A stretch of DNA of 64,000 nucleotides. Origin: Erwinia mallotivora (GTDB taxonomy: Bacteria; Pseudomonadota; Gammaproteobacteria; Enterobacterales; Enterobacteriaceae). This document shows positions 1-64,000 of this stretch, piece after piece. The notes beneath the pieces are model-generated. The model was not told the DNA's origin and made no database searches. It saw only the letters and a list, made by a program, of their open reading frames with translations. The stretch covers positions 1-64,000 of the forward strand of contig NZ_JFHN01000045.1 of the NCBI RefSeq assembly GCF_000590885.1, in the 5' to 3' direction. Made by a program: the position numbers and the translations under genes. Numbering within the stretch: position 1 is the stretch's first letter; each line of letters starts with the position of its first letter.

Positions 1-34
1 GACTAGTCCTGGCATAGGTTGACACTTTACGCCC

Positions 35-790
35 TCAAAACGCCTGATGTACTGCATCTGGCGTTTTATATTTCAGCGACAGATGCGGTCGCTGGCTATT
101 GTAGATTCTTACCGACTCCGCCACCATTATTTCTGCCTGAACGATGTCTGCCGGGCGCGTTATCAGCAGCTCGTTTTTCAGTATTCCGTTGACCCTCTCC
201 GCAATGGCGTTCTGATAACAGTCATACCCATCCGTCATTGAGCAGATTAGCCCGTGTCTTTCATGCACCGACTGGTACATCGCTGAGCAGTACTGTATGC
301 CGCGATCGGAGTGATGGATCAGCGGTGTCCTGCCATGCCGGTTTTTCAGTGCCATCTGTAGCGCCTTCACCACGTGCTCTGTATGAAGACTTTCATGCAC
401 ATGGTAACCCACTATTTTCCGTGAGAATGCGTCGGTTACCAGGCTCACGTAAGCCGTGCCGGTTCTGACCGGAAGCCAGGTAATGTCCGCCACCCAAACC
501 TGCTCCGGGCCGGAGATGACGGTCCGCCCCGGCCCGTCTTTCAGCAGGTTTGGATGCTTATAAAAGCGATGATGGCTGTGGGTTGTTTTATGATAAGCCC
601 TGGCCGGACGTACCCGCAGCCCGGCCTCCCGGAGTACGGTAAACAGGCTGTCCCGCCCGATATGCAGTTCAGGTGCATCCCGACAGTTAAGGATATGGTG
701 CAGCTTGCGCGTGCCCAGGCGCGGTTGCTGCATCCTGAGGTTTTTCACTTCCTCAGTAATGCGGCAGGCCTGCTCTGACTTACGTTGCAC
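35..790 (-). CDS. IS3-family transposase OrfB (DDE catalytic domain)
   Basis: 251 residues from the first ATG. It carries the rve/integrase-core catalytic triad: D102 (VWVADITW), D162 (HHSDRGIQYCS) and E198 (NAIAERVNGILKNE). The 35 residues between D162 and E198 give the DD(35)E spacing of the IS3 family. An HTH_21-like N-terminal segment (RLGTRKLHHIL) precedes the core. The open frame extends upstream without a stop to the A5 run at 868-872, so the active product is probably an OrfAB fusion made by -1 frameshifting rather than this ORF alone. No internal stop or deletion is seen, so the element may be active. Confidence 0.88.
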   Translation of the reverse strand: MQRKSEQACRITEEVKNLRMQQPRLGTRKLHHILNCRDAPELHIGRDSLFTVLREAGLRVRPARAYHKTTHSHHRFYKHPNLLKDGPGRTVISGPEQVWVADITWLPVRTGTAYVSLVTDAFSRKIVGYHVHESLHTEHVVKALQMALKNRHGRTPLIHHSDRGIQYCSAMYQSVHERHGLICSMTDGYDCYQNAIAERVNGILKNELLITRPADIVQAEIMVAESVRIYNSQRPHLSLKYKTPDAVHQAF

Positions 791-855
791 GCGCTGACAC
801 CCCTGATACCAGGCCTGACGGCTTATTTTTAAAAACCGGCAGACCCTGACGATGG

Positions 856-1251
856 TCAGTCCGGGTGTTTTTGCCTGCGCGATAACGAAGCTAACTGCTT
901 TTTTGTCAGCGTGGCACCGAACTCAGTGTTCATGACCTTCACGACGGCCTCAAAGAACTGCGCCTTCACTTCGGATTCAGCCAGCTGCTGCTCAAGCTCT
1001 TTGATTCGTTGTTCAGGCGTAAGGGGAAGGGATTTTTTCATGAGTCCTCCACGTGCGCTGCGCTGCTTTGAAGAGTGCCAGTCCAGCTGGCCATATTTAC
1101 GCAGCCACTTCAGAACGGTGGAGCACCCCTGGATACCGTAGCGCTCCTGAGCCTGACGATAAGTCATCTCACCTTTTTCAACCTGCTCAACGACGGCCAG
1201 TTTAAAGGACAGAGAGTAGTCGCGTTGTGTACGTTTAACATATTGCTTCAT
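856..1251 (-). CDS. IS3-family transposase OrfA (helix-turn-helix protein)
   Basis: About 131 residues. The N-terminal half (YSLSFKLAVVEQV, then YRQAQERYGIQGCSTVLKW) is the helix-turn-helix region that binds the terminal repeats in IS3 elements. The second half contains a leucine-zipper-like heptad stretch (RIKELEQQLAESE). I chose the ATG at 1251 over the GTG one codon upstream because GAGGAG lies about 8 bases before it. OrfA ends 65 bases before the first ATG of orfB. The orfB frame is open from a run of five A (868-872, T on plus), where a -1 ribosomal frameshift would make the OrfAB fusion transposase. Confidence 0.85.
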   Translation of the reverse strand: MKQYVKRTQRDYSLSFKLAVVEQVEKGEMTYRQAQERYGIQGCSTVLKWLRKYGQLDWHSSKQRSARGGLMKKSLPLTPEQRIKELEQQLAESEVKAQFFEAVVKVMNTEFGATLTKKQLASLSRRQKHPD

Positions 1252-1313
1252 CACATTCTCCTCAGAATCGCGGGAAAATGTGTCAACGCTATTCAGGACG
1301 GGTCAAAGCAAAG

Positions 1314-1340
1314 AAAAAGGCCGGGGATACCGGCCTTTTT
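1314..1340 (-). terminator. Rho-independent terminator of aroQ-accB-accC
   Basis: Perfect 11-bp stem, AAAAAGGCCGG / CCGGCCTTTTT, with a 5-base loop. It starts 15 bases beyond the accC stop on the minus strand and ends in a T run. It works in both directions on paper. The insertion sequence begins only 8 bases further on. Confidence 0.85.
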
Positions 1341-1355
1341 GTCCACACAATCGGA

Positions 1356-2705
1356 TCAGGTTTCCTGAAGACCAAGTTTTTTCTCCAGATAGTGGATATT
1401 AGTACCACCACGCTGGAAATTTTCATCGGTCATAATCTTCATCTGTAGCTCAACGTTAACTTTGATGCCGTCGATGATCAGCTCAGCCAGCGCATTTTTC
1501 ATGCGGGCAATAGCCACTTCACGGGTGTCGCCGTAAGTGATCAGCTTACCAATCATTGAGTCATAATACGGAGGTACAGCGTAGCCTGCGTAAATATGCG
1601 ATTCCCAGCGCACGCCAAAACCACCGGGTGCATGGAAGCGGGTGATCTTGCCGGGGCTTGGCAGGAAAGTGTTGGGATCTTCGGCGTTGATACGGCATTC
1701 CACCGCATGACCACGGATCACCACATCTTCCTGTTTGATCGACAGCGGCTGACCGGCAGCGATGCGCAGTTGCTCTTTGATCAGATCCACACCGGTAATC
1801 ATCTCGGTGACCGGATGTTCAACCTGAATACGGGTATTCATTTCAATGAAATAGAACTCACCGTTTTCAAACAGAAACTCAAAAGTACCTGCGCCGCGAT
1901 AGCCGATTTCAATACAGGCTTTTGAACAACGCTCACCAATGAAACGGCGCATTTCCGGGGTGATGCCTGGCGCTGGCGCTTCTTCCACCACTTTCTGGTG
2001 ACGACGCTGCATTGAACAGTCGCGTTCGGCCAGATAAATGGCATTTCCCTGACCGTCAGCCAGTACCTGAATTTCGATGTGACGCGGATTTTCCAGGTAT
2101 TTTTCCATATACACCATGTCGTTATTGAAAGCCGCTTTGGCTTCCGCTTTCGTCATGTTGATGGATTGCTCAAGATCTTTATCACCCCGGACCACGCGCA
2201 TACCGCGACCGCCGCCGCCGCCAGAGGCTTTGATAATTACCGGATAGCCGATACGTTGGGCAATGGCACGGTTTTTTTCCATGTCTTCGCCCAGCGAGCC
2301 GTCAGAACCCGGAACGGTTGGCACACCGCTTTTCTTCATCGCGGTGATGGCGGAAACTTTGTCCCCCATCAGGCGAATAGTTTCAGCTTTGGGGCCAATA
2401 AAGATAAAGCCTGAACGCTCAACCTGTTCGGCAAAGTCGGCATTCTCCGAGAGGAAACCGTAACCCGGATGGATAGCTACTGCTCCGGTTATCTCAGCGG
2501 CTGAAATAATCGCAGGGATATTCAGGTAGCTTTTTACTGACTGAGCAGGGCCGATACAAACGGTCTCATCTGCCAGCAGAACATGTTTTAAATCACGGTC
2601 CGCGCTGGAGTGCACGGCAACAGTTTTAATGCCCAGCTCTTTACAGGCACGTAAAATACGCAGCGCAATCTCGCCACGGTTAGCTATAACAATTTTATCC
2701 AGCAT
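1356..2705 (-). CDS. accC: Biotin carboxylase subunit of acetyl-CoA carboxylase
   Basis: Carboxylates the biotin carried by AccB using ATP and bicarbonate, the first half-reaction of the committed step of fatty acid synthesis, in the cytosol. 449 residues, the same as E. coli. The ATP-grasp fold is visible: K116, K159, the glycine-rich lid [10 protein letters not shown] (161-170), metal ligands E276 and E288, and the active-site set N290, R292 and E296. It starts 11 bases after accB, so the two are co-transcribed. The stop is followed closely by a strong terminator. Nothing is missing. Confidence 0.98.
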
Positions 2706-2716
2706 GGTTCGCCTCG

Positions 2717-3190
2717 TTATTCGATGACTACCAGCGGCTCGTCAAATTCAACTGGCTGACCGCTTTCGACCAGGATCGCTTTTACTACGCCGGATTTATC
2801 GGCTTCGATCTGGTTCATCATTTTCATCGCTTCAACGATGCACAGGGTATCGCCGGCATTCACTTTCTGCCCGACTTCAACAAACGCTTTCGCGTCAGGG
2901 CTTGGCGTACGGTAGAAAGTACCGACCATTGGTGAACGTACGATGTGACCACTGATCTCGGCAGCCGCAGGGGCTTCCATGGCAGGTGTGGTGGCTGGCG
3001 CAACGGCGGTGGCCAGTGCGGGTTGCTGCTGCATCATTGGTGCTGCATAGGCTTGTTGCATCATCGGATAACCAGTGTTAACCGGAGAGCGACTGATGCG
3101 AACGGACTCTTCACCTTCAGAGATTTCCAGTTCAGCAATACCGGATTCTTCAACCAGTTCGATCAGTTTTTTAATCTTACGAATATCCAT
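2717..3190 (-). CDS. accB: Biotin carboxyl carrier protein of acetyl-CoA carboxylase
   Basis: Carries biotin between AccC and the carboxyltransferase AccA/AccD. 157 residues. The N-terminal domain (about 1-35) is followed by an Ala/Pro/Gln-rich flexible linker (about 36-80) and the biotinyl domain. BirA modifies K123 in [10 protein letters not shown]. The 'thumb' segment of the E. coli protein is present ([10 protein letters not shown]). The gene lies 21 bases after aroQ and 11 bases before accC. In E. coli AccB autoregulates accBC, and the promoter lies unusually far upstream. The short aroQ-accB gap here fits a promoter upstream of or within aroQ, which is inference. Confidence 0.98.
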
Positions 3191-3211
3191 GAGTGTGGTT
3201 CCGTACTCTGT

Positions 3212-3664
3212 TTAATTAGATTGTGACAGGCGTTTCACAGCTGTCTGTAAAGCCCAGGAATAACCATCGGCACCAAGGCCACAGATGACTCCAGCGGCAA
3301 TATCAGAAAGATAAGAATGATGGCGAAATGGCTCACGTGCATGCACGTTCGACAGATGCACTTCAATAAACGGGATGCTGACTGCAAGCAGAGCATCACG
3401 AAGCGCTACGCTGGTATGGGTGAAAGCTGCCGGGTTAATGACGATATAATCGACGTTACCTTTTGCTTCATGAATGCGGTCAATCAACGCATACTCCGCA
3501 TTGGACTGGAGATGACTCAGCTTCACCTTGAGCGCGTCAGCCTGCGATGTTAAGTCGCTAACGATCTCTGCCAGCGTCGTTTTCCCATATTTCTCTGGTT
3601 CACGGCTACCCAAAAGATTCAGGTTGGGACCATTCAGGAGAAGGATATGAAAATTTTCAGCCAT
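3212..3664 (-). CDS. aroQ: 3-dehydroquinate dehydratase, type II
   Basis: Converts 3-dehydroquinate to 3-dehydroshikimate in the shikimate pathway. 150 residues, typical of the dodecameric type II class. Signatures seen: [19 protein letters not shown] at the N-terminus with the catalytic tyrosine, [16 protein letters not shown], and [18 protein letters not shown] with the active-site histidine region. The start at 3664 ([10 protein letters not shown]) is preferred to in-frame codons further upstream. It matches the family N-terminus and has AGGAG 11 bases before it. It is the first gene of a tight aroQ-accB-accC group. Confidence 0.95.
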
Positions 3665-3902
3665 CTTGCTGCTATCTCCTGCGATAATTGAATCATCGCA
3701 CAAAATACAATGCCAAAAGCCATTTGTCACCTTTAACGATGAAATTTGGGCTCTCAGCCGTTTCAACGCCGGGCATTATAACGATTTCGTGGCAATTCGC
3801 AGCTAAATACTGGTCTTATCAGCGAAGATTATCCACCCTGGGTCTTTATGACCGGAATGGGTGGCACCCTCGCGGCATACAACAGAATTCGTCCTGATGA
3901 CC

Positions 3903-4505
3903 TTAGCGCCACCACTGCCGAAACTTTTTGTACCGCCATGCCAGCAGGATGAAAGCAATGCTGGCGTAAATCCACGGCTGAGGAGAGAAGGTTTTAACCG
4001 ACCAGAGATAATGAATGGGGGCGAGAATCAGCACAATGTACAGCGTGTTGTGTAATGTTTGCCAGCGTTTGCCCAGCTTGATTTGTGCCTGCCGGAAAGA
4101 GGTCAGGGCCAGTAATAACAAAATGAACCAGCTGATGATACCCAGTGTCAGATAGGGGCGTGTAACCAGTTCCGAGCCGAGCAAAGCAAGATTACTGATG
4201 CCAAGCTCCAGCAGTGAATAGCTGAGCAGATGCAGTGTGGCCCAGGCAAAACACCACAGCCCGAGCAGGCGGCGAACACGGATGAGCAACGGCTGTTTTC
4301 CGTAGCGGGCCAGCGGCGTCACTAACAGGGTGCCCAGCAGAAATTTTAGTGCCATTCTGCCGGTAAAATGCTGGATATCTTTTGCCGGATCGGCGCTGAG
4401 CATGTTGTGATCGAGGGCAAAAAACAGCCAGACGAGCGGTAAAAAGCCCGCCAGATGAAGCACAATTTTCAGGCCGGTAATCTGTTTAACGGTCAGGCGA
4501 TACAT
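3903..4505 (-). CDS. msrQ: Heme-binding membrane subunit of periplasmic methionine sulfoxide reductase
   Basis: Passes electrons from the quinone pool or flavin reductase to MsrP, which repairs oxidised methionine in periplasmic proteins. 200 residues with about six hydrophobic helices. It belongs to the ferric-reductase-like (YedZ) family, with histidines in helices such as ATLHLLSYS and [17 protein letters not shown] that can ligate heme. The ATG at 4505 overlaps the last base of msrP (4505), so the pair is translationally coupled. In K-12 msrPQ sits elsewhere under the hypochlorite sensor HprSR. No hprSR is seen here. Confidence 0.95.
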
Positions 4506-5506
4506 CAGAAATTCTCCCGCAGATCCATACCGCGATAGAGCGAAGCAACCTGTTGTGCATAGCCATTAAACAGCAACGTTGGCTGGCGTTTCACATCCAG
4601 GATGCCGCCCGCGCCGATAAAGCGCTCTGTCGCCTGCGACCAGCGTGGATGGTCAACATGCGGGTTGACGTTGCCATAGAATCCATACTCATTAGCCGCC
4701 AGTTGGTTCCAGGTGGTGGGTGGCATATCCTTTACCAGCGTGATTTTGACGATAGATTTAATCCCTTTGAAGCCATATTTCCAGGGGACGGTCAGGCGGA
4801 TTGGTGCGCCATTTTGCGGCGGCAGCGCTTTGCCATAAACCCCGGTGGTCAGCAGGGTGAGTGGATGCATTGCCTCGTCCAGACGTAAGCCTTCGACGTA
4901 GGGGTAATCAATCCCTCCGCCAATAAAGCGATCTTTCTGACCTGGCATCTCATCCGGAGCATAAACAGTCTGGAAGGCGACATAGCGGGCATTGCTGGTG
5001 GGTTCGGCTGCCCGCAGCAATTGTCCAAGTTCGAAACCAATCCAGGGGACGACCATTGACCAGGCTTCCACACAGCGCATGCGATAGATGCGCTGCTCCA
5101 GCGGAAAGCGTTTATAAATGTCGTCCATATTCAGTGTTAAAGGCTTCGCGACTTCACCTGTAATCTCAATTTTCCAGTCGCGGGTTTTCAACGTACCGGC
5201 ATTGGCTGCCGGGTCTGCCTTATCCAGGCCAAATTCGTAAAAATTGTTGTAACCCGTGACTTTATCTTCCGGTGTCAGCGGCAATGTAGCCTGATACTGT
5301 GCTGGACTGGAAAAGTTGAGTGATTTGCCGGAGGCCGCCTTCGGACGATCGTTTCCTTTGAACCATGACAGCACATCCGCCTGCGCAGAAGGAAAAGAGA
5401 GGGCCGCGGTGCTTATTCCCAGCGCTTTCAGGATTTGCCGGCGTTGGGCGTTAAAAACGCTTTCTGGTGTGACATCGTTTTCAGTCAGCTTATTGACAGA
5501 CTTCAT
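4505..5506 (-). CDS. msrP: Molybdenum-dependent periplasmic methionine sulfoxide reductase catalytic subunit
   Basis: Reduces methionine sulfoxide in periplasmic proteins. 333 residues (E. coli 334). A twin-arginine signal is visible ([10 protein letters not shown], arginines 22-23), so the protein is exported folded with its molybdopterin cofactor. The molybdenum-ligating cysteine is C145 in [10 protein letters not shown], inside the sulfite-oxidase-type domain. I chose the ATG at 5506 ([10 protein letters not shown]) over a start 16 codons upstream. It matches the family N-terminus and follows GGAGAA. It is transcribed with msrQ. Confidence 0.96.
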
Positions 5507-5619
5507 CAGGTTCTTCTCCACAAATTGTTTCTTTGCAGCTTTCAGCATGCGCAAAGAGCGGACATTCAGCGAGGTCAGGCAGCAAAAAAAGTGGCGTTTG
5601 TTTAAGGAGAGGGAAGATC

Positions 5620-5640
5620 GCCCCTGCCAGTGGCAGGGGC
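5620..5640 (-). terminator. Hairpin downstream of acuI, possible terminator
   Basis: GCCCCTGC / GCAGGGGC forms an 8-bp GC-rich stem with a 5-base loop, 7 bases after the acuI stop on the minus strand. No T run follows, so it may need Rho or may only stabilise the mRNA 3' end. Confidence 0.45.
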
Positions 5641-5646
5641 GAAGAG

Positions 5647-6621
5647 TTAGCGGATTTTAACCAGCATCCGGCCAGTTGCATCGTTGTTGATAAGCTTCAG
5701 CGCGCTTTCAGCCGCTTCAGCCAGCGAGACTTCACGGGTAGCCAGTTGGTAAAAAGTCTCTGGCAGGACAGCGCTCAGTCTTTGCCAGGCCTCAACCCGG
5801 CGAGGCATTGGGGCATTAACAGAGTCCACCCCTTGCAGACGTACATTGCGCAAAATAAAAGGCATTACCGTTGCCGGGAGCGCGAATCCACCCGCCAGAC
5901 CACAGGCCGCCACCACCCCGGAATAGTTCATCTGCGCCAGTACGCTGGCCAGCACTTTATCGCCAACGGTATCTACAGCACCCGCCCAGCGCTGTTTTTC
6001 CAACGGACGAGAATCGCCGAAAGCACTGCGAGGCAGAATTTCACCCGCCCCCAGCTGGCGCAGGTAATCATGGGTGGAGGCGCGGCCACTGACCGCAGCA
6101 ACCCGGTAGCCAAGTGCGCTCAGTAGTGCCACGGCAGTACTTCCGACGCCGCCGCTGGCCCCGGTGACCACCACTTCCCCGCTGTCGGGCGTAATTCCCC
6201 CTTCTTCCAACGCCATGACGCAGAGCATGGCGGTCAGACCTGCGGTACCGATAATCATGGCCTTACGGCCATCAAGCCCCTCCGGCAAGGGGACCAGCCA
6301 GTCGGCTTTCACCCGGGCCTGTTCCGCCAGTCCGCCCCAGTGATTCTCTCCGACGCCCCATCCGGTCAGCAGCACATTTTGTCCGACGTGAAAGCGGTTA
6401 TCATCGCTGTGATGAACCTTACCGGCGAAATCGATCCCCGGAATCATCGGGAACTGGCGGATAATTTTCCCCTGGCCGGTGATCGCCATAGCATCTTTGT
6501 AATTAATGCTCGACCAGTCGATATCAACCAGCACATCACCCGGCGGGAGCGTATCGGCGTTCAGCGTTTTCACGGACGCAAGAGTTTTTCCTTCAGTCTG
6601 TTCAATAACAAGAGCTTGCAT
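5647..6621 (-). CDS. acuI: Acryloyl-CoA reductase (NADPH), MDR-family oxidoreductase
   Basis: Reduces toxic acryloyl-CoA to propionyl-CoA with NADPH. 324 residues, matching AcuI/YhdH. It is a zinc-free medium-chain dehydrogenase/reductase. GroES-like N-terminal half contains [11 protein letters not shown] and the [10 protein letters not shown] motif. The Rossmann half has [18 protein letters not shown] (about 150-167). The gene sits next to csrD, divergently transcribed, as in E. coli. The start is an ATG with AGGAG a few bases upstream. Confidence 0.95.
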
Positions 6622-6812
6622 GAGAATCTCCTGAAAAATAGCACCTGAGAGTATAATTAAAATCTGAGCACACTATACTCCTGACACGTATCACTATTCT
6701 GAAATCTGTGACGAAATAGTGTATGAGGATATGTTATTTTCACCCGCAGGTATTGGTCATTAAGTTGTTTCAGCGATTAATGAACTCTCTTTAACTGTCC
6801 AAGAGCACAGGG

Positions 6813-8762
6813 ATGCGATTAACCACAAAACTTTCAGCAATGATTACGCTTCTCAGTGCGCTGGCGATGTTACTGACGCTGGTGGGCTGTGTAATCAGCT
6901 TCTTTTACCTCAGCGATCAACGTGCTGAGCACCGATTGCAGACTATGGCGGAAGATATTGATGCCGCCCTGGTGGCTGAAACACCCGAGCAGATGGTTGC
7001 CTGGCTACCTCAGGTAATGGGGCCACTGCAAATCCTCCGGGTTACCTTCCTTGAAAACGGCCAGAAACGTCTGGAGTTTGCTCACCATCAGGATGCGGTG
7101 ATAGAGGATGAGCCGAACAAATATCGTCAGACGGAAATCAGGCTTGAGCAGCATTCCGGCTTTACACTTCAGATTGTCTGGGTCGATACCACGAAAACAT
7201 GGCTCAGCTCTTTCGTCGGCGCCTCCATTTTTACCATCGTTATTTTTATCGTCAGCAGCCTGATTCTGATTCTGCTGGTGACCCACCGCTGGCTGTACAA
7301 CCAGTTGCAGGGGATGGAACATCTGGAGTCACGTGCCAGCCTGGTGCTGAAAGGGGAAAGAGGTTCTGTACGTCAGGGCAGCGTACATGAATGGCCCCCG
7401 AAAGCCAGCAGTGCTATCGATCTGCTGTTAGCGGATCTGCAAGAAGCTGGCGAGCAGCGCAACCGTATTGATACGCTGATTCGCGCTTTTGCTGCTAAAG
7501 ACGCAAAAACCGGGCTGAATAATCGTATGTTCTTCGATAACCAGCTGTCCACTATGCTGGAAGACACTGAAGGTGCTGGCGCGCACGGTATGGTGATGAT
7601 GATTCGCCTGCCCGATTTTGACACCCTGCGGGATAACTGGGGGAACAGCCAGACCAAAGACTACCTGTTTGATTTGGTCAATCTGCTTTCCACATTTGTC
7701 ATGCGCTACCCCGGTGCGCTGTTGGCGCGCTATTTTCGCAGCGATTTTGCCGTATTACTGCCACACCGCAGTCTGAAAGATGCCGACGGCATCGCCTCGC
7801 AACTGATCCATGCGGTGGATGCATTGCCGACAACGCGAATGTTGGACCGCGAGGACATGATTCATATCGGTATCAGCGGCTGGCACAGTGGTCAGAGCAC
7901 GCAACAGGTAATGGAGAGTGTGGAGCTGGCGACGCGCCATGCGACCCTTTCAGGGGGAAATAACTGGTCGGTGGGCGAAGTCCCCCAGCAGGATCGCAGC
8001 CGGGGGAGCGTGAAGTGGCGGACGTTGCTGGAGAATACGCTCCAGCGTGGGGGACCACGTTTATACCAAAAACCCGCGGTCACCTGTAAAGGTGACGTCC
8101 ACCATCGCGAAATGATGCCCCGAATCTTTGACGGCGAAAAAGAAGTGTCATCGGCCGAATATTTACCCTTTGTTCAGCAGTTGGGCATGGCGGAGGGCTA
8201 CGACCGCCAGCTGGTTAGCCGTATACTGGCGCTGTTGCCACTCTGGCCTGGTGAGACACTGGCCATTCCATTAACCCCAGACTCACTGTTACAACGCCCT
8301 TTTCAGTGTTGGCTACGCGATATGCTGCTGCAATACACTAAATCGCAAAGAAATTGCATTTTATTTGAACTTGCGGAAGCTGATGTTTGTCAACACATCA
8401 ATCGCCTGGGGAGTGCTTTTCGTTTGCTGAAAGGATTTGGTTGTCGAATTGCGATAAGTCAGGCGGGACTAACGGTAGTCAGCACTGGCTACATTACGCA
8501 GTATGATGTGGAACTGATTAAGTTGCATCCGGGGCTGGTTCGTAATATCGAACGGCGTACTGAAAACCAGCTTTTTGTGCAAAGCCTGCTGGAGAGTTGT
8601 AAAGGAACGACAACGCGGGTTTTTGCCGCAGGCGTCAAGACGGGGGCGCAATGGCAGACGCTGGCTGAACTGGGCGTTGAAGGCGGTCAGGGCGATTATT
8701 TTGCTCCTTCTGAACTTCTTAACAGTGATGTTAAAAAATTTTCGCAAAGATACAGAGTTTAG
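6813..8762 (+). CDS. csrD: Regulator of CsrB/CsrC sRNA decay (degenerate GGDEF/EAL membrane protein)
   Basis: Promotes RNase E-dependent turnover of the CsrB and CsrC sRNAs and so raises free CsrA. 649 residues (E. coli 646). Two membrane helices, about 7-33 and 134-157, flank a periplasmic loop, followed by a HAMP-like segment. The GGDEF site is degenerate (FRSDF, 308-312), and the EAL signature is replaced by HHREMM (about 430-435). Neither cyclase nor phosphodiesterase activity is expected, as in known CsrD. It is the first gene of the block leading into mreBCD but is probably transcribed separately. Confidence 0.95.
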   Translation: MRLTTKLSAMITLLSALAMLLTLVGCVISFFYLSDQRAEHRLQTMAEDIDAALVAETPEQMVAWLPQVMGPLQILRVTFLENGQKRLEFAHHQDAVIEDEPNKYRQTEIRLEQHSGFTLQIVWVDTTKTWLSSFVGASIFTIVIFIVSSLILILLVTHRWLYNQLQGMEHLESRASLVLKGERGSVRQGSVHEWPPKASSAIDLLLADLQEAGEQRNRIDTLIRAFAAKDAKTGLNNRMFFDNQLSTMLEDTEGAGAHGMVMMIRLPDFDTLRDNWGNSQTKDYLFDLVNLLSTFVMRYPGALLARYFRSDFAVLLPHRSLKDADGIASQLIHAVDALPTTRMLDREDMIHIGISGWHSGQSTQQVMESVELATRHATLSGGNNWSVGEVPQQDRSRGSVKWRTLLENTLQRGGPRLYQKPAVTCKGDVHHREMMPRIFDGEKEVSSAEYLPFVQQLGMAEGYDRQLVSRILALLPLWPGETLAIPLTPDSLLQRPFQCWLRDMLLQYTKSQRNCILFELAEADVCQHINRLGSAFRLLKGFGCRIAISQAGLTVVSTGYITQYDVELIKLHPGLVRNIERRTENQLFVQSLLESCKGTTTRVFAAGVKTGAQWQTLAELGVEGGQGDYFAPSELLNSDVKKFSQRYRV

Positions 8763-10118
<1,356 letters not shown>

Positions 10119-10126
10119 TCTGCCAC

Positions 10127-10163
10127 AAAGGAGTGTGGAATCACCTCTCTGCGCTCCTTTTTT
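10127..10163 (+). terminator. Terminator-like hairpin between mreB and mreC (possible attenuator)
   Basis: AAAGGAG (10127-10133) pairs with CTCCTTT (10154-10160), and six T follow from 10158. The loop is long at 20 bases, so termination is probably partial. It would let most transcripts end after mreB while some read on to mreCD. Confidence 0.5.
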
Positions 10164-10189
10164 AAGATGTCGAGGAATACGCCGAATTT

Positions 10190-11221
10190 ATGAAGCCGAT
10201 CTTCAGCAGAGGCCCTTCTCTGCAACTACGTTTGTTTTTAGCGGTTGTGGTGGCGATAGCGGTAATTATCGCCGACAGCCGGCTGGGCGCTTTCAGCCAG
10301 ATTCGCACCTATATGGATACGGCGGTCAGTCCTTTCTATTTTCTTGCCAATGGGCCACGTCAGGTTCTGGACAGTGTTTCTGAAACACTGGCCTCGCGCC
10401 AGCAGCTTGAGTTGGAAAATAAAGCGTTACATCGTGAACTGATGTTGAAAAACAGTGAACTGCTGCTGACAGGGCAATTCAAGCAGGAGAATGCCCGGCT
10501 GCGCGAATTACTGGGTTCACCGTTACGTCAGGACGAGCACAAAATGGTGACGCAGGTTATCTCCACTGGCACCGACCCTTATACCGATCAGGTGGTGATC
10601 GACAAAGGCAGTCTGAACGGTGTGTATGAAGGTCAGCCGGTCATCAGCGATAAAGGGGTGGTAGGGCAGGTGGTTGCCGTGGGTAAAATTACCAGTCGGG
10701 TTATGCTGATTTGTGACTCCTCCCATGCGTTACCTATCCAGGTGCTGCGCAACGACATTCGTGTGATTGCTGCGGGCAACGGCTGTGCAGAAGATCTTCA
10801 GCTCGAGCATCTGCCAGGAAACACCGATATTCGTCCGGGAGATGTGCTGGTTACCTCTGGCCTTGGTGGGCGTTTCCCGGAAGGCTATCCCGTCGGCGTG
10901 GTATCCAGCGTTAAGCTGGACACGCAACGTGCTTATACCGTGATTCAGGCACGTCCCACCGCGGGTTTACAGCGCCTGCGCTACCTGCTGCTGTTGTGGG
11001 GTGCCGATCGTAATGGCACCATGCCAGCACTGGCACCAAATGAGGTGCATCGCGTGGCCAACGAACGTCTGATGCAGATGATGCCGCAGGTTCTGCCTGC
11101 TGCCAGTGAAATCATGGGACCACCTGCACCTGAAAACTCTGCCACAGTGAATCCTTCCAGCGCAGGTTCGGCTCCGGCTACCGCCCAGTCTGCACCAGCG
11201 TCTCGCAGAGGCCAGCCTTGA
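10190..11221 (+). CDS. mreC: Rod-shape-determining protein MreC
   Basis: Bitopic inner-membrane scaffold that links MreB and MreD to PBP2/RodA in the elongasome. 343 residues. Short cytoplasmic N-terminus, one membrane helix at about 13-28 ([16 protein letters not shown]), a periplasmic coiled coil (about 63-105), then the beta-barrel domain ([17 protein letters not shown] onward). The C-terminal tail after about 285 is rich in Pro, Ala and Ser and probably disordered. The stop TGA overlaps the TTG start of mreD. Confidence 0.97.
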
Positions 11222-11706
11222 CCAGTTATCGCAGCCACGGGCGTTGGGTTATCTGGCTGTCATTCCTGGTTGCACTGGTGCTGCAAATCATGCCCTGGCC
11301 TGACCAGCTGTTTATGTTCAGGCCATCATGGTTGCTACTCATATTGATCTACTGGGTGCTGGCGTTACCACACCGTGTGAATGTTGGTACGGGCTTCCTG
11401 ATGGGTTCTATAATGGATCTGATCTCAGGCTCCACGCTGGGTGTACGGGCGCTGGCATTCAGCATTGTTGCCTATCTTGTGGCCTTCAAATTTCAGCTGT
11501 TTCGCAATCTGGCGCTCTGGCAGCAGGCGTTGATGGTGATGGTTCTGTCGCTGGCAATGGATGTCATCGTTTTCTGGGCCCAGTTTTTAGTGATTAATGT
11601 CTCGTTCCGACCAGAAATTTTCTGGAGTAGCTTAATAGACGGTATTCTGTGGCCCTGGCTGTTCTTGCTGATGAGAAAAATTCGCCGTCAGTTTGCTGTT
11701 CAATAA
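11218..11706 (+). CDS. mreD: Rod-shape-determining membrane protein MreD
   Basis: Integral membrane partner of MreC in the elongasome. 162 residues, the same as E. coli, with about five hydrophobic helices and the conserved segments [11 protein letters not shown] and [14 protein letters not shown]. The start is a TTG at 11218 that shares bases with the mreC stop (TTGA). This start aligns with the E. coli N-terminus (xSYRSxGRWVIW). It is followed by yhdE 8 bases later, so the genes are co-transcribed. Confidence 0.95.
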
Positions 11707-11714
11707 GGAAGACT

Positions 11715-12311
11715 ATGGTTTCCCTCTATCTGGCCTCCGGTTCTCCTCGCCGCCGTGAATTGTTAACGCAGCTTGGCTTCAGTTTTGCGCCACTGAGTAC
11801 GCAAATCGAAGAAATAAAACGTCCTGATGAAACCGCTGAAGTCTATGTCTGCCGTCTTGCGCGTGAAAAAGCACGGGCTGGCGTAGCCGTCGCAAAGTAC
11901 GATTTGCCGGTGCTGGGGGCGGACACCATTGTAGTGTTAAACAACGACGTACTGGAAAAACCGGCAGACGAGCAGGCAGCCGTCGAAATGTTAGCTAAAC
12001 TTTCGGGCCAGACGCATCTGGTGATGACGGCCGTGGCGCTGGCAGACCGTCAGCACTTACTGGATTGTCTGGTTATCACCGAGGTGACATTCCGAACACT
12101 GTCTGGCGAAGACATTGCCCGCTATGTCGCCAGTGGTGAGCCCATGGATAAGGCGGGTGCTTATGGCATCCAGGGGTACGGCGGAAACTTCGTCAGAAAA
12201 ATTAACGGAAGCTATCACGCGGTGGTTGGACTTCCTCTGGTTGAAACGGCGGAGCTTTTCAGCCATTTCCAGTCGCTGCGTGAGGTGAAGGAAGAACATC
12301 ATGACCGCTGA
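11715..12311 (+). CDS. yhdE: Nucleoside triphosphate pyrophosphatase, Maf family (dTTP/UTP)
   Basis: House-cleaning enzyme that hydrolyses dTTP, UTP and modified pyrimidine triphosphates to monophosphates. 198 residues. Maf signatures: [14 protein letters not shown] at the N-terminus, LGADTIVV (catalytic aspartate region), and [12 protein letters not shown] near the C-terminus. The ATG at 11715 follows AAGGAAG and lies 8 bases after mreD. The 3' end overlaps the rng start by 11 bases, indicating translational coupling. Confidence 0.95.
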
Positions 12312-13770
12312 ACTGCTGGTTAACATCACCCCATCTGAAACGCGCGTTGCTTTAATCGATGGCGGTATTTTGCAGGAAATCCATATTGAGCGCGAAGCGC
12401 GCAGAGGCATTGTCGGCAACATCTATAAAGGCCGGGTAAGCCGGGTGTTGCCCGGAATGCAGGCTGCTTTTGTTGATATTGGCCTTGAGAAGGCCGCCTT
12501 TTTGCACGCATCAGATATCGTGCCGCATACCGAATGTGTGGCTGGCGATGAGCGAAAAAATTTTTCCGTGCGTGATATCTCCGAGCTGGTGCGTCAGGGG
12601 CAGGACCTGATGGTACAGGTGGTAAAAGATCCGCTGGGCACCAAAGGTGCCAGGCTGACCACCGACATCACTCTGCCATCCCGCTATCTGGTGTTTATGC
12701 CGGGTGCTTCGCATGTTGGTGTATCGCAGCGTATTGAAAGTGAAACTGAACGTGAGCGTCTGAAGGCGGTAGTGGCATCTTACTGCGACGATCTGGGTGG
12801 ATATATCATCCGGACGGCAGCTGAAGGCGTTGGCGAACGGGAGCTGGCCTCTGATGCGGCTTTCCTTAAGCGACTTTGGACCAAAGTGATTGAGCGTAAA
12901 AAACGCAATCAGACCCGCTGCCGTTTGTACGGAGAAGTCGCGTTGTCGCAACGCATTTTACGCGATTTTGCTGGCGCGGCGCTGGATCGTATCCGCATCG
13001 ACTCGCGACTGACTTATGAGCATCTGGTGGAGTTTACCAGTGAATATATCCCGGAGATGACCGCCAGACTGGAGTTGTATACCGGCAGGCAGCCTGTTTT
13101 TGATCTGTTTGATGTTGAGAATGAGATTCAGCGCTCCCTGGATCGTAAAGTTGAACTGAAATCCGGCGGATATCTGATCATCGACCAGACCGAGGCGATG
13201 ACCACCATTGACATCAATACCGGGGCGTTTGTTGGTCATCGTAATCTCGACGAAACCATCTTTAATACCAATATCGAGGCGACGCAGGCGATTGCCCGTC
13301 AGTTGCGGCTGCGCAATCTGGGTGGAATTATCATTATCGACTTTATTGATATGAATAATGAAGATCACCGGCGGCGGGTACTGCATTCCCTGGAACAGGC
13401 ATTGAGCAAAGATCGGGTCAAAACCGGGATCAGTGGTTTCTCAGCGCTGGGTTTGGTGGAGATGACGCGCAAGCGCACGCGGGAGAGTATTGAACATGTC
13501 CTCTGTCAGGACTGCCCGGTCTGTAAAGGTCGTGGAACGCTGAAAACCGTGGAAACCGTCTGCTATGAGATCATGCGTGAAATTGTCCGGGTTCATCATG
13601 CTTATGATTCAGATCGCTTTCTGGTTTATGTTTCTCCTGCCGTGGGGGAAGCGCTGAAAACCGATGAGTCCCATGCGCTGGCGGAAGTGGAAATTTTCGT
13701 TGGTAAGCAGGTGAAAGTGCAAATCGAACCGCTCTATACTCAGGAGCAGTTCGACGTGGTTATGATGTGA
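12301..13770 (+). CDS. rng: Ribonuclease G
   Basis: Endoribonuclease that matures the 5' end of 16S rRNA and cuts selected mRNAs. 489 residues, as in E. coli. An S1 RNA-binding domain lies near 35-125 ([20 protein letters not shown]). The DNase I-like catalytic core has the metal-binding aspartates in MTTIDINTG and IIIIDFIDM. The zinc-link CPVCKGRG supports dimers. Unlike RNase E it lacks the long disordered scaffold. The gene overlaps yhdE and is followed closely by yhdP. Confidence 0.97.
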
Positions 13771-13801
13771 TCCAGGAGTGGCGCAAGGCAAGGAGAAGTT
13801 T

Positions 13802-16800
13802 GTGAGGCGATTGCCGGGGATCCTGCTACTCACCGCAACAGGCATTGTGGTTATTATCGCGTTGCTGGTCAGTGGTCTGCGCCTGGTCATGCCGCACATG
13901 AACAGCTGGCGCGAAAGCATTCAGCAGCGGGCTTCTCAGGTGACCGGTGTGCCGGTGCAGTTCAGTGAGCTGAACGGAAAATGGGAAAACTTCGGTCCGG
14001 TACTGGATATCAAAAACATCCGTATCGGTTTGAATGACCAGGGTGAACTGAACGTTGGTCGGGTGACGCTGGCGTTGGATGTCTGGCAGTCGCTACTGCA
14101 TTTTCGCTGGCAGTTTCGTAATCTTGTCTTTTACAACCTCAATCTGGAAACCAACACCCCGCTGTTTGCTGAGAGCAACAATAAAATGCAACTCAGGCCG
14201 GGCCAGTTGAGCGATCTTTTCCTCCGCCAGTTTGACCATTTTGATCTGCGCGAGAGCCAGATAAGTTTCGTCACGCCCTCCGGTCAGCGGGCCAGGCTGG
14301 ATATTCCACAGCTCACCTGGCTGAATGAAAAAAATCGTCACCGGGCTGAAGGGCTGGTCAGCCTGTCCAGCTTTACGGGACAACATGGGGTGGTTCAGGT
14401 TCGTCTTGATCTCAGTGATACCAGCGGCTATCTGGATACTGGCCGGGCATGGATGCGGGCAGATGATGTCGATTTGAAACCCTGGCTGGGGCAGTGGATG
14501 CGCAATAATACTTCACTGAAAAGTGCCCGTTTCAGCCTCGCTGGCTGGCTGAGTCTGAAAGAGGGCGATATATATGATGGTGATATCGCACTCTCTGAAG
14601 GGAAAGCTCAGTGGCAGGGTGATAAGCAATCCCACCAGCTAACCATCAAGCCTCTTACTGCCCACATCGCCCGATTCAACGGTGGCTGGCGTATTGACGT
14701 TCCGCAAACCCATCTTATTACCGATGGACAGCCCTGGCCTGAAGGCATGTTTTCGCTGTTATGGCTGCCGGAAGACAGCCTGTTGCCTGGCCCGGATCAT
14801 CAGCAGGAAGTGCGTGTTCGTGCGACGAACCTGCAACTGGAGCGTCTGGACGCGCTTATCCCGCTCTTTTCCAGATTGTCTCCCGGGCTGTTGGATAACT
14901 GGCGTTCCCTGCAACCGCGTGGACAGATTCAGTCGCTGGCAGTGGATGTTCCGGTTCAGCAACCGGAGAAAAGCCGCTTTCAGGCTCGCTGGAAAGATCT
15001 GGGCTGGCAGCACTGGGAGCTGTTGCCAGGCATGGAACATCTCAATGGATCCGCCAGTGGCAGCATAGCTGACGGGCGGCTGGACTTTGTGCTTAAAAAC
15101 GCCAGCCTGCCCTACGGCGACATGTTTCGTGCTCCGCTGGAAATTCAGCAGGCCAGCGGCGCGCTCAACTGGCAATACGACGCTGATCACCTGAAACTGG
15201 CCGGTCATAACCTCGACGTCCGGGCACGTTCCTTGTGGGGCAGAGGTGATTTCAACTGGTCACAAAGTGAAAACAGTGAGCCAGTACTGAATATTCTGGC
15301 TGGAATTAACGTCACTGACGCCGGAGATGCCTGGCGCTATTTTCCTGAGCCGCTGATGGGCACCACGCTGGTTAACTATCTCAGTGGCGCGATTAAAGGG
15401 GGGCAGGTGCAGAATGCCTCGTTGATTTTTGCCGGTAATCCGCACTTGTTCCCATTCAAAAACAATGAGGGGCTGTTTCAGGTCTTTGTGCCTCTGAAAC
15501 AGGCAACCTATCAGTTCCAGCCTGGCTGGCCCGATCTTGAGAACCAGGATATTAACCTGGACTTTGTTAATGACGGGCTGTTTATGAAAGCCGATCGGAC
15601 CATGCTGGGGAATGTGCAGGGCAAAAATATTTCAGCAGTGATTCCGGACTACCTGAAAGAAAAGCTGATCATTGATGGCGATATCAGTGGTGCAGGGACG
15701 GACGTCGGCAGCTATTTCAACCAGACACCGCTGAAGGATACGCTGGGTGCAGCGCTGGATGAACTCCAGGTTGGTGGAGATGTAAGTGGTCACTTGCATC
15801 TTAATATCCCGCTTGATGGTGAACAGGTCAGGGCCACAGGTGATGTTAATCTCAAAAACAATCAGCTGTTTATAAAGCCGCTTAACAGCACGATTAAACA
15901 GCTGGCCGGGCGTTTTACCTATGACAATGGCAATCTGCAAAGTGGGGCGCTTACGGGCAGCTGGTTTGGTCAGCCGATCAACGTCAGTTTTAACACTCAG
16001 GAAGGTGAAAAAAACTATCAGATTGGGGTTGATTTAGAGGGTAACTGGCGACCTGGTGATATGAAAGTGGTCCCTGTTGCTGTTCGCGAAAAACTGAATG
16101 GCAGCGCAGGCTGGCAAAGTAACGTGTCAGTTAATCTGCCTCACGGCGGTGGAGCCGACTATCAGGTAACCCTCAGCGGGGACTTAACGGATGTAAGCAG
16201 TCACTTACCTGAACCGCTGGAGAAGAAAAAAGGCGCCGCTCTGCCGGTTAAAATCAGCGCCAAAGGCAATCTCCATACCTTTAACCTGAGTGGCGTTGTT
16301 GGTGGCAGTCACCGTTTTAACAGCCAGTGGCTGCTGGGTAAGCAACTGCGCGTTGAGCGGGGCATCTGGGAGAACGATGCCTCCCAGATCCCGGCATTAC
16401 CTGAATCGAACGGCATGGTCCTCAATCTGCCGCCGCTGGATGGAGAGGCCTGGCTTGCTCTGCTGGGAGGTGCAGCTGGCAGCGATCGGAGTGCTGATAG
16501 CCGTGCCAGGTTACCGGGTGATATCACTCTGCGGACGCCGGCACTGACCTTAGGCGGACAGCAGTGGCATGACCTCAATGCCACCCTGAATCAGACGGTC
16601 GCCGGAGATATGCAGATCAAGGTAACAGGGAAGGAGATTGCCGGGCAGTTACAGATGAACGCGCATTCAGCCTGGTTGGCACATCTCAACTATCTTTATT
16701 ACAACCCACAGTGGTCCACTGGTGAAAGCGCCTCTTCTCTGCCCCCTGCGGAGACTTCAGTTGATTTCCGCAGCTGGCCTGCGCTCAATCTCACCTGTGA

Positions 16801-17602
16801 TCAGTGTTGGTTACGGGGGCAGAATTTCGGGCGGATACAGGGCAATCTGACTCACAGCGGCGACACGCTGACGCTACAAAATGGTCTTGTTGATACCGGC
16901 AGCGCCCGTCTGACCCTGGCAGGAGAGTGGGTCAATCGCCCTGGAGCACAGCGCACGGCAGTCAAAGGCGTTCTGAGCGGGAAAAAAATTAACGACGCCG
17001 TGGACTGGTTTGGCATGAGTACCCCGCTGCGGGATTCCCCTTTTGATATCAATTACGACCTGCACTGGCAGTCAACACCCTGGCAACCTTCTGAATCCAC
17101 GTTGAGTGGGGTACTGAAATCCCACCTGGGGGCGGGTCAGATTGCCGATGTGAATACGGGGCGCGCCGCGCAGCTGCTGCGTCTGGTCAGTGTCGATGCG
17201 CTATTGCGTAAGTTACGCCTCGATTTTACTGATACCTTCAGTCAGGGGTTCTATTACGACTCGATCAACGGTACGGCCTGGATAGATAAAGGGGTAATGC
17301 ATACTGATAATCTGCTGGTGGATGGCCTTGAAGCTGACATTGCTATGCAGGGAAAAATTGATCTGGTCAGACGTGAACTCAATATGGAAGCGGTGGTTGC
17401 GCCAGAAATTTCAGCCACTGTGGGTGTAGCGGCAGCTTTTGCGGTGAATCCGGTGGTGGGAGCAGCGGTGTTTGCCGCCAGTAAAGTGCTGGGGCCGCTG
17501 TGGAACAAGATTTCCGTGTTGCGCTACCATATTTCCGGTCCCATCGATAAACCAAAAATTGATGAAGTACTGCGCAAGCCACGTGAGAAGAGTGCGAAGT
17601 GA
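13802..17602 (+). CDS. yhdP: AsmA-like/TAMB-type protein YhdP, intermembrane lipid transport
   Basis: One of the large AsmA-family proteins implicated in moving phospholipids from the inner to the outer membrane together with TamB and YdbH. 1266 residues from the GTG at 13802 (MRRLPGILLL), the same length as E. coli. I prefer this to the GTG at 13778 because GGAG lies 6 bases upstream. One N-terminal membrane helix (about 4-24) is followed by a very long periplasmic beta-rich region with repeated LxLxG-type segments, and a C-terminal hydrophobic stretch (VAAAFAVNPVVGAAVFAASK). It is 31 bases after rng. Confidence 0.95.
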   Translation: MRRLPGILLLTATGIVVIIALLVSGLRLVMPHMNSWRESIQQRASQVTGVPVQFSELNGKWENFGPVLDIKNIRIGLNDQGELNVGRVTLALDVWQSLLHFRWQFRNLVFYNLNLETNTPLFAESNNKMQLRPGQLSDLFLRQFDHFDLRESQISFVTPSGQRARLDIPQLTWLNEKNRHRAEGLVSLSSFTGQHGVVQVRLDLSDTSGYLDTGRAWMRADDVDLKPWLGQWMRNNTSLKSARFSLAGWLSLKEGDIYDGDIALSEGKAQWQGDKQSHQLTIKPLTAHIARFNGGWRIDVPQTHLITDGQPWPEGMFSLLWLPEDSLLPGPDHQQEVRVRATNLQLERLDALIPLFSRLSPGLLDNWRSLQPRGQIQSLAVDVPVQQPEKSRFQARWKDLGWQHWELLPGMEHLNGSASGSIADGRLDFVLKNASLPYGDMFRAPLEIQQASGALNWQYDADHLKLAGHNLDVRARSLWGRGDFNWSQSENSEPVLNILAGINVTDAGDAWRYFPEPLMGTTLVNYLSGAIKGGQVQNASLIFAGNPHLFPFKNNEGLFQVFVPLKQATYQFQPGWPDLENQDINLDFVNDGLFMKADRTMLGNVQGKNISAVIPDYLKEKLIIDGDISGAGTDVGSYFNQTPLKDTLGAALDELQVGGDVSGHLHLNIPLDGEQVRATGDVNLKNNQLFIKPLNSTIKQLAGRFTYDNGNLQSGALTGSWFGQPINVSFNTQEGEKNYQIGVDLEGNWRPGDMKVVPVAVREKLNGSAGWQSNVSVNLPHGGGADYQVTLSGDLTDVSSHLPEPLEKKKGAALPVKISAKGNLHTFNLSGVVGGSHRFNSQWLLGKQLRVERGIWENDASQIPALPESNGMVLNLPPLDGEAWLALLGGAAGSDRSADSRARLPGDITLRTPALTLGGQQWHDLNATLNQTVAGDMQIKVTGKEIAGQLQMNAHSAWLAHLNYLYYNPQWSTGESASSLPPAETSVDFRSWPALNLTCDQCWLRGQNFGRIQGNLTHSGDTLTLQNGLVDTGSARLTLAGEWVNRPGAQRTAVKGVLSGKKINDAVDWFGMSTPLRDSPFDINYDLHWQSTPWQPSESTLSGVLKSHLGAGQIADVNTGRAAQLLRLVSVDALLRKLRLDFTDTFSQGFYYDSINGTAWIDKGVMHTDNLLVDGLEADIAMQGKIDLVRRELNMEAVVAPEISATVGVAAAFAVNPVVGAAVFAASKVLGPLWNKISVLRYHISGPIDKPKIDEVLRKPREKSAK

Positions 17603-17796
17603 ATTTGACGTCAACGGAGAATTGCCGCAGGCTGTATATCCGTCATACCCGATGTTACTGGCGTGTTTGCGGGGTGCAATTATCCTGAGCGGGTGGGCAG
17701 TAAGGAAGTTCACGCTTCCTGGTGCCAGCCGAAACAGTATGACTAAAGGCGTGCGTTGCCAGTTGTGGCTGGCTCCTCCCAACAGAGCGAGAATAC

Positions 17797-19242
17797 ATGA
17801 GTCTGAATCTGGTAAGTGAGCAGTTACTGACTGCTAACAACATTAATCAAGCCGATCTCTTTTCCCTTCTTGGTCAGCTGTCTGAGCGTAAGCTCGACTA
17901 TGCCGATCTTTACTTTCAGTCCAGCTTTCATGAATCCTGGGTACTGGAAGATCGCATTATTAAAGACGGCTCATGGAATATTGATCAGGGAGTCGGTGTT
18001 CGCGCCGTCAGCGGCGAGAAAACCGGTTTCGCTTATGCCGACCAGATAACGCTGGCGGCCCTTACCCAGAGTGCGAATGCTGCCCGCAGCATCGTGCGTG
18101 AGCAGGGCGACGGGAAGTCACATGTGCTTGGGGCGGTAATCAATCGTCAACTTTATTCGGTGGTCGATCCATTACAAAGCCTTTCCCGCGAAGAGAAAAT
18201 TGCGCTGTTGCATCGGGTCGATACTGCGGCCCGTGCGGCTGATAAGCGAGTACAGGAGGTGAGTGCCAGCCTCAGTGGGGTTTATGAGATGGTGCTGGTC
18301 GCTGCCACCGACGGTACGCTGGCGGCAGATGTCCGTCCGCTGGTCCGGCTCTCAGTCAGTGTTCAGGTAGAAGAAGACGGTAAGCGCGAGCGGGGTTCCA
18401 GCGGTGGCGGTGGCCGTTTCGGCTATGAATTCTTCCTGGCTGACGAATCAGGAGAAATTCGGGCTGAAGCCTGGGCGCGGGAAGCCGTTCGCATGGCGCT
18501 GGTTAATCTGAGCGCGGTTGCCGCACCAGCCGGCACGCTGCCAGTGGTGCTGGGGGCCGGCTGGCCCGGCGTTCTGCTGCATGAAGCGGTAGGACACGGA
18601 CTGGAAGGTGATTTCAACCGGCGTGGGACTTCGGTGTTCAGTGGGCAGCTTGGGCAACAGGTGGCCTCTGAGCTTTGTACCGTTGTCGATGATGGCACTC
18701 TTGACGGGCTGCGCGGCTCTCTGGCTATTGACGATGAAGGTGTGCCCGGACAATACAACGTACTGATCGAAAACGGTGTTTTGAAAGGTTATATGCAGGA
18801 CAAGCTCAATGCCCGGCTGATGGGAGTTAACCCCACGGGGAATGGTCGTCGTGAGTCTTATGCCCATCTGCCAATGCCCAGAATGACCAACACCTACATG
18901 CTGGCAGGTAAATCCACGCCGCAGGACATTATTGAAAGCGTGGAATATGGCTTATACGCGCCGAATTTCGGCGGAGGTCAGGTCGATATCACCTCCGGCA
19001 AATTTGTCTTTTCCACTTCAGAGGCTTACCTGATTGAGAAAGGGAAAGTGACTAAACCGGTAAAAGGCGCAACACTGATTGGCTCCGGCATCGAAGCAAT
19101 GCAGCAAATCTCGATGGTGGGTAACGATCTTGCGCTGGACAAAGGCGTCGGTGTCTGCGGTAAAGAAGGCCAGAGCCTGCCAGTAGGTGTCGGCCAGCCA
19201 ACGCTTAAACTGGATAAACTGACGGTTGGCGGCACAGCCTGA
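17797..19242 (+). CDS. tldD: Metalloprotease subunit TldD
   Basis: With TldE (PmbA), not in this window, forms a heterodimeric zinc protease that digests unfolded peptides, matures microcin B17 and degrades the CcdA antitoxin. 481 residues, same as E. coli. The HExxxH zinc motif is HEAVGH (262-267), followed by [10 protein letters not shown]. The glycine patch [14 protein letters not shown] is conserved. The 194 bases after yhdP hold no recognisable gene. The ATG at 17797 gives the family N-terminus [11 protein letters not shown]. Confidence 0.97.
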
Positions 19243-19255
19243 ACCGTTGTCTTCA

Positions 19256-19274
19256 CGGGGCGCCAGACGCCCCG
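19256..19274. terminator. Hairpin between convergent tldD and aaeR
   Basis: CGGGGCG (19256-19262) and CGCCCCG (19268-19274) form a 7-bp GC stem with a 5-base loop in the 33-base gap between the two convergent stops. No T run is present on either side. A shared terminator is plausible but not certain. Confidence 0.5.
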
Positions 19275-19275
19275 C

Positions 19276-20193
19276 TTACCCTGCCCGAAACTCCTGATAT
19301 ATCTCGGCAACCTTGTCAAAATACTCTGTCAGATAGTTAATACACACTTCCACCTTAAGGGGCAGTTTGTCCTTCTGGGTATAAACTGCGTAAACCGGGC
19401 GGGGAGTTGAATGGTAGTGGGCAAACAAAATCTCGATTTTTCCGGCATTAATCTCATCTGTTACCCACATCAGCGGCACATAGGCAATACCACAGCCAGC
19501 AACCAGCCAGCGGATCAGCGTCTGTGAATCATTGGTGGCAAAGCGCCCCTTCGGCGACAAACGGGTGGAGATGCCTTCAGGGGCGGTTAACTCAAAATCG
19601 TTATCCGGCCGCACACTGTATTCCAGCCAGGAAAAATTGCTGATGTCGCCCGGTTTTTCGGGCATTCCGTATTGGCTGAGATAGCTTTTGGCGGCACAAA
19701 CCACCATTGGCATCGCTCCCAGTCGCCGCGAAAACAGACTGGAATCCTGAAGAGCACCCACGCGGATCACCAAATCCAGCCCGTCGGCAATCAGGTCCGG
19801 GGCCGGTATACCGGTGACCAGATTGACCGTCAGTCCCGGATACTCCCGCAACATTTCTGCCGTTATCGTTGCCAGCACATTCTGCGCCATGGTTGAGGAG
19901 CTGCCGATCCGCAGCGTGCCAACCGGCGTGTTGTTGAAAGCCCAGAGCTGCTCATGAACCTGCTGTGCCTCTGACAACATCCGGCGACAGCCCTGATAGT
20001 AGATTTTACCTGCTTCAGTCAGACCGATACTTCGGGTGCTGCGGTTTAACAGTTTAACCTGTAGCTCATTTTCCAGTCTGGCGACAATCTGACTGACGGC
20101 TGATACGCTCATCTGCATCTGACTGGCCGCTGCGGTGAATGATCCCAATTCAACGACGCGTGCGAAAACGGACATCCCCTTAAGTCTTTCCAT
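19276..20193 (-). CDS. aaeR: LysR-type regulator AaeR
   Basis: Predicted regulator of the divergent aaeXAB efflux operon, responding to aromatic carboxylic acids in E. coli. 305 residues. An N-terminal winged HTH (about 1-60, FTAAASQMQMSVSAVSQIV) is followed by a two-lobed substrate-binding domain. It is divergent from aaeX across 271 bases, the usual arrangement for a LysR regulator and its target. Confidence 0.92.
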   Translation of the reverse strand: MERLKGMSVFARVVELGSFTAAASQMQMSVSAVSQIVARLENELQVKLLNRSTRSIGLTEAGKIYYQGCRRMLSEAQQVHEQLWAFNNTPVGTLRIGSSSTMAQNVLATITAEMLREYPGLTVNLVTGIPAPDLIADGLDLVIRVGALQDSSLFSRRLGAMPMVVCAAKSYLSQYGMPEKPGDISNFSWLEYSVRPDNDFELTAPEGISTRLSPKGRFATNDSQTLIRWLVAGCGIAYVPLMWVTDEINAGKIEILFAHYHSTPRPVYAVYTQKDKLPLKVEVCINYLTEYFDKVAEIYQEFRAG

Positions 20194-20211
20194 TATTAAC
20201 CCTGGCTTAAA

Positions 20212-20227
20212 AGTGATTTAGATCACA
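20212..20227. promoter_or_regulatory. Candidate CRP site between aaeR and aaeX
   Basis: AGTGATTTAGATCACA matches the CRP consensus TGTGA-N6-TCACA at 9 of 10 informative bases, with A/T flanks as in strong sites. It is 19 bases upstream of the aaeR start and about 240 bases from aaeX, so it most likely acts on aaeR or on the shared divergent promoter region. Confidence 0.5.
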
Positions 20228-20464
20228 TTCAGTAGATAACACATAGTCAACCGCGTTACTATAGTGCGTCCGGAAAAATCCTTTGCTGCTCAACACATCA
20301 AAAAGCCGTGCAGATTACGCTATTATTCATCAGGCGTCGTGATGATGAGTAAGACGGCCAGTCGGTTATTCCATTATCAACATGTAAACCAACGGCCACC
20401 CTGTCACAGGGGCAGTTGCGTTCGGCGTAGAGGTTGCCCGGTCAGGTACTGGCAAGGATAAGAA

Positions 20465-20668
20465 ATGAGTGTACTCCCGGTTATTGTGATATTCGGGCTT
20501 TCGTTCCCGCCCATATTTTTCGAAATTATTGTGTCACTAATGTTGTTCTGGTTGGTGCGTCGGTTGCTGACCCCTACCGGGATTTATGACCTGGTCTGGC
20601 ACCCCGCATTGTTTAATACAGCACTGTGGTGCTGTCTGTTCTACCTGGTTTCCCGATTGTTTGTCTGA
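20465..20668 (+). CDS. aaeX: Small membrane protein AaeX
   Basis: 67 residues, with two predicted hydrophobic helices (about 4-32 and 46-66), DUF1656 family. It is the first gene of the aae efflux operon. Its own role is unknown. A strong ribosome site (AAGGA) lies a few bases upstream. aaeA starts 7 bases after its stop. Confidence 0.92.
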
Positions 20669-20675
20669 GGTCACA

Positions 20676-21608
20676 GTGAAAGCGCTAACTAGAAAAATCT
20701 CCCGATTCGCCATCACCATCATTCTGGTCATTCTTGCTGTTATCGTTATTTTCAGGGCGTGGGTGTTTTACACCGAGTCACCCTGGACCCGTGACGCTAA
20801 ATTTACTGCTGACGTGGTGGCAATTGCTCCGGATGTCAGCGGCCTGATTTCTGATGTGCGTGTGCGGGATAACCAGCTGGTAAAGAAAGATCCGGTGCTT
20901 TTCGTTGTCGATCAGCCGCGCTATCAGCAGGCACTCAATGAAGCTGAAGCGGATGTCGCATACTACCAGGCGTTGCTGAATGAGAAACGGCGAGAGGCTT
21001 CCCGACGCAATAAGCTGGGGGTATCTGCCATGTCCCGCGAGGCGATTGACCAGGCAAATAATGACTATCAGACCAGTGAACATCAGCTGGCAAAGGCGGT
21101 TGCTACCCGCGACACGGCGAAACTGGATCTGGATCGTACCGTCGTTAAAGCGCCGGCAGATGGCTGGGTTACCAATCTTAATGTTTATCGTGGTGAATTT
21201 ATCACCCGAGGTTCTACCGCCGTAGCGCTGGTTCAGCAGCATACTTTTTATGTACAGGCCTATATGGAAGAAACCAAGCTGCATGGGGTGCGCCCTGGCT
21301 TCAGGGTGGAAATCACCCCGTTGGGAAGTACGCGGGTGCTGCACGGTACGGTAGACAGCATCGCTGCCGGTGTTACTAACAGCAGCAGCACCGTTGACAG
21401 CAAGGGTATGGCGACAATTGACTCTAACCTTGAATGGGTACGTCTTGCTCAACGCGTACCAATTCGCATACGTCTTGATCAGCAGCAGGGCAATCTTTAC
21501 CCTGCGGGCACCACGGCAACGGTAGTGGTAACCGGCGCACAGGACCGCCAGCCTGAACAGATGCCGCCGCTAATGAAGTTAATGCAGCGTCTGCGTGAGT
21601 TTGGTTAA
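20676..21608 (+). CDS. aaeA: Aromatic carboxylic acid efflux pump, membrane fusion subunit
   Basis: Periplasmic adaptor of the AaeAB exporter for p-hydroxybenzoate and related aromatic acids. 310 residues, as in E. coli. An N-terminal membrane anchor (about 12-30), biotin-lipoyl-like halves ([19 protein letters not shown] and [18 protein letters not shown]), a helical hairpin between them, and a beta-barrel. Start is the GTG at 20676, supported by alignment with MKxLxRKxSR of E. coli; the longer upstream extension overlaps aaeX and is not supported. Confidence 0.95.
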
Positions 21609-21612
21609 GCCC

Positions 21613-23571
21613 ATGCAACTGCATCGTCTACGATTCCCGGCCAAGCTGACCTTTGCCATCCTGCTGGCGCTGCTGGTTGGTTTCCACTTTAATCTGGAAA
21701 CGCCGCGCTGGGCGGTGATGACCGCCTGTATTGTGGCGGGTGGGACTGCGTTTGCGGCAGGTGGCGATCCTTTTTCCGGGGCATTACGCCATCGCGGTAT
21801 GTTGCGTATTATTGGCACCTTTCTTGGTTGTATTGCCGCTCTGGCAATCATGATTGCCACTATCCGCGCGCCTGCGTTGATGCTGTTATTGTGTTGTATC
21901 TGGGCGGGCTTCTGCGTCTGGCTCTCTTCGCTGATTAAAGTCGAAAACTCCTATGCACTGGGACTGGCAGGGTATACCGCATTAATTATCGTGGTCAGTG
22001 TGAACGCGAATGGCTCGGTTTTGCTGGCCCCTCAGTTTGCCGTCGAACGCTGTAGCGAAATTATCATTGGCATTGTTTGCGCTATCCTCGCCGATATGCT
22101 GTTTTCGCCCCGTTCAGTTAAACAGGATATCGATCGTGAAATTGACGCGTTGCTGGTGGAGCAGTACAAGCTGATGCAGCTTTGCGTGGCTCATGGTGAT
22201 AAAGAAGAGGTGGATAAAGTCTGGACCGGACTGGTGCGGCGTACTACTGCACTGAATGTGATGCGCAGCCACCTGATGATGGAGTCGGGCCGTTGGCAGA
22301 AGATCGACCGACGTATGCGCGCGCTCAACACCCTGTCGCTGACCCTTATCACCCAGGCCTGTGAAACCTTTCTGATTCAGAATACCCGGCAGGAATATAT
22401 TCCGCCGCAGTTTCATCTGTTCTTTGAGAAACCGGTAGGGAGCATCGGCGATATTCATAAGCGGATGAAAATCATGCGCAGGGTTATCACCGCCAGCGGC
22501 AGCAGAAATACCCCGGTGACTATCGGCAACTGGGTGGGAGCAGCCACGCGTTATCTGTTGTTGTTGAAAGGTATTCATACCAACAGCAGTATCAGCCGTA
22601 TCGAAGAAGAGATTCTTATTGCCGAACCGGTGGTAAAAATGCGCTCCGCCGAATCGCGTCATGCGCTGATCAACGGGCTTCGTACCTTTGCCGCGACGGC
22701 GACCGGTTCACTGTTCTGGCTATGGAGCGGCTGGACGTCTGGCAGCGGGGCGATGGTGATGATCGCGGTGATCACCGCTCTGGCGATGCGTATGCCGAAT
22801 CCATTGATGATGGCAAAGGATTTTCTCTACGGCATGATCGTCGCGATTCCACTGGGATCGCTTTATTACATGGTGATCATGCCTGCGACCCAGCAAAGTA
22901 TGCTGTTGCTATGTATTGCACTGGGGGTGATGGCTTTTATTGGCGGGATCCTTATCCAGCGTCGGCAGATTGGTACGCTGGGCGCGCTGGTGGGGACCCT
23001 CAATATTATTACCCTTGATAATCCAATGACCTTTAAAGTCAGTTCATTTCTCGACAGCGCCCTTGGTCAGGCCATTGGCTGTTTTCTGGCAATACTGGTG
23101 ATTCTGTTAATCCGTGATAACAGTAAGGCCCGTACCGGCAGAACGCTGCTTAATCGCTTTATGTACGCGGCGGTGTCGGCGATGACCACTAATCAGGCAC
23201 GGCGACGCGAAAACCATCTGCCAGCCCTCTACCATCAGCTGTTTATGCTGCTGAACATGTTTCCGGGCGACGTTGATAAATTTCGTATTGCGTTGACGCT
23301 GATTATTGGTCATCAGCGCCTGCGCAATGCTGATATTCCAGTGAACGACGATCTCTCTGCGTTTCATAAGCAACTTCGGCATACTGCCGACCATGTAATA
23401 GCGGCCAGAAGTGATGCCAGACGACGTGAATACTTCGAACGCTTGTTAGCTGAGCTGGAGACCTACCAGGAAAAATTGCGATATTACGATGCGCCTCTCA
23501 GCGTCACCGAACCGGTACAGCGGCTTGCCACGATGCTGAAGAAATATCAGAACACCCTTATTCGTATCTGA
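21613..23571 (+). CDS. aaeB: Aromatic carboxylic acid efflux pump, transporter subunit
   Basis: Inner-membrane pump of the PET/FUSC family that works with AaeA as a relief valve for hydroxylated aromatic acids. 652 residues (E. coli 655). Two sets of membrane helices (about 12-165 and 360-510) with FUSC-type motifs ([43 protein letters not shown]) are separated by a cytoplasmic helical region. I chose the ATG at 21613, 4 bases after the aaeA stop. A GTG at 21595 overlapping aaeA is an alternative. Ribosome sites are weak for both. Confidence 0.93.
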
Positions 23572-23591
23572 CGAATAACTCATCATCCTGA

Positions 23592-23614
23592 TGTCAGCAT
23601 AACTTTTGCTGACA
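23592..23614. repeat. Inverted repeat before the aldehyde dehydrogenase gene
   Basis: TGTCAGCA and TGCTGACA are perfect 8-base inverted repeats separated by 7 bases, between the aaeB stop and the dehydrogenase start. No T run follows. It could be the 3' hairpin of the aae transcript or an operator for the dehydrogenase. The sequence alone does not decide. Confidence 0.4.
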
Positions 23615-23691
23615 CCGTTCTGCGGATTCATACAGTCATCATGGCTGCCATCTATACTTACCGCATCGGGCAAACAATGCAGGAGAAAACA

Positions 23692-25143
23692 ATGAGTCAC
23701 TCCCTTCAGGACAACGAATTATTCCAGACCGGCTATCTTGCGGGCGGGCAGTGGCAACACTGCTCCGCGACTTTTGACGTACTGAATCCTGCCACCAACG
23801 AGGTCATTGCTCAGGTAGCCCGTGCAGGTAAAAGTGAGACAAAACAAGCCATTGATGCCGCTGTTAAGGCGTTTCCTGCCTGGCGGGCGAAAACGGCAAA
23901 AGAGCGCAGTGAAATTCTTTATCGCTGGTATCAGTTGATTATTGAAAACAAAGCGTGGCTGGGCAGGCTGATGACCGCAGAGCAGGGTAAGCCAGTGAAA
24001 GAAGCTGAAGGCGAAGTGGAATATGCCGCCAGTTTTATTCAATGGTTTGCTGAGCAGGCAAAACGTGCCAACGGGGAGATCATTCCTCCGGCAAAACCGG
24101 GCTCGCGGATCCTCGCTACCCGCGAACCGATAGGAGTGGTTGCGGCCATCACGCCGTGGAATTTTCCGATGGCGATGCTGACCCGCAAGCTGGGTCCTGC
24201 ACTTGCGGCGGGCTGTACCGGCATCATCAAGCCCGCTAACAACACGCCACTTTCGGCTTTCGCGCTGCTGTCACTGGCGAAAAAAGCGGGGGTACCGGAC
24301 GGGGTGCTTAATGCTGTTGCCGGTGATACTCAGGCGATCAGCGAAACAATTATGAATAGTCCGGCGGTCAGAAAAATTTCCTTTACCGGTTCCACTCAGG
24401 TAGGAAAATTGCTGATGCGTAACGCCGCTGACACCATGAAGAAAGTATCAATGGAGCTTGGGGGCAATGCACCTTACATCGTGTTTGATGACGCGGATAT
24501 TGATGCTGCCGTCAAAGGGGCTGTTGCTAATAAGTTCCGAAATGCCGGGCAGGTCTGTGTCAGCGTTAACCGCTTCTATGTTCACAATGCCGTCTATGAC
24601 CAGTTTGTTAACCAGCTGGCTGAAGAGGTAGGCAAACTTAAAGTGGGTAACGGCACAGAAGAAGGGGTGGTGGTTGGTCCCCTGATTGAAGCTTCTGCGG
24701 TGAAGAAAGTGGCGGAACATGTGCAGGATGCCGTAGCGAATGGCGGGAAAATTGTCGTTGGTGGTGCGCCCCATACGCTTGGGGGCAATTTCTGGCAACC
24801 CACGGTAATCGCCGAGGCGAACGAAAAAATGAAGCTGTCGCAGGAAGAGACATTTGGACCAGTGGCAGCCTGCTTCCGCTTTGATGACGAAGATGAAGTG
24901 ATCCGTCGGGCTAACGATACCGAGTTTGGGCTGGCCGCCTACTTCTACACGCAGAATCTGCAACGTGTTTTTCGGGTTGCTGCCGCTCTGGAAAGCGGAA
25001 TGGTCGGCATCAATGAATGTGCTGTTTCAACAGAACTGGCACCGTTTGGCGGTGTGAAGGAATCCGGGCTGGGCCGTGAAGGGTCGGTACTGGGACTGGA
25101 AGAGTTTATGGAAGTGAAAGCCCTGCATATCGGGGGATTATAA
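23692..25143 (+). CDS. NAD(P)-dependent aldehyde dehydrogenase, succinate-semialdehyde dehydrogenase-like
   Basis: 483 residues, the length and closest motif pattern of the GabD/Sad group that oxidises succinate semialdehyde. Cofactor segments [13 protein letters not shown] (N157) and K180 in IIKPANNTP, general base E255 in MELGGNAP, and nucleophile C289 in [11 protein letters not shown] are present. GabD has a second redox-switch cysteine two residues later; here it is S291. The ATG at 23692 follows AGGAGAA; an in-frame extension upstream is not needed. In K-12 aaeB is followed directly by yhcO, so this gene is an insertion in the conserved order. Substrate is not proven; a link to aromatic-acid export is inference. 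Confidence 0.85.
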
Positions 25144-25195
25144 CTCACCGGGTGGCTTAATGCTGCCTGACCGTTTGCCTTATGGAGCGGCCAGT

Positions 25196-25465
25196 ATGAG
25201 AACAGAGATCTTTGATTTTGACGAAATTGTTGATCAGATGCATTTCTATCGTCAGTTCAGTGAGCGTTTTGCGCTGCCCGGTGGAAAAGTTAACGATCTG
25301 GACAGTCTGTGGGATGCCATTACCTCGGAATTCATGCACTTACCTGTGGAAATTGAGTTTATCCATCTTGGCAGCGGACAGAAAAGACGATACGGCGCAT
25401 TGATTTTACTCTTCGATGAGGCAGAGGAGGAGCTGGAAGGAAAGCTCCGTTTCAACATCCGCTAG
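25196..25465 (+). CDS. yhcO: Barstar-family protein YhcO
   Basis: 89 residues from the ATG at 25196, preceded by GGAG. It matches the barstar (barnase inhibitor) fold family: [21 protein letters not shown] and [16 protein letters not shown] are conserved with E. coli YhcO. No ribonuclease partner is encoded nearby, so the biological target is unknown. It is convergent with the yhcN paralogue. An upstream in-frame start at 25160 would add 12 residues not present in the family. Confidence 0.9.
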
Positions 25466-25474
25466 GGCAAACGT

Positions 25475-25497
25475 AAAAAAGCCCCGCATTGCGGGGC
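25475..25497 (-). terminator. Rho-independent terminator for the yhcN-family genes
   Basis: GCCCCGC / GCGGGGC with a 3-base loop is followed on the minus strand by six T. It lies about 60 bases beyond the stop of the 25558-25821 gene and just after convergent yhcO. Confidence 0.8.
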
Positions 25498-25557
25498 CAG
25501 AGGGCCGTCAAAGGCAGACCGGGTCTGCTGACGAGGAAGAGTCGGGGCGTTGCTGGC

Positions 25558-25821
25558 TTATTTATACAATTCAGCGGTGGCGTGGTAGTTGCCGTTATTG
25601 TAAGCCTCAATCACCCGATAAGCTTTTGCACCCTGCTCGTCTGCTTTTTGTGAAAGCTGCTGACGGATGTCGCCAGGGGCACCAGCAATTCCGCTGACAC
25701 TAATGGTGCCAACAGATTGCAGGTTTTCATTTTCTACCTGCTGAGTTGTCACCAGATTTGCTGCATTTGCACCAAAAGTAAGAACAGAGGCCAGACTGAG
25801 TACAGCGATTGTGAATTTCAT
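25558..25821 (-). CDS. YhcN/BhsA-family (DUF1471) small periplasmic protein, second copy
   Basis: 87 residues with a Sec signal peptide (MKFTIAVLSLASVLTFGANA, cleavage near ANA-AN). The mature part is one DUF1471 domain ending HATAELYK. Members respond to acid, peroxide or metal stress and affect biofilms; the biochemical role is unknown. It is a tandem paralogue of the next upstream gene, with the last 17 residues identical, while the signal peptide and middle have diverged. K-12 has one yhcN here. Both are followed by the terminator at 25475-25497. Confidence 0.9.
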   Translation of the reverse strand: MKFTIAVLSLASVLTFGANAANLVTTQQVENENLQSVGTISVSGIAGAPGDIRQQLSQKADEQGAKAYRVIEAYNNGNYHATAELYK

Positions 25822-25941
25822 AATATATGCTCCAGAAAGAAAAGGGGGGCAACCGAAAGGGCTAAAAAACTTTTATTATTCTTGGGGTTGCCATTTTTGT
25901 CAGAACAGATGCAACGTCAATATTGCCGGAAATAATAACAA

Positions 25942-26205
25942 TTATTTATACAGTTCAGCGGTGGCGTGATAATTGCCGTTGTTGTAAGCCTCAATCACAC
26001 GATAAGCACTGGCACCCTGAGCTTCAGCTTTTTGATCCAGCTGTGCGCGAATGTCCATCGGTGAGGCGCTGACTCCACTGACGCTGATCGTGCCCAGAGA
26101 TTGCATATTTTGCGCCTGTTCAGCATTAACAGAATTAGCTGCCAGAGCACCAAAAGACAGAGCAGAGAGAACGCTAAATGTCGCGATGGTAGTTTTAATG
26201 TTCAT
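25942..26205 (-). CDS. yhcN: YhcN family (DUF1471) stress-related periplasmic protein
   Basis: 87 residues. Signal peptide MNIKTTIATFSVLSALSFGA with cleavage after ALAA or nearby. The DUF1471 domain includes LGTISVSGVSASPMDIRAQL and ends HATAELYK. It matches E. coli YhcN better than its downstream paralogue does (NIKTT start, SPMD), so I treat it as the true yhcN. E. coli YhcN is linked to cytoplasmic acid and peroxide stress. A CRP-like palindrome lies 40 bases upstream. GAGGAAAAA provides the ribosome site. Confidence 0.92.
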   Translation of the reverse strand: MNIKTTIATFSVLSALSFGALAANSVNAEQAQNMQSLGTISVSGVSASPMDIRAQLDQKAEAQGASAYRVIEAYNNGNYHATAELYK

Positions 26206-27121
26206 AAATTTTTCCTCGTCATTGATTTTTATCTTTTTATGAAGTGTGATTTACGTCACGGAAAGAAGTATAGATCTGATAACGACAAAAATTAATAGCT
26301 TGCTAATAATATTTTATCAAGATACATAAGCAATTGGTGTGCCTTTAATAACTTTTAGTTATAATAAAAACTTATTACTCCCTACATCGTTGTTAACTGC
26401 ATGTAAATAATGAGAAAATTAAACCTTAGCCATTTGTGCGCATAACAGCTGTCTGTTAGGAGCATGTTATTAGCTAATCTTTCCCGGTAGCTGATTATCA
26501 ACCAGAGATACAAATAATTTTCATTTGTCTGACCCTATTCCAGTGAGACAGGACGCGAATTCCCCGATTTCAGTACACACAGGGTTTGCTTAACAAATCA
26601 TCAATACCGTGAAGATCAGCTGAGATGGTTTCCGTCAAAAACCTCCAGAGAGCGAAGGAGAGGTTGTATTGATGAAACTACTGTAATCAAAAAGAGAACG
26701 GTGAGGGACAGACTGCATATTAAATAAAAGGACAGGCAACGCAATTATTGCCGTACAGAATATCCCTTCAACAATAAATGCCAATGCTCTGTATATTGAC
26801 TCATAATACAATAATATTAGCTAAATAATTAAGTGGCATAACAGTATCTGGCTGATCATTTACGCAGTCACCAAACAGCAGTAAATTATCTTAACACCGA
26901 AGTGGAATATCTTTCGCCGTGCAGTGATAACCGGTTAAGCTGGCTGAATCATTGTTCTACAGCGGCTGACTGAATATATCACTGGCGTCTTCGCGAAGCA
27001 TAAATTTAATGCTCTGGCCTTAAATATGAAGCTTGTGCCTGCCTGAAATATCAACATTTAAATTAAAAGACCGGCAGACATGATACCTGAATAAATCATG
27101 AGCGGCACACTACGCCCTGAC
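26206..27121. other. AT-rich spacer between argR and yhcN, no gene seen
   Basis: 916 bases between the argR stop and the yhcN start, longer than the equivalent gap in K-12. I see no ORF with a ribosome site and no tRNA. Apart from the CRP-like site at 26245-26260 there is only a weak inverted repeat (CATGAT 27079-27084 with ATCATG 27095-27100) just after argR, which could be its 3' end. It may be the remains of lost genes or hold an unrecognised sRNA. Confidence 0.5.
26245..26260. promoter_or_regulatory. CRP-like palindrome upstream of yhcN
   Basis: TGTGATTTACGTCACG matches TGTGA-N6-TCACA at 9 of 10 positions. The palindrome is centred about 47 bases before the yhcN start. It could be a CRP or related-family site; position relative to the transcription start is unknown. 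Confidence 0.4.
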
Positions 27122-28031
<910 letters not shown>

Positions 28032-28967
28032 ATGAAAGTTGCAGTTCTCGGCGCAGCCGGCGGTATTGGCCAGGCTCTCGCACTTCTGCTGAAAACACAG
28101 CTTCCGGCAGGTTCAGAACTCTCCCTGTATGATATTGCTCCTGTTACTCCCGGCGTTGCCGTCGATTTGAGTCATATCCCTACCGCAGTGAAAATTAATG
28201 GTTTTAGTGGTGAAGATGCCACCCCGGCGTTACAGGGGGCTGATGTGGTGTTGATATCAGCAGGCGTGGCGCGTAAACCCGGCATGGACCGGTCCGATCT
28301 GTTTAATGTTAATGCGGGTATTGTTCGTAACCTGATTGAACAGGTCGCCAGCACCTGCCCTAAGGCATTGATTGGCATTATCACTAACCCGGTCAACACC
28401 ACTGTTGCCATTGCGGCAGAAGTGCTGAAAAAAGCGGGTGTCTACGATAAAAACAAGCTGTTCGGTGTTACCACTCTGGATATCATCCGCTCAAATACTT
28501 TTGTGGCTGAACTGAAAGGTAAAAATCCGGCAAATTTGAATGTACCCGTTGTTGGTGGTCACTCTGGCGTGACGATTTTACCACTGTTATCGCAAATCCC
28601 CGGCATCAGCCTCAACGAGCGCGAGGTAGCAGAACTGACGAAGCGAATTCAGAATGCCGGCACGGAAGTGGTAGAGGCGAAAGCGGGTGGGGGTTCAGCC
28701 ACACTGTCAATGGGCCAGGCTGCCGCTCAGTTCGGCCTCGCGCTGGTACGAGCGCTGAGTGGCGAGAGCAATGTTGTTGAATGTGCTTATGTTGAAGGGG
28801 ACGGTGAGCACGCTCGTTTCTTCTCGCAGCCGCTGCTGCTCGGCAAAAATGGCATTGTTGAACGAAAACCACTGGGTACTCTGAGCGCTTATGAGCAGCA
28901 ATCGCTGAACGGGATGCTGGATACGCTGAAAAAAGATATCAAGCTGGGCGAAGATTTCGTAAAGTAA
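28032..28967 (+). CDS. mdh: NAD-dependent malate dehydrogenase
   Basis: Interconverts malate and oxaloacetate in the TCA cycle, cytosolic. 311 residues (E. coli 312). The Rossmann glycine motif VLGAAGGIG is at 5-13. Active-site residues R81 and R87 lie in [12 protein letters not shown]150 and R153 in TTLDIIRSN, and catalytic H177 in VVGGHSGV. Stand-alone gene with an AAGGAG ribosome site, divergent from argR and convergent with degS. Confidence 0.98.
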
Positions 28968-28977
28968 GTTGCCACAT

Positions 28978-29000
28978 CGGGCCAGATGTATTCTGGCCCG
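28978..29000. terminator. Hairpin between convergent mdh and degS
   Basis: CGGGCCAGA and TCTGGCCCG form a perfect 9-bp stem with a 5-base loop, 10 bases after the mdh stop and 10 before the degS stop. No clear T run. A shared bidirectional terminator is likely. Confidence 0.6.
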
Positions 29001-29010
29001 TATCTGAGTA

Positions 29011-30069
29011 TTAACTTGCCGGGTATTCCAGTACGGTTACCGGCAGGGTCATTTTTCGATCGTTACGAATAATTTCCAGTTCGATAACCGTCCCCGGACG
29101 AATTTCAGCAACCTGATCCATGGTTTCAAGCGCTGAAACGGCAGGCTTATGATTTACGTAGGTAATTACATCATTGACCTGTAATCCGGCTTTTGCCGCA
29201 GGCCCTCCCTGCGCAACGTTGGTGACGATAATCCCCTGGGTATGGTCCAGACTGGCATTTTGCCGGTGCATTTGTGGGATCTCGCGACCACTAATACCAA
29301 TAAAGCCGCGGATCACCCGGCCATCACGAATCAATTTATCCATGATCTTCACCGCCAGCGCGGTAGGGATCGCGAACCCGATTCCTTCTGGTGTTTCACC
29401 GTCATTACTCTTGTCGAACGAGAGCGTGTTAATGCCCATCAGTTCTCCCAACGAGTTAATCAATGCGCCACCTGAATTACCTTTGTTGATCGAGGCGTCA
29501 GTTTGCAGGAAATTCTGATACCGGGAAGGGCTGAGGCCCACACGCCCCGTCGCACTGATAATGCCCTGGGTCACGGTCTGACCAATGTTATAAGGGTTGC
29601 CGATGGCCATTACCAGATCGCCAATGTGTGCGGTGCGTTTGGCATTGATTGGGATGACGGGCAGACCAGACGCGGTGATTTTCAGCACAGCCAGGTCAGT
29701 CAGGCTGTCTGATCCCACCAGCATAGCTTCAAAAATCCGTCCGTCCTGAAGTGCGACGATGATCTGATCGGCATCGTTGATCACATGCCTGTTGGTGAGA
29801 ATGTAGCCCCGATTATCCATAATGACGCCGGAGCCGAGTGTGCGAATTTCCAGATTTTCAGCAGAGGCATTAGCACTACGATTGTAAACATTCACTACCG
29901 CTGGCGCTGCACGTCTCACCGCCGGGTTATAACTGACAGGCATCTGATCCTGGCTGCCATCTTTGTACGAAAAAAAATCGTTGCCAATTCGCAATGCCGG
30001 AACGGTAATCAGCAAAATGCCTGCCACAACCAGGCCAATTAGCACTGAACGCAATAGTTTAGGGATCAT
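29011..30069 (-). CDS. degS: Site-1 protease DegS of the sigma-E envelope stress response
   Basis: Inner-membrane-anchored serine protease that senses C-termini of misfolded porins with its PDZ domain and cleaves RseA, starting release of sigma-E. 352 residues from the ATG at 30069 (MIPKLLRSVLIG). The GTG 9 codons earlier has no ribosome site. A membrane anchor lies at about 5-27. Catalytic triad H95, D125 and S199 (NKGNSGGAL) and one C-terminal PDZ domain (about 255-345) are present. It follows degQ on the same strand, as in E. coli. Confidence 0.95.
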   Translation of the reverse strand: MIPKLLRSVLIGLVVAGILLITVPALRIGNDFFSYKDGSQDQMPVSYNPAVRRAAPAVVNVYNRSANASAENLEIRTLGSGVIMDNRGYILTNRHVINDADQIIVALQDGRIFEAMLVGSDSLTDLAVLKITASGLPVIPINAKRTAHIGDLVMAIGNPYNIGQTVTQGIISATGRVGLSPSRYQNFLQTDASINKGNSGGALINSLGELMGINTLSFDKSNDGETPEGIGFAIPTALAVKIMDKLIRDGRVIRGFIGISGREIPQMHRQNASLDHTQGIIVTNVAQGGPAAKAGLQVNDVITYVNHKPAVSALETMDQVAEIRPGTVIELEIIRNDRKMTLPVTVLEYPAS

Positions 30070-30115
30070 GGCTTTAAACGGTGAGTGAATGAACACAGGC
30101 AGGATAACATGAGTT

Positions 30116-30139
30116 AAGCGGACACGCAGGTGTCCGCTT
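30116..30139 (-). terminator. Hairpin downstream of degQ
   Basis: AAGCGGACAC and GTGTCCGCTT form a perfect 10-bp stem with a 4-base loop, starting 6 bases after the degQ stop on the minus strand. Only two T follow the stem, so termination before degS may be partial. Confidence 0.6.
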
Positions 30140-30145
30140 GATGAT

Positions 30146-31525
30146 TTAGCGTAAAAGCAGATAGATGTTTTGATCGCCGCGAATAATATTTAACGCCATC
30201 AGCGGTGGTTTTGCTTCCAGAAGTTTACGCAGTTCGGCCAGATTTCCGACAGGAGAGCGGTTCAGGCCCACAATGACATCCCCTTTTTGCAGCCCGGATT
30301 GCTCAGCTGGGGTGGATTTATCAACGGTATCCACACTGACTCCTTTAGTGCCGTCCTTCGCGGCACCATCGCTCAGCGTTGCGCCCTGAAGTGCCGGTGC
30401 TATCTCCTCAAGAGTGGTGGCGGTCTGAGTGCTGGCATCCAGTCTGACGGTGACTGTCAGCGGCTTACTGTCACGTAACAGACCGACCCGGACATCTTTA
30501 CCTGGTGCGGTGGTGCCAATTTTCACTCTTAATGCGGCAAAGCTTTCAACAGGTTTGTCATCAAGGCTGGTAATGATATCGCCTGCTTTTATCCCGGCTT
30601 TAGCTGCCGCAGAGCCAGGGAGCACTTCGTTAACAAAAGCACCGCGCTGTGCATCGACCTTAAAGGTCTTCGCCATTTCTGCGGTCATTTCAGTGCCCTT
30701 AATACCCAACTGGCCGCGCTTTACCTCGCCAAAATCAATCAATTGCTGCGCCAGATTCATTGCCATATTACCCGGAATGGCAAAACCAATTCCGATGTTA
30801 CCGCCTGAAGAGGCGAGTATGGCGGTATTAATGCCGATCAGCTCGCCGTTAAGGTTGACCAGAGCACCACCGGAGTTACCCCGGTTAATTGCGGCATCAG
30901 TCTGAATAAAGTTCTCCAGCCCTTCCAGATTCAGGCCGCTGCGTCCCAGAGCGGAGATAATACCGGAGGTGGCAGTCTGCCCCAGTCCGAAAGGGTTGCC
31001 GATGGCAACGGCAAAATCTCCCACTTTCAACTGGTCTGAATCGGCAATTTTCACCTGTGTCAGGTTTTTGGCGCCGCTTATCTGGATCAATGCAATATCC
31101 GTCTGCTGATCGTGCCCAATCAATTTGGCATCAAATTCACGGCCATCACTTAGCTGAACGCTGATTTTATCTGCCCCACTGATGACATGGTTGTTGGTCA
31201 GAATATAACCTTTTTCAGCATTGATTATCACGCCTGAAGCCAGACCTTCAAAAGGTTGCGGTTGCGCTTCTTCACCACTTTGTCCCTGCTGACCAAAGAA
31301 GCGTTTTAGCGGCTCCGGGATGTCCTGGGCCTGAGCCTGTGTCTGAGTCCCTTCCACATGGACACTGACCACGGCGGGCAGCACTTTTTCCAGCATCGGA
31401 GCCAGACTTGGCATCGGTTGCCCCTGAATTTGTGCGGGAAGCGTAGCCATTGCCACGGGTGCGACGGCCAGATTCAGGCCGGTACTCAATGCTAATGCGC
31501 TTAACAGTAATGATTTTTTCTTCAT
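30146..31525 (-). CDS. degQ: Periplasmic serine endoprotease DegQ
   Basis: HtrA-family protease and chaperone that degrades unfolded periplasmic proteins. 459 residues from the ATG at 31525 (MKKKSLLLSAL); a longer in-frame extension lacks the signal peptide at its start and is not supported. The signal peptide covers about 1-28. Triad: H113 (TNNHVISGADK), D143 (QQTDIALIQ), S218 (NRGNSGGAL). Two PDZ domains follow (about 260-350 and 375-455). A Q-rich LA-loop (about 62-92) is present. It lies between zapG and degS. Confidence 0.95.
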   Translation of the reverse strand: MKKKSLLLSALALSTGLNLAVAPVAMATLPAQIQGQPMPSLAPMLEKVLPAVVSVHVEGTQTQAQAQDIPEPLKRFFGQQGQSGEEAQPQPFEGLASGVIINAEKGYILTNNHVISGADKISVQLSDGREFDAKLIGHDQQTDIALIQISGAKNLTQVKIADSDQLKVGDFAVAIGNPFGLGQTATSGIISALGRSGLNLEGLENFIQTDAAINRGNSGGALVNLNGELIGINTAILASSGGNIGIGFAIPGNMAMNLAQQLIDFGEVKRGQLGIKGTEMTAEMAKTFKVDAQRGAFVNEVLPGSAAAKAGIKAGDIITSLDDKPVESFAALRVKIGTTAPGKDVRVGLLRDSKPLTVTVRLDASTQTATTLEEIAPALQGATLSDGAAKDGTKGVSVDTVDKSTPAEQSGLQKGDVIVGLNRSPVGNLAELRKLLEAKPPLMALNIIRGDQNIYLLLR

Positions 31526-31647
31526 TGCCAGGCCGCTCTCGCTACATGTAAGGGGGGACAAAACTGTAATGACTGACGGATGCCTGCTGGCACAGTGCCT
31601 GGCACTGGACCAGCGGCGCAAAAGTACCGGATTTTCGTTAACCCATC

Positions 31648-32052
31648 TTATTTATCGTGCGAGCGTCTTTCGCCACGCAGCAAGCCAGATGCACTGTCGG
31701 GATAATCACGAGGCATCTGTACAGGAGCCTGATCGTTATCGGCTTCAGATTCAGTCAACTGGTAAGCAAATGGGTTTTTCTCACCAGGTAGATTGGGTAA
31801 CAGGTCATTCGAACCTTTCGCCATATGCTGATAAAGCTGGCGGTAATCTCGTGCCATGTTGTCGAGCAGTTCGGCGCTTTGAGCAAAATGGCTGGTTAAC
31901 TCTTCACGATAGTCCGCCAGCTCAGCTTTGGTTTTTTCTAACTCGTATTGCATGCTTCTCTGTTCACGCAGCTTTCTGTTACCAAAACGCATTACCAGCG
32001 CGCCGATAACCAATCCAACTACTAAACCAATAAGCGCGTATTCCCAGGTCAT
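31648..32052 (-). CDS. zapG: Cell division protein ZapG (YhcB)
   Basis: 134 residues from the ATG at 32052 (MTWEYALIGLVVG). One N-terminal membrane helix (about 4-22) is followed by a cytoplasmic coiled coil (about 30-90) and a disordered tail. In E. coli YhcB/ZapG interacts with divisome and elongasome proteins and affects envelope growth. An in-frame upstream start is unsupported because the helix would then be internal. It is divergent from zapE. Confidence 0.93.
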   Translation of the reverse strand: MTWEYALIGLVVGLVIGALVMRFGNRKLREQRSMQYELEKTKAELADYREELTSHFAQSAELLDNMARDYRQLYQHMAKGSNDLLPNLPGEKNPFAYQLTESEADNDQAPVQMPRDYPDSASGLLRGERRSHDK

Positions 32053-32239
32053 AATAACTCCCGTGTTGTCTTCGTTGTTCCGTAGGGTCACCTGGCTGTT
32101 GCCAGTTCACTGTGAGTCACTATAACCGCTAATCTGATGGAAGTGGAATCCTGCGGCTGTATCGCTTAGTGTGGAACGGCCTTTTTTTCGACAATTAACC
32201 ACCTGACGTTCCAAATATTTCAGGGAATGTGAATAAATT

Positions 32240-33367
32240 ATGCAAACGATGTCTCCTCTGGCGCTTTATCAAAAGACGCTGGAAAGTGGTGAATATCAAC
32301 CCGACGATGTTCAACATGCAGCGGTCAGCCGACTGGATAACATATACCAGAGCCTGACCCGCTTTACGCCTGTCGCCCCTTCTTCAGGAACAGGACTTTT
32401 TGGCAAATTAAATAAGCTGATTGGCAAAGGAAAAGAGCGAGAGCAGACGCCAGTTCGCGGCCTGTATATGTGGGGAGGCGTGGGGCGAGGCAAAACCTGG
32501 CTGATGGATATGTTTTTTCAGTCAATTCCTGGAGAGCGTAAGCAGCGGCTACACTTTCACCGCTTCATGTTACGTGTTCATCAGGAACTCACCGCATTAC
32601 AGGGTCAAAGCGACCCTCTGCAAATTGTGGCAGATCGTTTCAAAAGTGAAACCGATCTGCTGTGCTTCGATGAGTTTTTTGTTTCGGACATTACTGATGC
32701 GATGCTGCTTGGTACCTTGATGGAGGCGCTGTTTGCCAGAGGAATAACCCTGGTGGCCACCTCTAATATTCCACCAGATGAGCTGTATCGCAATGGTTTA
32801 CAGCGTGCACGTTTTTTGCCCGCCATAGCGCTAATCAAACAACATTGTGAGGTGATGAATGTCGATGCCGGGATTGATTACCGCTTACGCACTTTAACCT
32901 CGGCCCACTTATGGATGATGCCGCTGAACCAGACGACGTCGCAGGAAATGGAAAGGATGTTCACTGCCCTCAGTGGTAAGAAGCGCACCGACAAACCTCA
33001 GTTGGATATTAACCATCGCACGTTGCCCACGCTGGGCGTAGCCGATGGCGTAGTAGCGATGGACTTCAAAACCTTATGTGGTGAAGGCCGTAGTCAGCAT
33101 GACTACATTGAACTCTCCCGACGTTTCCATAGCGTACTGCTGTTTGATGTGCCGGTGATGATCTATAAAACTGAAGATCAGGCCAGACGTTTTCTGGCGT
33201 TAGTGGATGAGTTTTACGAACGGCATGTCAAGCTGGTGGTTTCTGCTGAGGCCTCGCTTTATGAAATTTATCAGGGGACAAAACTCAGGTTTGAATATCA
33301 GCGTTGTGTTTCGCGATTGCAGGAGATGCAGAGCGAAGAGTACCTGAAGTTGCCCCATTTACCCTGA
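32240..33367 (+). CDS. zapE: Cell division protein ZapE (AFG1-like ATPase)
   Basis: ATPase that binds FtsZ and aids Z-ring constriction under stress. 375 residues, as in E. coli. Walker A is WGGVGRGKTWLMD, Walker B is LLCFDEFFVSDI, and the sensor region is LVATSNIPPDELY. It is the AFG1/YhcM family. It is followed by the rplM leader. Confidence 0.95.
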   Translation: MQTMSPLALYQKTLESGEYQPDDVQHAAVSRLDNIYQSLTRFTPVAPSSGTGLFGKLNKLIGKGKEREQTPVRGLYMWGGVGRGKTWLMDMFFQSIPGERKQRLHFHRFMLRVHQELTALQGQSDPLQIVADRFKSETDLLCFDEFFVSDITDAMLLGTLMEALFARGITLVATSNIPPDELYRNGLQRARFLPAIALIKQHCEVMNVDAGIDYRLRTLTSAHLWMMPLNQTTSQEMERMFTALSGKKRTDKPQLDINHRTLPTLGVADGVVAMDFKTLCGEGRSQHDYIELSRRFHSVLLFDVPVMIYKTEDQARRFLALVDEFYERHVKLVVSAEASLYEIYQGTKLRFEYQRCVSRLQEMQSEEYLKLPHLP

Positions 33368-33611
33368 GATGAAAAAAACAGCGGATGGGGAAAGATTTTA
33401 TTGAAAAAAGGGGTCGCGCTTTGTGAGCGACTTCTCTATAATCTTGCGACCCCACGTTACAACAAAGGTTTCTTTCCTAAAACTCTTTGTGTTCCGGTAA
33501 CGCTATCCGAGGGGGTGGCTTACTGGTCAAGATGGTCGTGTGAGCCTCAACCGTTTATTCAAGCGTTTGGGTTTTCACCAACGTGTAACTAATATTTGGG
33601 TAAGCTTTTAG
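33368..33611 (+). promoter_or_regulatory. rplM-rpsI promoter and leader
   Basis: A perfect -10 hexamer TATAAT lies at 33437-33442, inside a stretch flanked by GGGGTCGC (33410-33417) and GCGACCCC (33446-33453). No good -35 is seen at 17 bases. About 160 bases of leader follow before rplM. In E. coli the operon is repressed by L13 acting on this mRNA leader; a similar target is plausible here but not shown. Confidence 0.55.
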
Positions 33612-34448
<837 letters not shown>

Positions 34449-34764
34449 TTTATACTGCTTCGGCAGCATCAATTATCGAAAAGCCCGGTGTCAGCACCGG
34501 GCTTTTTCTTTTCGGCTTCTGAGCAAGCCGTAAGATCACGACAACTCTGGCCATTTTCATGGCAAATCCTTATTCCTGCCCCCACAAGTTGTTTAAAATC
34601 TGGTAAACTGACTGTCACTTTGCGCCCGCATCGCAGGGCACTGATATGAGTCTGCCTGTGAAGATGGATTCGGGACTCGTCTCTGTTAATGGCTTTTATT
34701 AAGCACAACCGTCATCTCATGACGGGCTTGCGCAGTAATTTTCTGGATAAACTTGGAGGTTTAC
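34449..34764 (+). other. rpsI-sspA intergenic region
   Basis: 316 bases. The first part holds the rpsI terminator. The remainder should hold the sspA promoter, which I could not assign precisely. A TTGTTT (34589) and a TAAACT (34604) are visible, but only 9 bases apart. The region ends with TTGGAGG nine bases before sspA. Confidence 0.5.
34479..34507 (+). terminator. Rho-independent terminator of rplM-rpsI
   Basis: GCCCGGTG and CACCGGGC form a perfect 8-bp stem with a 4-base loop, flanked by four A before and five T after. It starts 30 bases past the rpsI stop. Confidence 0.92.
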
Positions 34765-35406
34765 ATGGCTGTCGCTGCCAACAAACGTTCGGTAATGACG
34801 CTGTTTTCTGGTCCGACTGACATTTTTAGCCATCAGGTGCGTATCGTCCTGGCGGAAAAAGGTGTCAGCGTAGAGATCGAGCAGGTAGAAATGGACAATC
34901 TGCCTCAGGATCTGATCGACCTCAATCCGTACCGTACTGTCCCGACGCTGGTTGATCGTGAACTGACGCTGTACGAATCTCGTATCATTATGGAATACCT
35001 CGATGAGCGTTTTCCGCATCCCCCACTGATGCCTGTCTATCCGGTTGCCCGTGGGGAAAGTCGTTTAATGATGCACCGTGTTGAGCAGGACTGGTACAGC
35101 CTGATGCGTAAAGTTGAAAATGGCAACGATCAGGAAGCAGAAGTTGCACGGAAACAGCTTCGGGAAGAGCTGCTGGCGATAGCGCCACTGTTCTCACGTA
35201 CTCCGTTCTTTATGAGTGAAGAGTTTAGCCTCGTGGACTGCTACCTTGCTCCTTTGCTCTGGCGTTTGCCACAGTTGGGTATCGAACTGATCGGTGCGGG
35301 TTCGAAAGAGCTTAAAGGGTATATGACACGTGTCTTTGAGCGTGATTCCTTCCTGGCTTCCCTGACTGAAGCGGAACGTGAAATGCGCCTGCAAACGCGG
35401 GGCTGA
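34765..35406 (+). CDS. sspA: Stringent starvation protein A (RNA polymerase-associated)
   Basis: Binds RNA polymerase and supports stationary-phase acid tolerance by lowering H-NS levels in E. coli. In pathogens it affects virulence. 213 residues. It has a glutathione S-transferase fold without enzyme activity: thioredoxin-like N-terminal domain (TLFSGPTDIFSHQVRIVLAE) and all-helical C-terminal domain. The conserved surface patch PHPPLMPVYP is present. The ATG at 34765 follows GGAGG. sspB starts 5 bases after its stop. Confidence 0.97.
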   Translation: MAVAANKRSVMTLFSGPTDIFSHQVRIVLAEKGVSVEIEQVEMDNLPQDLIDLNPYRTVPTLVDRELTLYESRIIMEYLDERFPHPPLMPVYPVARGESRLMMHRVEQDWYSLMRKVENGNDQEAEVARKQLREELLAIAPLFSRTPFFMSEEFSLVDCYLAPLLWRLPQLGIELIGAGSKELKGYMTRVFERDSFLASLTEAEREMRLQTRG

Positions 35407-35411
35407 TTAAG

Positions 35412-35909
35412 ATGGAAATATCTGAACTTACTGCCCGCCGTCCTTATCTGCTCAGGGCGCTCTATGACTGGCTGCTGGACAATCAGCTGACACCTCACCT
35501 TGTGGTGGACATTAATTTGCCTGGTGTAATGGTGCCGCTGGAGTACGCGCGGGATGGTCAGATCGTATTAAATATCGCCCCGCGAGCCGTAGGCGATCTG
35601 CAACTGGGTAATGATGAAGTTACCTTCAATGCCCGTTTCGGTGGTGTGCCGCGTCAGGTTACTGTGCCTCTGGCTGCTGTTATGGCGATTTATGCCAGAG
35701 AAAATGGTGCAGGGACGATGTTCGAACCCGAGCCGGTCTATGAAAATGCCGGAGAAGAGTACCCATCCTCACAGGCGGATGGATCAACAGAGTCGATGAT
35801 GTCGGTGATTGACGGTGATCGTCCCGATGACAGCGAGCCTGATGATGATGGTCCCGACGACGAGCCTCCACCACGTGGTGGACGTCCGGCACTGCGTGTT
35901 GTGAAATAG
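35412..35909 (+). CDS. sspB: ClpXP adaptor SspB
   Basis: Delivers ssrA-tagged proteins and N-RseA to ClpXP. 165 residues. The folded substrate-binding domain occupies about 1-110 (PYLLRALYDWLLDNQLTPHL at the start). A long acidic linker follows (DGDRPDDSEPDDDGPDDE), and the C-terminal ClpX-binding motif is GGRPALRVVK. It is co-transcribed with sspA. The next gene, gltD, is convergent; the nan and dcuD genes found beside sspB in K-12 are absent. Confidence 0.97.
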   Translation: MEISELTARRPYLLRALYDWLLDNQLTPHLVVDINLPGVMVPLEYARDGQIVLNIAPRAVGDLQLGNDEVTFNARFGGVPRQVTVPLAAVMAIYARENGAGTMFEPEPVYENAGEEYPSSQADGSTESMMSVIDGDRPDDSEPDDDGPDDEPPPRGGRPALRVVK

Positions 35910-35942
35910 CATTGCCAACCGGTCGCGACGTTTTTTCCGGCT

Positions 35943-35974
35943 AAAAAAAGCTCCGTAATATACGGAGCTTTTTT
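35943..35974. terminator. Bidirectional terminator between sspB and gltD
   Basis: AGCTCCGTA and TACGGAGCT form a 9-bp stem with a 3-base loop. Six A precede the stem and five T follow it, so it fits termination of both sspAB (plus) and gltBD (minus). Confidence 0.9.
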
Positions 35975-35999
35975 ATGCTCAATAACCCCTGATTCTCTT

Positions 36000-37427
<1,428 letters not shown>

Positions 37428-40400
37428 TTACTGCGCCTGCACCCGCAGCTCCGCTGCGGAACGACTACGGTGACCCAATAATGCCTTCACATCACTGGAC
37501 TTCGGTTTAACCAGTGCGAATTTAGACGACCAGGCAGGCCAGTTCGCCAGAATCTCTTCGCCACGGGATGAGCCGGTGTGGTGGACGTGTTCGGTGATCA
37601 GACCACGCAGATGCTCTTCGTGAATCGCCAGATCGTCAACACTCAGCACCTCAACCAGTTCCGGATTAACACGTTTGAGGAATTCACCGTCTTCATCAAG
37701 AACGTAAGCGAAACCACCGGTCATTCCGGCGCCAAAGTTAACGCCGGTTTTGCCCAGCACGCAGACAATACCGCCGGTCATATATTCACAACCGTTATCA
37801 CCGATACCTTCTACCACGGTAATCGCTCCGGAATTACGAACCGCGAAGCGTTCACCCGCACGGCCCGCAGCAAACAGCTTACCGCCGGTTGCTCCGTACA
37901 GGCAGGTGTTGCCAATAATTGTGGCTTCATGGCTACGGAAGGCCGATCCCACTGGAGGACGTACCGCCAGCATACCGCCTGCCATACCTTTGCCCACGTA
38001 GTCATTCGCATCACCAGTCAGCGTAAGCTCGACGCCACCCGCATTCCACACGCCAAAGCTTTGACCCGCTGTGCCACTGAAGTGAGCTTTAATCGGATCG
38101 GATGCCAGCCCCTGATCGCCGTGAAGGAGGGCAATAGCACCTGAAAGCGTCGCACCTACTGAGCGGTCGGTGTTGCGAATATCAAAGTAAAACGTCTTGC
38201 TTTGTTTCGCTTCCACAAACGGCATCGCCTGGTCCAGCAGTGCTTTGTTCAACACCGCCTGGTCAAATGGTGGGTTATTCTCGGTACAGTGCACGGTTTT
38301 ACCCGCCATCGGCTCTGCGGTTTTTAACAGCGCAGAGAGATCCAGACTCTGCTGCCGGGCGGTAAAGCCGTCCAGCTCGGTCAGCAGGTCGGTACGGCCA
38401 ATCAGGTCAACCAGGCGCTTCACGCCCAGTTCAGCCATGATCTCGCGGGTTTCACGGGCGATGAACTCAAAGTAGTTGGTCACGCGATAAGGCAGACCGT
38501 GGTAGTGGTTCTTACGCAGTTTTTCATCCTGAGTTGCGACCCCGGTTGCACAGTTGTTCAGATGACAAATACGCAGATATTTGCAACCGAGCGCAACCAT
38601 CGGACCCGTACCAAAACCGAAACTTTCAGCACCAAGAATGGCGGCTTTAATAATGTCGCGTCCGGTTTTCAGGCCGCCGTCTACCTGCAGACGAATCTTG
38701 TGACGCAGGCCATTAGCGACCAGTGCCTGCTGTGTTTCAACCAGACCGAGTTCCCACGGACAACCTGCATATTTGACCGAACTGAGTGGGCTGGCACCGG
38801 TGCCGCCGTCATAGCCAGCGATAGTAATCAGATCCGCATAGGCTTTTGCCACGCCCGTGGCAATGGTACCAACGCCTGGCTCGGAAACTAATTTGACCGA
38901 AATCATCGCCTTCGGATTGACCTGTTTAAGGTCAAAAATCAGCTGGGCCAGATCCTCAATCGAGTAGATATCATGATGTGGTGGCGGTGAAATTAGCGTT
39001 ACGCCGGGGACGGAATAGCGCAATTTAGCGATGTAAGGTGTCACTTTATCGCCTGGCAGCTGGCCACCTTCACCCGGTTTTGCCCCCTGAGCCACTTTAA
39101 TCTGGATCACGTCAGCATTGACCAGATAGGCTGGCGTCACGCCAAAACGACCAGAGGCAACCTGCTTGATGCGGGATACTTTATTTGTGCCGTAGCGGGC
39201 GGGATCTTCTCCGCCTTCTCCTGAGTTAGAGAAGCCTCCCAGGCCGTTCATCGCTTCGGCCAGAGATTCATGTGCTTCCGGACTGAGCGCACCAATCGAC
39301 ATGGCCGCAGTATCGAAACGCTTATACAGCTCGCTGGCTGGCTCAACATCATTAATGCTGATGGCATCGCCGGATGGCGTTACCGCCAGCAGATCGCGCA
39401 GGGCGGCGACCGGACGTTCGTTGACCAGCCGGGCGTACTGCTGATAGTCGCTGTACTCTCCGCTGTTCACCGCTTTTTGTAGTGTCCCCACCACATCCGG
39501 GTTGTAAGCATGATATTCACCGCCATGCACGTACTTCAGCAGACCGCCCTGATCCAGCGGTTTGCGCTGTAGCCACGCACGACGCGACAGATTGATCAGG
39601 TCCTGCTGGAAGTCAGCATAGTTAGCCCCGCCGATGCGGCTTACCACACCCTGGAAGCACAGGTCAGAGACGTCACGATGCAGGCCCACCGCTTCAAACA
39701 GTTTCGAGCAGCGATATGACGCGATGGTGGAAATCCCCATCTTCGACATGATTTTGTAGAGGCCTTTATTAATGCCGTTGCGATAATTCAACATCAGACT
39801 GCGATAATCTTTATTGATCACCCCACCATCCGCCATTTTCGCCAGTGATTCGTAGGCCAGATAAGGGTAGATGGCGGTCGCGCCAAAGCCGAGCAGTACG
39901 GCAAAATGATGAGGATCGCGGGCGCTTGCGGTTTCAACGATAATGTTGGCATCACAACGCAGGCTCTTATCGACCAGCCGGGTCTGAATGGCACCGACCA
40001 TCATGGGTGCCGGAACTGGCAGGCGCTGAGGGCTGATGGCACGATCCGATAGCACCAGCAACACGGTGCCATTACGTACCAGCTGTTCAGCCTGGTCGCA
40101 AAGCAACAGAATGGTCTCTTTCAACGAGGATTCGGTTGGATCAAAAGTACAGTCGAGCGTATCAGCACGATAAAATTCTTCTTCCTGCGTCGTCAGCTGC
40201 CTGAAATCTGAATAGAGCAGGATTGGCGATTTGAAGCTCAGTCGATGCGCCTGGCCTTCTGCCTCGCAGAACACGTTCATTTCACGGCCGATGCTGGTCG
40301 CCAGCGACATAACATGTGCTTCACGCAGCGGATCGATCGGTGGGTTAGTTACCTGAGCGAACTGCTGGCGGAAATAGTCATAGATTACGCGTGGACGGCT

Positions 40401-41885
40401 GGAAAGTACGGCGAAAGGCGTGTCGTCGCCCATTGAGCCTACGGCTTCCTGGCCATTCTCGCCAAGCACACGGATGATCGAGTCAAGTTCTTCGCTACTG
40501 TAGCCGAACTGCTTCTGGAAGGTTGCCAGCAGATCGTCATCCATTTCCCGGCTACCCATCTGATCGTCTGACAGATTTTCAAACGGTACCAGTCGACGGA
40601 CGTTTTTCTCCATCCACTCTTTGTAAGGGTGGCGACTTTTCAGATCGTTATCGGTTTCAGCTGAGTGCAGAATCCGGCCCGCACGAGTATCGATCACCAT
40701 CAGTTCGCCAGGACCGACACGGCCTTTTTCCATTACCTCATCGGGTTGATAGTCCCAGATGCCTACTTCGGAAGCACAGGTAATCAATTTGTCTTTAGTA
40801 ATGACATAACGTGCTGGACGCACGCCATTGCGATCAAGGTTACAGGCAGCATAGCGGCCGTCTGACATTACGATGCCCGCCGGGCCATCCCACGGCTCCA
40901 TGTGCATGGAGTTAAAGTCAAAGAAGTCACGCAGCTCCGGATCCATATCCGGATTGTTTTGCCATGCCGGTGGCACCAGCAGGCGCATGGCACGGATAAG
41001 ATCCATTCCGCCGCTCAGGAACAGCTCCAGCATGTTATCCATTGAGCTGGAGTCAGATCCGGTTTCATTAACGAACGGTGCCGCATCCTGCAAATCAGGG
41101 ATCAGCGGGGTGCGGAATTTGTAGGCTCGTGCTTTCGCCCACTGGCGGTTGCCGGCAATAGTGTTGATTTCACCGTTGTGTGCCATATAACGGAAGGGTT
41201 GTGCCAGCGGCCAGCGCGGTACGGTATTGGTAGAAAAACGCTGATGGAACAGACAAATGGCTGATTCCAGACGAAGATCGGCCAGATCCAGGTAAAAGCG
41301 CGGCAGATCCGCCGGCATACACAGACCTTTATAAATGTTCACCTGATTCGAAAAGCTGCAAACATAAAACTCTTTATCTTCAATGCGTTTTTCAATACGG
41401 CGACGTGCTATATACAGGCGGCGTTCCATATCACGGGGACGCCAGCCTGCCGGAGCATTGATAAAAAGTTGTTCAATGCGTGGCATTGAGGAGAGGGCGA
41501 TTTCACCCAGCACATCCTGATTGATGGGAACTTCACGCCAGCCAACCACGGACAGGGTTTCACGCAATACTTCTTCTTCAACAATGCGGCGGCTTTCACG
41601 GGCCAGTGCGTCATCCCGATTGAGGAACAACATTCCCACCGCATAATTTTTCGCCAGCCGCCAGCCGCGCTCTTGTGCAACTACGCGGAAAAAACGGTCG
41701 GGTTTTTGTAATAAAAGCCCGCAGCCGTCACCGGTCTTGCCGTCAGCAAGGATTGCGCCACGGTGCTGCATTCGGGCCAGTGCGTGGATGGCGGTACGCA
41801 CCACTTTGTGGCTGGGTTCGCCTTCTATGTGGGCGATCAGGCCGAAACCACAGTTATCCTTTTCAAGGGATTTATCGTACAACAT
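37428..41885 (-). CDS. gltB: Glutamate synthase (NADPH) large subunit
   Basis: Class II glutaminase plus FMN synthase that assimilates ammonium with GltD. 1485 residues (E. coli 1486). An 11-residue propeptide precedes the nucleophile C12 (EKDNCGFGLIAH). The amidotransferase domain is about 12-430, followed by the FMN/3Fe-4S synthase domain with CKYLRICHLNNC, and a C-terminal beta-helix of GxxGxG repeats (MAGGMLAVRPP, MTGGFAYVLD). GGAGG lies 9 bases before the ATG. A perfect ARG box about 570 bases upstream suggests ArgR input. Confidence 0.98.
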   Translation of the reverse strand: MLYDKSLEKDNCGFGLIAHIEGEPSHKVVRTAIHALARMQHRGAILADGKTGDGCGLLLQKPDRFFRVVAQERGWRLAKNYAVGMLFLNRDDALARESRRIVEEEVLRETLSVVGWREVPINQDVLGEIALSSMPRIEQLFINAPAGWRPRDMERRLYIARRRIEKRIEDKEFYVCSFSNQVNIYKGLCMPADLPRFYLDLADLRLESAICLFHQRFSTNTVPRWPLAQPFRYMAHNGEINTIAGNRQWAKARAYKFRTPLIPDLQDAAPFVNETGSDSSSMDNMLELFLSGGMDLIRAMRLLVPPAWQNNPDMDPELRDFFDFNSMHMEPWDGPAGIVMSDGRYAACNLDRNGVRPARYVITKDKLITCASEVGIWDYQPDEVMEKGRVGPGELMVIDTRAGRILHSAETDNDLKSRHPYKEWMEKNVRRLVPFENLSDDQMGSREMDDDLLATFQKQFGYSSEELDSIIRVLGENGQEAVGSMGDDTPFAVLSSRPRVIYDYFRQQFAQVTNPPIDPLREAHVMSLATSIGREMNVFCEAEGQAHRLSFKSPILLYSDFRQLTTQEEEFYRADTLDCTFDPTESSLKETILLLCDQAEQLVRNGTVLLVLSDRAISPQRLPVPAPMMVGAIQTRLVDKSLRCDANIIVETASARDPHHFAVLLGFGATAIYPYLAYESLAKMADGGVINKDYRSLMLNYRNGINKGLYKIMSKMGISTIASYRCSKLFEAVGLHRDVSDLCFQGVVSRIGGANYADFQQDLINLSRRAWLQRKPLDQGGLLKYVHGGEYHAYNPDVVGTLQKAVNSGEYSDYQQYARLVNERPVAALRDLLAVTPSGDAISINDVEPASELYKRFDTAAMSIGALSPEAHESLAEAMNGLGGFSNSGEGGEDPARYGTNKVSRIKQVASGRFGVTPAYLVNADVIQIKVAQGAKPGEGGQLPGDKVTPYIAKLRYSVPGVTLISPPPHHDIYSIEDLAQLIFDLKQVNPKAMISVKLVSEPGVGTIATGVAKAYADLITIAGYDGGTGASPLSSVKYAGCPWELGLVETQQALVANGLRHKIRLQVDGGLKTGRDIIKAAILGAESFGFGTGPMVALGCKYLRICHLNNCATGVATQDEKLRKNHYHGLPYRVTNYFEFIARETREIMAELGVKRLVDLIGRTDLLTELDGFTARQQSLDLSALLKTAEPMAGKTVHCTENNPPFDQAVLNKALLDQAMPFVEAKQSKTFYFDIRNTDRSVGATLSGAIALLHGDQGLASDPIKAHFSGTAGQSFGVWNAGGVELTLTGDANDYVGKGMAGGMLAVRPPVGSAFRSHEATIIGNTCLYGATGGKLFAAGRAGERFAVRNSGAITVVEGIGDNGCEYMTGGIVCVLGKTGVNFGAGMTGGFAYVLDEDGEFLKRVNPELVEVLSVDDLAIHEEHLRGLITEHVHHTGSSRGEEILANWPAWSSKFALVKPKSSDVKALLGHRSRSAAELRVQAQ

Positions 41886-42982
41886 ATCAGTGAACCTCCC
41901 CAGGCTCTGGGAGATCCCCTGCTCCGACGAAGGACAGGCGCAGTAAGGGCATAGCGACAGGTTTTGAGCTTACTGCTCACCTATTATGTCGCCCTCACGT
42001 CTGGCCGTTAGCATCGGTGTCACAAGCGTTGAGAACTTGCTACAGAGGGAATCTCAATAACTGCATAAATATGACGGGTGGAACACCCATCCAGAAAGCT
42101 TCCAGCGGATTTCCAACTTATCGGGAAAGCGTACTCAGGTCAAATAGCATTCCTGAGGAGGCTTTTCTGTGCTTGTTATCGTTTATCTATATGATTAATA
42201 GGGTTTTAGTGGCACTTTTTCTTACTGTTACCCTGCCGGGGTGGGCTGGGAAACTGTGAGCTGTCTCACTGTAGTGCAGGCGACAAATCTCTGCACCATG
42301 CTGGTGCCGGGGATATTGATAGCATAATACTCTGTAAAGGGTATCTTAAGCGCTGAAATAAACTGTTTTTTAGCAGTTGTCTCATTTGAATCGCAGTGGC
42401 TTGCATTATTAGTAAAATTAATCACCCTGAATATGGTTTTAATTTCATTTTTTATGAATTTTTATTCATTTCAATTGCATTGAGCGACAATTGCCATAAT
42501 GTTTATCGTTATGAAAAACCTGAAGCAGGAAAGAATTCGTGCCAATACAATCACAGCGCTGGTTATGCAGTGACTGAATATTATCCTCTGCTGGTTTTGC
42601 TTAATCTGTACAGCAGAAAGTCTGCTGAGAGCCAGTTGCATGGTATCAACCGTCATCGCTTAATGAATTAAGGCGTGGTGCGGCTTCAATGATTAACAGG
42701 GCAAAAAGAGCAGCCTGTAGTTTTCTGCTGATAATCCTGGTTGCAGACACTATTTAACAGCACTTTCGGCTGTTGGTACGGAAAAGGACTACTCCCTTAT
42801 TTTTCGGGCTGCCTTCGCTCACTATCCCCGGACTGATATTTCCAGCAGGCGGTTGTCTGCTTAATCACTAATTGTCTGTTGTCTCTGCACTATTCCAGTG
42901 CGTAACAACGCTGTAACTGCCCGCGTTGGTCTTCAGCGCTTTTACGGTATGATTAAATTTACCGGTCTGGAAGGAATTTTTT
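41886..42982. other. gltB-arcB divergent spacer, yhcC absent
   Basis: 1097 bases. In K-12 the radical-SAM gene yhcC lies here, upstream of arcB. None of its translated motifs is seen in any frame, and no other ORF is convincing. The left part must hold the long gltB leader and its promoter. The middle (about 42400-42500) is very AT-rich and contains the ARG-box pair. The right part ends with AAGGA just before arcB. Confidence 0.6.
42434..42468 (-). promoter_or_regulatory. ARG-box pair upstream of gltB
   Basis: TGAATTTTTATTCA (42455-42468) matches the ArgR consensus TGAAT-N4-ATTCA at all ten informative bases. A weaker box, TGGTTTTAATTTCA (42434-42447, 7 of 10), is centred 21 bases away, the spacing of a tandem operator. 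In E. coli gltBDF is known to be under ArgR, Lrp, IHF and Crp. It is about 550-580 bases from gltB and 515-550 from arcB. Confidence 0.65.
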
Positions 42983-45319
42983 ATGAAACAAATTCGTTTG
43001 TTAGCCCAGTATTACGTTGATCTGATGGTGAAACTGGGCCTGGTACGTTTTTCTCTGTTGCTGGCTTCGGCGCTGGTGGTGCTGGCAATGATCGTGCAAA
43101 TGGCGGTGACCATGGTGCTGCGCGGCCATGTGGAGAGCATCGACATGGTTCGTTCGGTGTTTTTTGGTCTGCTGATTACGCCGTGGGCGGTCTATTTTCT
43201 TTCCGTGGTGGTGGAGCAACTGGAAGAGTCCCGACAGCGCCTTTCGCGGCTGGTGGATAAGCTTGAGGAGATGCGCCATCGTGACCTGGAACTCAATCAG
43301 CAGATGAAAGGCAATATTACACAACTTAATCAGGAAATTGCCGACCGCATCAGGGCTGAAAAGGCTCGCCTGCAAGTGCTTGATAAGTTGACCGAAGAAA
43401 TGGAGAGGCGTGAGCAGGCGCAGATTGAACTGGAACAGCAGTCCTCTTTTTTACGTTCATTCCTTGATGCTTCGCCGGATCTGGTGTTTTACCGCAATAT
43501 TGACCAACAATTTTCCGGCTGCAATCGCGCGATGGAGCTGTTAACAGGGAAGAGTGAGAAACAACTGATTGGCCTGACACCGCGTGATGTTTATGACCAG
43601 GAAGGCGCGAATAAAGTCCTGGAAACGGATGAAAAAGTTTTTCGTCACAATGTGTCGCTGACCTATGAGCAGTGGCTGCAATATCCGGATGGCAGAAAGG
43701 CCTGCTTCGAAATCCGTAAAGTGCCTTACTACGATCGGGTAGGCAAACGAAGCGGCCTGATGGGATTTGGACGCGATATTACGGAGCGTAAGCGCTACCA
43801 GGACGCGCTGGAGAATGCCAGCAGGGAAAAGACCACCTTTATCTCAACGATCAGCCACGAGCTTCGTACGCCCCTTAACGGCATTGTGGGTTTGAGTCGT
43901 ATTCTGCTGGACACCGATCTGAATGCTGAACAATTAAAATATCTTAAAACGATTCACGTCTCGGCCATCACGCTGGGGAATATTTTTAATGATGTTATTG
44001 AAATGGACAAAATTGAACGACGTAAGGTGCAACTGGATAATCAGCCTGTCGATTTTACTGGTTTCCTTGCTGATTTGGAAAACCTGTCCGGCCTGCTGGT
44101 GCAGCCAAAAGGTCTGACGTTTATGTTGCAACCTGAACTGCCTTTACCCAATACCGTCGTCACCGACGGCACGCGGTTGCGACAAATTTTGTGGAACCTG
44201 ATTGGTAACGCGGTGAAGTTTACTCAGCAGGGCAGTGTGGTGGTGCGCGTCTGCTACCAACCGGATGGATGCCTGCGGTTCGACGTTGAAGATTCCGGAA
44301 TGGGCATTCCGCAGTACGAACAGGATAAGATTTTTGCCATGTATTATCAGGTTAAAGACCAGCGCGGTGGCAAACCTGCGACCGGCACCGGCATTGGCCT
44401 GGCCGTTTCGAAGCGGCTGGCACAAGGGATGGGTGGGGACATCACGGTACGCAGCGCACCCGGTGCCGGTTCCTGTTTTACATTAACCGTTATGGCACCA
44501 CGGTTGGCACAGCAGGATGAAGAGCAGCAACCCATCGATGAGTTACCGCTCCCCGCGTTGCATGTTCTTCTGGTCGAAGACATCGAACTGAATGTCGTGG
44601 TAGCGCGCTCGGTACTTGAAAAGCTGGGTAACAGCGTTGAAGTGGCGATGACCGGCGAGGAGGCTCTCACCCTGTTTGATCCCGCTGAATTTGACCTGGT
44701 GCTGCTGGATATTCAATTGCCTAATATGAGCGGGCTGGAGGTCGCGCGAGAAATTCATCAACGTTATGCCGGTCAGCAACTGCCGCCGCTCATAGCACTG
44801 ACGGCCAATGTGCTTAAAGACAAGAAAGAGTATCTCGAAGCGGGCATGGACGACGTATTAAGCAAGCCCCTTGCTGTACCTGCACTGACGGCAATAATTC
44901 AAAAATACTGGGACTATCAGCAAGGTGATGAACAGACTCAGGAGTACCAACTGGATGAAAAGAAAAGCCAGCTGCTCGATATCACCATGCTGGAGGACTA
45001 TATCGAGCTGGTAGGGCCTGAACTGATTCACCAGAGCCTGACAATATTTGAGCAGATGATGCCGGGTTATCTCGCCGTTCTGGATTCCAATATGATGGCG
45101 CGAGATCAGAAAGGCATTACCGAAGAAGGACACAAAATCAAAGGCGCGGCGGGTTCGGTAGGATTGGTGCATTTGCAACAACTGGCGAAACAGATTCAGA
45201 GTCCGGAACTACCGGCCTGGTGGGATAATGTCCAGGAATGGATTGAGGAGCTAAAGCAGGACTGGCGGCATGATGTGGAAGTGTTACGGGAATGGGTTAC
45301 AGCTTCACAAAAAAAATGA
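42983..45319 (+). CDS. arcB: Hybrid sensor kinase ArcB of the anoxic redox control system
   Basis: Senses the quinone redox state and phosphorylates ArcA and RssB. 778 residues, exactly as in E. coli. Two membrane helices (about 22-46 and 58-77), a coiled coil with leucine zipper, a PAS domain (about 153-270), redox cysteines C180 and C241, kinase H292 (ISHELRTPLNG), ATP-binding boxes, receiver aspartate in LVLLDIQLPNMSG (D576 equivalent), and the Hpt histidine H717 (EGHKIKGAAGS). The stop codon falls in the terminator region of the antisense sRNA ArcZ. Confidence 0.98.
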   Translation: MKQIRLLAQYYVDLMVKLGLVRFSLLLASALVVLAMIVQMAVTMVLRGHVESIDMVRSVFFGLLITPWAVYFLSVVVEQLEESRQRLSRLVDKLEEMRHRDLELNQQMKGNITQLNQEIADRIRAEKARLQVLDKLTEEMERREQAQIELEQQSSFLRSFLDASPDLVFYRNIDQQFSGCNRAMELLTGKSEKQLIGLTPRDVYDQEGANKVLETDEKVFRHNVSLTYEQWLQYPDGRKACFEIRKVPYYDRVGKRSGLMGFGRDITERKRYQDALENASREKTTFISTISHELRTPLNGIVGLSRILLDTDLNAEQLKYLKTIHVSAITLGNIFNDVIEMDKIERRKVQLDNQPVDFTGFLADLENLSGLLVQPKGLTFMLQPELPLPNTVVTDGTRLRQILWNLIGNAVKFTQQGSVVVRVCYQPDGCLRFDVEDSGMGIPQYEQDKIFAMYYQVKDQRGGKPATGTGIGLAVSKRLAQGMGGDITVRSAPGAGSCFTLTVMAPRLAQQDEEQQPIDELPLPALHVLLVEDIELNVVVARSVLEKLGNSVEVAMTGEEALTLFDPAEFDLVLLDIQLPNMSGLEVAREIHQRYAGQQLPPLIALTANVLKDKKEYLEAGMDDVLSKPLAVPALTAIIQKYWDYQQGDEQTQEYQLDEKKSQLLDITMLEDYIELVGPELIHQSLTIFEQMMPGYLAVLDSNMMARDQKGITEEGHKIKGAAGSVGLVHLQQLAKQIQSPELPAWWDNVQEWIEELKQDWRHDVEVLREWVTASQKK

Positions 45320-45434
45320 CCCCGACCGAAGCCGGGGTGCGCGAATACTGCGCCAACACCAGGGAAAAGGGTAACCTGCGCTATTCTGATAAGAGTGTAA
45401 AAAAGCACAGGCAAGGTATTGGTTAAAACGCTCA
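45310..45434 (-). ncRNA. arcZ: Hfq-dependent small RNA ArcZ
   Basis: The minus strand just past arcB carries the ArcZ core: CCCTGGTGTTGGCGCAG, then TATTCGCGCACCCCGG, then a CCCCGG/TCGGGG hairpin and eight T. In E. coli ArcZ is transcribed antisense to the arcB end, is repressed by ArcA, activates rpoS translation and represses flhDC and others. The terminator runs into the arcB stop codon, as expected. The seed region GGTGTTGGCG is intact. The 5' part has diverged; I place the 5' end near 45434 from a weak -10 (TAAGGT, 45441-45446) and the E. coli length of 121. In K-12 elbB follows; here it is missing. Confidence 0.88.
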
Positions 45435-46190
45435 GGAACTACCTTAGCAAATCTCACATCACATGTTACCAGATTCATTAAAATGTGTGATGTTGAGCAG
45501 CGTTTCCAGACAGAAAACATTAATTTGATGACACAGTCAAGCACGGAATGAATTTATACGCTGTATTGGTCAATAAATGTTCTGTTTGGGCGTTTTACAG
45601 CCCTGTCAGGGTAACAGGTTTTCATTACGCGCTGAAATGATCGCTAGCAGTAATGCTGAATAAAATTCACTGTCAAAAGGCAATATTTAACTGTCTGTAA
45701 AACATCTTTTTTTATGAGATTAAGGTCTCTGATGAAAAATGATTCGCAATGAAGTGAAAAAAGCCGGATGACAAGATTTTAAGAATCGTTTTTACCAGAA
45801 CCATGGTCAGCAATTAATGTTCAAATTAGCTGCTGAGATCCGCTGTAAAAAGCCTGATAACTGCTTACCCTGGGTGATATATGGGCGATAAGATTAATTT
45901 TGCAAAAGCCAGAAGGTGTAATGCATTAGATTTGTGAATCTATAGGTTTTTACATTTTCCGGCTGCTGGTAATACCTCTTTCCGGTCAGCCTGGCTTGTT
46001 TAGCGGATGGAACCGATTCCTGATGAACGGAAGTGGTTGAAGCTGTTGAGGCATTTATTTTTTCCTGGAACCACAAAGGTTTAAAAAGTGGTTTTGAGAG
46101 CATTTACCGGATACGTTAACCTGCGATTTGGGAAGACTGGGGACGATAAATGGCTTCTGAAATGATTAAGAATGTTATGGATACAAATCT
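45320..46190. other. arcB-mtgA spacer, elbB absent
   Basis: 871 bases. ArcZ fills the first 115. Beyond about 45440 I see no supported ORF. In K-12 elbB lies between arcB and mtgA, and no ElbB-like sequence is seen in any frame. The region is AT-rich and must hold the mtgA promoter. Confidence 0.55.
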
Positions 46191-46910
46191 ATGAAGCAGC
46201 GTAAGAGCGGAATCTTACAGCAAGTTAAGAACGTCGTGTTTAAAGCCTTACTCAGCATTATCGGATTGTGGATAGCTGGAATTCTACTTTTTTCTTTTCT
46301 TCCGGTACCTTTTTCAGCCGTGATGGCAGAGCGGCAGCTTACAGCCTGGTTCAGAGGCGATTTTGGCTATGTGGCTCACTCCAACTGGGTTGGGATGGAC
46401 GACATTGCGCCGTGGATGCCACTTGCGGTGATAGCGGCAGAAGACCAGAAATTCCCCGAACATTGGGGATTTGATGTTCAGGCGATTCAGACCGTGCTGG
46501 ATAATGAGGGTGGCCGGATGAGAGGTGCATCGACGTTGTCACAGCAGACTGCGAAAAACATGTTTTTGTGGGATGGGCGGAGCTGGATACGTAAAGGTCT
46601 GGAAGCGGGTCTGACCGTAGGGATTGAAACGGTATGGACCAAGAGAAGGATTCTGACGGTGTATCTGAACGTGGCCGAGTTTGGTAAAGGTGTTTTTGGG
46701 GTGGAAGAGGCCTCGCAGCGCTATTTTCATAAACCGGCAAGCCGTCTGACCATGTCAGAGGCGGCTCTGCTTGCCGCAGTATTGCCTAATCCGATCCGTT
46801 TCAGGGCTGATGCGCCTTCAGCCTATGTCCGGCAGCGACAGCAGTGGATTTTACGACAAATGCGTCAGCTGGGTGGCGAAGGCTTCCTGCAACAACATAA
46901 ATTGCGTTAA
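46191..46910 (+). CDS. mtgA: Monofunctional peptidoglycan glycosyltransferase
   Basis: Polymerises lipid II into glycan strands at the inner membrane and can act at the septum. 239 residues. One membrane helix (about 17-38), then a GT51 domain: catalytic glutamate in [40 protein letters not shown] and [15 protein letters not shown]. The ribosome site is weak. It converges on npr, with a long hairpin between them. yrbL, which lies next in K-12, is absent. Confidence 0.95.
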
Positions 46911-46917
46911 CGCCACA

Positions 46918-46950
46918 CAGGCCAGGACGAGAGCGAACTCTCCTGGCCTG
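46918..46950. terminator. Hairpin between convergent mtgA and npr
   Basis: CAGGCCAG (46918-46925) pairs with CTGGCCTG (46943-46950), and GAGAG pairs with CTCTC inside it around a CGAA loop. It lies 8 bases after the mtgA stop and 6 before that of npr. It has no long T run on either strand. Confidence 0.6.
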
Positions 46951-46955
46951 ATGCG

Positions 46956-47228
46956 TTAATCCTCGTCGAAACCGGCATTGAAAAGCTCAATGACCGCAGT
47001 CAGCGCTGTTTCTTCCTCAGGACCTGTAGCTTCAATTTCAATATGCCCCCCTTTTGCTGAGTCCAGCATCAGCAGGGCGATAACGCTACTGGCTTCGGCC
47101 TCAGTACCGCTTTCATTTCTTAATAATACTTCCGCATCAAAGCTCTGAACCAGTTCAAAGAGCTTCATCGCCGGGCGTGCATGCATTCCCAGCTTGTTCT
47201 TAATCTCAACGGTTTGTCTGACTGTCAT
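46956..47228 (-). CDS. npr: Phosphocarrier protein NPr of the nitrogen PTS
   Basis: HPr-like carrier between EI-Ntr (PtsP) and PtsN. 90 residues. The phosphorylated histidine is H16 in [13 protein letters not shown]. Its start overlaps the rapZ stop by 4 bases. It is the last gene of the long rpoN cluster. Confidence 0.97.
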
Positions 47229-48079
47229 GATTTGCGTTTTTCCAGGGTACGATGGCGGGACTGGACGTTTTTGCCGCGCGAACGAAAGTATTCTGCCAGC
47301 TGTTCGGCAATGTAAACCGAACGGTGCTTACCTCCGGTACAGCCTATGGCAACGGTGAGGTAGCTACGATTGTTAGTTTCCAGCATCGGCAACCACAGCT
47401 CAAGATAGCTACGGGTCTGATAAATAAAATTATGTACTTCAGTATGGCGATCAAGAAATGCGGCTACAGGCCGATCCAGTCCGGTCATTGGCCGTAGCTT
47501 CGGATCCCAGTGTGGATTAGGCAGAAAACGAACGTCGAAGACGTAATCAGCATCAATCGGAATACCATGTTTAAAACCGAATGACTCGAAGACCATGGTC
47601 AGCTCACGTTCACGTTTCCCCAGCAGACGTGTGCGTAGCATTTCAGCCAGTTCGTGGACCGACATTTCAGAAGTATCAACAATCAGGTCTGCTCTTGAAC
47701 GTAAAGGTTCCAGCAGATCGTTTTCTTCATCAATGGCACTTTCCAGTGAAAGGTTTTTACTCGACAGAGGGTGCAATCGCCGTGTGTCACTGTAGCGACG
47801 TATCAGTGTATTACGATCGGCGTCCAGAAACAGCAGCTGAGGAGAGAAGCTCTCCGGCAGACTGGTAAGTGCTTTTTCGAATACTTCTGGTGATTCTGGC
47901 ATGTTGCGCACATCGATGCTGACTGCGGCTGAAATATTGCGCTCTGCCAGAGAATTTGCCAGCTCCGGCAGCAGCACTACGGGCAGATTGTCCACGCAAT
48001 AAAAGCCCATATCTTCCAGTGCACGCAACGCAACGGATTTGCCAGAACCCGATCGACCACTGACGATCATCAGCACCAT
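47225..48079 (-). CDS. rapZ: RNase adapter RapZ
   Basis: Binds the sRNA GlmZ and presents it to RNase E, so controlling glmS and amino-sugar supply. It senses glucosamine-6-phosphate. 284 residues, as in E. coli. P-loop GRSGSGKS (8-15) lies in the N-terminal kinase-like domain. The C-terminal domain includes [17 protein letters not shown] and the basic RNA-binding tail [19 protein letters not shown]. It overlaps npr by 4 bases and follows ptsN. Confidence 0.97.
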
Positions 48080-48162
48080 GACTTATTCTCCTGATTGGCC
48101 GGTTTACGGGGGTTAGCAGCGATCCGGGTCATGTTCTTAATGCCTTAGCCTGTCCGGCAAGA

Positions 48163-48648
48163 CTAGTGATCATCTTCGGGGCTCTCTGCCATGATCCCGA
48201 AAAGTTCTTCATCACTCTGTGCGGCACGCAGCCGGCGGCAAACCGTTTTATCTGCCAGCCGTTTAGCCACCAGGGAAAGAGTGTGTAAATGCGTTTTACA
48301 CTGATCGGCAGGCACCAACAGTGCAAACAGCAAATCGACTGGTTGATTATCAATGGCATCAAAAGCGACGGGCTGATCGAGGCGAATAAAGACGCCGACG
48401 GCGCGCAGCGTGTCTTCCACCAGCTTACCGTGTGGAATAGCGATACCATTGCCGATACCGGTACTGCCCATCCGCTCCCGAGTGAGGATTGCTTCGAAAA
48501 TGGTCTGGTGCGGAAGATTCAGCTGTTTGGCTGCTAACTCGCTGATAATCTCCAGCGCCCGCTTTTTACTCTGGCAATGTACGCCATTGCGGGTACAGGA
48601 CACGCTCAGTACCGAGCTCAGTTCCAGTGTTAAGTCATTGTTCATCAT
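48163..48648 (-). CDS. ptsN: Nitrogen-regulatory EIIA protein PtsN (EIIA-Ntr)
   Basis: Phosphoacceptor of the nitrogen PTS. Its dephosphorylated form binds TrkA and KdpD and affects potassium balance and other regulators. 161 residues from the ATG at 48648 (MMNNDLTLEL), matching E. coli. The active histidine is H73 in GNGIAIPHGKL. A longer in-frame ORF to 48738 is not supported by homology. A 202-base gap with a strong hairpin separates it from hpf. Confidence 0.95.
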   Translation of the reverse strand: MMNNDLTLELSSVLSVSCTRNGVHCQSKKRALEIISELAAKQLNLPHQTIFEAILTRERMGSTGIGNGIAIPHGKLVEDTLRAVGVFIRLDQPVAFDAIDNQPVDLLFALLVPADQCKTHLHTLSLVAKRLADKTVCRRLRAAQSDEELFGIMAESPEDDH

Positions 48649-48753
48649 AGTTTCACTTACGTGTTTATCTTCGCCTGCAAGATAGCGGACTTTAGGTGTT
48701 CCCCGGGGAACCATGCCTGCCATCGGTCGACTGCTCATGCCTTATTGATCAAC

Positions 48754-48783
48754 GGCTCGTACTCCGGGAGAAGAGTACGAGCC
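48754..48783 (-). repeat. Perfect 11-bp hairpin in the hpf-ptsN gap
   Basis: GGCTCGTACTC (48754-48764) and GAGTACGAGCC (48773-48783) form a perfect stem with an 8-base loop. It lies about 70 bases after the hpf stop and 105 before ptsN. No T run follows on the minus strand, so it looks more like an mRNA-stabilising or processing element than an intrinsic terminator. Confidence 0.65.
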
Positions 48784-48850
48784 GACACATCTTACGTCAC
48801 GTTCTTATTAAATAAGGGTGGCGAAAAAATATTCAATTTCTGAGTGAAAT

Positions 48851-49138
48851 TTAATGCTGTTTCAACTTGTCTTTATGTTTATTCAGTTGTCGGGTCAGCT
48901 TGTCAATCAAACCGTCGATTGCTGCATACATATCTTTCTCTTCGGAGGTGGCATGCAACTCGCCGCCGTTAACATGCAGGGTTGCGTCAGCGATTTGGGT
49001 CACTTTCTCAACCTTAAGCACTATATACACCTGGTTTATCCGGTCAAAATACTGCTCCAGTTTGGCAAATTTAGCCGTGACAAACTCCCTTAAAGGTTCA
49101 GTGATTTCTACATTTTGTCCGGTGATGTTGAGTTGCAT
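48851..49138 (-). CDS. hpf: Ribosome hibernation promoting factor (short HPF)
   Basis: Together with RMF converts 70S ribosomes into inactive 100S dimers in stationary phase. 95 residues, the short gamma-proteobacterial form. MQLNITGQNVEITEPLREFV is the N-terminal signature. It lies 22 bases after rpoN on the same strand. Confidence 0.97.
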   Translation of the reverse strand: MQLNITGQNVEITEPLREFVTAKFAKLEQYFDRINQVYIVLKVEKVTQIADATLHVNGGELHATSEEKDMYAAIDGLIDKLTRQLNKHKDKLKQH

Positions 49139-49160
49139 ACGCTTTTCCTTATCTGTGCGT

Positions 49161-50594
49161 TCAGACCAGTTGTTTACGTTGGTTTGATGGCGGAATGGAT
49201 AAAGACTCTCGATACTTTGCGACGGTTCGCCGTGCCACCATAATTCCCTGCTCGGAAAGCAGAGTCGTCAGCTTACTGTCACTAAGCGGTTTGGCGGGAT
49301 TCTCCGCCGAGATTAATTTTTTCACCAGAGCACGAATTGCGGTTGAAGAGGCTTCCCCCCCCCCCTCCGTATTGACGTGGCTGGAGAAAAAATATTTCAG
49401 TTCAAAAATACCACGTGGGCTGTGCAAATACTTTTGCGTGGTAACACGTGAAATGGTGGATTCATGCATATCCACCGCACTGGCGATGTCTGCCAGTACC
49501 ATCGGGCGCATGAATTCTTCCCCCTGCTCAAAGAAGGCCTGTTGCTGATCGACAATGCAACGGGTCACTTTCAACAGCGTATCATTGCGGCTTTCCAGGC
49601 TTTTAATCAGCCACTTCGCCTCCTGCAAGTTGCTGCGAATAAACTGGCTGTCGTTATCATTGCGACCTGAACCGCCTAGCGATGCATAGTGCTGATTGAT
49701 CTTCAGTCGGGGGACGCTGTCCGTGTTCAGATCGACCGTCCAGCGCGTACCGACCTTACGCACCAGCACATCAGGAATAACATACTCAGGTTCGCTGGTA
49801 TTGATCGACTGGCCTGGGCGGGGGTCGAGCGACTGGATGAGTTGCATGGCGTTTTTCAGCACGTCTTCTTTCAGCCGCGTGACACGCATCAGGCTGCGGA
49901 AATCATGATTGGCCAGTAAATCGAGATGGGCGCTGACAATCAGCCGTGCTTCTTTGAGAAAGGGCAGGTCTTCTGCAAACTGGGAAAGCTGGACCAGCAG
50001 GCAGTCACGCAGATCGCGGGCACAGACACCAACCGGGTCAAAACGCTGCATACGTTTAAGAACGGCTTCAACCTCATCCAGCGTCAACTCTTCATTGCCA
50101 GTGCTTTCCAGAATCTCTTCCAGAGACACCGTCAGATAACCGGTGTCGTCTACCGCATCAACGATGGACGTCGCGATGGCGCGATCGGTATCAGTAAAAG
50201 GCGTCAAATCCACCTGCCACGTCAGATAATCCTGCAACGTTTGGGTGGTTTCTCCCTGATAAACGGGGAGTTCATCATCGTGATAATCGGTTCCGGTTCC
50301 GGAAGGGGTTCCCGCAGTGTAAATTTCGTCCCAGGTGGCGTCCAGAGGTAACTCTTCCGGCATATCCTTTTGTTCCAAAGCCTCACGCGTATCCAGCGAT
50401 TCCTTTTCCTCGTACTCTCGCGAGTCGACTTCCTCATGAATGTCGGTTTGCTCTAGCAACGGATTGCTTTCCAGCGCCAGCTGAATTTCCTGCTGTAGTT
50501 CAAGCGTAGAGAGTTGCAGCAGACGAATGGCCTGTTGCAGTTGTGGCGTCATGGCAAGCTGTTGGCTAAGCCTGAGTTGCAAACCTTGCTTCAT
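49161..50594 (-). CDS. rpoN: RNA polymerase sigma-54 factor
   Basis: Directs RNA polymerase to -24/-12 promoters of nitrogen, phage-shock and, in plant-associated relatives, type III secretion genes. 477 residues. Region I is Q/L-rich ([19 protein letters not shown]), region II is acidic, the core-binding region and HTH follow ([20 protein letters not shown]), and the RpoN box [10 protein letters not shown] is at 454-463. Residues 410-414 (EGGGE) are encoded through an uninterrupted run of 11 G (49355-49365), in frame here. One base less would stop translation after 423 residues, one more after 437; both lose the RpoN box. Confidence 0.97.
49355..49365 (-). repeat. Homopolymer of 11 G (C on plus) inside rpoN
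   Basis: Eleven consecutive C on the plus strand cover codons 410-414 of rpoN. The encoded residues (TEGGGEASS) are those of E. coli RpoN, but other glycine codons would break the run. Tracts of this length slip readily during replication in bacterial contingency genes. Confidence 0.9.
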
Positions 50595-50641
50595 ATTCAG
50601 AATAGAAATTCCTCAAAAATCTTACCGGGTTTAACACCTTA

Positions 50642-51367
50642 TCAGAGTCTGAACTCTTCGCCCAGGTAGACTCGTTTAACTTGTTCATCTTCCAGAATTT
50701 GTTCTGGCGAACCATGGGCAATCAGGTGTCCCTGACTGACAATATAAGCGCGCTCACAGACTGCCAGCGTTTCGCGCACGTTATGGTCGGTAATGAGTAC
50801 GCCTAATCCACTGTCACGCAGATGCTCAATAATTTTTTTGATATCAATAACCGAAATCGGGTCAACACCCGCAAAAGGTTCATCCAGCAGGATAAATTTC
50901 GGATTGGCTGCCAGCGCCCGGGCGATCTCTACCCGTCGACGCTCACCTCCAGAAAGCGCCTGTCCCATGCTGTTGCGCAGGTGACTGATATGGAACTCAT
51001 CCATTAACTCATTAGCGCGATCTTCACGTTGTTCTGGCGTCAGGTCGTCACGAATTTGCAGTACCGCCATCAGGTTGTCAAACACGCTCAGGCGACGGAA
51101 GATGGAGGCTTCCTGAGGCAAGTAACCAATACCCCGTCGGGCGCGGGCATGCAGTGGCAGTATGCTGATATCTTCTTCATCAATGATGATGCGACCGGCA
51201 TCGCGGGGTACTATCCCCACCACCATATAGAAAGTCGTGGTCTTGCCTGCGCCGTTGGGTCCAAGAAGACCCACAATTTCGCCGGAATGAACTTGCAGGC
51301 TGACATCTTCGACCACACGGCGGCCTTTGTAAGCTTTCGCCAGATTTTCTGCAATTAACGTTGCCAT
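50642..51367 (-). CDS. lptB: LPS transport ATPase LptB
   Basis: Drives extraction of LPS from the inner membrane with LptF and LptG (not in this window) and LptC. 241 residues. Walker [13 protein letters not shown] signature [16 protein letters not shown] and Walker [13 protein letters not shown] are present, with the switch histidine in [11 protein letters not shown]. It lies 6 bases after lptA and 47 before rpoN. Confidence 0.98.
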
Positions 51368-51373
51368 AGCTGA

Positions 51374-51922
51374 TTAGTTACTCTTTTTCTGTCCAGTGGA
51401 CGGGTTACCTTTATCCTGCAACTGTGAAGGAACCAGAACGGTAGTGACACGCTTGCCGGTGTTGCCATAGGCCTGCATTTTCTGCTCTTTAACCAGATAG
51501 GTAATCCGATCGCCTTTAACATTGCTGTCGAGCTGTTCAAGATAGGCATTGCCGGTCAGCTCAACAAAGTCTGTTGCCAGTTCATAATGCATTTTCAGGG
51601 CATGGCCTTTAACGGGTTTACCGTTATCCTGCATTTGATAAAAAGTGGCGGGATTACCGTAAGCGTCAACAATCGTTTTTTTACTGTCTCCGCCCGGACG
51701 GGTAACCACCACTTTGTCAGCGGTAATTTTAATCGAACCCTGGGTGACGATAACGTTGCCGGTGAAGGTAGCTACATTACCCTGCATATCCAGCGCCTGG
51801 TTTTCGGAATCCACATTGACCGGTTTATCTGAGTCGCCGGTCAGTGCGAGAGCTGGCAGGCTGGCAGCCAACAGCAGGCCGAGTGTCAAAAACTTAAGAT
51901 TGTTTTGCATTTTGAATTTCAT
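51374..51922 (-). CDS. lptA: Periplasmic LPS-bridge protein LptA
   Basis: Forms the periplasmic bridge that carries LPS from LptC to LptD. 182 residues from the ATG at 51922 (MKFKMQNNLKF). Signal peptide about 1-27 (LLLAASLPALA). OstA/jelly-roll domain with GNVATFTGNVIVTQGSIKI and ITYLVKEQKMQAYG. The start lies 29 bases inside lptC, the overlap typical of this operon. Confidence 0.96.
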   Translation of the reverse strand: MKFKMQNNLKFLTLGLLLAASLPALALTGDSDKPVNVDSENQALDMQGNVATFTGNVIVTQGSIKITADKVVVTRPGGDSKKTIVDAYGNPATFYQMQDNGKPVKGHALKMHYELATDFVELTGNAYLEQLDSNVKGDRITYLVKEQKMQAYGNTGKRVTTVLVPSQLQDKGNPSTGQKKSN

Positions 51923-52469
51923 AGGAGGTTTTGACCTTTTCAATCAACTCGGCAGTTTTGTTGCGTAAATTCCCGCGCATTTTCATGCCGGTAGAGTTAA
52001 AGCTGGTGCCATATAGCGTCACCTGATCTTCTGAAGTGACATCCTGAGTGACAAGGTTGACGACTGCATTATCGGTTTTGATTCTTTGCAGTTGGGCATC
52101 CTGAGTCAGGCTGTTGACCTCAACATGGCCGTAAAGATACAGCATGCGATCATTGGTCAACTTCGCTTTGTCAGAGCGCACTGACCAGGTGGGAATTTTA
52201 TTCTCATCGTAGGTGGTCATGATTGGGTTATCGAACCAACTTACCCCATCAAGGGAAAAATAGGTCACTTTGTCTGACACGAGCTTATAGTTCAGGGCTC
52301 CCTGCGGGTTATAAACCACGGTATTCGATGACTGGCTGGTGTAGGTTGGTTCCTGGCCGTTTCCCGCTGCGGGTGCGGCGCTGTTGTCGTTATCAGCCAG
52401 ATTCCAGCCAATAAGCACGATAGCCACCAGGGCCAGCAACAGCGTAATCCAACGCCTTGTTTTACTCAT
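51894..52469 (-). CDS. lptC: LPS export protein LptC
   Basis: Inner-membrane bitopic protein that receives LPS from LptB2FG and passes it to LptA. 191 residues, as in E. coli. One N-terminal helix (about 7-25, WITLLLALVAIVLIGWNLA) and a periplasmic jelly-roll domain (FSLDGVSWFDNPIMTTYDE). It overlaps kdsC by 4 bases and lptA by 29. Confidence 0.96.
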   Translation of the reverse strand: MSKTRRWITLLLALVAIVLIGWNLADNDNSAAPAAGNGQEPTYTSQSSNTVVYNPQGALNYKLVSDKVTYFSLDGVSWFDNPIMTTYDENKIPTWSVRSDKAKLTNDRMLYLYGHVEVNSLTQDAQLQRIKTDNAVVNLVTQDVTSEDQVTLYGTSFNSTGMKMRGNLRNKTAELIEKVKTSYEIQNAKQS

Positions 52470-53032
52470 ACAGACTGCCCTTTGGCCTCATCAAACTTAC
52501 CCTGCGCGATCAGTATCAGATCGCAAATTTCGCGCACTGCGCCGCGACCGCCTGCAATGCGCGTGACATAGTCAGCACGCGGAACAAGTACCGGGTGGGC
52601 ATCTGCCACCGCCACACTCAGCCCTACCTGTTCCATTACCGGCCAGTCGATCAAATCATCACCAATATAAGCCACTTGCTCGGGCTGAAGTGACAGTTTA
52701 TCCAGAAGTTCGCGGAAGGCCAGAATCTTATCAGACTGGCCCTGGTAAAGATGCGTAATTCCCAGCGTCGCACAGCGGTCAACCAGCAACTTTGCGTTAC
52801 GACCAGTGATAATAGCGACTTCCACGCCAGAGGTCAGCAGACAACGTATGCCATACCCATCCCGGACATTAAACGCTTTTAGTTCCTCGCCATTATTACC
52901 CTGATAGATCACGCCGTCAGACATTACCCCGTCAACGTCGCAAATCAGCAGGCTGATCCGGCTGGCGCGGCTCATTACCTCTTTACTGACTTTGCCGTAG
53001 CAAGTTTCAATCCAGTTTGCAGCTGTGCTCAT
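52466..53032 (-). CDS. kdsC: 3-deoxy-D-manno-octulosonate 8-phosphate phosphatase
   Basis: Releases Kdo for LPS inner-core synthesis. 188 residues. C0-type HAD phosphatase: nucleophile motif CDVDGVMSDG (D32, D34), motif II IITGRN, and motif III YIGDDLIDWPVM. It starts 15 bases after kdsD and overlaps lptC by 4. Confidence 0.97.
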   Translation of the reverse strand: MSTAANWIETCYGKVSKEVMSRASRISLLICDVDGVMSDGVIYQGNNGEELKAFNVRDGYGIRCLLTSGVEVAIITGRNAKLLVDRCATLGITHLYQGQSDKILAFRELLDKLSLQPEQVAYIGDDLIDWPVMEQVGLSVAVADAHPVLVPRADYVTRIAGGRGAVREICDLILIAQGKFDEAKGQSV

Positions 53033-53047
53033 TGATCTTATTCCTTG

Positions 53048-54034
53048 TTAAACCACACCTGCACGCAACATGTCATGCATATGCACCACACCGAGCAGAA
53101 CGTCGCCGTTTGCGACCATCAACGCGGTAATGTTACGGCTTTGCATCAGATTCAGAGCATCCACCGCCAGGGTATTCGGCCGGACGCGAATACCCCCTGT
53201 AGTCATGACGCTGGCAATGCTGGCCTGCTGAATATCAATACCCATATCAAAGACGCGACGTAAATCACCATCGGTAAAGATACCCTCGATCTTCATCAAA
53301 TCGTCACAGATCACCGTCATCCCCATATTTTTTCGGGTAATTTCCAGCAGGGCGTCGCGCAGTGACGCATCCCGACTGACGTGAGGGATCTCATCGCCGC
53401 TGTGCATAATATCATTCACGGTTAGCAGGAGTTTACGGCCCAGCGCCCCGCCAGGATGAGACAGAGCAAAGTCTTCAGCGGTAAAGCCACGCGCTTTCAA
53501 CAGTGCGACAGCCAGAGCATCCCCCATGACCAGCATGGCCGTTGTGCTGGTGGTCGGTGCCAGTCCAAGCGGACAGGCTTCCTGTGGGACTTTAACACAC
53601 AGATGAATATCAGCGGCCCGGCCCATTGCGCTCTCTGGCCGACTGGTCATGCAAATGAGTGACACCTGCAAACGCTTCAGCACGGGGATCAGCGCCAGAA
53701 TCTCAGAAGATTCACCAGAGTTAGAGATGGCAATTACAATATCACCGGCGCTCACCATGCCCAGATCGCCGTGGCTCGCTTCTGCCGGATGAACAAAAAA
53801 AGCGGGAGTGCCAGTACTGGCAAAGGTAGCCGCCATTTTTTTACCGATATGACCGGATTTACCCATCCCCATCACCACGACTTTACCCATGCAGCTGTAG
53901 ATACGCTTACAGGTTTCCGTAAAGTCAGCATTGATGTATTGATCGAGTTGTTCCAGACCTTCACGTTCTGTATTCAGAACCTCTTTTCCCGCCTGCTGAA
54001 AATCAAAACCGGGCTCAGGGATAACTGGTGACAT
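53048..54034 (-). CDS. kdsD: D-arabinose 5-phosphate isomerase
   Basis: Makes arabinose-5-phosphate for Kdo from ribulose-5-phosphate. 328 residues, as in E. coli. N-terminal SIS domain (about 35-200: VVMGMGKSGHIGKKMAATFA, HPAEASHGDLGM, ISNSGESSEI) and two CBS domains (about 210-328). It lies between yrbG and kdsC. Confidence 0.97.
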   Translation of the reverse strand: MSPVIPEPGFDFQQAGKEVLNTEREGLEQLDQYINADFTETCKRIYSCMGKVVVMGMGKSGHIGKKMAATFASTGTPAFFVHPAEASHGDLGMVSAGDIVIAISNSGESSEILALIPVLKRLQVSLICMTSRPESAMGRAADIHLCVKVPQEACPLGLAPTTSTTAMLVMGDALAVALLKARGFTAEDFALSHPGGALGRKLLLTVNDIMHSGDEIPHVSRDASLRDALLEITRKNMGMTVICDDLMKIEGIFTDGDLRRVFDMGIDIQQASIASVMTTGGIRVRPNTLAVDALNLMQSRNITALMVANGDVLLGVVHMHDMLRAGVV

Positions 54035-54049
54035 AATTTTTTAATCCTT

Positions 54050-55030
54050 TTACCAGAAGGTGGCCGTGGGCTGCCAGTAGAGTACAGTGACCCAGGCTAT
54101 AAAGCCGCTCAACAGTATGGCACCGGCTACCCGTCCAATACGGCGGCTGCGTTGCAGGCAAATAAGGGTGAACAGCGCACTGACGCCCAGCATCACCCAA
54201 TAGTCACGGGCAAAAGCATGCATATCGACACTTCCCGGGTGAACCACTGCGGGGATGCCCAGAACAATCGCGATATTGTAGATATTGGAGCCGATCAAAT
54301 TTCCCACAGCAATATCGTCTTCGCCTTTCAGGGCACCTGCGATTACCGTTGCCAGTTCAGGCAGGCTGGTGCCAACCGAAATAATTGTCAGCCCAATAAC
54401 CAGTTCGCTGATACCAAAGAAATCTGCAATGACCGTTGCGTTGTCGATCACCATCCGCGTCGACATTGGCAGAATAATCAACGCCACCGCCAGCCAGAGA
54501 AACGCTACCGTATTGCCCACATCGTCCCGTGGCAGTTCGGCCAGCTGCTCACGCGTGAGAGCATCATTGTTATCGCGCTCGGCTTTACGGGCGATTTTGA
54601 TAATAAAAAGCAGGTAAATGACGGCGATAGTGATCAGCGCCAGTCCGTTATTGCGACTCAGGTTGTTATCGAACAGCATCACGCCGCACAGCAGAGTGAC
54701 CAGCAGCATCAGCGGCAGCTCGCGGCGGATTAAATTTGAATGCACTGTCAATGGATGAAGCAGGGCAGCGCCTCCGAGAATTAACAGAATATTCGTAATA
54801 TTCGAACCTATCACTGTACCAACAGCAATATCCATCTGCCCGTGCGTGGCCGCAGAGAAAGAGACAATCAGTTCAGGCAGTGAGGTGCCAATGCCCACTA
54901 CGGTCATGCCGATAATCAGCGGTGGAATGCCTGAAGCACGGCAAAGAATGGCAGCGCTGAACACCAGACGATCTGCACCATATACCAGCAGGACCAAACC
55001 GATAATGAATAGTGCTGTAGCTACGAGCAT
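54050..55030 (-). CDS. yrbG: Sodium/calcium exchanger family membrane protein YrbG
   Basis: 326 residues, about ten helices. The two inverted alpha-repeats typical of the CaCA superfamily are visible: MTVVGIGTSLPELIVS and LTIISVGTSLPELATV, with partner segments GTVIGSNITNILLILG and GNLIGSNIYNIAIVLG. E. coli YrbG is predicted to move calcium or sodium, but its physiological role is uncertain. The ATG at 55030 (MLVATALFI) follows AAGGACAT. It is the first gene of the lpt/rpoN cluster, divergent from mlaF. Confidence 0.94.
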   Translation of the reverse strand: MLVATALFIIGLVLLVYGADRLVFSAAILCRASGIPPLIIGMTVVGIGTSLPELIVSFSAATHGQMDIAVGTVIGSNITNILLILGGAALLHPLTVHSNLIRRELPLMLLVTLLCGVMLFDNNLSRNNGLALITIAVIYLLFIIKIARKAERDNNDALTREQLAELPRDDVGNTVAFLWLAVALIILPMSTRMVIDNATVIADFFGISELVIGLTIISVGTSLPELATVIAGALKGEDDIAVGNLIGSNIYNIAIVLGIPAVVHPGSVDMHAFARDYWVMLGVSALFTLICLQRSRRIGRVAGAILLSGFIAWVTVLYWQPTATFW

Positions 55031-55255
55031 GTAATGTCCTTTGATCGGATATAATCGTCGGCTGGTCTGGCGCGACATCTGAGGCAAGAGCGCAAAAGAA
55101 TGCGCTGATTTTGACGATCTGAAAGCAAAAAGTAAAACTTATGCCAACTTTAGCCACGTCTTCAGGGTAAGTTTCTGTAAAAGTGTCCTGGATGCACGCA
55201 TATGCGATACCATCGGAGAAAATTTTATGCCTGAAAAAGAGGATAAGAGGTAACT

Positions 55256-56068
55256 ATGGGGCAGACGGAGGTGAATTTGGTGGATGTTCGCGGGGTCAGT
55301 TTTTCCCGTGGCGATCGGCCGGTATTTGATAACATCTCGCTGACGGTACCCAGAGGGAAGGTAACGGCCATTATGGGGCCTTCAGGCATTGGTAAAACCA
55401 CGTTATTACGTCTGATTGGCGGTCAACTGCGGCCAGACCACGGTGAAATCTGGTTTAACGGCGAGAATATTCCCAGCCTTTCTCGTTCCGGATTGTACGA
55501 AGCGCGTAAGAAAATGAGCATGCTTTTTCAGTCCGGTGCCTTATTTACTGATCTCAACGTCTTTGATAACGTCGCCTGGCCTCTGCGTGAGCATACGCAG
55601 TTGTCACCTGAGCTACTGCACAGCACGGTAATGATGAAACTTGAGGCCGTCGGACTTCGTGGCGCAGCGCAGTTAAAACCGTCAGAACTGTCAGGTGGCA
55701 TGGCACGACGGGCCGCGTTGGCGCGAGCCATTGCGCTGGAACCCGAGCTAATCATGTTCGATGAACCCTTTGTGGGTCAGGATCCGATTACGATGGGGGT
55801 GCTGGTTAAGCTGATTGACGAGCTGAATCATGCTCTTGGCATGACCTGCATCGTGGTTTCCCACGACGTACCGGAAGTGCTAAGTATTGCTGACTATGCC
55901 TATATCATTGCCGGACAGAAGGTTATCGCTCAGGGTACGGCGAAAGCGTTGCGTGAGAATCAGGATGCAAGGGTACGTCAGTTTATTGATGGCATTGCTG
56001 ACGGCCCGGTGCCGTTTCGTTTCCCCGCGGGAGACTATCTGCAAGATTTAACCGGCTCAGGGAGTTAA
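55256..56068 (+). CDS. mlaF: Mla phospholipid transport ATPase MlaF
   Basis: ATPase of the MlaFEDB complex that keeps phospholipids out of the outer leaflet of the outer membrane. 270 residues. Walker A GPSGIGKTT, signature LSGGMARRAALARAI, Walker B LIMFDEPFVGQDP. It is first of the operon and 7 bases before mlaE. Confidence 0.97.
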   Translation: MGQTEVNLVDVRGVSFSRGDRPVFDNISLTVPRGKVTAIMGPSGIGKTTLLRLIGGQLRPDHGEIWFNGENIPSLSRSGLYEARKKMSMLFQSGALFTDLNVFDNVAWPLREHTQLSPELLHSTVMMKLEAVGLRGAAQLKPSELSGGMARRAALARAIALEPELIMFDEPFVGQDPITMGVLVKLIDELNHALGMTCIVVSHDVPEVLSIADYAYIIAGQKVIAQGTAKALRENQDARVRQFIDGIADGPVPFRFPAGDYLQDLTGSGS

Positions 56069-56075
56069 TTGACTG

Positions 56076-56858
56076 ATGTTTTTATCAGGACTGGCATTGG
56101 TGGGACGCAAGGCAATCAATACCTGTGCATCCTTTGGTCGTGCAGGATTAATGCTTTTTCACTCGCTGGTGGGCGTACCGCATTTTCGTAAGCATGCGCC
56201 GCTATTAATTAAACAACTGTACAGCATTGGCGTGCTGTCGCTGTTAATCATTGTTGTTTCCGGCCTGTTTATTGGGATGGTGTTGGGGTTACAAGGTTAC
56301 CTCGTGTTAAACACTTATGGTGCGGAAAGCAGTCTTGGCATGTTGGTGGCGTTATCTCTGCTGCGTGAGTTGGGACCGGTGGTGACCGCATTGCTCTTCG
56401 CAGGCAGGGCGGGATCGGCGCTGACCGCTGAGATTGGCCTGATGAAAGCGACGGAACAACTTTCCAGCATGGAAATGATGGCTGTCGATCCTCTGCGCAG
56501 GATTATTTCACCGCGCTTCTGGGCTGGTTTTATCAGTATGCCATTGCTGACGTTAATCTTTGTTGCCGTCGGTATCCTTGGCGGGGCGGTTGTTGGCGTG
56601 AGTTGGAAAGGGATTGATAGCGGTTTCTTCTGGTCTGCCATGCAAAATGCCGTCGATGTACGAACTGATATCATTAACTGTGTAATCAAGAGTGCTGTTT
56701 TCGCTGTTACCGTCAGCTGGATTGCTCTTTTCAATGGCTATGATGCGATCCCAACTTCAGAGGGGATCAGTCGGGCCACGACGCGCACAGTGGTACACGC
56801 TTCTCTGGCGGTACTCGGTTTAGATTTTGTGCTGACAGCACTGATGTTTGGGAATTGA
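56076..56858 (+). CDS. mlaE: Mla phospholipid transport permease MlaE
   Basis: Inner-membrane permease of MlaFEDB. 260 residues, MlaE/ABC-permease family, about five helices plus an amphipathic N-terminus. Conserved segments [23 protein letters not shown]-like and [20 protein letters not shown]. It is followed by mlaD 4 bases after its stop. Confidence 0.97.
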
Positions 56859-56862
56859 AGCA

Positions 56863-57423
56863 ATGCAAACGAAAAAAAGTGAAATTTGGGTGGGCGCATT
56901 TTTAATACTTGCACTCTGTGCTGCGCTTTTCCTCTGCCTGCGGGTGGCCGATCTCAAATTGTCAGGCAGTGAGCCGACCTGGCGTTTGTATGCCACCTTC
57001 GACAACATTGGCGGATTGAAAACCGGCTCGCCAGTGAAAATCGGTGGTGTGGTGATTGGTCGGGTCACCGATATAGAGCTGGACAGCAAAACGTATTCGC
57101 CTCGCGTCACGATGAATATTAATGACAAATACAATCAACTGCCGGATACCAGCTCACTGGCGATCAGAACGTCAGGGCTGTTGGGCGAGCAATTTCTGGC
57201 GTTGAATGTCGGTTTTGACGATCCGGAAATGGGAACGTCTATGCTTAAGGATGGCAGCACATTGCGGGATACCAAATCAGCGATGGTTCTTGAGGACCTG
57301 ATTGGCCAGTTCCTGTACAAGAGTGGCAACGCCAGTGATAACAAAAACGCTTCGTCGGCGGCACCCGAAACAAATGCACAATCTGCGCCGACCGCAACGA
57401 CTCACTCAGAAGAGGGCAAATGA
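56863..57423 (+). CDS. mlaD: MCE-domain protein MlaD
   Basis: Inner-membrane-anchored hexamer that forms the lipid channel of MlaFEDB. 186 residues from the ATG at 56863 ([14 protein letters not shown]). One membrane helix (about 7-26) and an MCE domain ([34 protein letters not shown]). The C-terminal tail (about 150-186) is rich in Ala, Asn and Ser and probably disordered. Its stop overlaps the mlaC start by 1 base. Confidence 0.96.
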
Positions 57424-58058
57424 TGTTTAAACGTTTCCTGATGGCCGCGATGCTGGTTATTGCACCCATTGCGGTTAATGCAGCGGCTGATCAAACCAAT
57501 CCTTATCAGCTGATGAATGAAGCGGCAGCTAAAACCTTTACCCGCCTTAAAAATGAGCAACCTAAGATCAAACAAAATCCTGATTATTTACGCCAGATTG
57601 TTCGTGAAGAGTTGTTGCCTTATGTTCAGACAAAGTATGCCGGCGCTCTGGTACTGGGGCGTTACTATCGTGAAGCCACGCCAGCGCAACGGGAAGCTTA
57701 TTTCAATGCTTTTGGCGACTATCTGGCTCAGGCCTATGGCCAGGCGCTGGCGCTTTACAATGGCCAGACGTATCAAATTGCGCCTGAGCAGCCCTATGCT
57801 GACGCCAGCATCATCGCTATTCGTGTAACCATCATTGATCCAAATGGCCGTCCACCGGTTCGCCTTGATTTTCAGTGGCGGAAAAACACCCGTACGGGTG
57901 ACTGGCAGGCTTACGACATGATTGCTGAGGGCGTGAGCATGATTACCACCAAACAGAACGAATGGAGCGATGTTTTGCGCCTGAAAGGGGTGGATGGATT
58001 GACAGAACTGCTGAAATCTTATGCTAATCAGCCAATCAAACTGGATAAGCAACGGTAA
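57423..58058 (+). CDS. mlaC: Periplasmic phospholipid-binding protein MlaC
   Basis: Shuttles phospholipids between MlaA in the outer membrane and MlaFEDB. 211 residues. Signal peptide [20 protein letters not shown], cleavage near NAA-ADQ. Tol_Tol_Ttg2 domain with [14 protein letters not shown] and [18 protein letters not shown]. Of two adjacent ATG codons, 57423 gives the family N-terminus MFKR. Its stop overlaps the mlaB start. Confidence 0.96.
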
Positions 58059-58354
58059 TGCGCGCTCAACTTAACTGGCGCGTAGAGTCGCATCAACTGC
58101 TTCTTTCCGGAGAACTTGAGCGGCAGACATTAATGGCATTGTGGGATCAACGTGAATCGGTCATGACACAGGTTGATACTATTGATGTCTCAGCGTTAGA
58201 AAGGGTGGACACTGCCGGGCTGGCACTGCTTGTCCATTTGCGGCAGATAGCCTTGCATCAGGGAAAAACGCTGCTGTTCACCGGGATTACCGATAAGCTT
58301 CGTACGCTGATTTCACTGTATAATCTTCAGCAAATCATTATCTCCCGTAACTGA
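58058..58354 (+). CDS. mlaB: STAS-domain protein MlaB
   Basis: Small cytoplasmic STAS protein that binds MlaF and stabilises the transport complex. 98 residues. The STAS core IDVSALERVDTAGLALLVHL is conserved. It is the last gene of mlaFEDCB, followed by a terminator. Confidence 0.94.
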   Translation: MRAQLNWRVESHQLLLSGELERQTLMALWDQRESVMTQVDTIDVSALERVDTAGLALLVHLRQIALHQGKTLLFTGITDKLRTLISLYNLQQIIISRN

Positions 58355-58378
58355 CAAACGGTGAGTCGCTTATAAAAT

Positions 58379-58407
58379 AAGCCCCTGCGTTGTCCGGGGC
58401 TTTTTTT
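58379..58407 (+). terminator. Rho-independent terminator of the mla operon
   Basis: GCCCC (58381-58385) and GGGGC (58396-58400) form the stem, followed by seven T. It lies 25 bases after the mlaB stop. Confidence 0.85.
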
Positions 58408-58479
58408 GTTTGTTTAAGATAGCGGCACTTTCCACTAAGATGTGTGCCTTGTTAATCATTAAGTGAATTCTGAAGCGTT

Positions 58480-58734
58480 ATGGAAACCAGTGAAATTCAA
58501 TCTGTGCTGATGAGTGCATTACCTTTACAGGAAGTTCATGTTACCGGCGATGGTAGCCACTTTCAGGTGATAGCCGTAGGCGAACTGTTTGGTGAACTCA
58601 GCCGTGTTAAAAAGCAACAAACGGTCTATGCACCGTTAATGACTTACATCGCTGACAACCGTATTCATGCGGTATCAATCAAAACATACACCCCTGACGA
58701 ATGGGCGCGCGATCGTAAGCTGAACGGCTTTTGA
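58480..58734 (+). CDS. ibaG: BolA-family protein IbaG (YrbA)
   Basis: Pairs with monothiol glutaredoxins and is linked to Fe-S handling and acid tolerance. 84 residues. The BolA helix-loop-helix region [20 protein letters not shown] and the C-terminal [12 protein letters not shown] are conserved. murA follows after 74 bases. Confidence 0.95.
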
Positions 58735-58790
58735 GCGGTGGGTTGTGTCCGGCGTCAGATGATGACGTGTGGACAGAAATTTAGGTTTGA

Positions 58791-60071
<1,281 letters not shown>

Positions 60072-60085
60072 TCCCCAGGATAAAT

Positions 60086-60119
60086 AAGGCCGGTAGTCTG
60101 AATACTACCGGCCTTTTTT
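60086..60119 (+). terminator. Rho-independent terminator of murA
   Basis: AAGGCCGGTAGT and ACTACCGGCCTT form a 12-bp stem with a 6-base loop followed by a T run. It touches the stop of convergent sfsB and could serve both genes. Confidence 0.92.
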
Positions 60120-60379
60120 CATGCTCTGATTAATCGTTTGCGATCTATCAGGCTGTGGTTTACTGGATCGTAGTAACGACTCGGCCAGATTTCGGCGGGA
60201 TGAATCATTAACGCATCAGCAATAAGCCACTCTCCTTTTGGCCAGGGGCGGAACAAAGCATTGGCCAGCGTTGAAGAACTCAACCCTGCCTCACGAGATA
60301 AGGCAGCCAGCGTGGTGCCCTGTTTGCGCAAACCTGCAATGATGTCGGCATTATGCCAGTCTTTTTTCTTTTGAAGCAT
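60119..60379 (-). CDS. sfsB: Ner-like DNA-binding regulator SfsB (Nlp)
   Basis: 86 residues from the ATG at 60379 (MLQKKKDW), preceded by GAGGA; an ATG 5 codons upstream lacks a ribosome site. HTH of the phage Ner family: DIIAGLRKQGTTLAALSREA and SSSTLANALFRPWPKGEWL. E. coli SfsB stimulates sugar-fermentation genes with CRP. The C-terminal end is somewhat shorter than in E. coli. It is convergent with murA. Confidence 0.9.
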   Translation of the reverse strand: MLQKKKDWHNADIIAGLRKQGTTLAALSREAGLSSSTLANALFRPWPKGEWLIADALMIHPAEIWPSRYYDPVNHSLIDRKRLIRA

Positions 60380-60605
60380 CAATTCGTCCTCCATGTACGC
60401 AGGACATTTTATAGCAATAAAACTCCAGTTATTTCCAATACTTTCTTGATGTCGGGCTGATTTTGTGTGGCATTACGCAAAAGGCGTGAAACGTAACAGG
60501 GTAATTTGCAAAGCGAATTAAGCCCGAATGTTCAGGTGACGGGGTTGTGCATCAACATCATCGCAAAAGAAGAGCGCGGGTTTCCGCGCCTGGAGAGATT
60601 GCGTA

Positions 60606-61577
60606 TCAGAATTCGCGTTGCACCGACATGTGCGCCAGCGCTTCAAGTGCGCTGCGCCAGGGCGACTCGGGCAATACCTTAAGCGCCGCGATAGCTTTAT
60701 CCGCTTCCTGTTCAGCTGCACGGCGTGTCCAGATGAGTGAACCACACTGATGCATCGCATCTAATACCGGCTCAAGTAAATGGCGACCATTACCCTGTTC
60801 AATTGCGCCCCGAATCATTGCTGCCTGCTCTGCGGTACCGTTGCGCATGGCGTGGAGGAGTGGCAACGTTGGCTTGCCTTCACTCAGGTCATCGCCGACA
60901 TTTTTACCGAGAGTTTTGCCATCCGCACTGTAATCCAACAAATCATCGATTAACTGGAAAGCGGTTCCAATAAATCGTCCATAATCCTGCAAAGCTTTTT
61001 CCTGTTCTGACGTCGCTGAGGCAAGGATTGCAGAAGATTGAGCCGCAGCCTCAAACAGTCGCGCGGTTTTACTGTAGATGACCCGCATGTAGCTCTCTTC
61101 ACTGATATCGGGGTCATTGCAGTTCATCAGTTGCAGCACTTCACCTTCGGCAATCACGTTTACGGCTTCAGACATCAATGCGAGCACGCGCAGAGAACCC
61201 AGGCTGGTCATCATCTGAAACGCCCGGGTATAAATAAAGTCCCCAACCAGCACGCTTGCCGCGTTACCAAAAGTCGCATTAGCGGTTGCTTTACCCCGGC
61301 GCATATCTGACTCATCAACCACATCATCATGCAGCAGAGTTGCTGTATGAATGAATTCGATCAGGGCAGCAACTGTAACGTGTTGTTTTCCTGAATAGTT
61401 GAGCGCGCGAGCGGCTAAAACGGCGATCATCGGGCGAATACGTTTTCCCCCGCCGCTAATAATGTAGTAACCCAACTGATTGATGAAGGATACCTCAGAA
61501 TTCAGCTGTTCAAGTATTGTTGCATTGACGTCCGCCATATCCTGTGCGGTGAGTTCGTTTATCTGTTCTAAGTTCAT
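60606..61577 (-). CDS. ispB: Octaprenyl diphosphate synthase
   Basis: Makes the C40 side chain of ubiquinone and menaquinone. Essential in E. coli. 323 residues. The two aspartate-rich motifs are LLHDDVVDESDMRRG and FQLIDDLLDYSAD. It is divergent from rplU. Confidence 0.97.
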   Translation of the reverse strand: MNLEQINELTAQDMADVNATILEQLNSEVSFINQLGYYIISGGGKRIRPMIAVLAARALNYSGKQHVTVAALIEFIHTATLLHDDVVDESDMRRGKATANATFGNAASVLVGDFIYTRAFQMMTSLGSLRVLALMSEAVNVIAEGEVLQLMNCNDPDISEESYMRVIYSKTARLFEAAAQSSAILASATSEQEKALQDYGRFIGTAFQLIDDLLDYSADGKTLGKNVGDDLSEGKPTLPLLHAMRNGTAEQAAMIRGAIEQGNGRHLLEPVLDAMHQCGSLIWTRRAAEQEADKAIAALKVLPESPWRSALEALAHMSVQREF

Positions 61578-61736
61578 CAGTCTGTTCAGCTATTGCTCAG
61601 TATGCTGCTATGATAAGCGTCTTTACCCGTACCTGCGGCAATGACTAATGTATAACAGATTGTACTTGAAAATCCCGGCGGAGAAACGTTTGCATACGCT
61701 TTGCGTTTTTTTTCTGCAATACCCTGCAACAGCCCC

Positions 61737-61765
61737 TTGTCATTGCCTGTGAACTTGCGTAGAAT
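61737..61765 (+). promoter_or_regulatory. Sigma-70 promoter of rplU-rpmA
   Basis: TTGTCA (61737-61742) and TAGAAT (61760-61765) are separated by exactly 17 bases. Each differs from consensus by one base. The start would fall near 61772, about 63 bases before rplU. Confidence 0.75.
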
Positions 61766-61801
61766 TCGCGCCCTATTGTGAATATTTATAGCGCAGCCTG
61801 A

Positions 61802-62146
<345 letters not shown>

Positions 62147-62158
62147 GAGGAGATCTGA

Positions 62159-63919
<1,761 letters not shown>

Positions 63920-63925
63920 TACAGC

Positions 63926-63951
63926 AAAGGGACACAATCTGTGTCCCTTTT
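63926..63951 (+). terminator. Rho-independent terminator of obgE
   Basis: AAAGGGACAC and GTGTCCCTTT form a perfect 10-bp stem with a 5-base loop and end in four T. It may also serve a convergent gene whose end could lie just beyond. Confidence 0.88.
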
Positions 63952-63971
63952 CGATCGCCATTGCAGTTCAG

Positions 63972-64000
63972 TTAAGCTTTGCGGGTAGCCAGCAGGTTGC
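63972..64000 (-). CDS. Possible 3' end of a convergent gene, truncated by the window
   Basis: On the minus strand the last 29 bases read NLLATRKA and a TAA stop. Only eight residues are visible, too few to identify. Position facing the obgE terminator fits the end of a convergent gene. In K-12 that neighbour is dacB, but these residues do not let me confirm it. Confidence 0.2.

Follow-up and report, generated by a model that had tools for sequence, protein, structure and literature searches.

The rpoN gene of Erwinia mallotivora carries an uninterrupted run of 11 Gs that we consider, at a probability of roughly three in four, to be a species-specific, chance-born and slippage-prone tract in the gene for sigma-54; nothing indicates that it has been selected for switching. 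It lies in a window of 64,000 nucleotides (the whole stretch of DNA analysed here) from a draft genome of 4,640,069 bases (ca. 4.64 Mb) in 75 contigs and is the sole G/C run of more than six bases in this window. An initial annotation had proposed the tract as a contingency locus that makes sigma-54 phase-variable. A slippage-prone site is indeed plausible given the known effect of homopolymer length, but an evolved switch is unsupported, since the run is absent from the other 35 genomes of the genus in which the site can be read, codon drift suffices to produce it, and housekeeping genes carry similar runs.

The G tract in rpoN and its predicted off-length alleles

The gene is intact and codes for a sigma-54 of 477 amino acids that is matched by NCBIfam NF004597 over residues 1-477 with 1002.8 bits, and its Pfam domains follow each other in the expected order of activator-interacting (PF00309, residues 5-48), core-binding (PF04963, residues 116-303) and DNA-binding domain (PF04552, residues 317-475). 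Residues 414-477 are those that align with 2mt3, a solved chain of the RpoN domain, which places the G tract where this domain begins. The features concerned, all on the minus strand, are the following:

49161..50594, minus strand: rpoN, RNA polymerase factor sigma-54, 477 aa, intact (open reading frame; NCBIfam NF004597)
49355..49365, minus strand: G11 tract, from the third base of codon E410 through G411-G413 to the first base of codon E414 (sequence)
49164..49355, minus strand: RpoN-domain coding stretch, residues 414-477, lost in both off-frames (2mt3 alignment; computed frames)
49206..49235, minus strand: RpoN box, residues 454-463 (position from computed frames)
48851..49138, minus strand: next open reading frame downstream of rpoN, 95 aa (list of open reading frames)

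On the plus strand, positions 49355-49365 read as exactly 11 Cs and thus as G11 on the coding strand of rpoN, where they occupy bases 1230-1240 of the coding sequence and form the codons GAG GGG GGG GGG GAA for E410-GGG-E414, just as the initial annotation had described. It had also equated the protein with that of E. coli RpoN, which is right insofar as the product is close to known sigma-54 but does not hold letter for letter: residues 410-477 differ at three positions from the best solved sigma-54 chain, 5ui8_M, against which (and not against a named E. coli RpoN) this closeness was judged.

As in contingency loci, a one-unit change of this in-gene repeat alters the reading frame. Our frame computation reproduced the annotated stops, with a product of 423 residues for a G10 allele, the final 10 of them aberrant, and one of 437 residues for a G12 allele, while G9 and G13 alleles would give 436 and 424 residues, respectively. 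The RpoN box, which has its role in recognition of the -24 element, starts at residue 454 as had been claimed and is missing from the computed products of both G10 and G12. Replication slippage at G11 would yield such alleles, and the resulting sigma-54 would keep its activator-interacting and core-binding domains but lose the RpoN domain and hence be inactive or interfering; off-length alleles could in turn revert. Polarity of a frameshift in rpoN could also affect the 95-aa open reading frame downstream, which we take to be hpf/yhbH-like from its sequence and the gene order. A second sigma-54 that might serve as backup was set aside, with only a single Sigma54_DBD match found genome-wide.

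That the length of the tract is a mere consensus or assembly artefact seems highly improbable. The source is a draft of 75 contigs, and poly-G artefacts are obvious in some other drafts of the genus (G035 and G025; see below), but 11 Gs keep the exact reading frame, with the 477-codon frame and the E-GGG-E motif preserved as in relatives, whereas an error in length would break the frame two-thirds of the time; the tract also lies inside its contig and is flanked by normal coding sequence.

The tract among relatives and among other long runs

The site is readable in 36 of 37 genomes of the genus, the exception being G004 with only a partial match to rpoN, and the G run measures 11 bases in the genome studied here (G000), 8 in G014 and no more than 5 in the remaining 34. 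A comparison of glycine codons across the genus, as the initial annotation had suggested, therefore found the long run nowhere else. In a sample of the family, the EGGGE pattern was matched in 66 of 198 genomes with six bases as the longest other run, and a run of at least 8 at this site occurs in 2 of 392 family genomes, namely G000 and G014. The retention across related species that is expected of a contingency locus was thus not seen in this purely between-species comparison (at least 9 Gs in 1 of the 36 readable genus genomes), and a genus-wide rpoN switch was set aside on the basis of the 36 genus and 392 family genomes, the run not being common to relatives.

A tree of rpoN sequences places G000 together with G024 and G026 (support 1.0), and the rpoN of the named Erwinia aphidicola together with G036 (flagged as 10% contaminated) and G005. 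The expected start was obtained for 31 of the 32 loci compared, and divergences refer to rpoN genes of equal length, i.e., without G022, G002 and G035. Even in G024, the nearest compared relative, 37% of the third positions and 43% of the fourfold sites of rpoN are different, so that four silent changes at the site are ordinary.

The distribution among relatives also bears on slippage at the level of RNA, by which RNA polymerase or the ribosome would make both full-length and truncated sigma-54 from a fixed allele. This process requires above all a long monotonous run, and stops soon follow in both off-frames, but the run is not conserved among relatives and slippage on bacterial transcripts has been documented mainly on A/T runs, leaving it a very doubtful explanation.

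Chance as the source of the run can be judged from the other long runs of the genome, which holds nine G/C runs of at least 9 bases (two of 11, one of 10 and six of 9). By inspection of open reading frames and family scans, three of the 9-base runs fall on glycine triplets, in the genes for xylulokinase and TrkH and in a filamentous-haemagglutinin-repeat gene, and the remaining ones apart from rpoN look intergenic or like leader sequence (the names xylulokinase, TrkH, aspartate-tRNA ligase and RpiA are from NCBIfam, and the filamentous-haemagglutinin repeat and patatin domain from Pfam). As a null model, we redrew synonymous codons by genome usage in 313 mechanical open reading frames of at least 150 codons, leaving out rpoN, from a sample of 464 kb (the window and twenty 20-kb stretches, a tenth of the genome) and scaled the result to the genome with an assumed coding share of 86%. 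The expectation per genome is 10.6 coding runs of at least 9, 1.7 of at least 10 and 0.53 of at least 11 bases, the last value being based on only 7 simulated events and replacing the 1.2-1.8 of an earlier redraw that had included rpoN. Observed were 4, 1 and 1, respectively, so that no excess of long coding runs over this null was found; these assignments were made from open reading frames, with short frames over the runs labelled C29 and C72 taken as non-genes and an 11-base run on contig C62 counted as leader, which if coding would raise the runs of 11 in genes to 2.

Coding runs of at least 7 bases are in fact depleted, with 6 observed against 16.3 expected and none of 150 redraws reaching so low a number. 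A different picture emerges from an order-3 Markov model fitted to the actual sequence, which predicts 0.21 runs of at least 11 genome-wide against the 2 observed (Poisson P ~0.02). Within rpoN, 4 of the 19 glycine codons are GGG and 3 of these 4 lie in the tract, a clustering that has a probability of 0.004 by chance when calculated post hoc within this gene. Whether G11 beats chance therefore depends on which null is used. Because the codon-redraw null shows no excess while runs of at least 7 are depleted, G11 has persisted in a genome that elsewhere avoids runs of this kind; it is not improbable and needs no special cause.

The 11-base run on contig C62 is a C11 (G000:C62:12518-12528; L154:1519-1529) that is followed within a few bases by a GGAG-like site and the likely TTG start of a gene for a patatin-like phospholipase (Pfam PF01734 and PF19890), which we take to be yjjU-like with the start likewise assumed. 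As a candidate for tuned expression, this leader run may be superior to the tract in rpoN.

Comparable runs are widespread in the genus, where at least 29 of 37 genomes have runs of at least 10 Gs. We examined 30 loci from the genus run list, besides inspecting 20 chosen stretches, and found the run within a mechanical open reading frame of at least 100 codons at 10 of them; 8 of these 10 runs read as GGG, among them the rpoN tract described here and two entries for one and the same tract. In G022, the gene for aspartate-tRNA ligase has a G10 run in the motif EVGGGS (G022:C48:19600-22700, L169, run at 1497-1506), and the nearest relative G024 has a G10 run on a glycine triplet of rpiA. Loss of aspartate-tRNA ligase would be lethal, and in this genus a G10 run within a gene therefore does not indicate a switch. 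For a G10 tract in G002, no counterpart was found in the four other genomes checked.

Runs of C17 and C16 in G024 (G024:C1 and G024:C40; L157 and L159) lie beside short or degraded-looking open reading frames and may be real switches, decay or artefact. In G009, a 16-base run (G009:C15:143200-146300, L163, at 1501-1516) is read as proline at the 3' end of an open reading frame for a LysR-family regulator, where a change in length would alter the tail only. Finally, the G20 and G36 parted by TN in G035:C11 (L166) and the G18 with which a contig of G025 ends (G025:C30, L160) look like the poly-G sequencing or assembly artefacts of public drafts.

Taken as a true contingency locus, the G11 tract would be maintained by selection and give rise to a sigma-54-off subpopulation, affecting nitrogen, psp and possibly hrp genes, that is reversible by slippage. 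We regard this as rather unlikely given the absence of the run from the other 35 readable genus genomes, its prediction by codon drift (0.53 expected, 1 observed), the comparable runs that sister species have in the genes for aspartate-tRNA ligase and RpiA, and intact mismatch-repair genes; loss of sigma-54 should moreover be costly via the control of glutamine synthetase. In its favor, the off-frames truncate the protein cleanly, the gene is the single sigma-54 match of the genome and G11 has survived despite the depletion of long coding G/C runs. Poly-G switches described elsewhere, for example in the maf genes of Campylobacter jejuni, have lengths in the same range (available text of PMC7677240), and according to the accessible part of a review rpoN of E. 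amylovora is required for the expression of hrpL and type III secretion genes (PMC8657755). A variant of this idea, a recently born reversible sigma-54 switch, is likewise improbable; slippage at G11 would then regularly produce sigma-54-off cells, in which the truncated factor with its core-binding domain may interfere with the intact one, and the population would be mixed in nitrogen, stress and possibly plant-interaction traits.

A T-to-G hotspot as possible origin of the run

Under the preferred reading of a chance-born run, G11 would be the product of silent substitutions at the third codon positions of a conserved Gly-Gly-Gly where the RpoN domain begins. What such changes may look like is illustrated by two closely related genomes of the genus in a gene that we take to be fadJ-like, where a glycine triplet is spelled with a G10 run in G005 (C1:276763-277372; L121/L201) and as GGGTGGTGGT in G036 (C18:368494-369103; L202). 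The two stretches are 98% identical with 11 mismatches in 610 bases, and three of these are T/G differences in three neighbouring glycine codons.

We compared the two genomes more broadly in an alignment of 268,629 bases at 98.7% identity, composed of BLAST pieces of at least 1500 bases and at least 93% identity. T/G differences per T site amount to 24 in 1543 after at least three shared Gs and to 567 in 112,535 after zero to two, a 3.1-fold difference (P ~3e-6) in what is an unpolarised comparison of one genome pair. With T/C differences as the reference, T/G differences have an odds ratio of 2.8 relative to sites preceded by one or two Gs (P = 0.0004, or 0.0006 without the fadJ-like sites), though the effect is weaker relative to all sites with zero to two Gs (odds of 1.8, P = 0.03). 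This one unpolarised pair of the genus thus shows more T/G differences on the 3' side of G runs than at other T sites, as a T-to-G hotspot would leave behind.

Such a hotspot has been described as the GnT motif, at which a T following a G run mutates to G more than 1000-fold more often in the strongest contexts, and the available text of the same study attributes an A688C mutation in rpoN of Pseudomonas fluorescens to this motif (PMC12344412). The excess between G005 and G036 is in line with the published hotspot, and the three clustered differences in the fadJ-like gene are apparently a trace of it. At rpoN, the hotspot probably helped to move GGT GGT GGT toward GGG GGG GGG, with each new G easing the next step. 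The run may have grown partly through this hotspot, but the nearest relatives spell the glycines at the site as GGC and GGA, not GGT, a codon that is present there in other members of the genus such as G036. We infer the order of these substitutions as well as the slippage rate and the phenotype of the tract.

Slippage-prone and phase-variable tracts in known systems

The genes mutS, mutL and mutH are present as open frames of 858, 632 and 229 codons, respectively, with no internal stops, and a mutator background was set aside on these grounds. In Vibrio, the indel rate climbs with homopolymer length and loss of mutS results in ca. 100-fold more indels (available text of PMC5854121). Genes of Pseudomonas aeruginosa hold fewer long G:C runs than expected, and how readily these runs mutate depends on their length, as far as the accessible text of that study goes (PMC3837008). 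The G11 run is therefore very likely a mutational weak spot. A slippage rate for a G run in a mismatch-repair-proficient enterobacterium was not found in the partial texts covered by our literature search.

Variation of the tract would mean that a single site could switch an entire regulon in a genus associated with plants. A tract of fixed length would instead be a clear case of neutral codon drift, with the T-to-G hotspot perhaps as its driver, that has put a run prone to frameshifts into a core regulator, and would warn against reading a contingency locus into each long G tract.

The titles and beginnings of abstracts by which the literature search was judged revealed no enterobacterium with a phase-variable rpoN. 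The nearest precedent in the literature searched is C. jejuni, of which evolved lines have lost rpoN and where rpoN is among the genes mutated in short A/T tracts, according to the available part of that study (PMC7677240). The poly-G maf loci described there resemble the rpoN tract as coding G runs in which a one-base change truncates the product in a manner that is reversible in principle, but their length variation is documented, whereas the rpoN tract is known from one genome sequence. C. jejuni furthermore is without many repair systems (PMC7677240), while mutS, mutL and mutH are intact in this genome, and in contrast to maf the run described here lies in a core regulator gene and is not common to relatives.

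The counter-selected G:C repeats of P. aeruginosa are alike in that long coding G:C runs are depleted there as they are here and the survivors are prone to mutation, though those runs drove adaptation in infections with mutators (as far as the text available of PMC3837008 covers), and the tract in rpoN is known from a single genome sequence. The GnT hotspots of Pseudomonas and Salmonella, finally, share with the pair of Erwinia genomes the T-to-G change at the 3' end of G runs, but the published effect, as given in the accessible text, is polarised and strand-specific (PMC12344412), whereas that of the Erwinia pair is unpolarised, about threefold in size and seen at sites other than that in rpoN.
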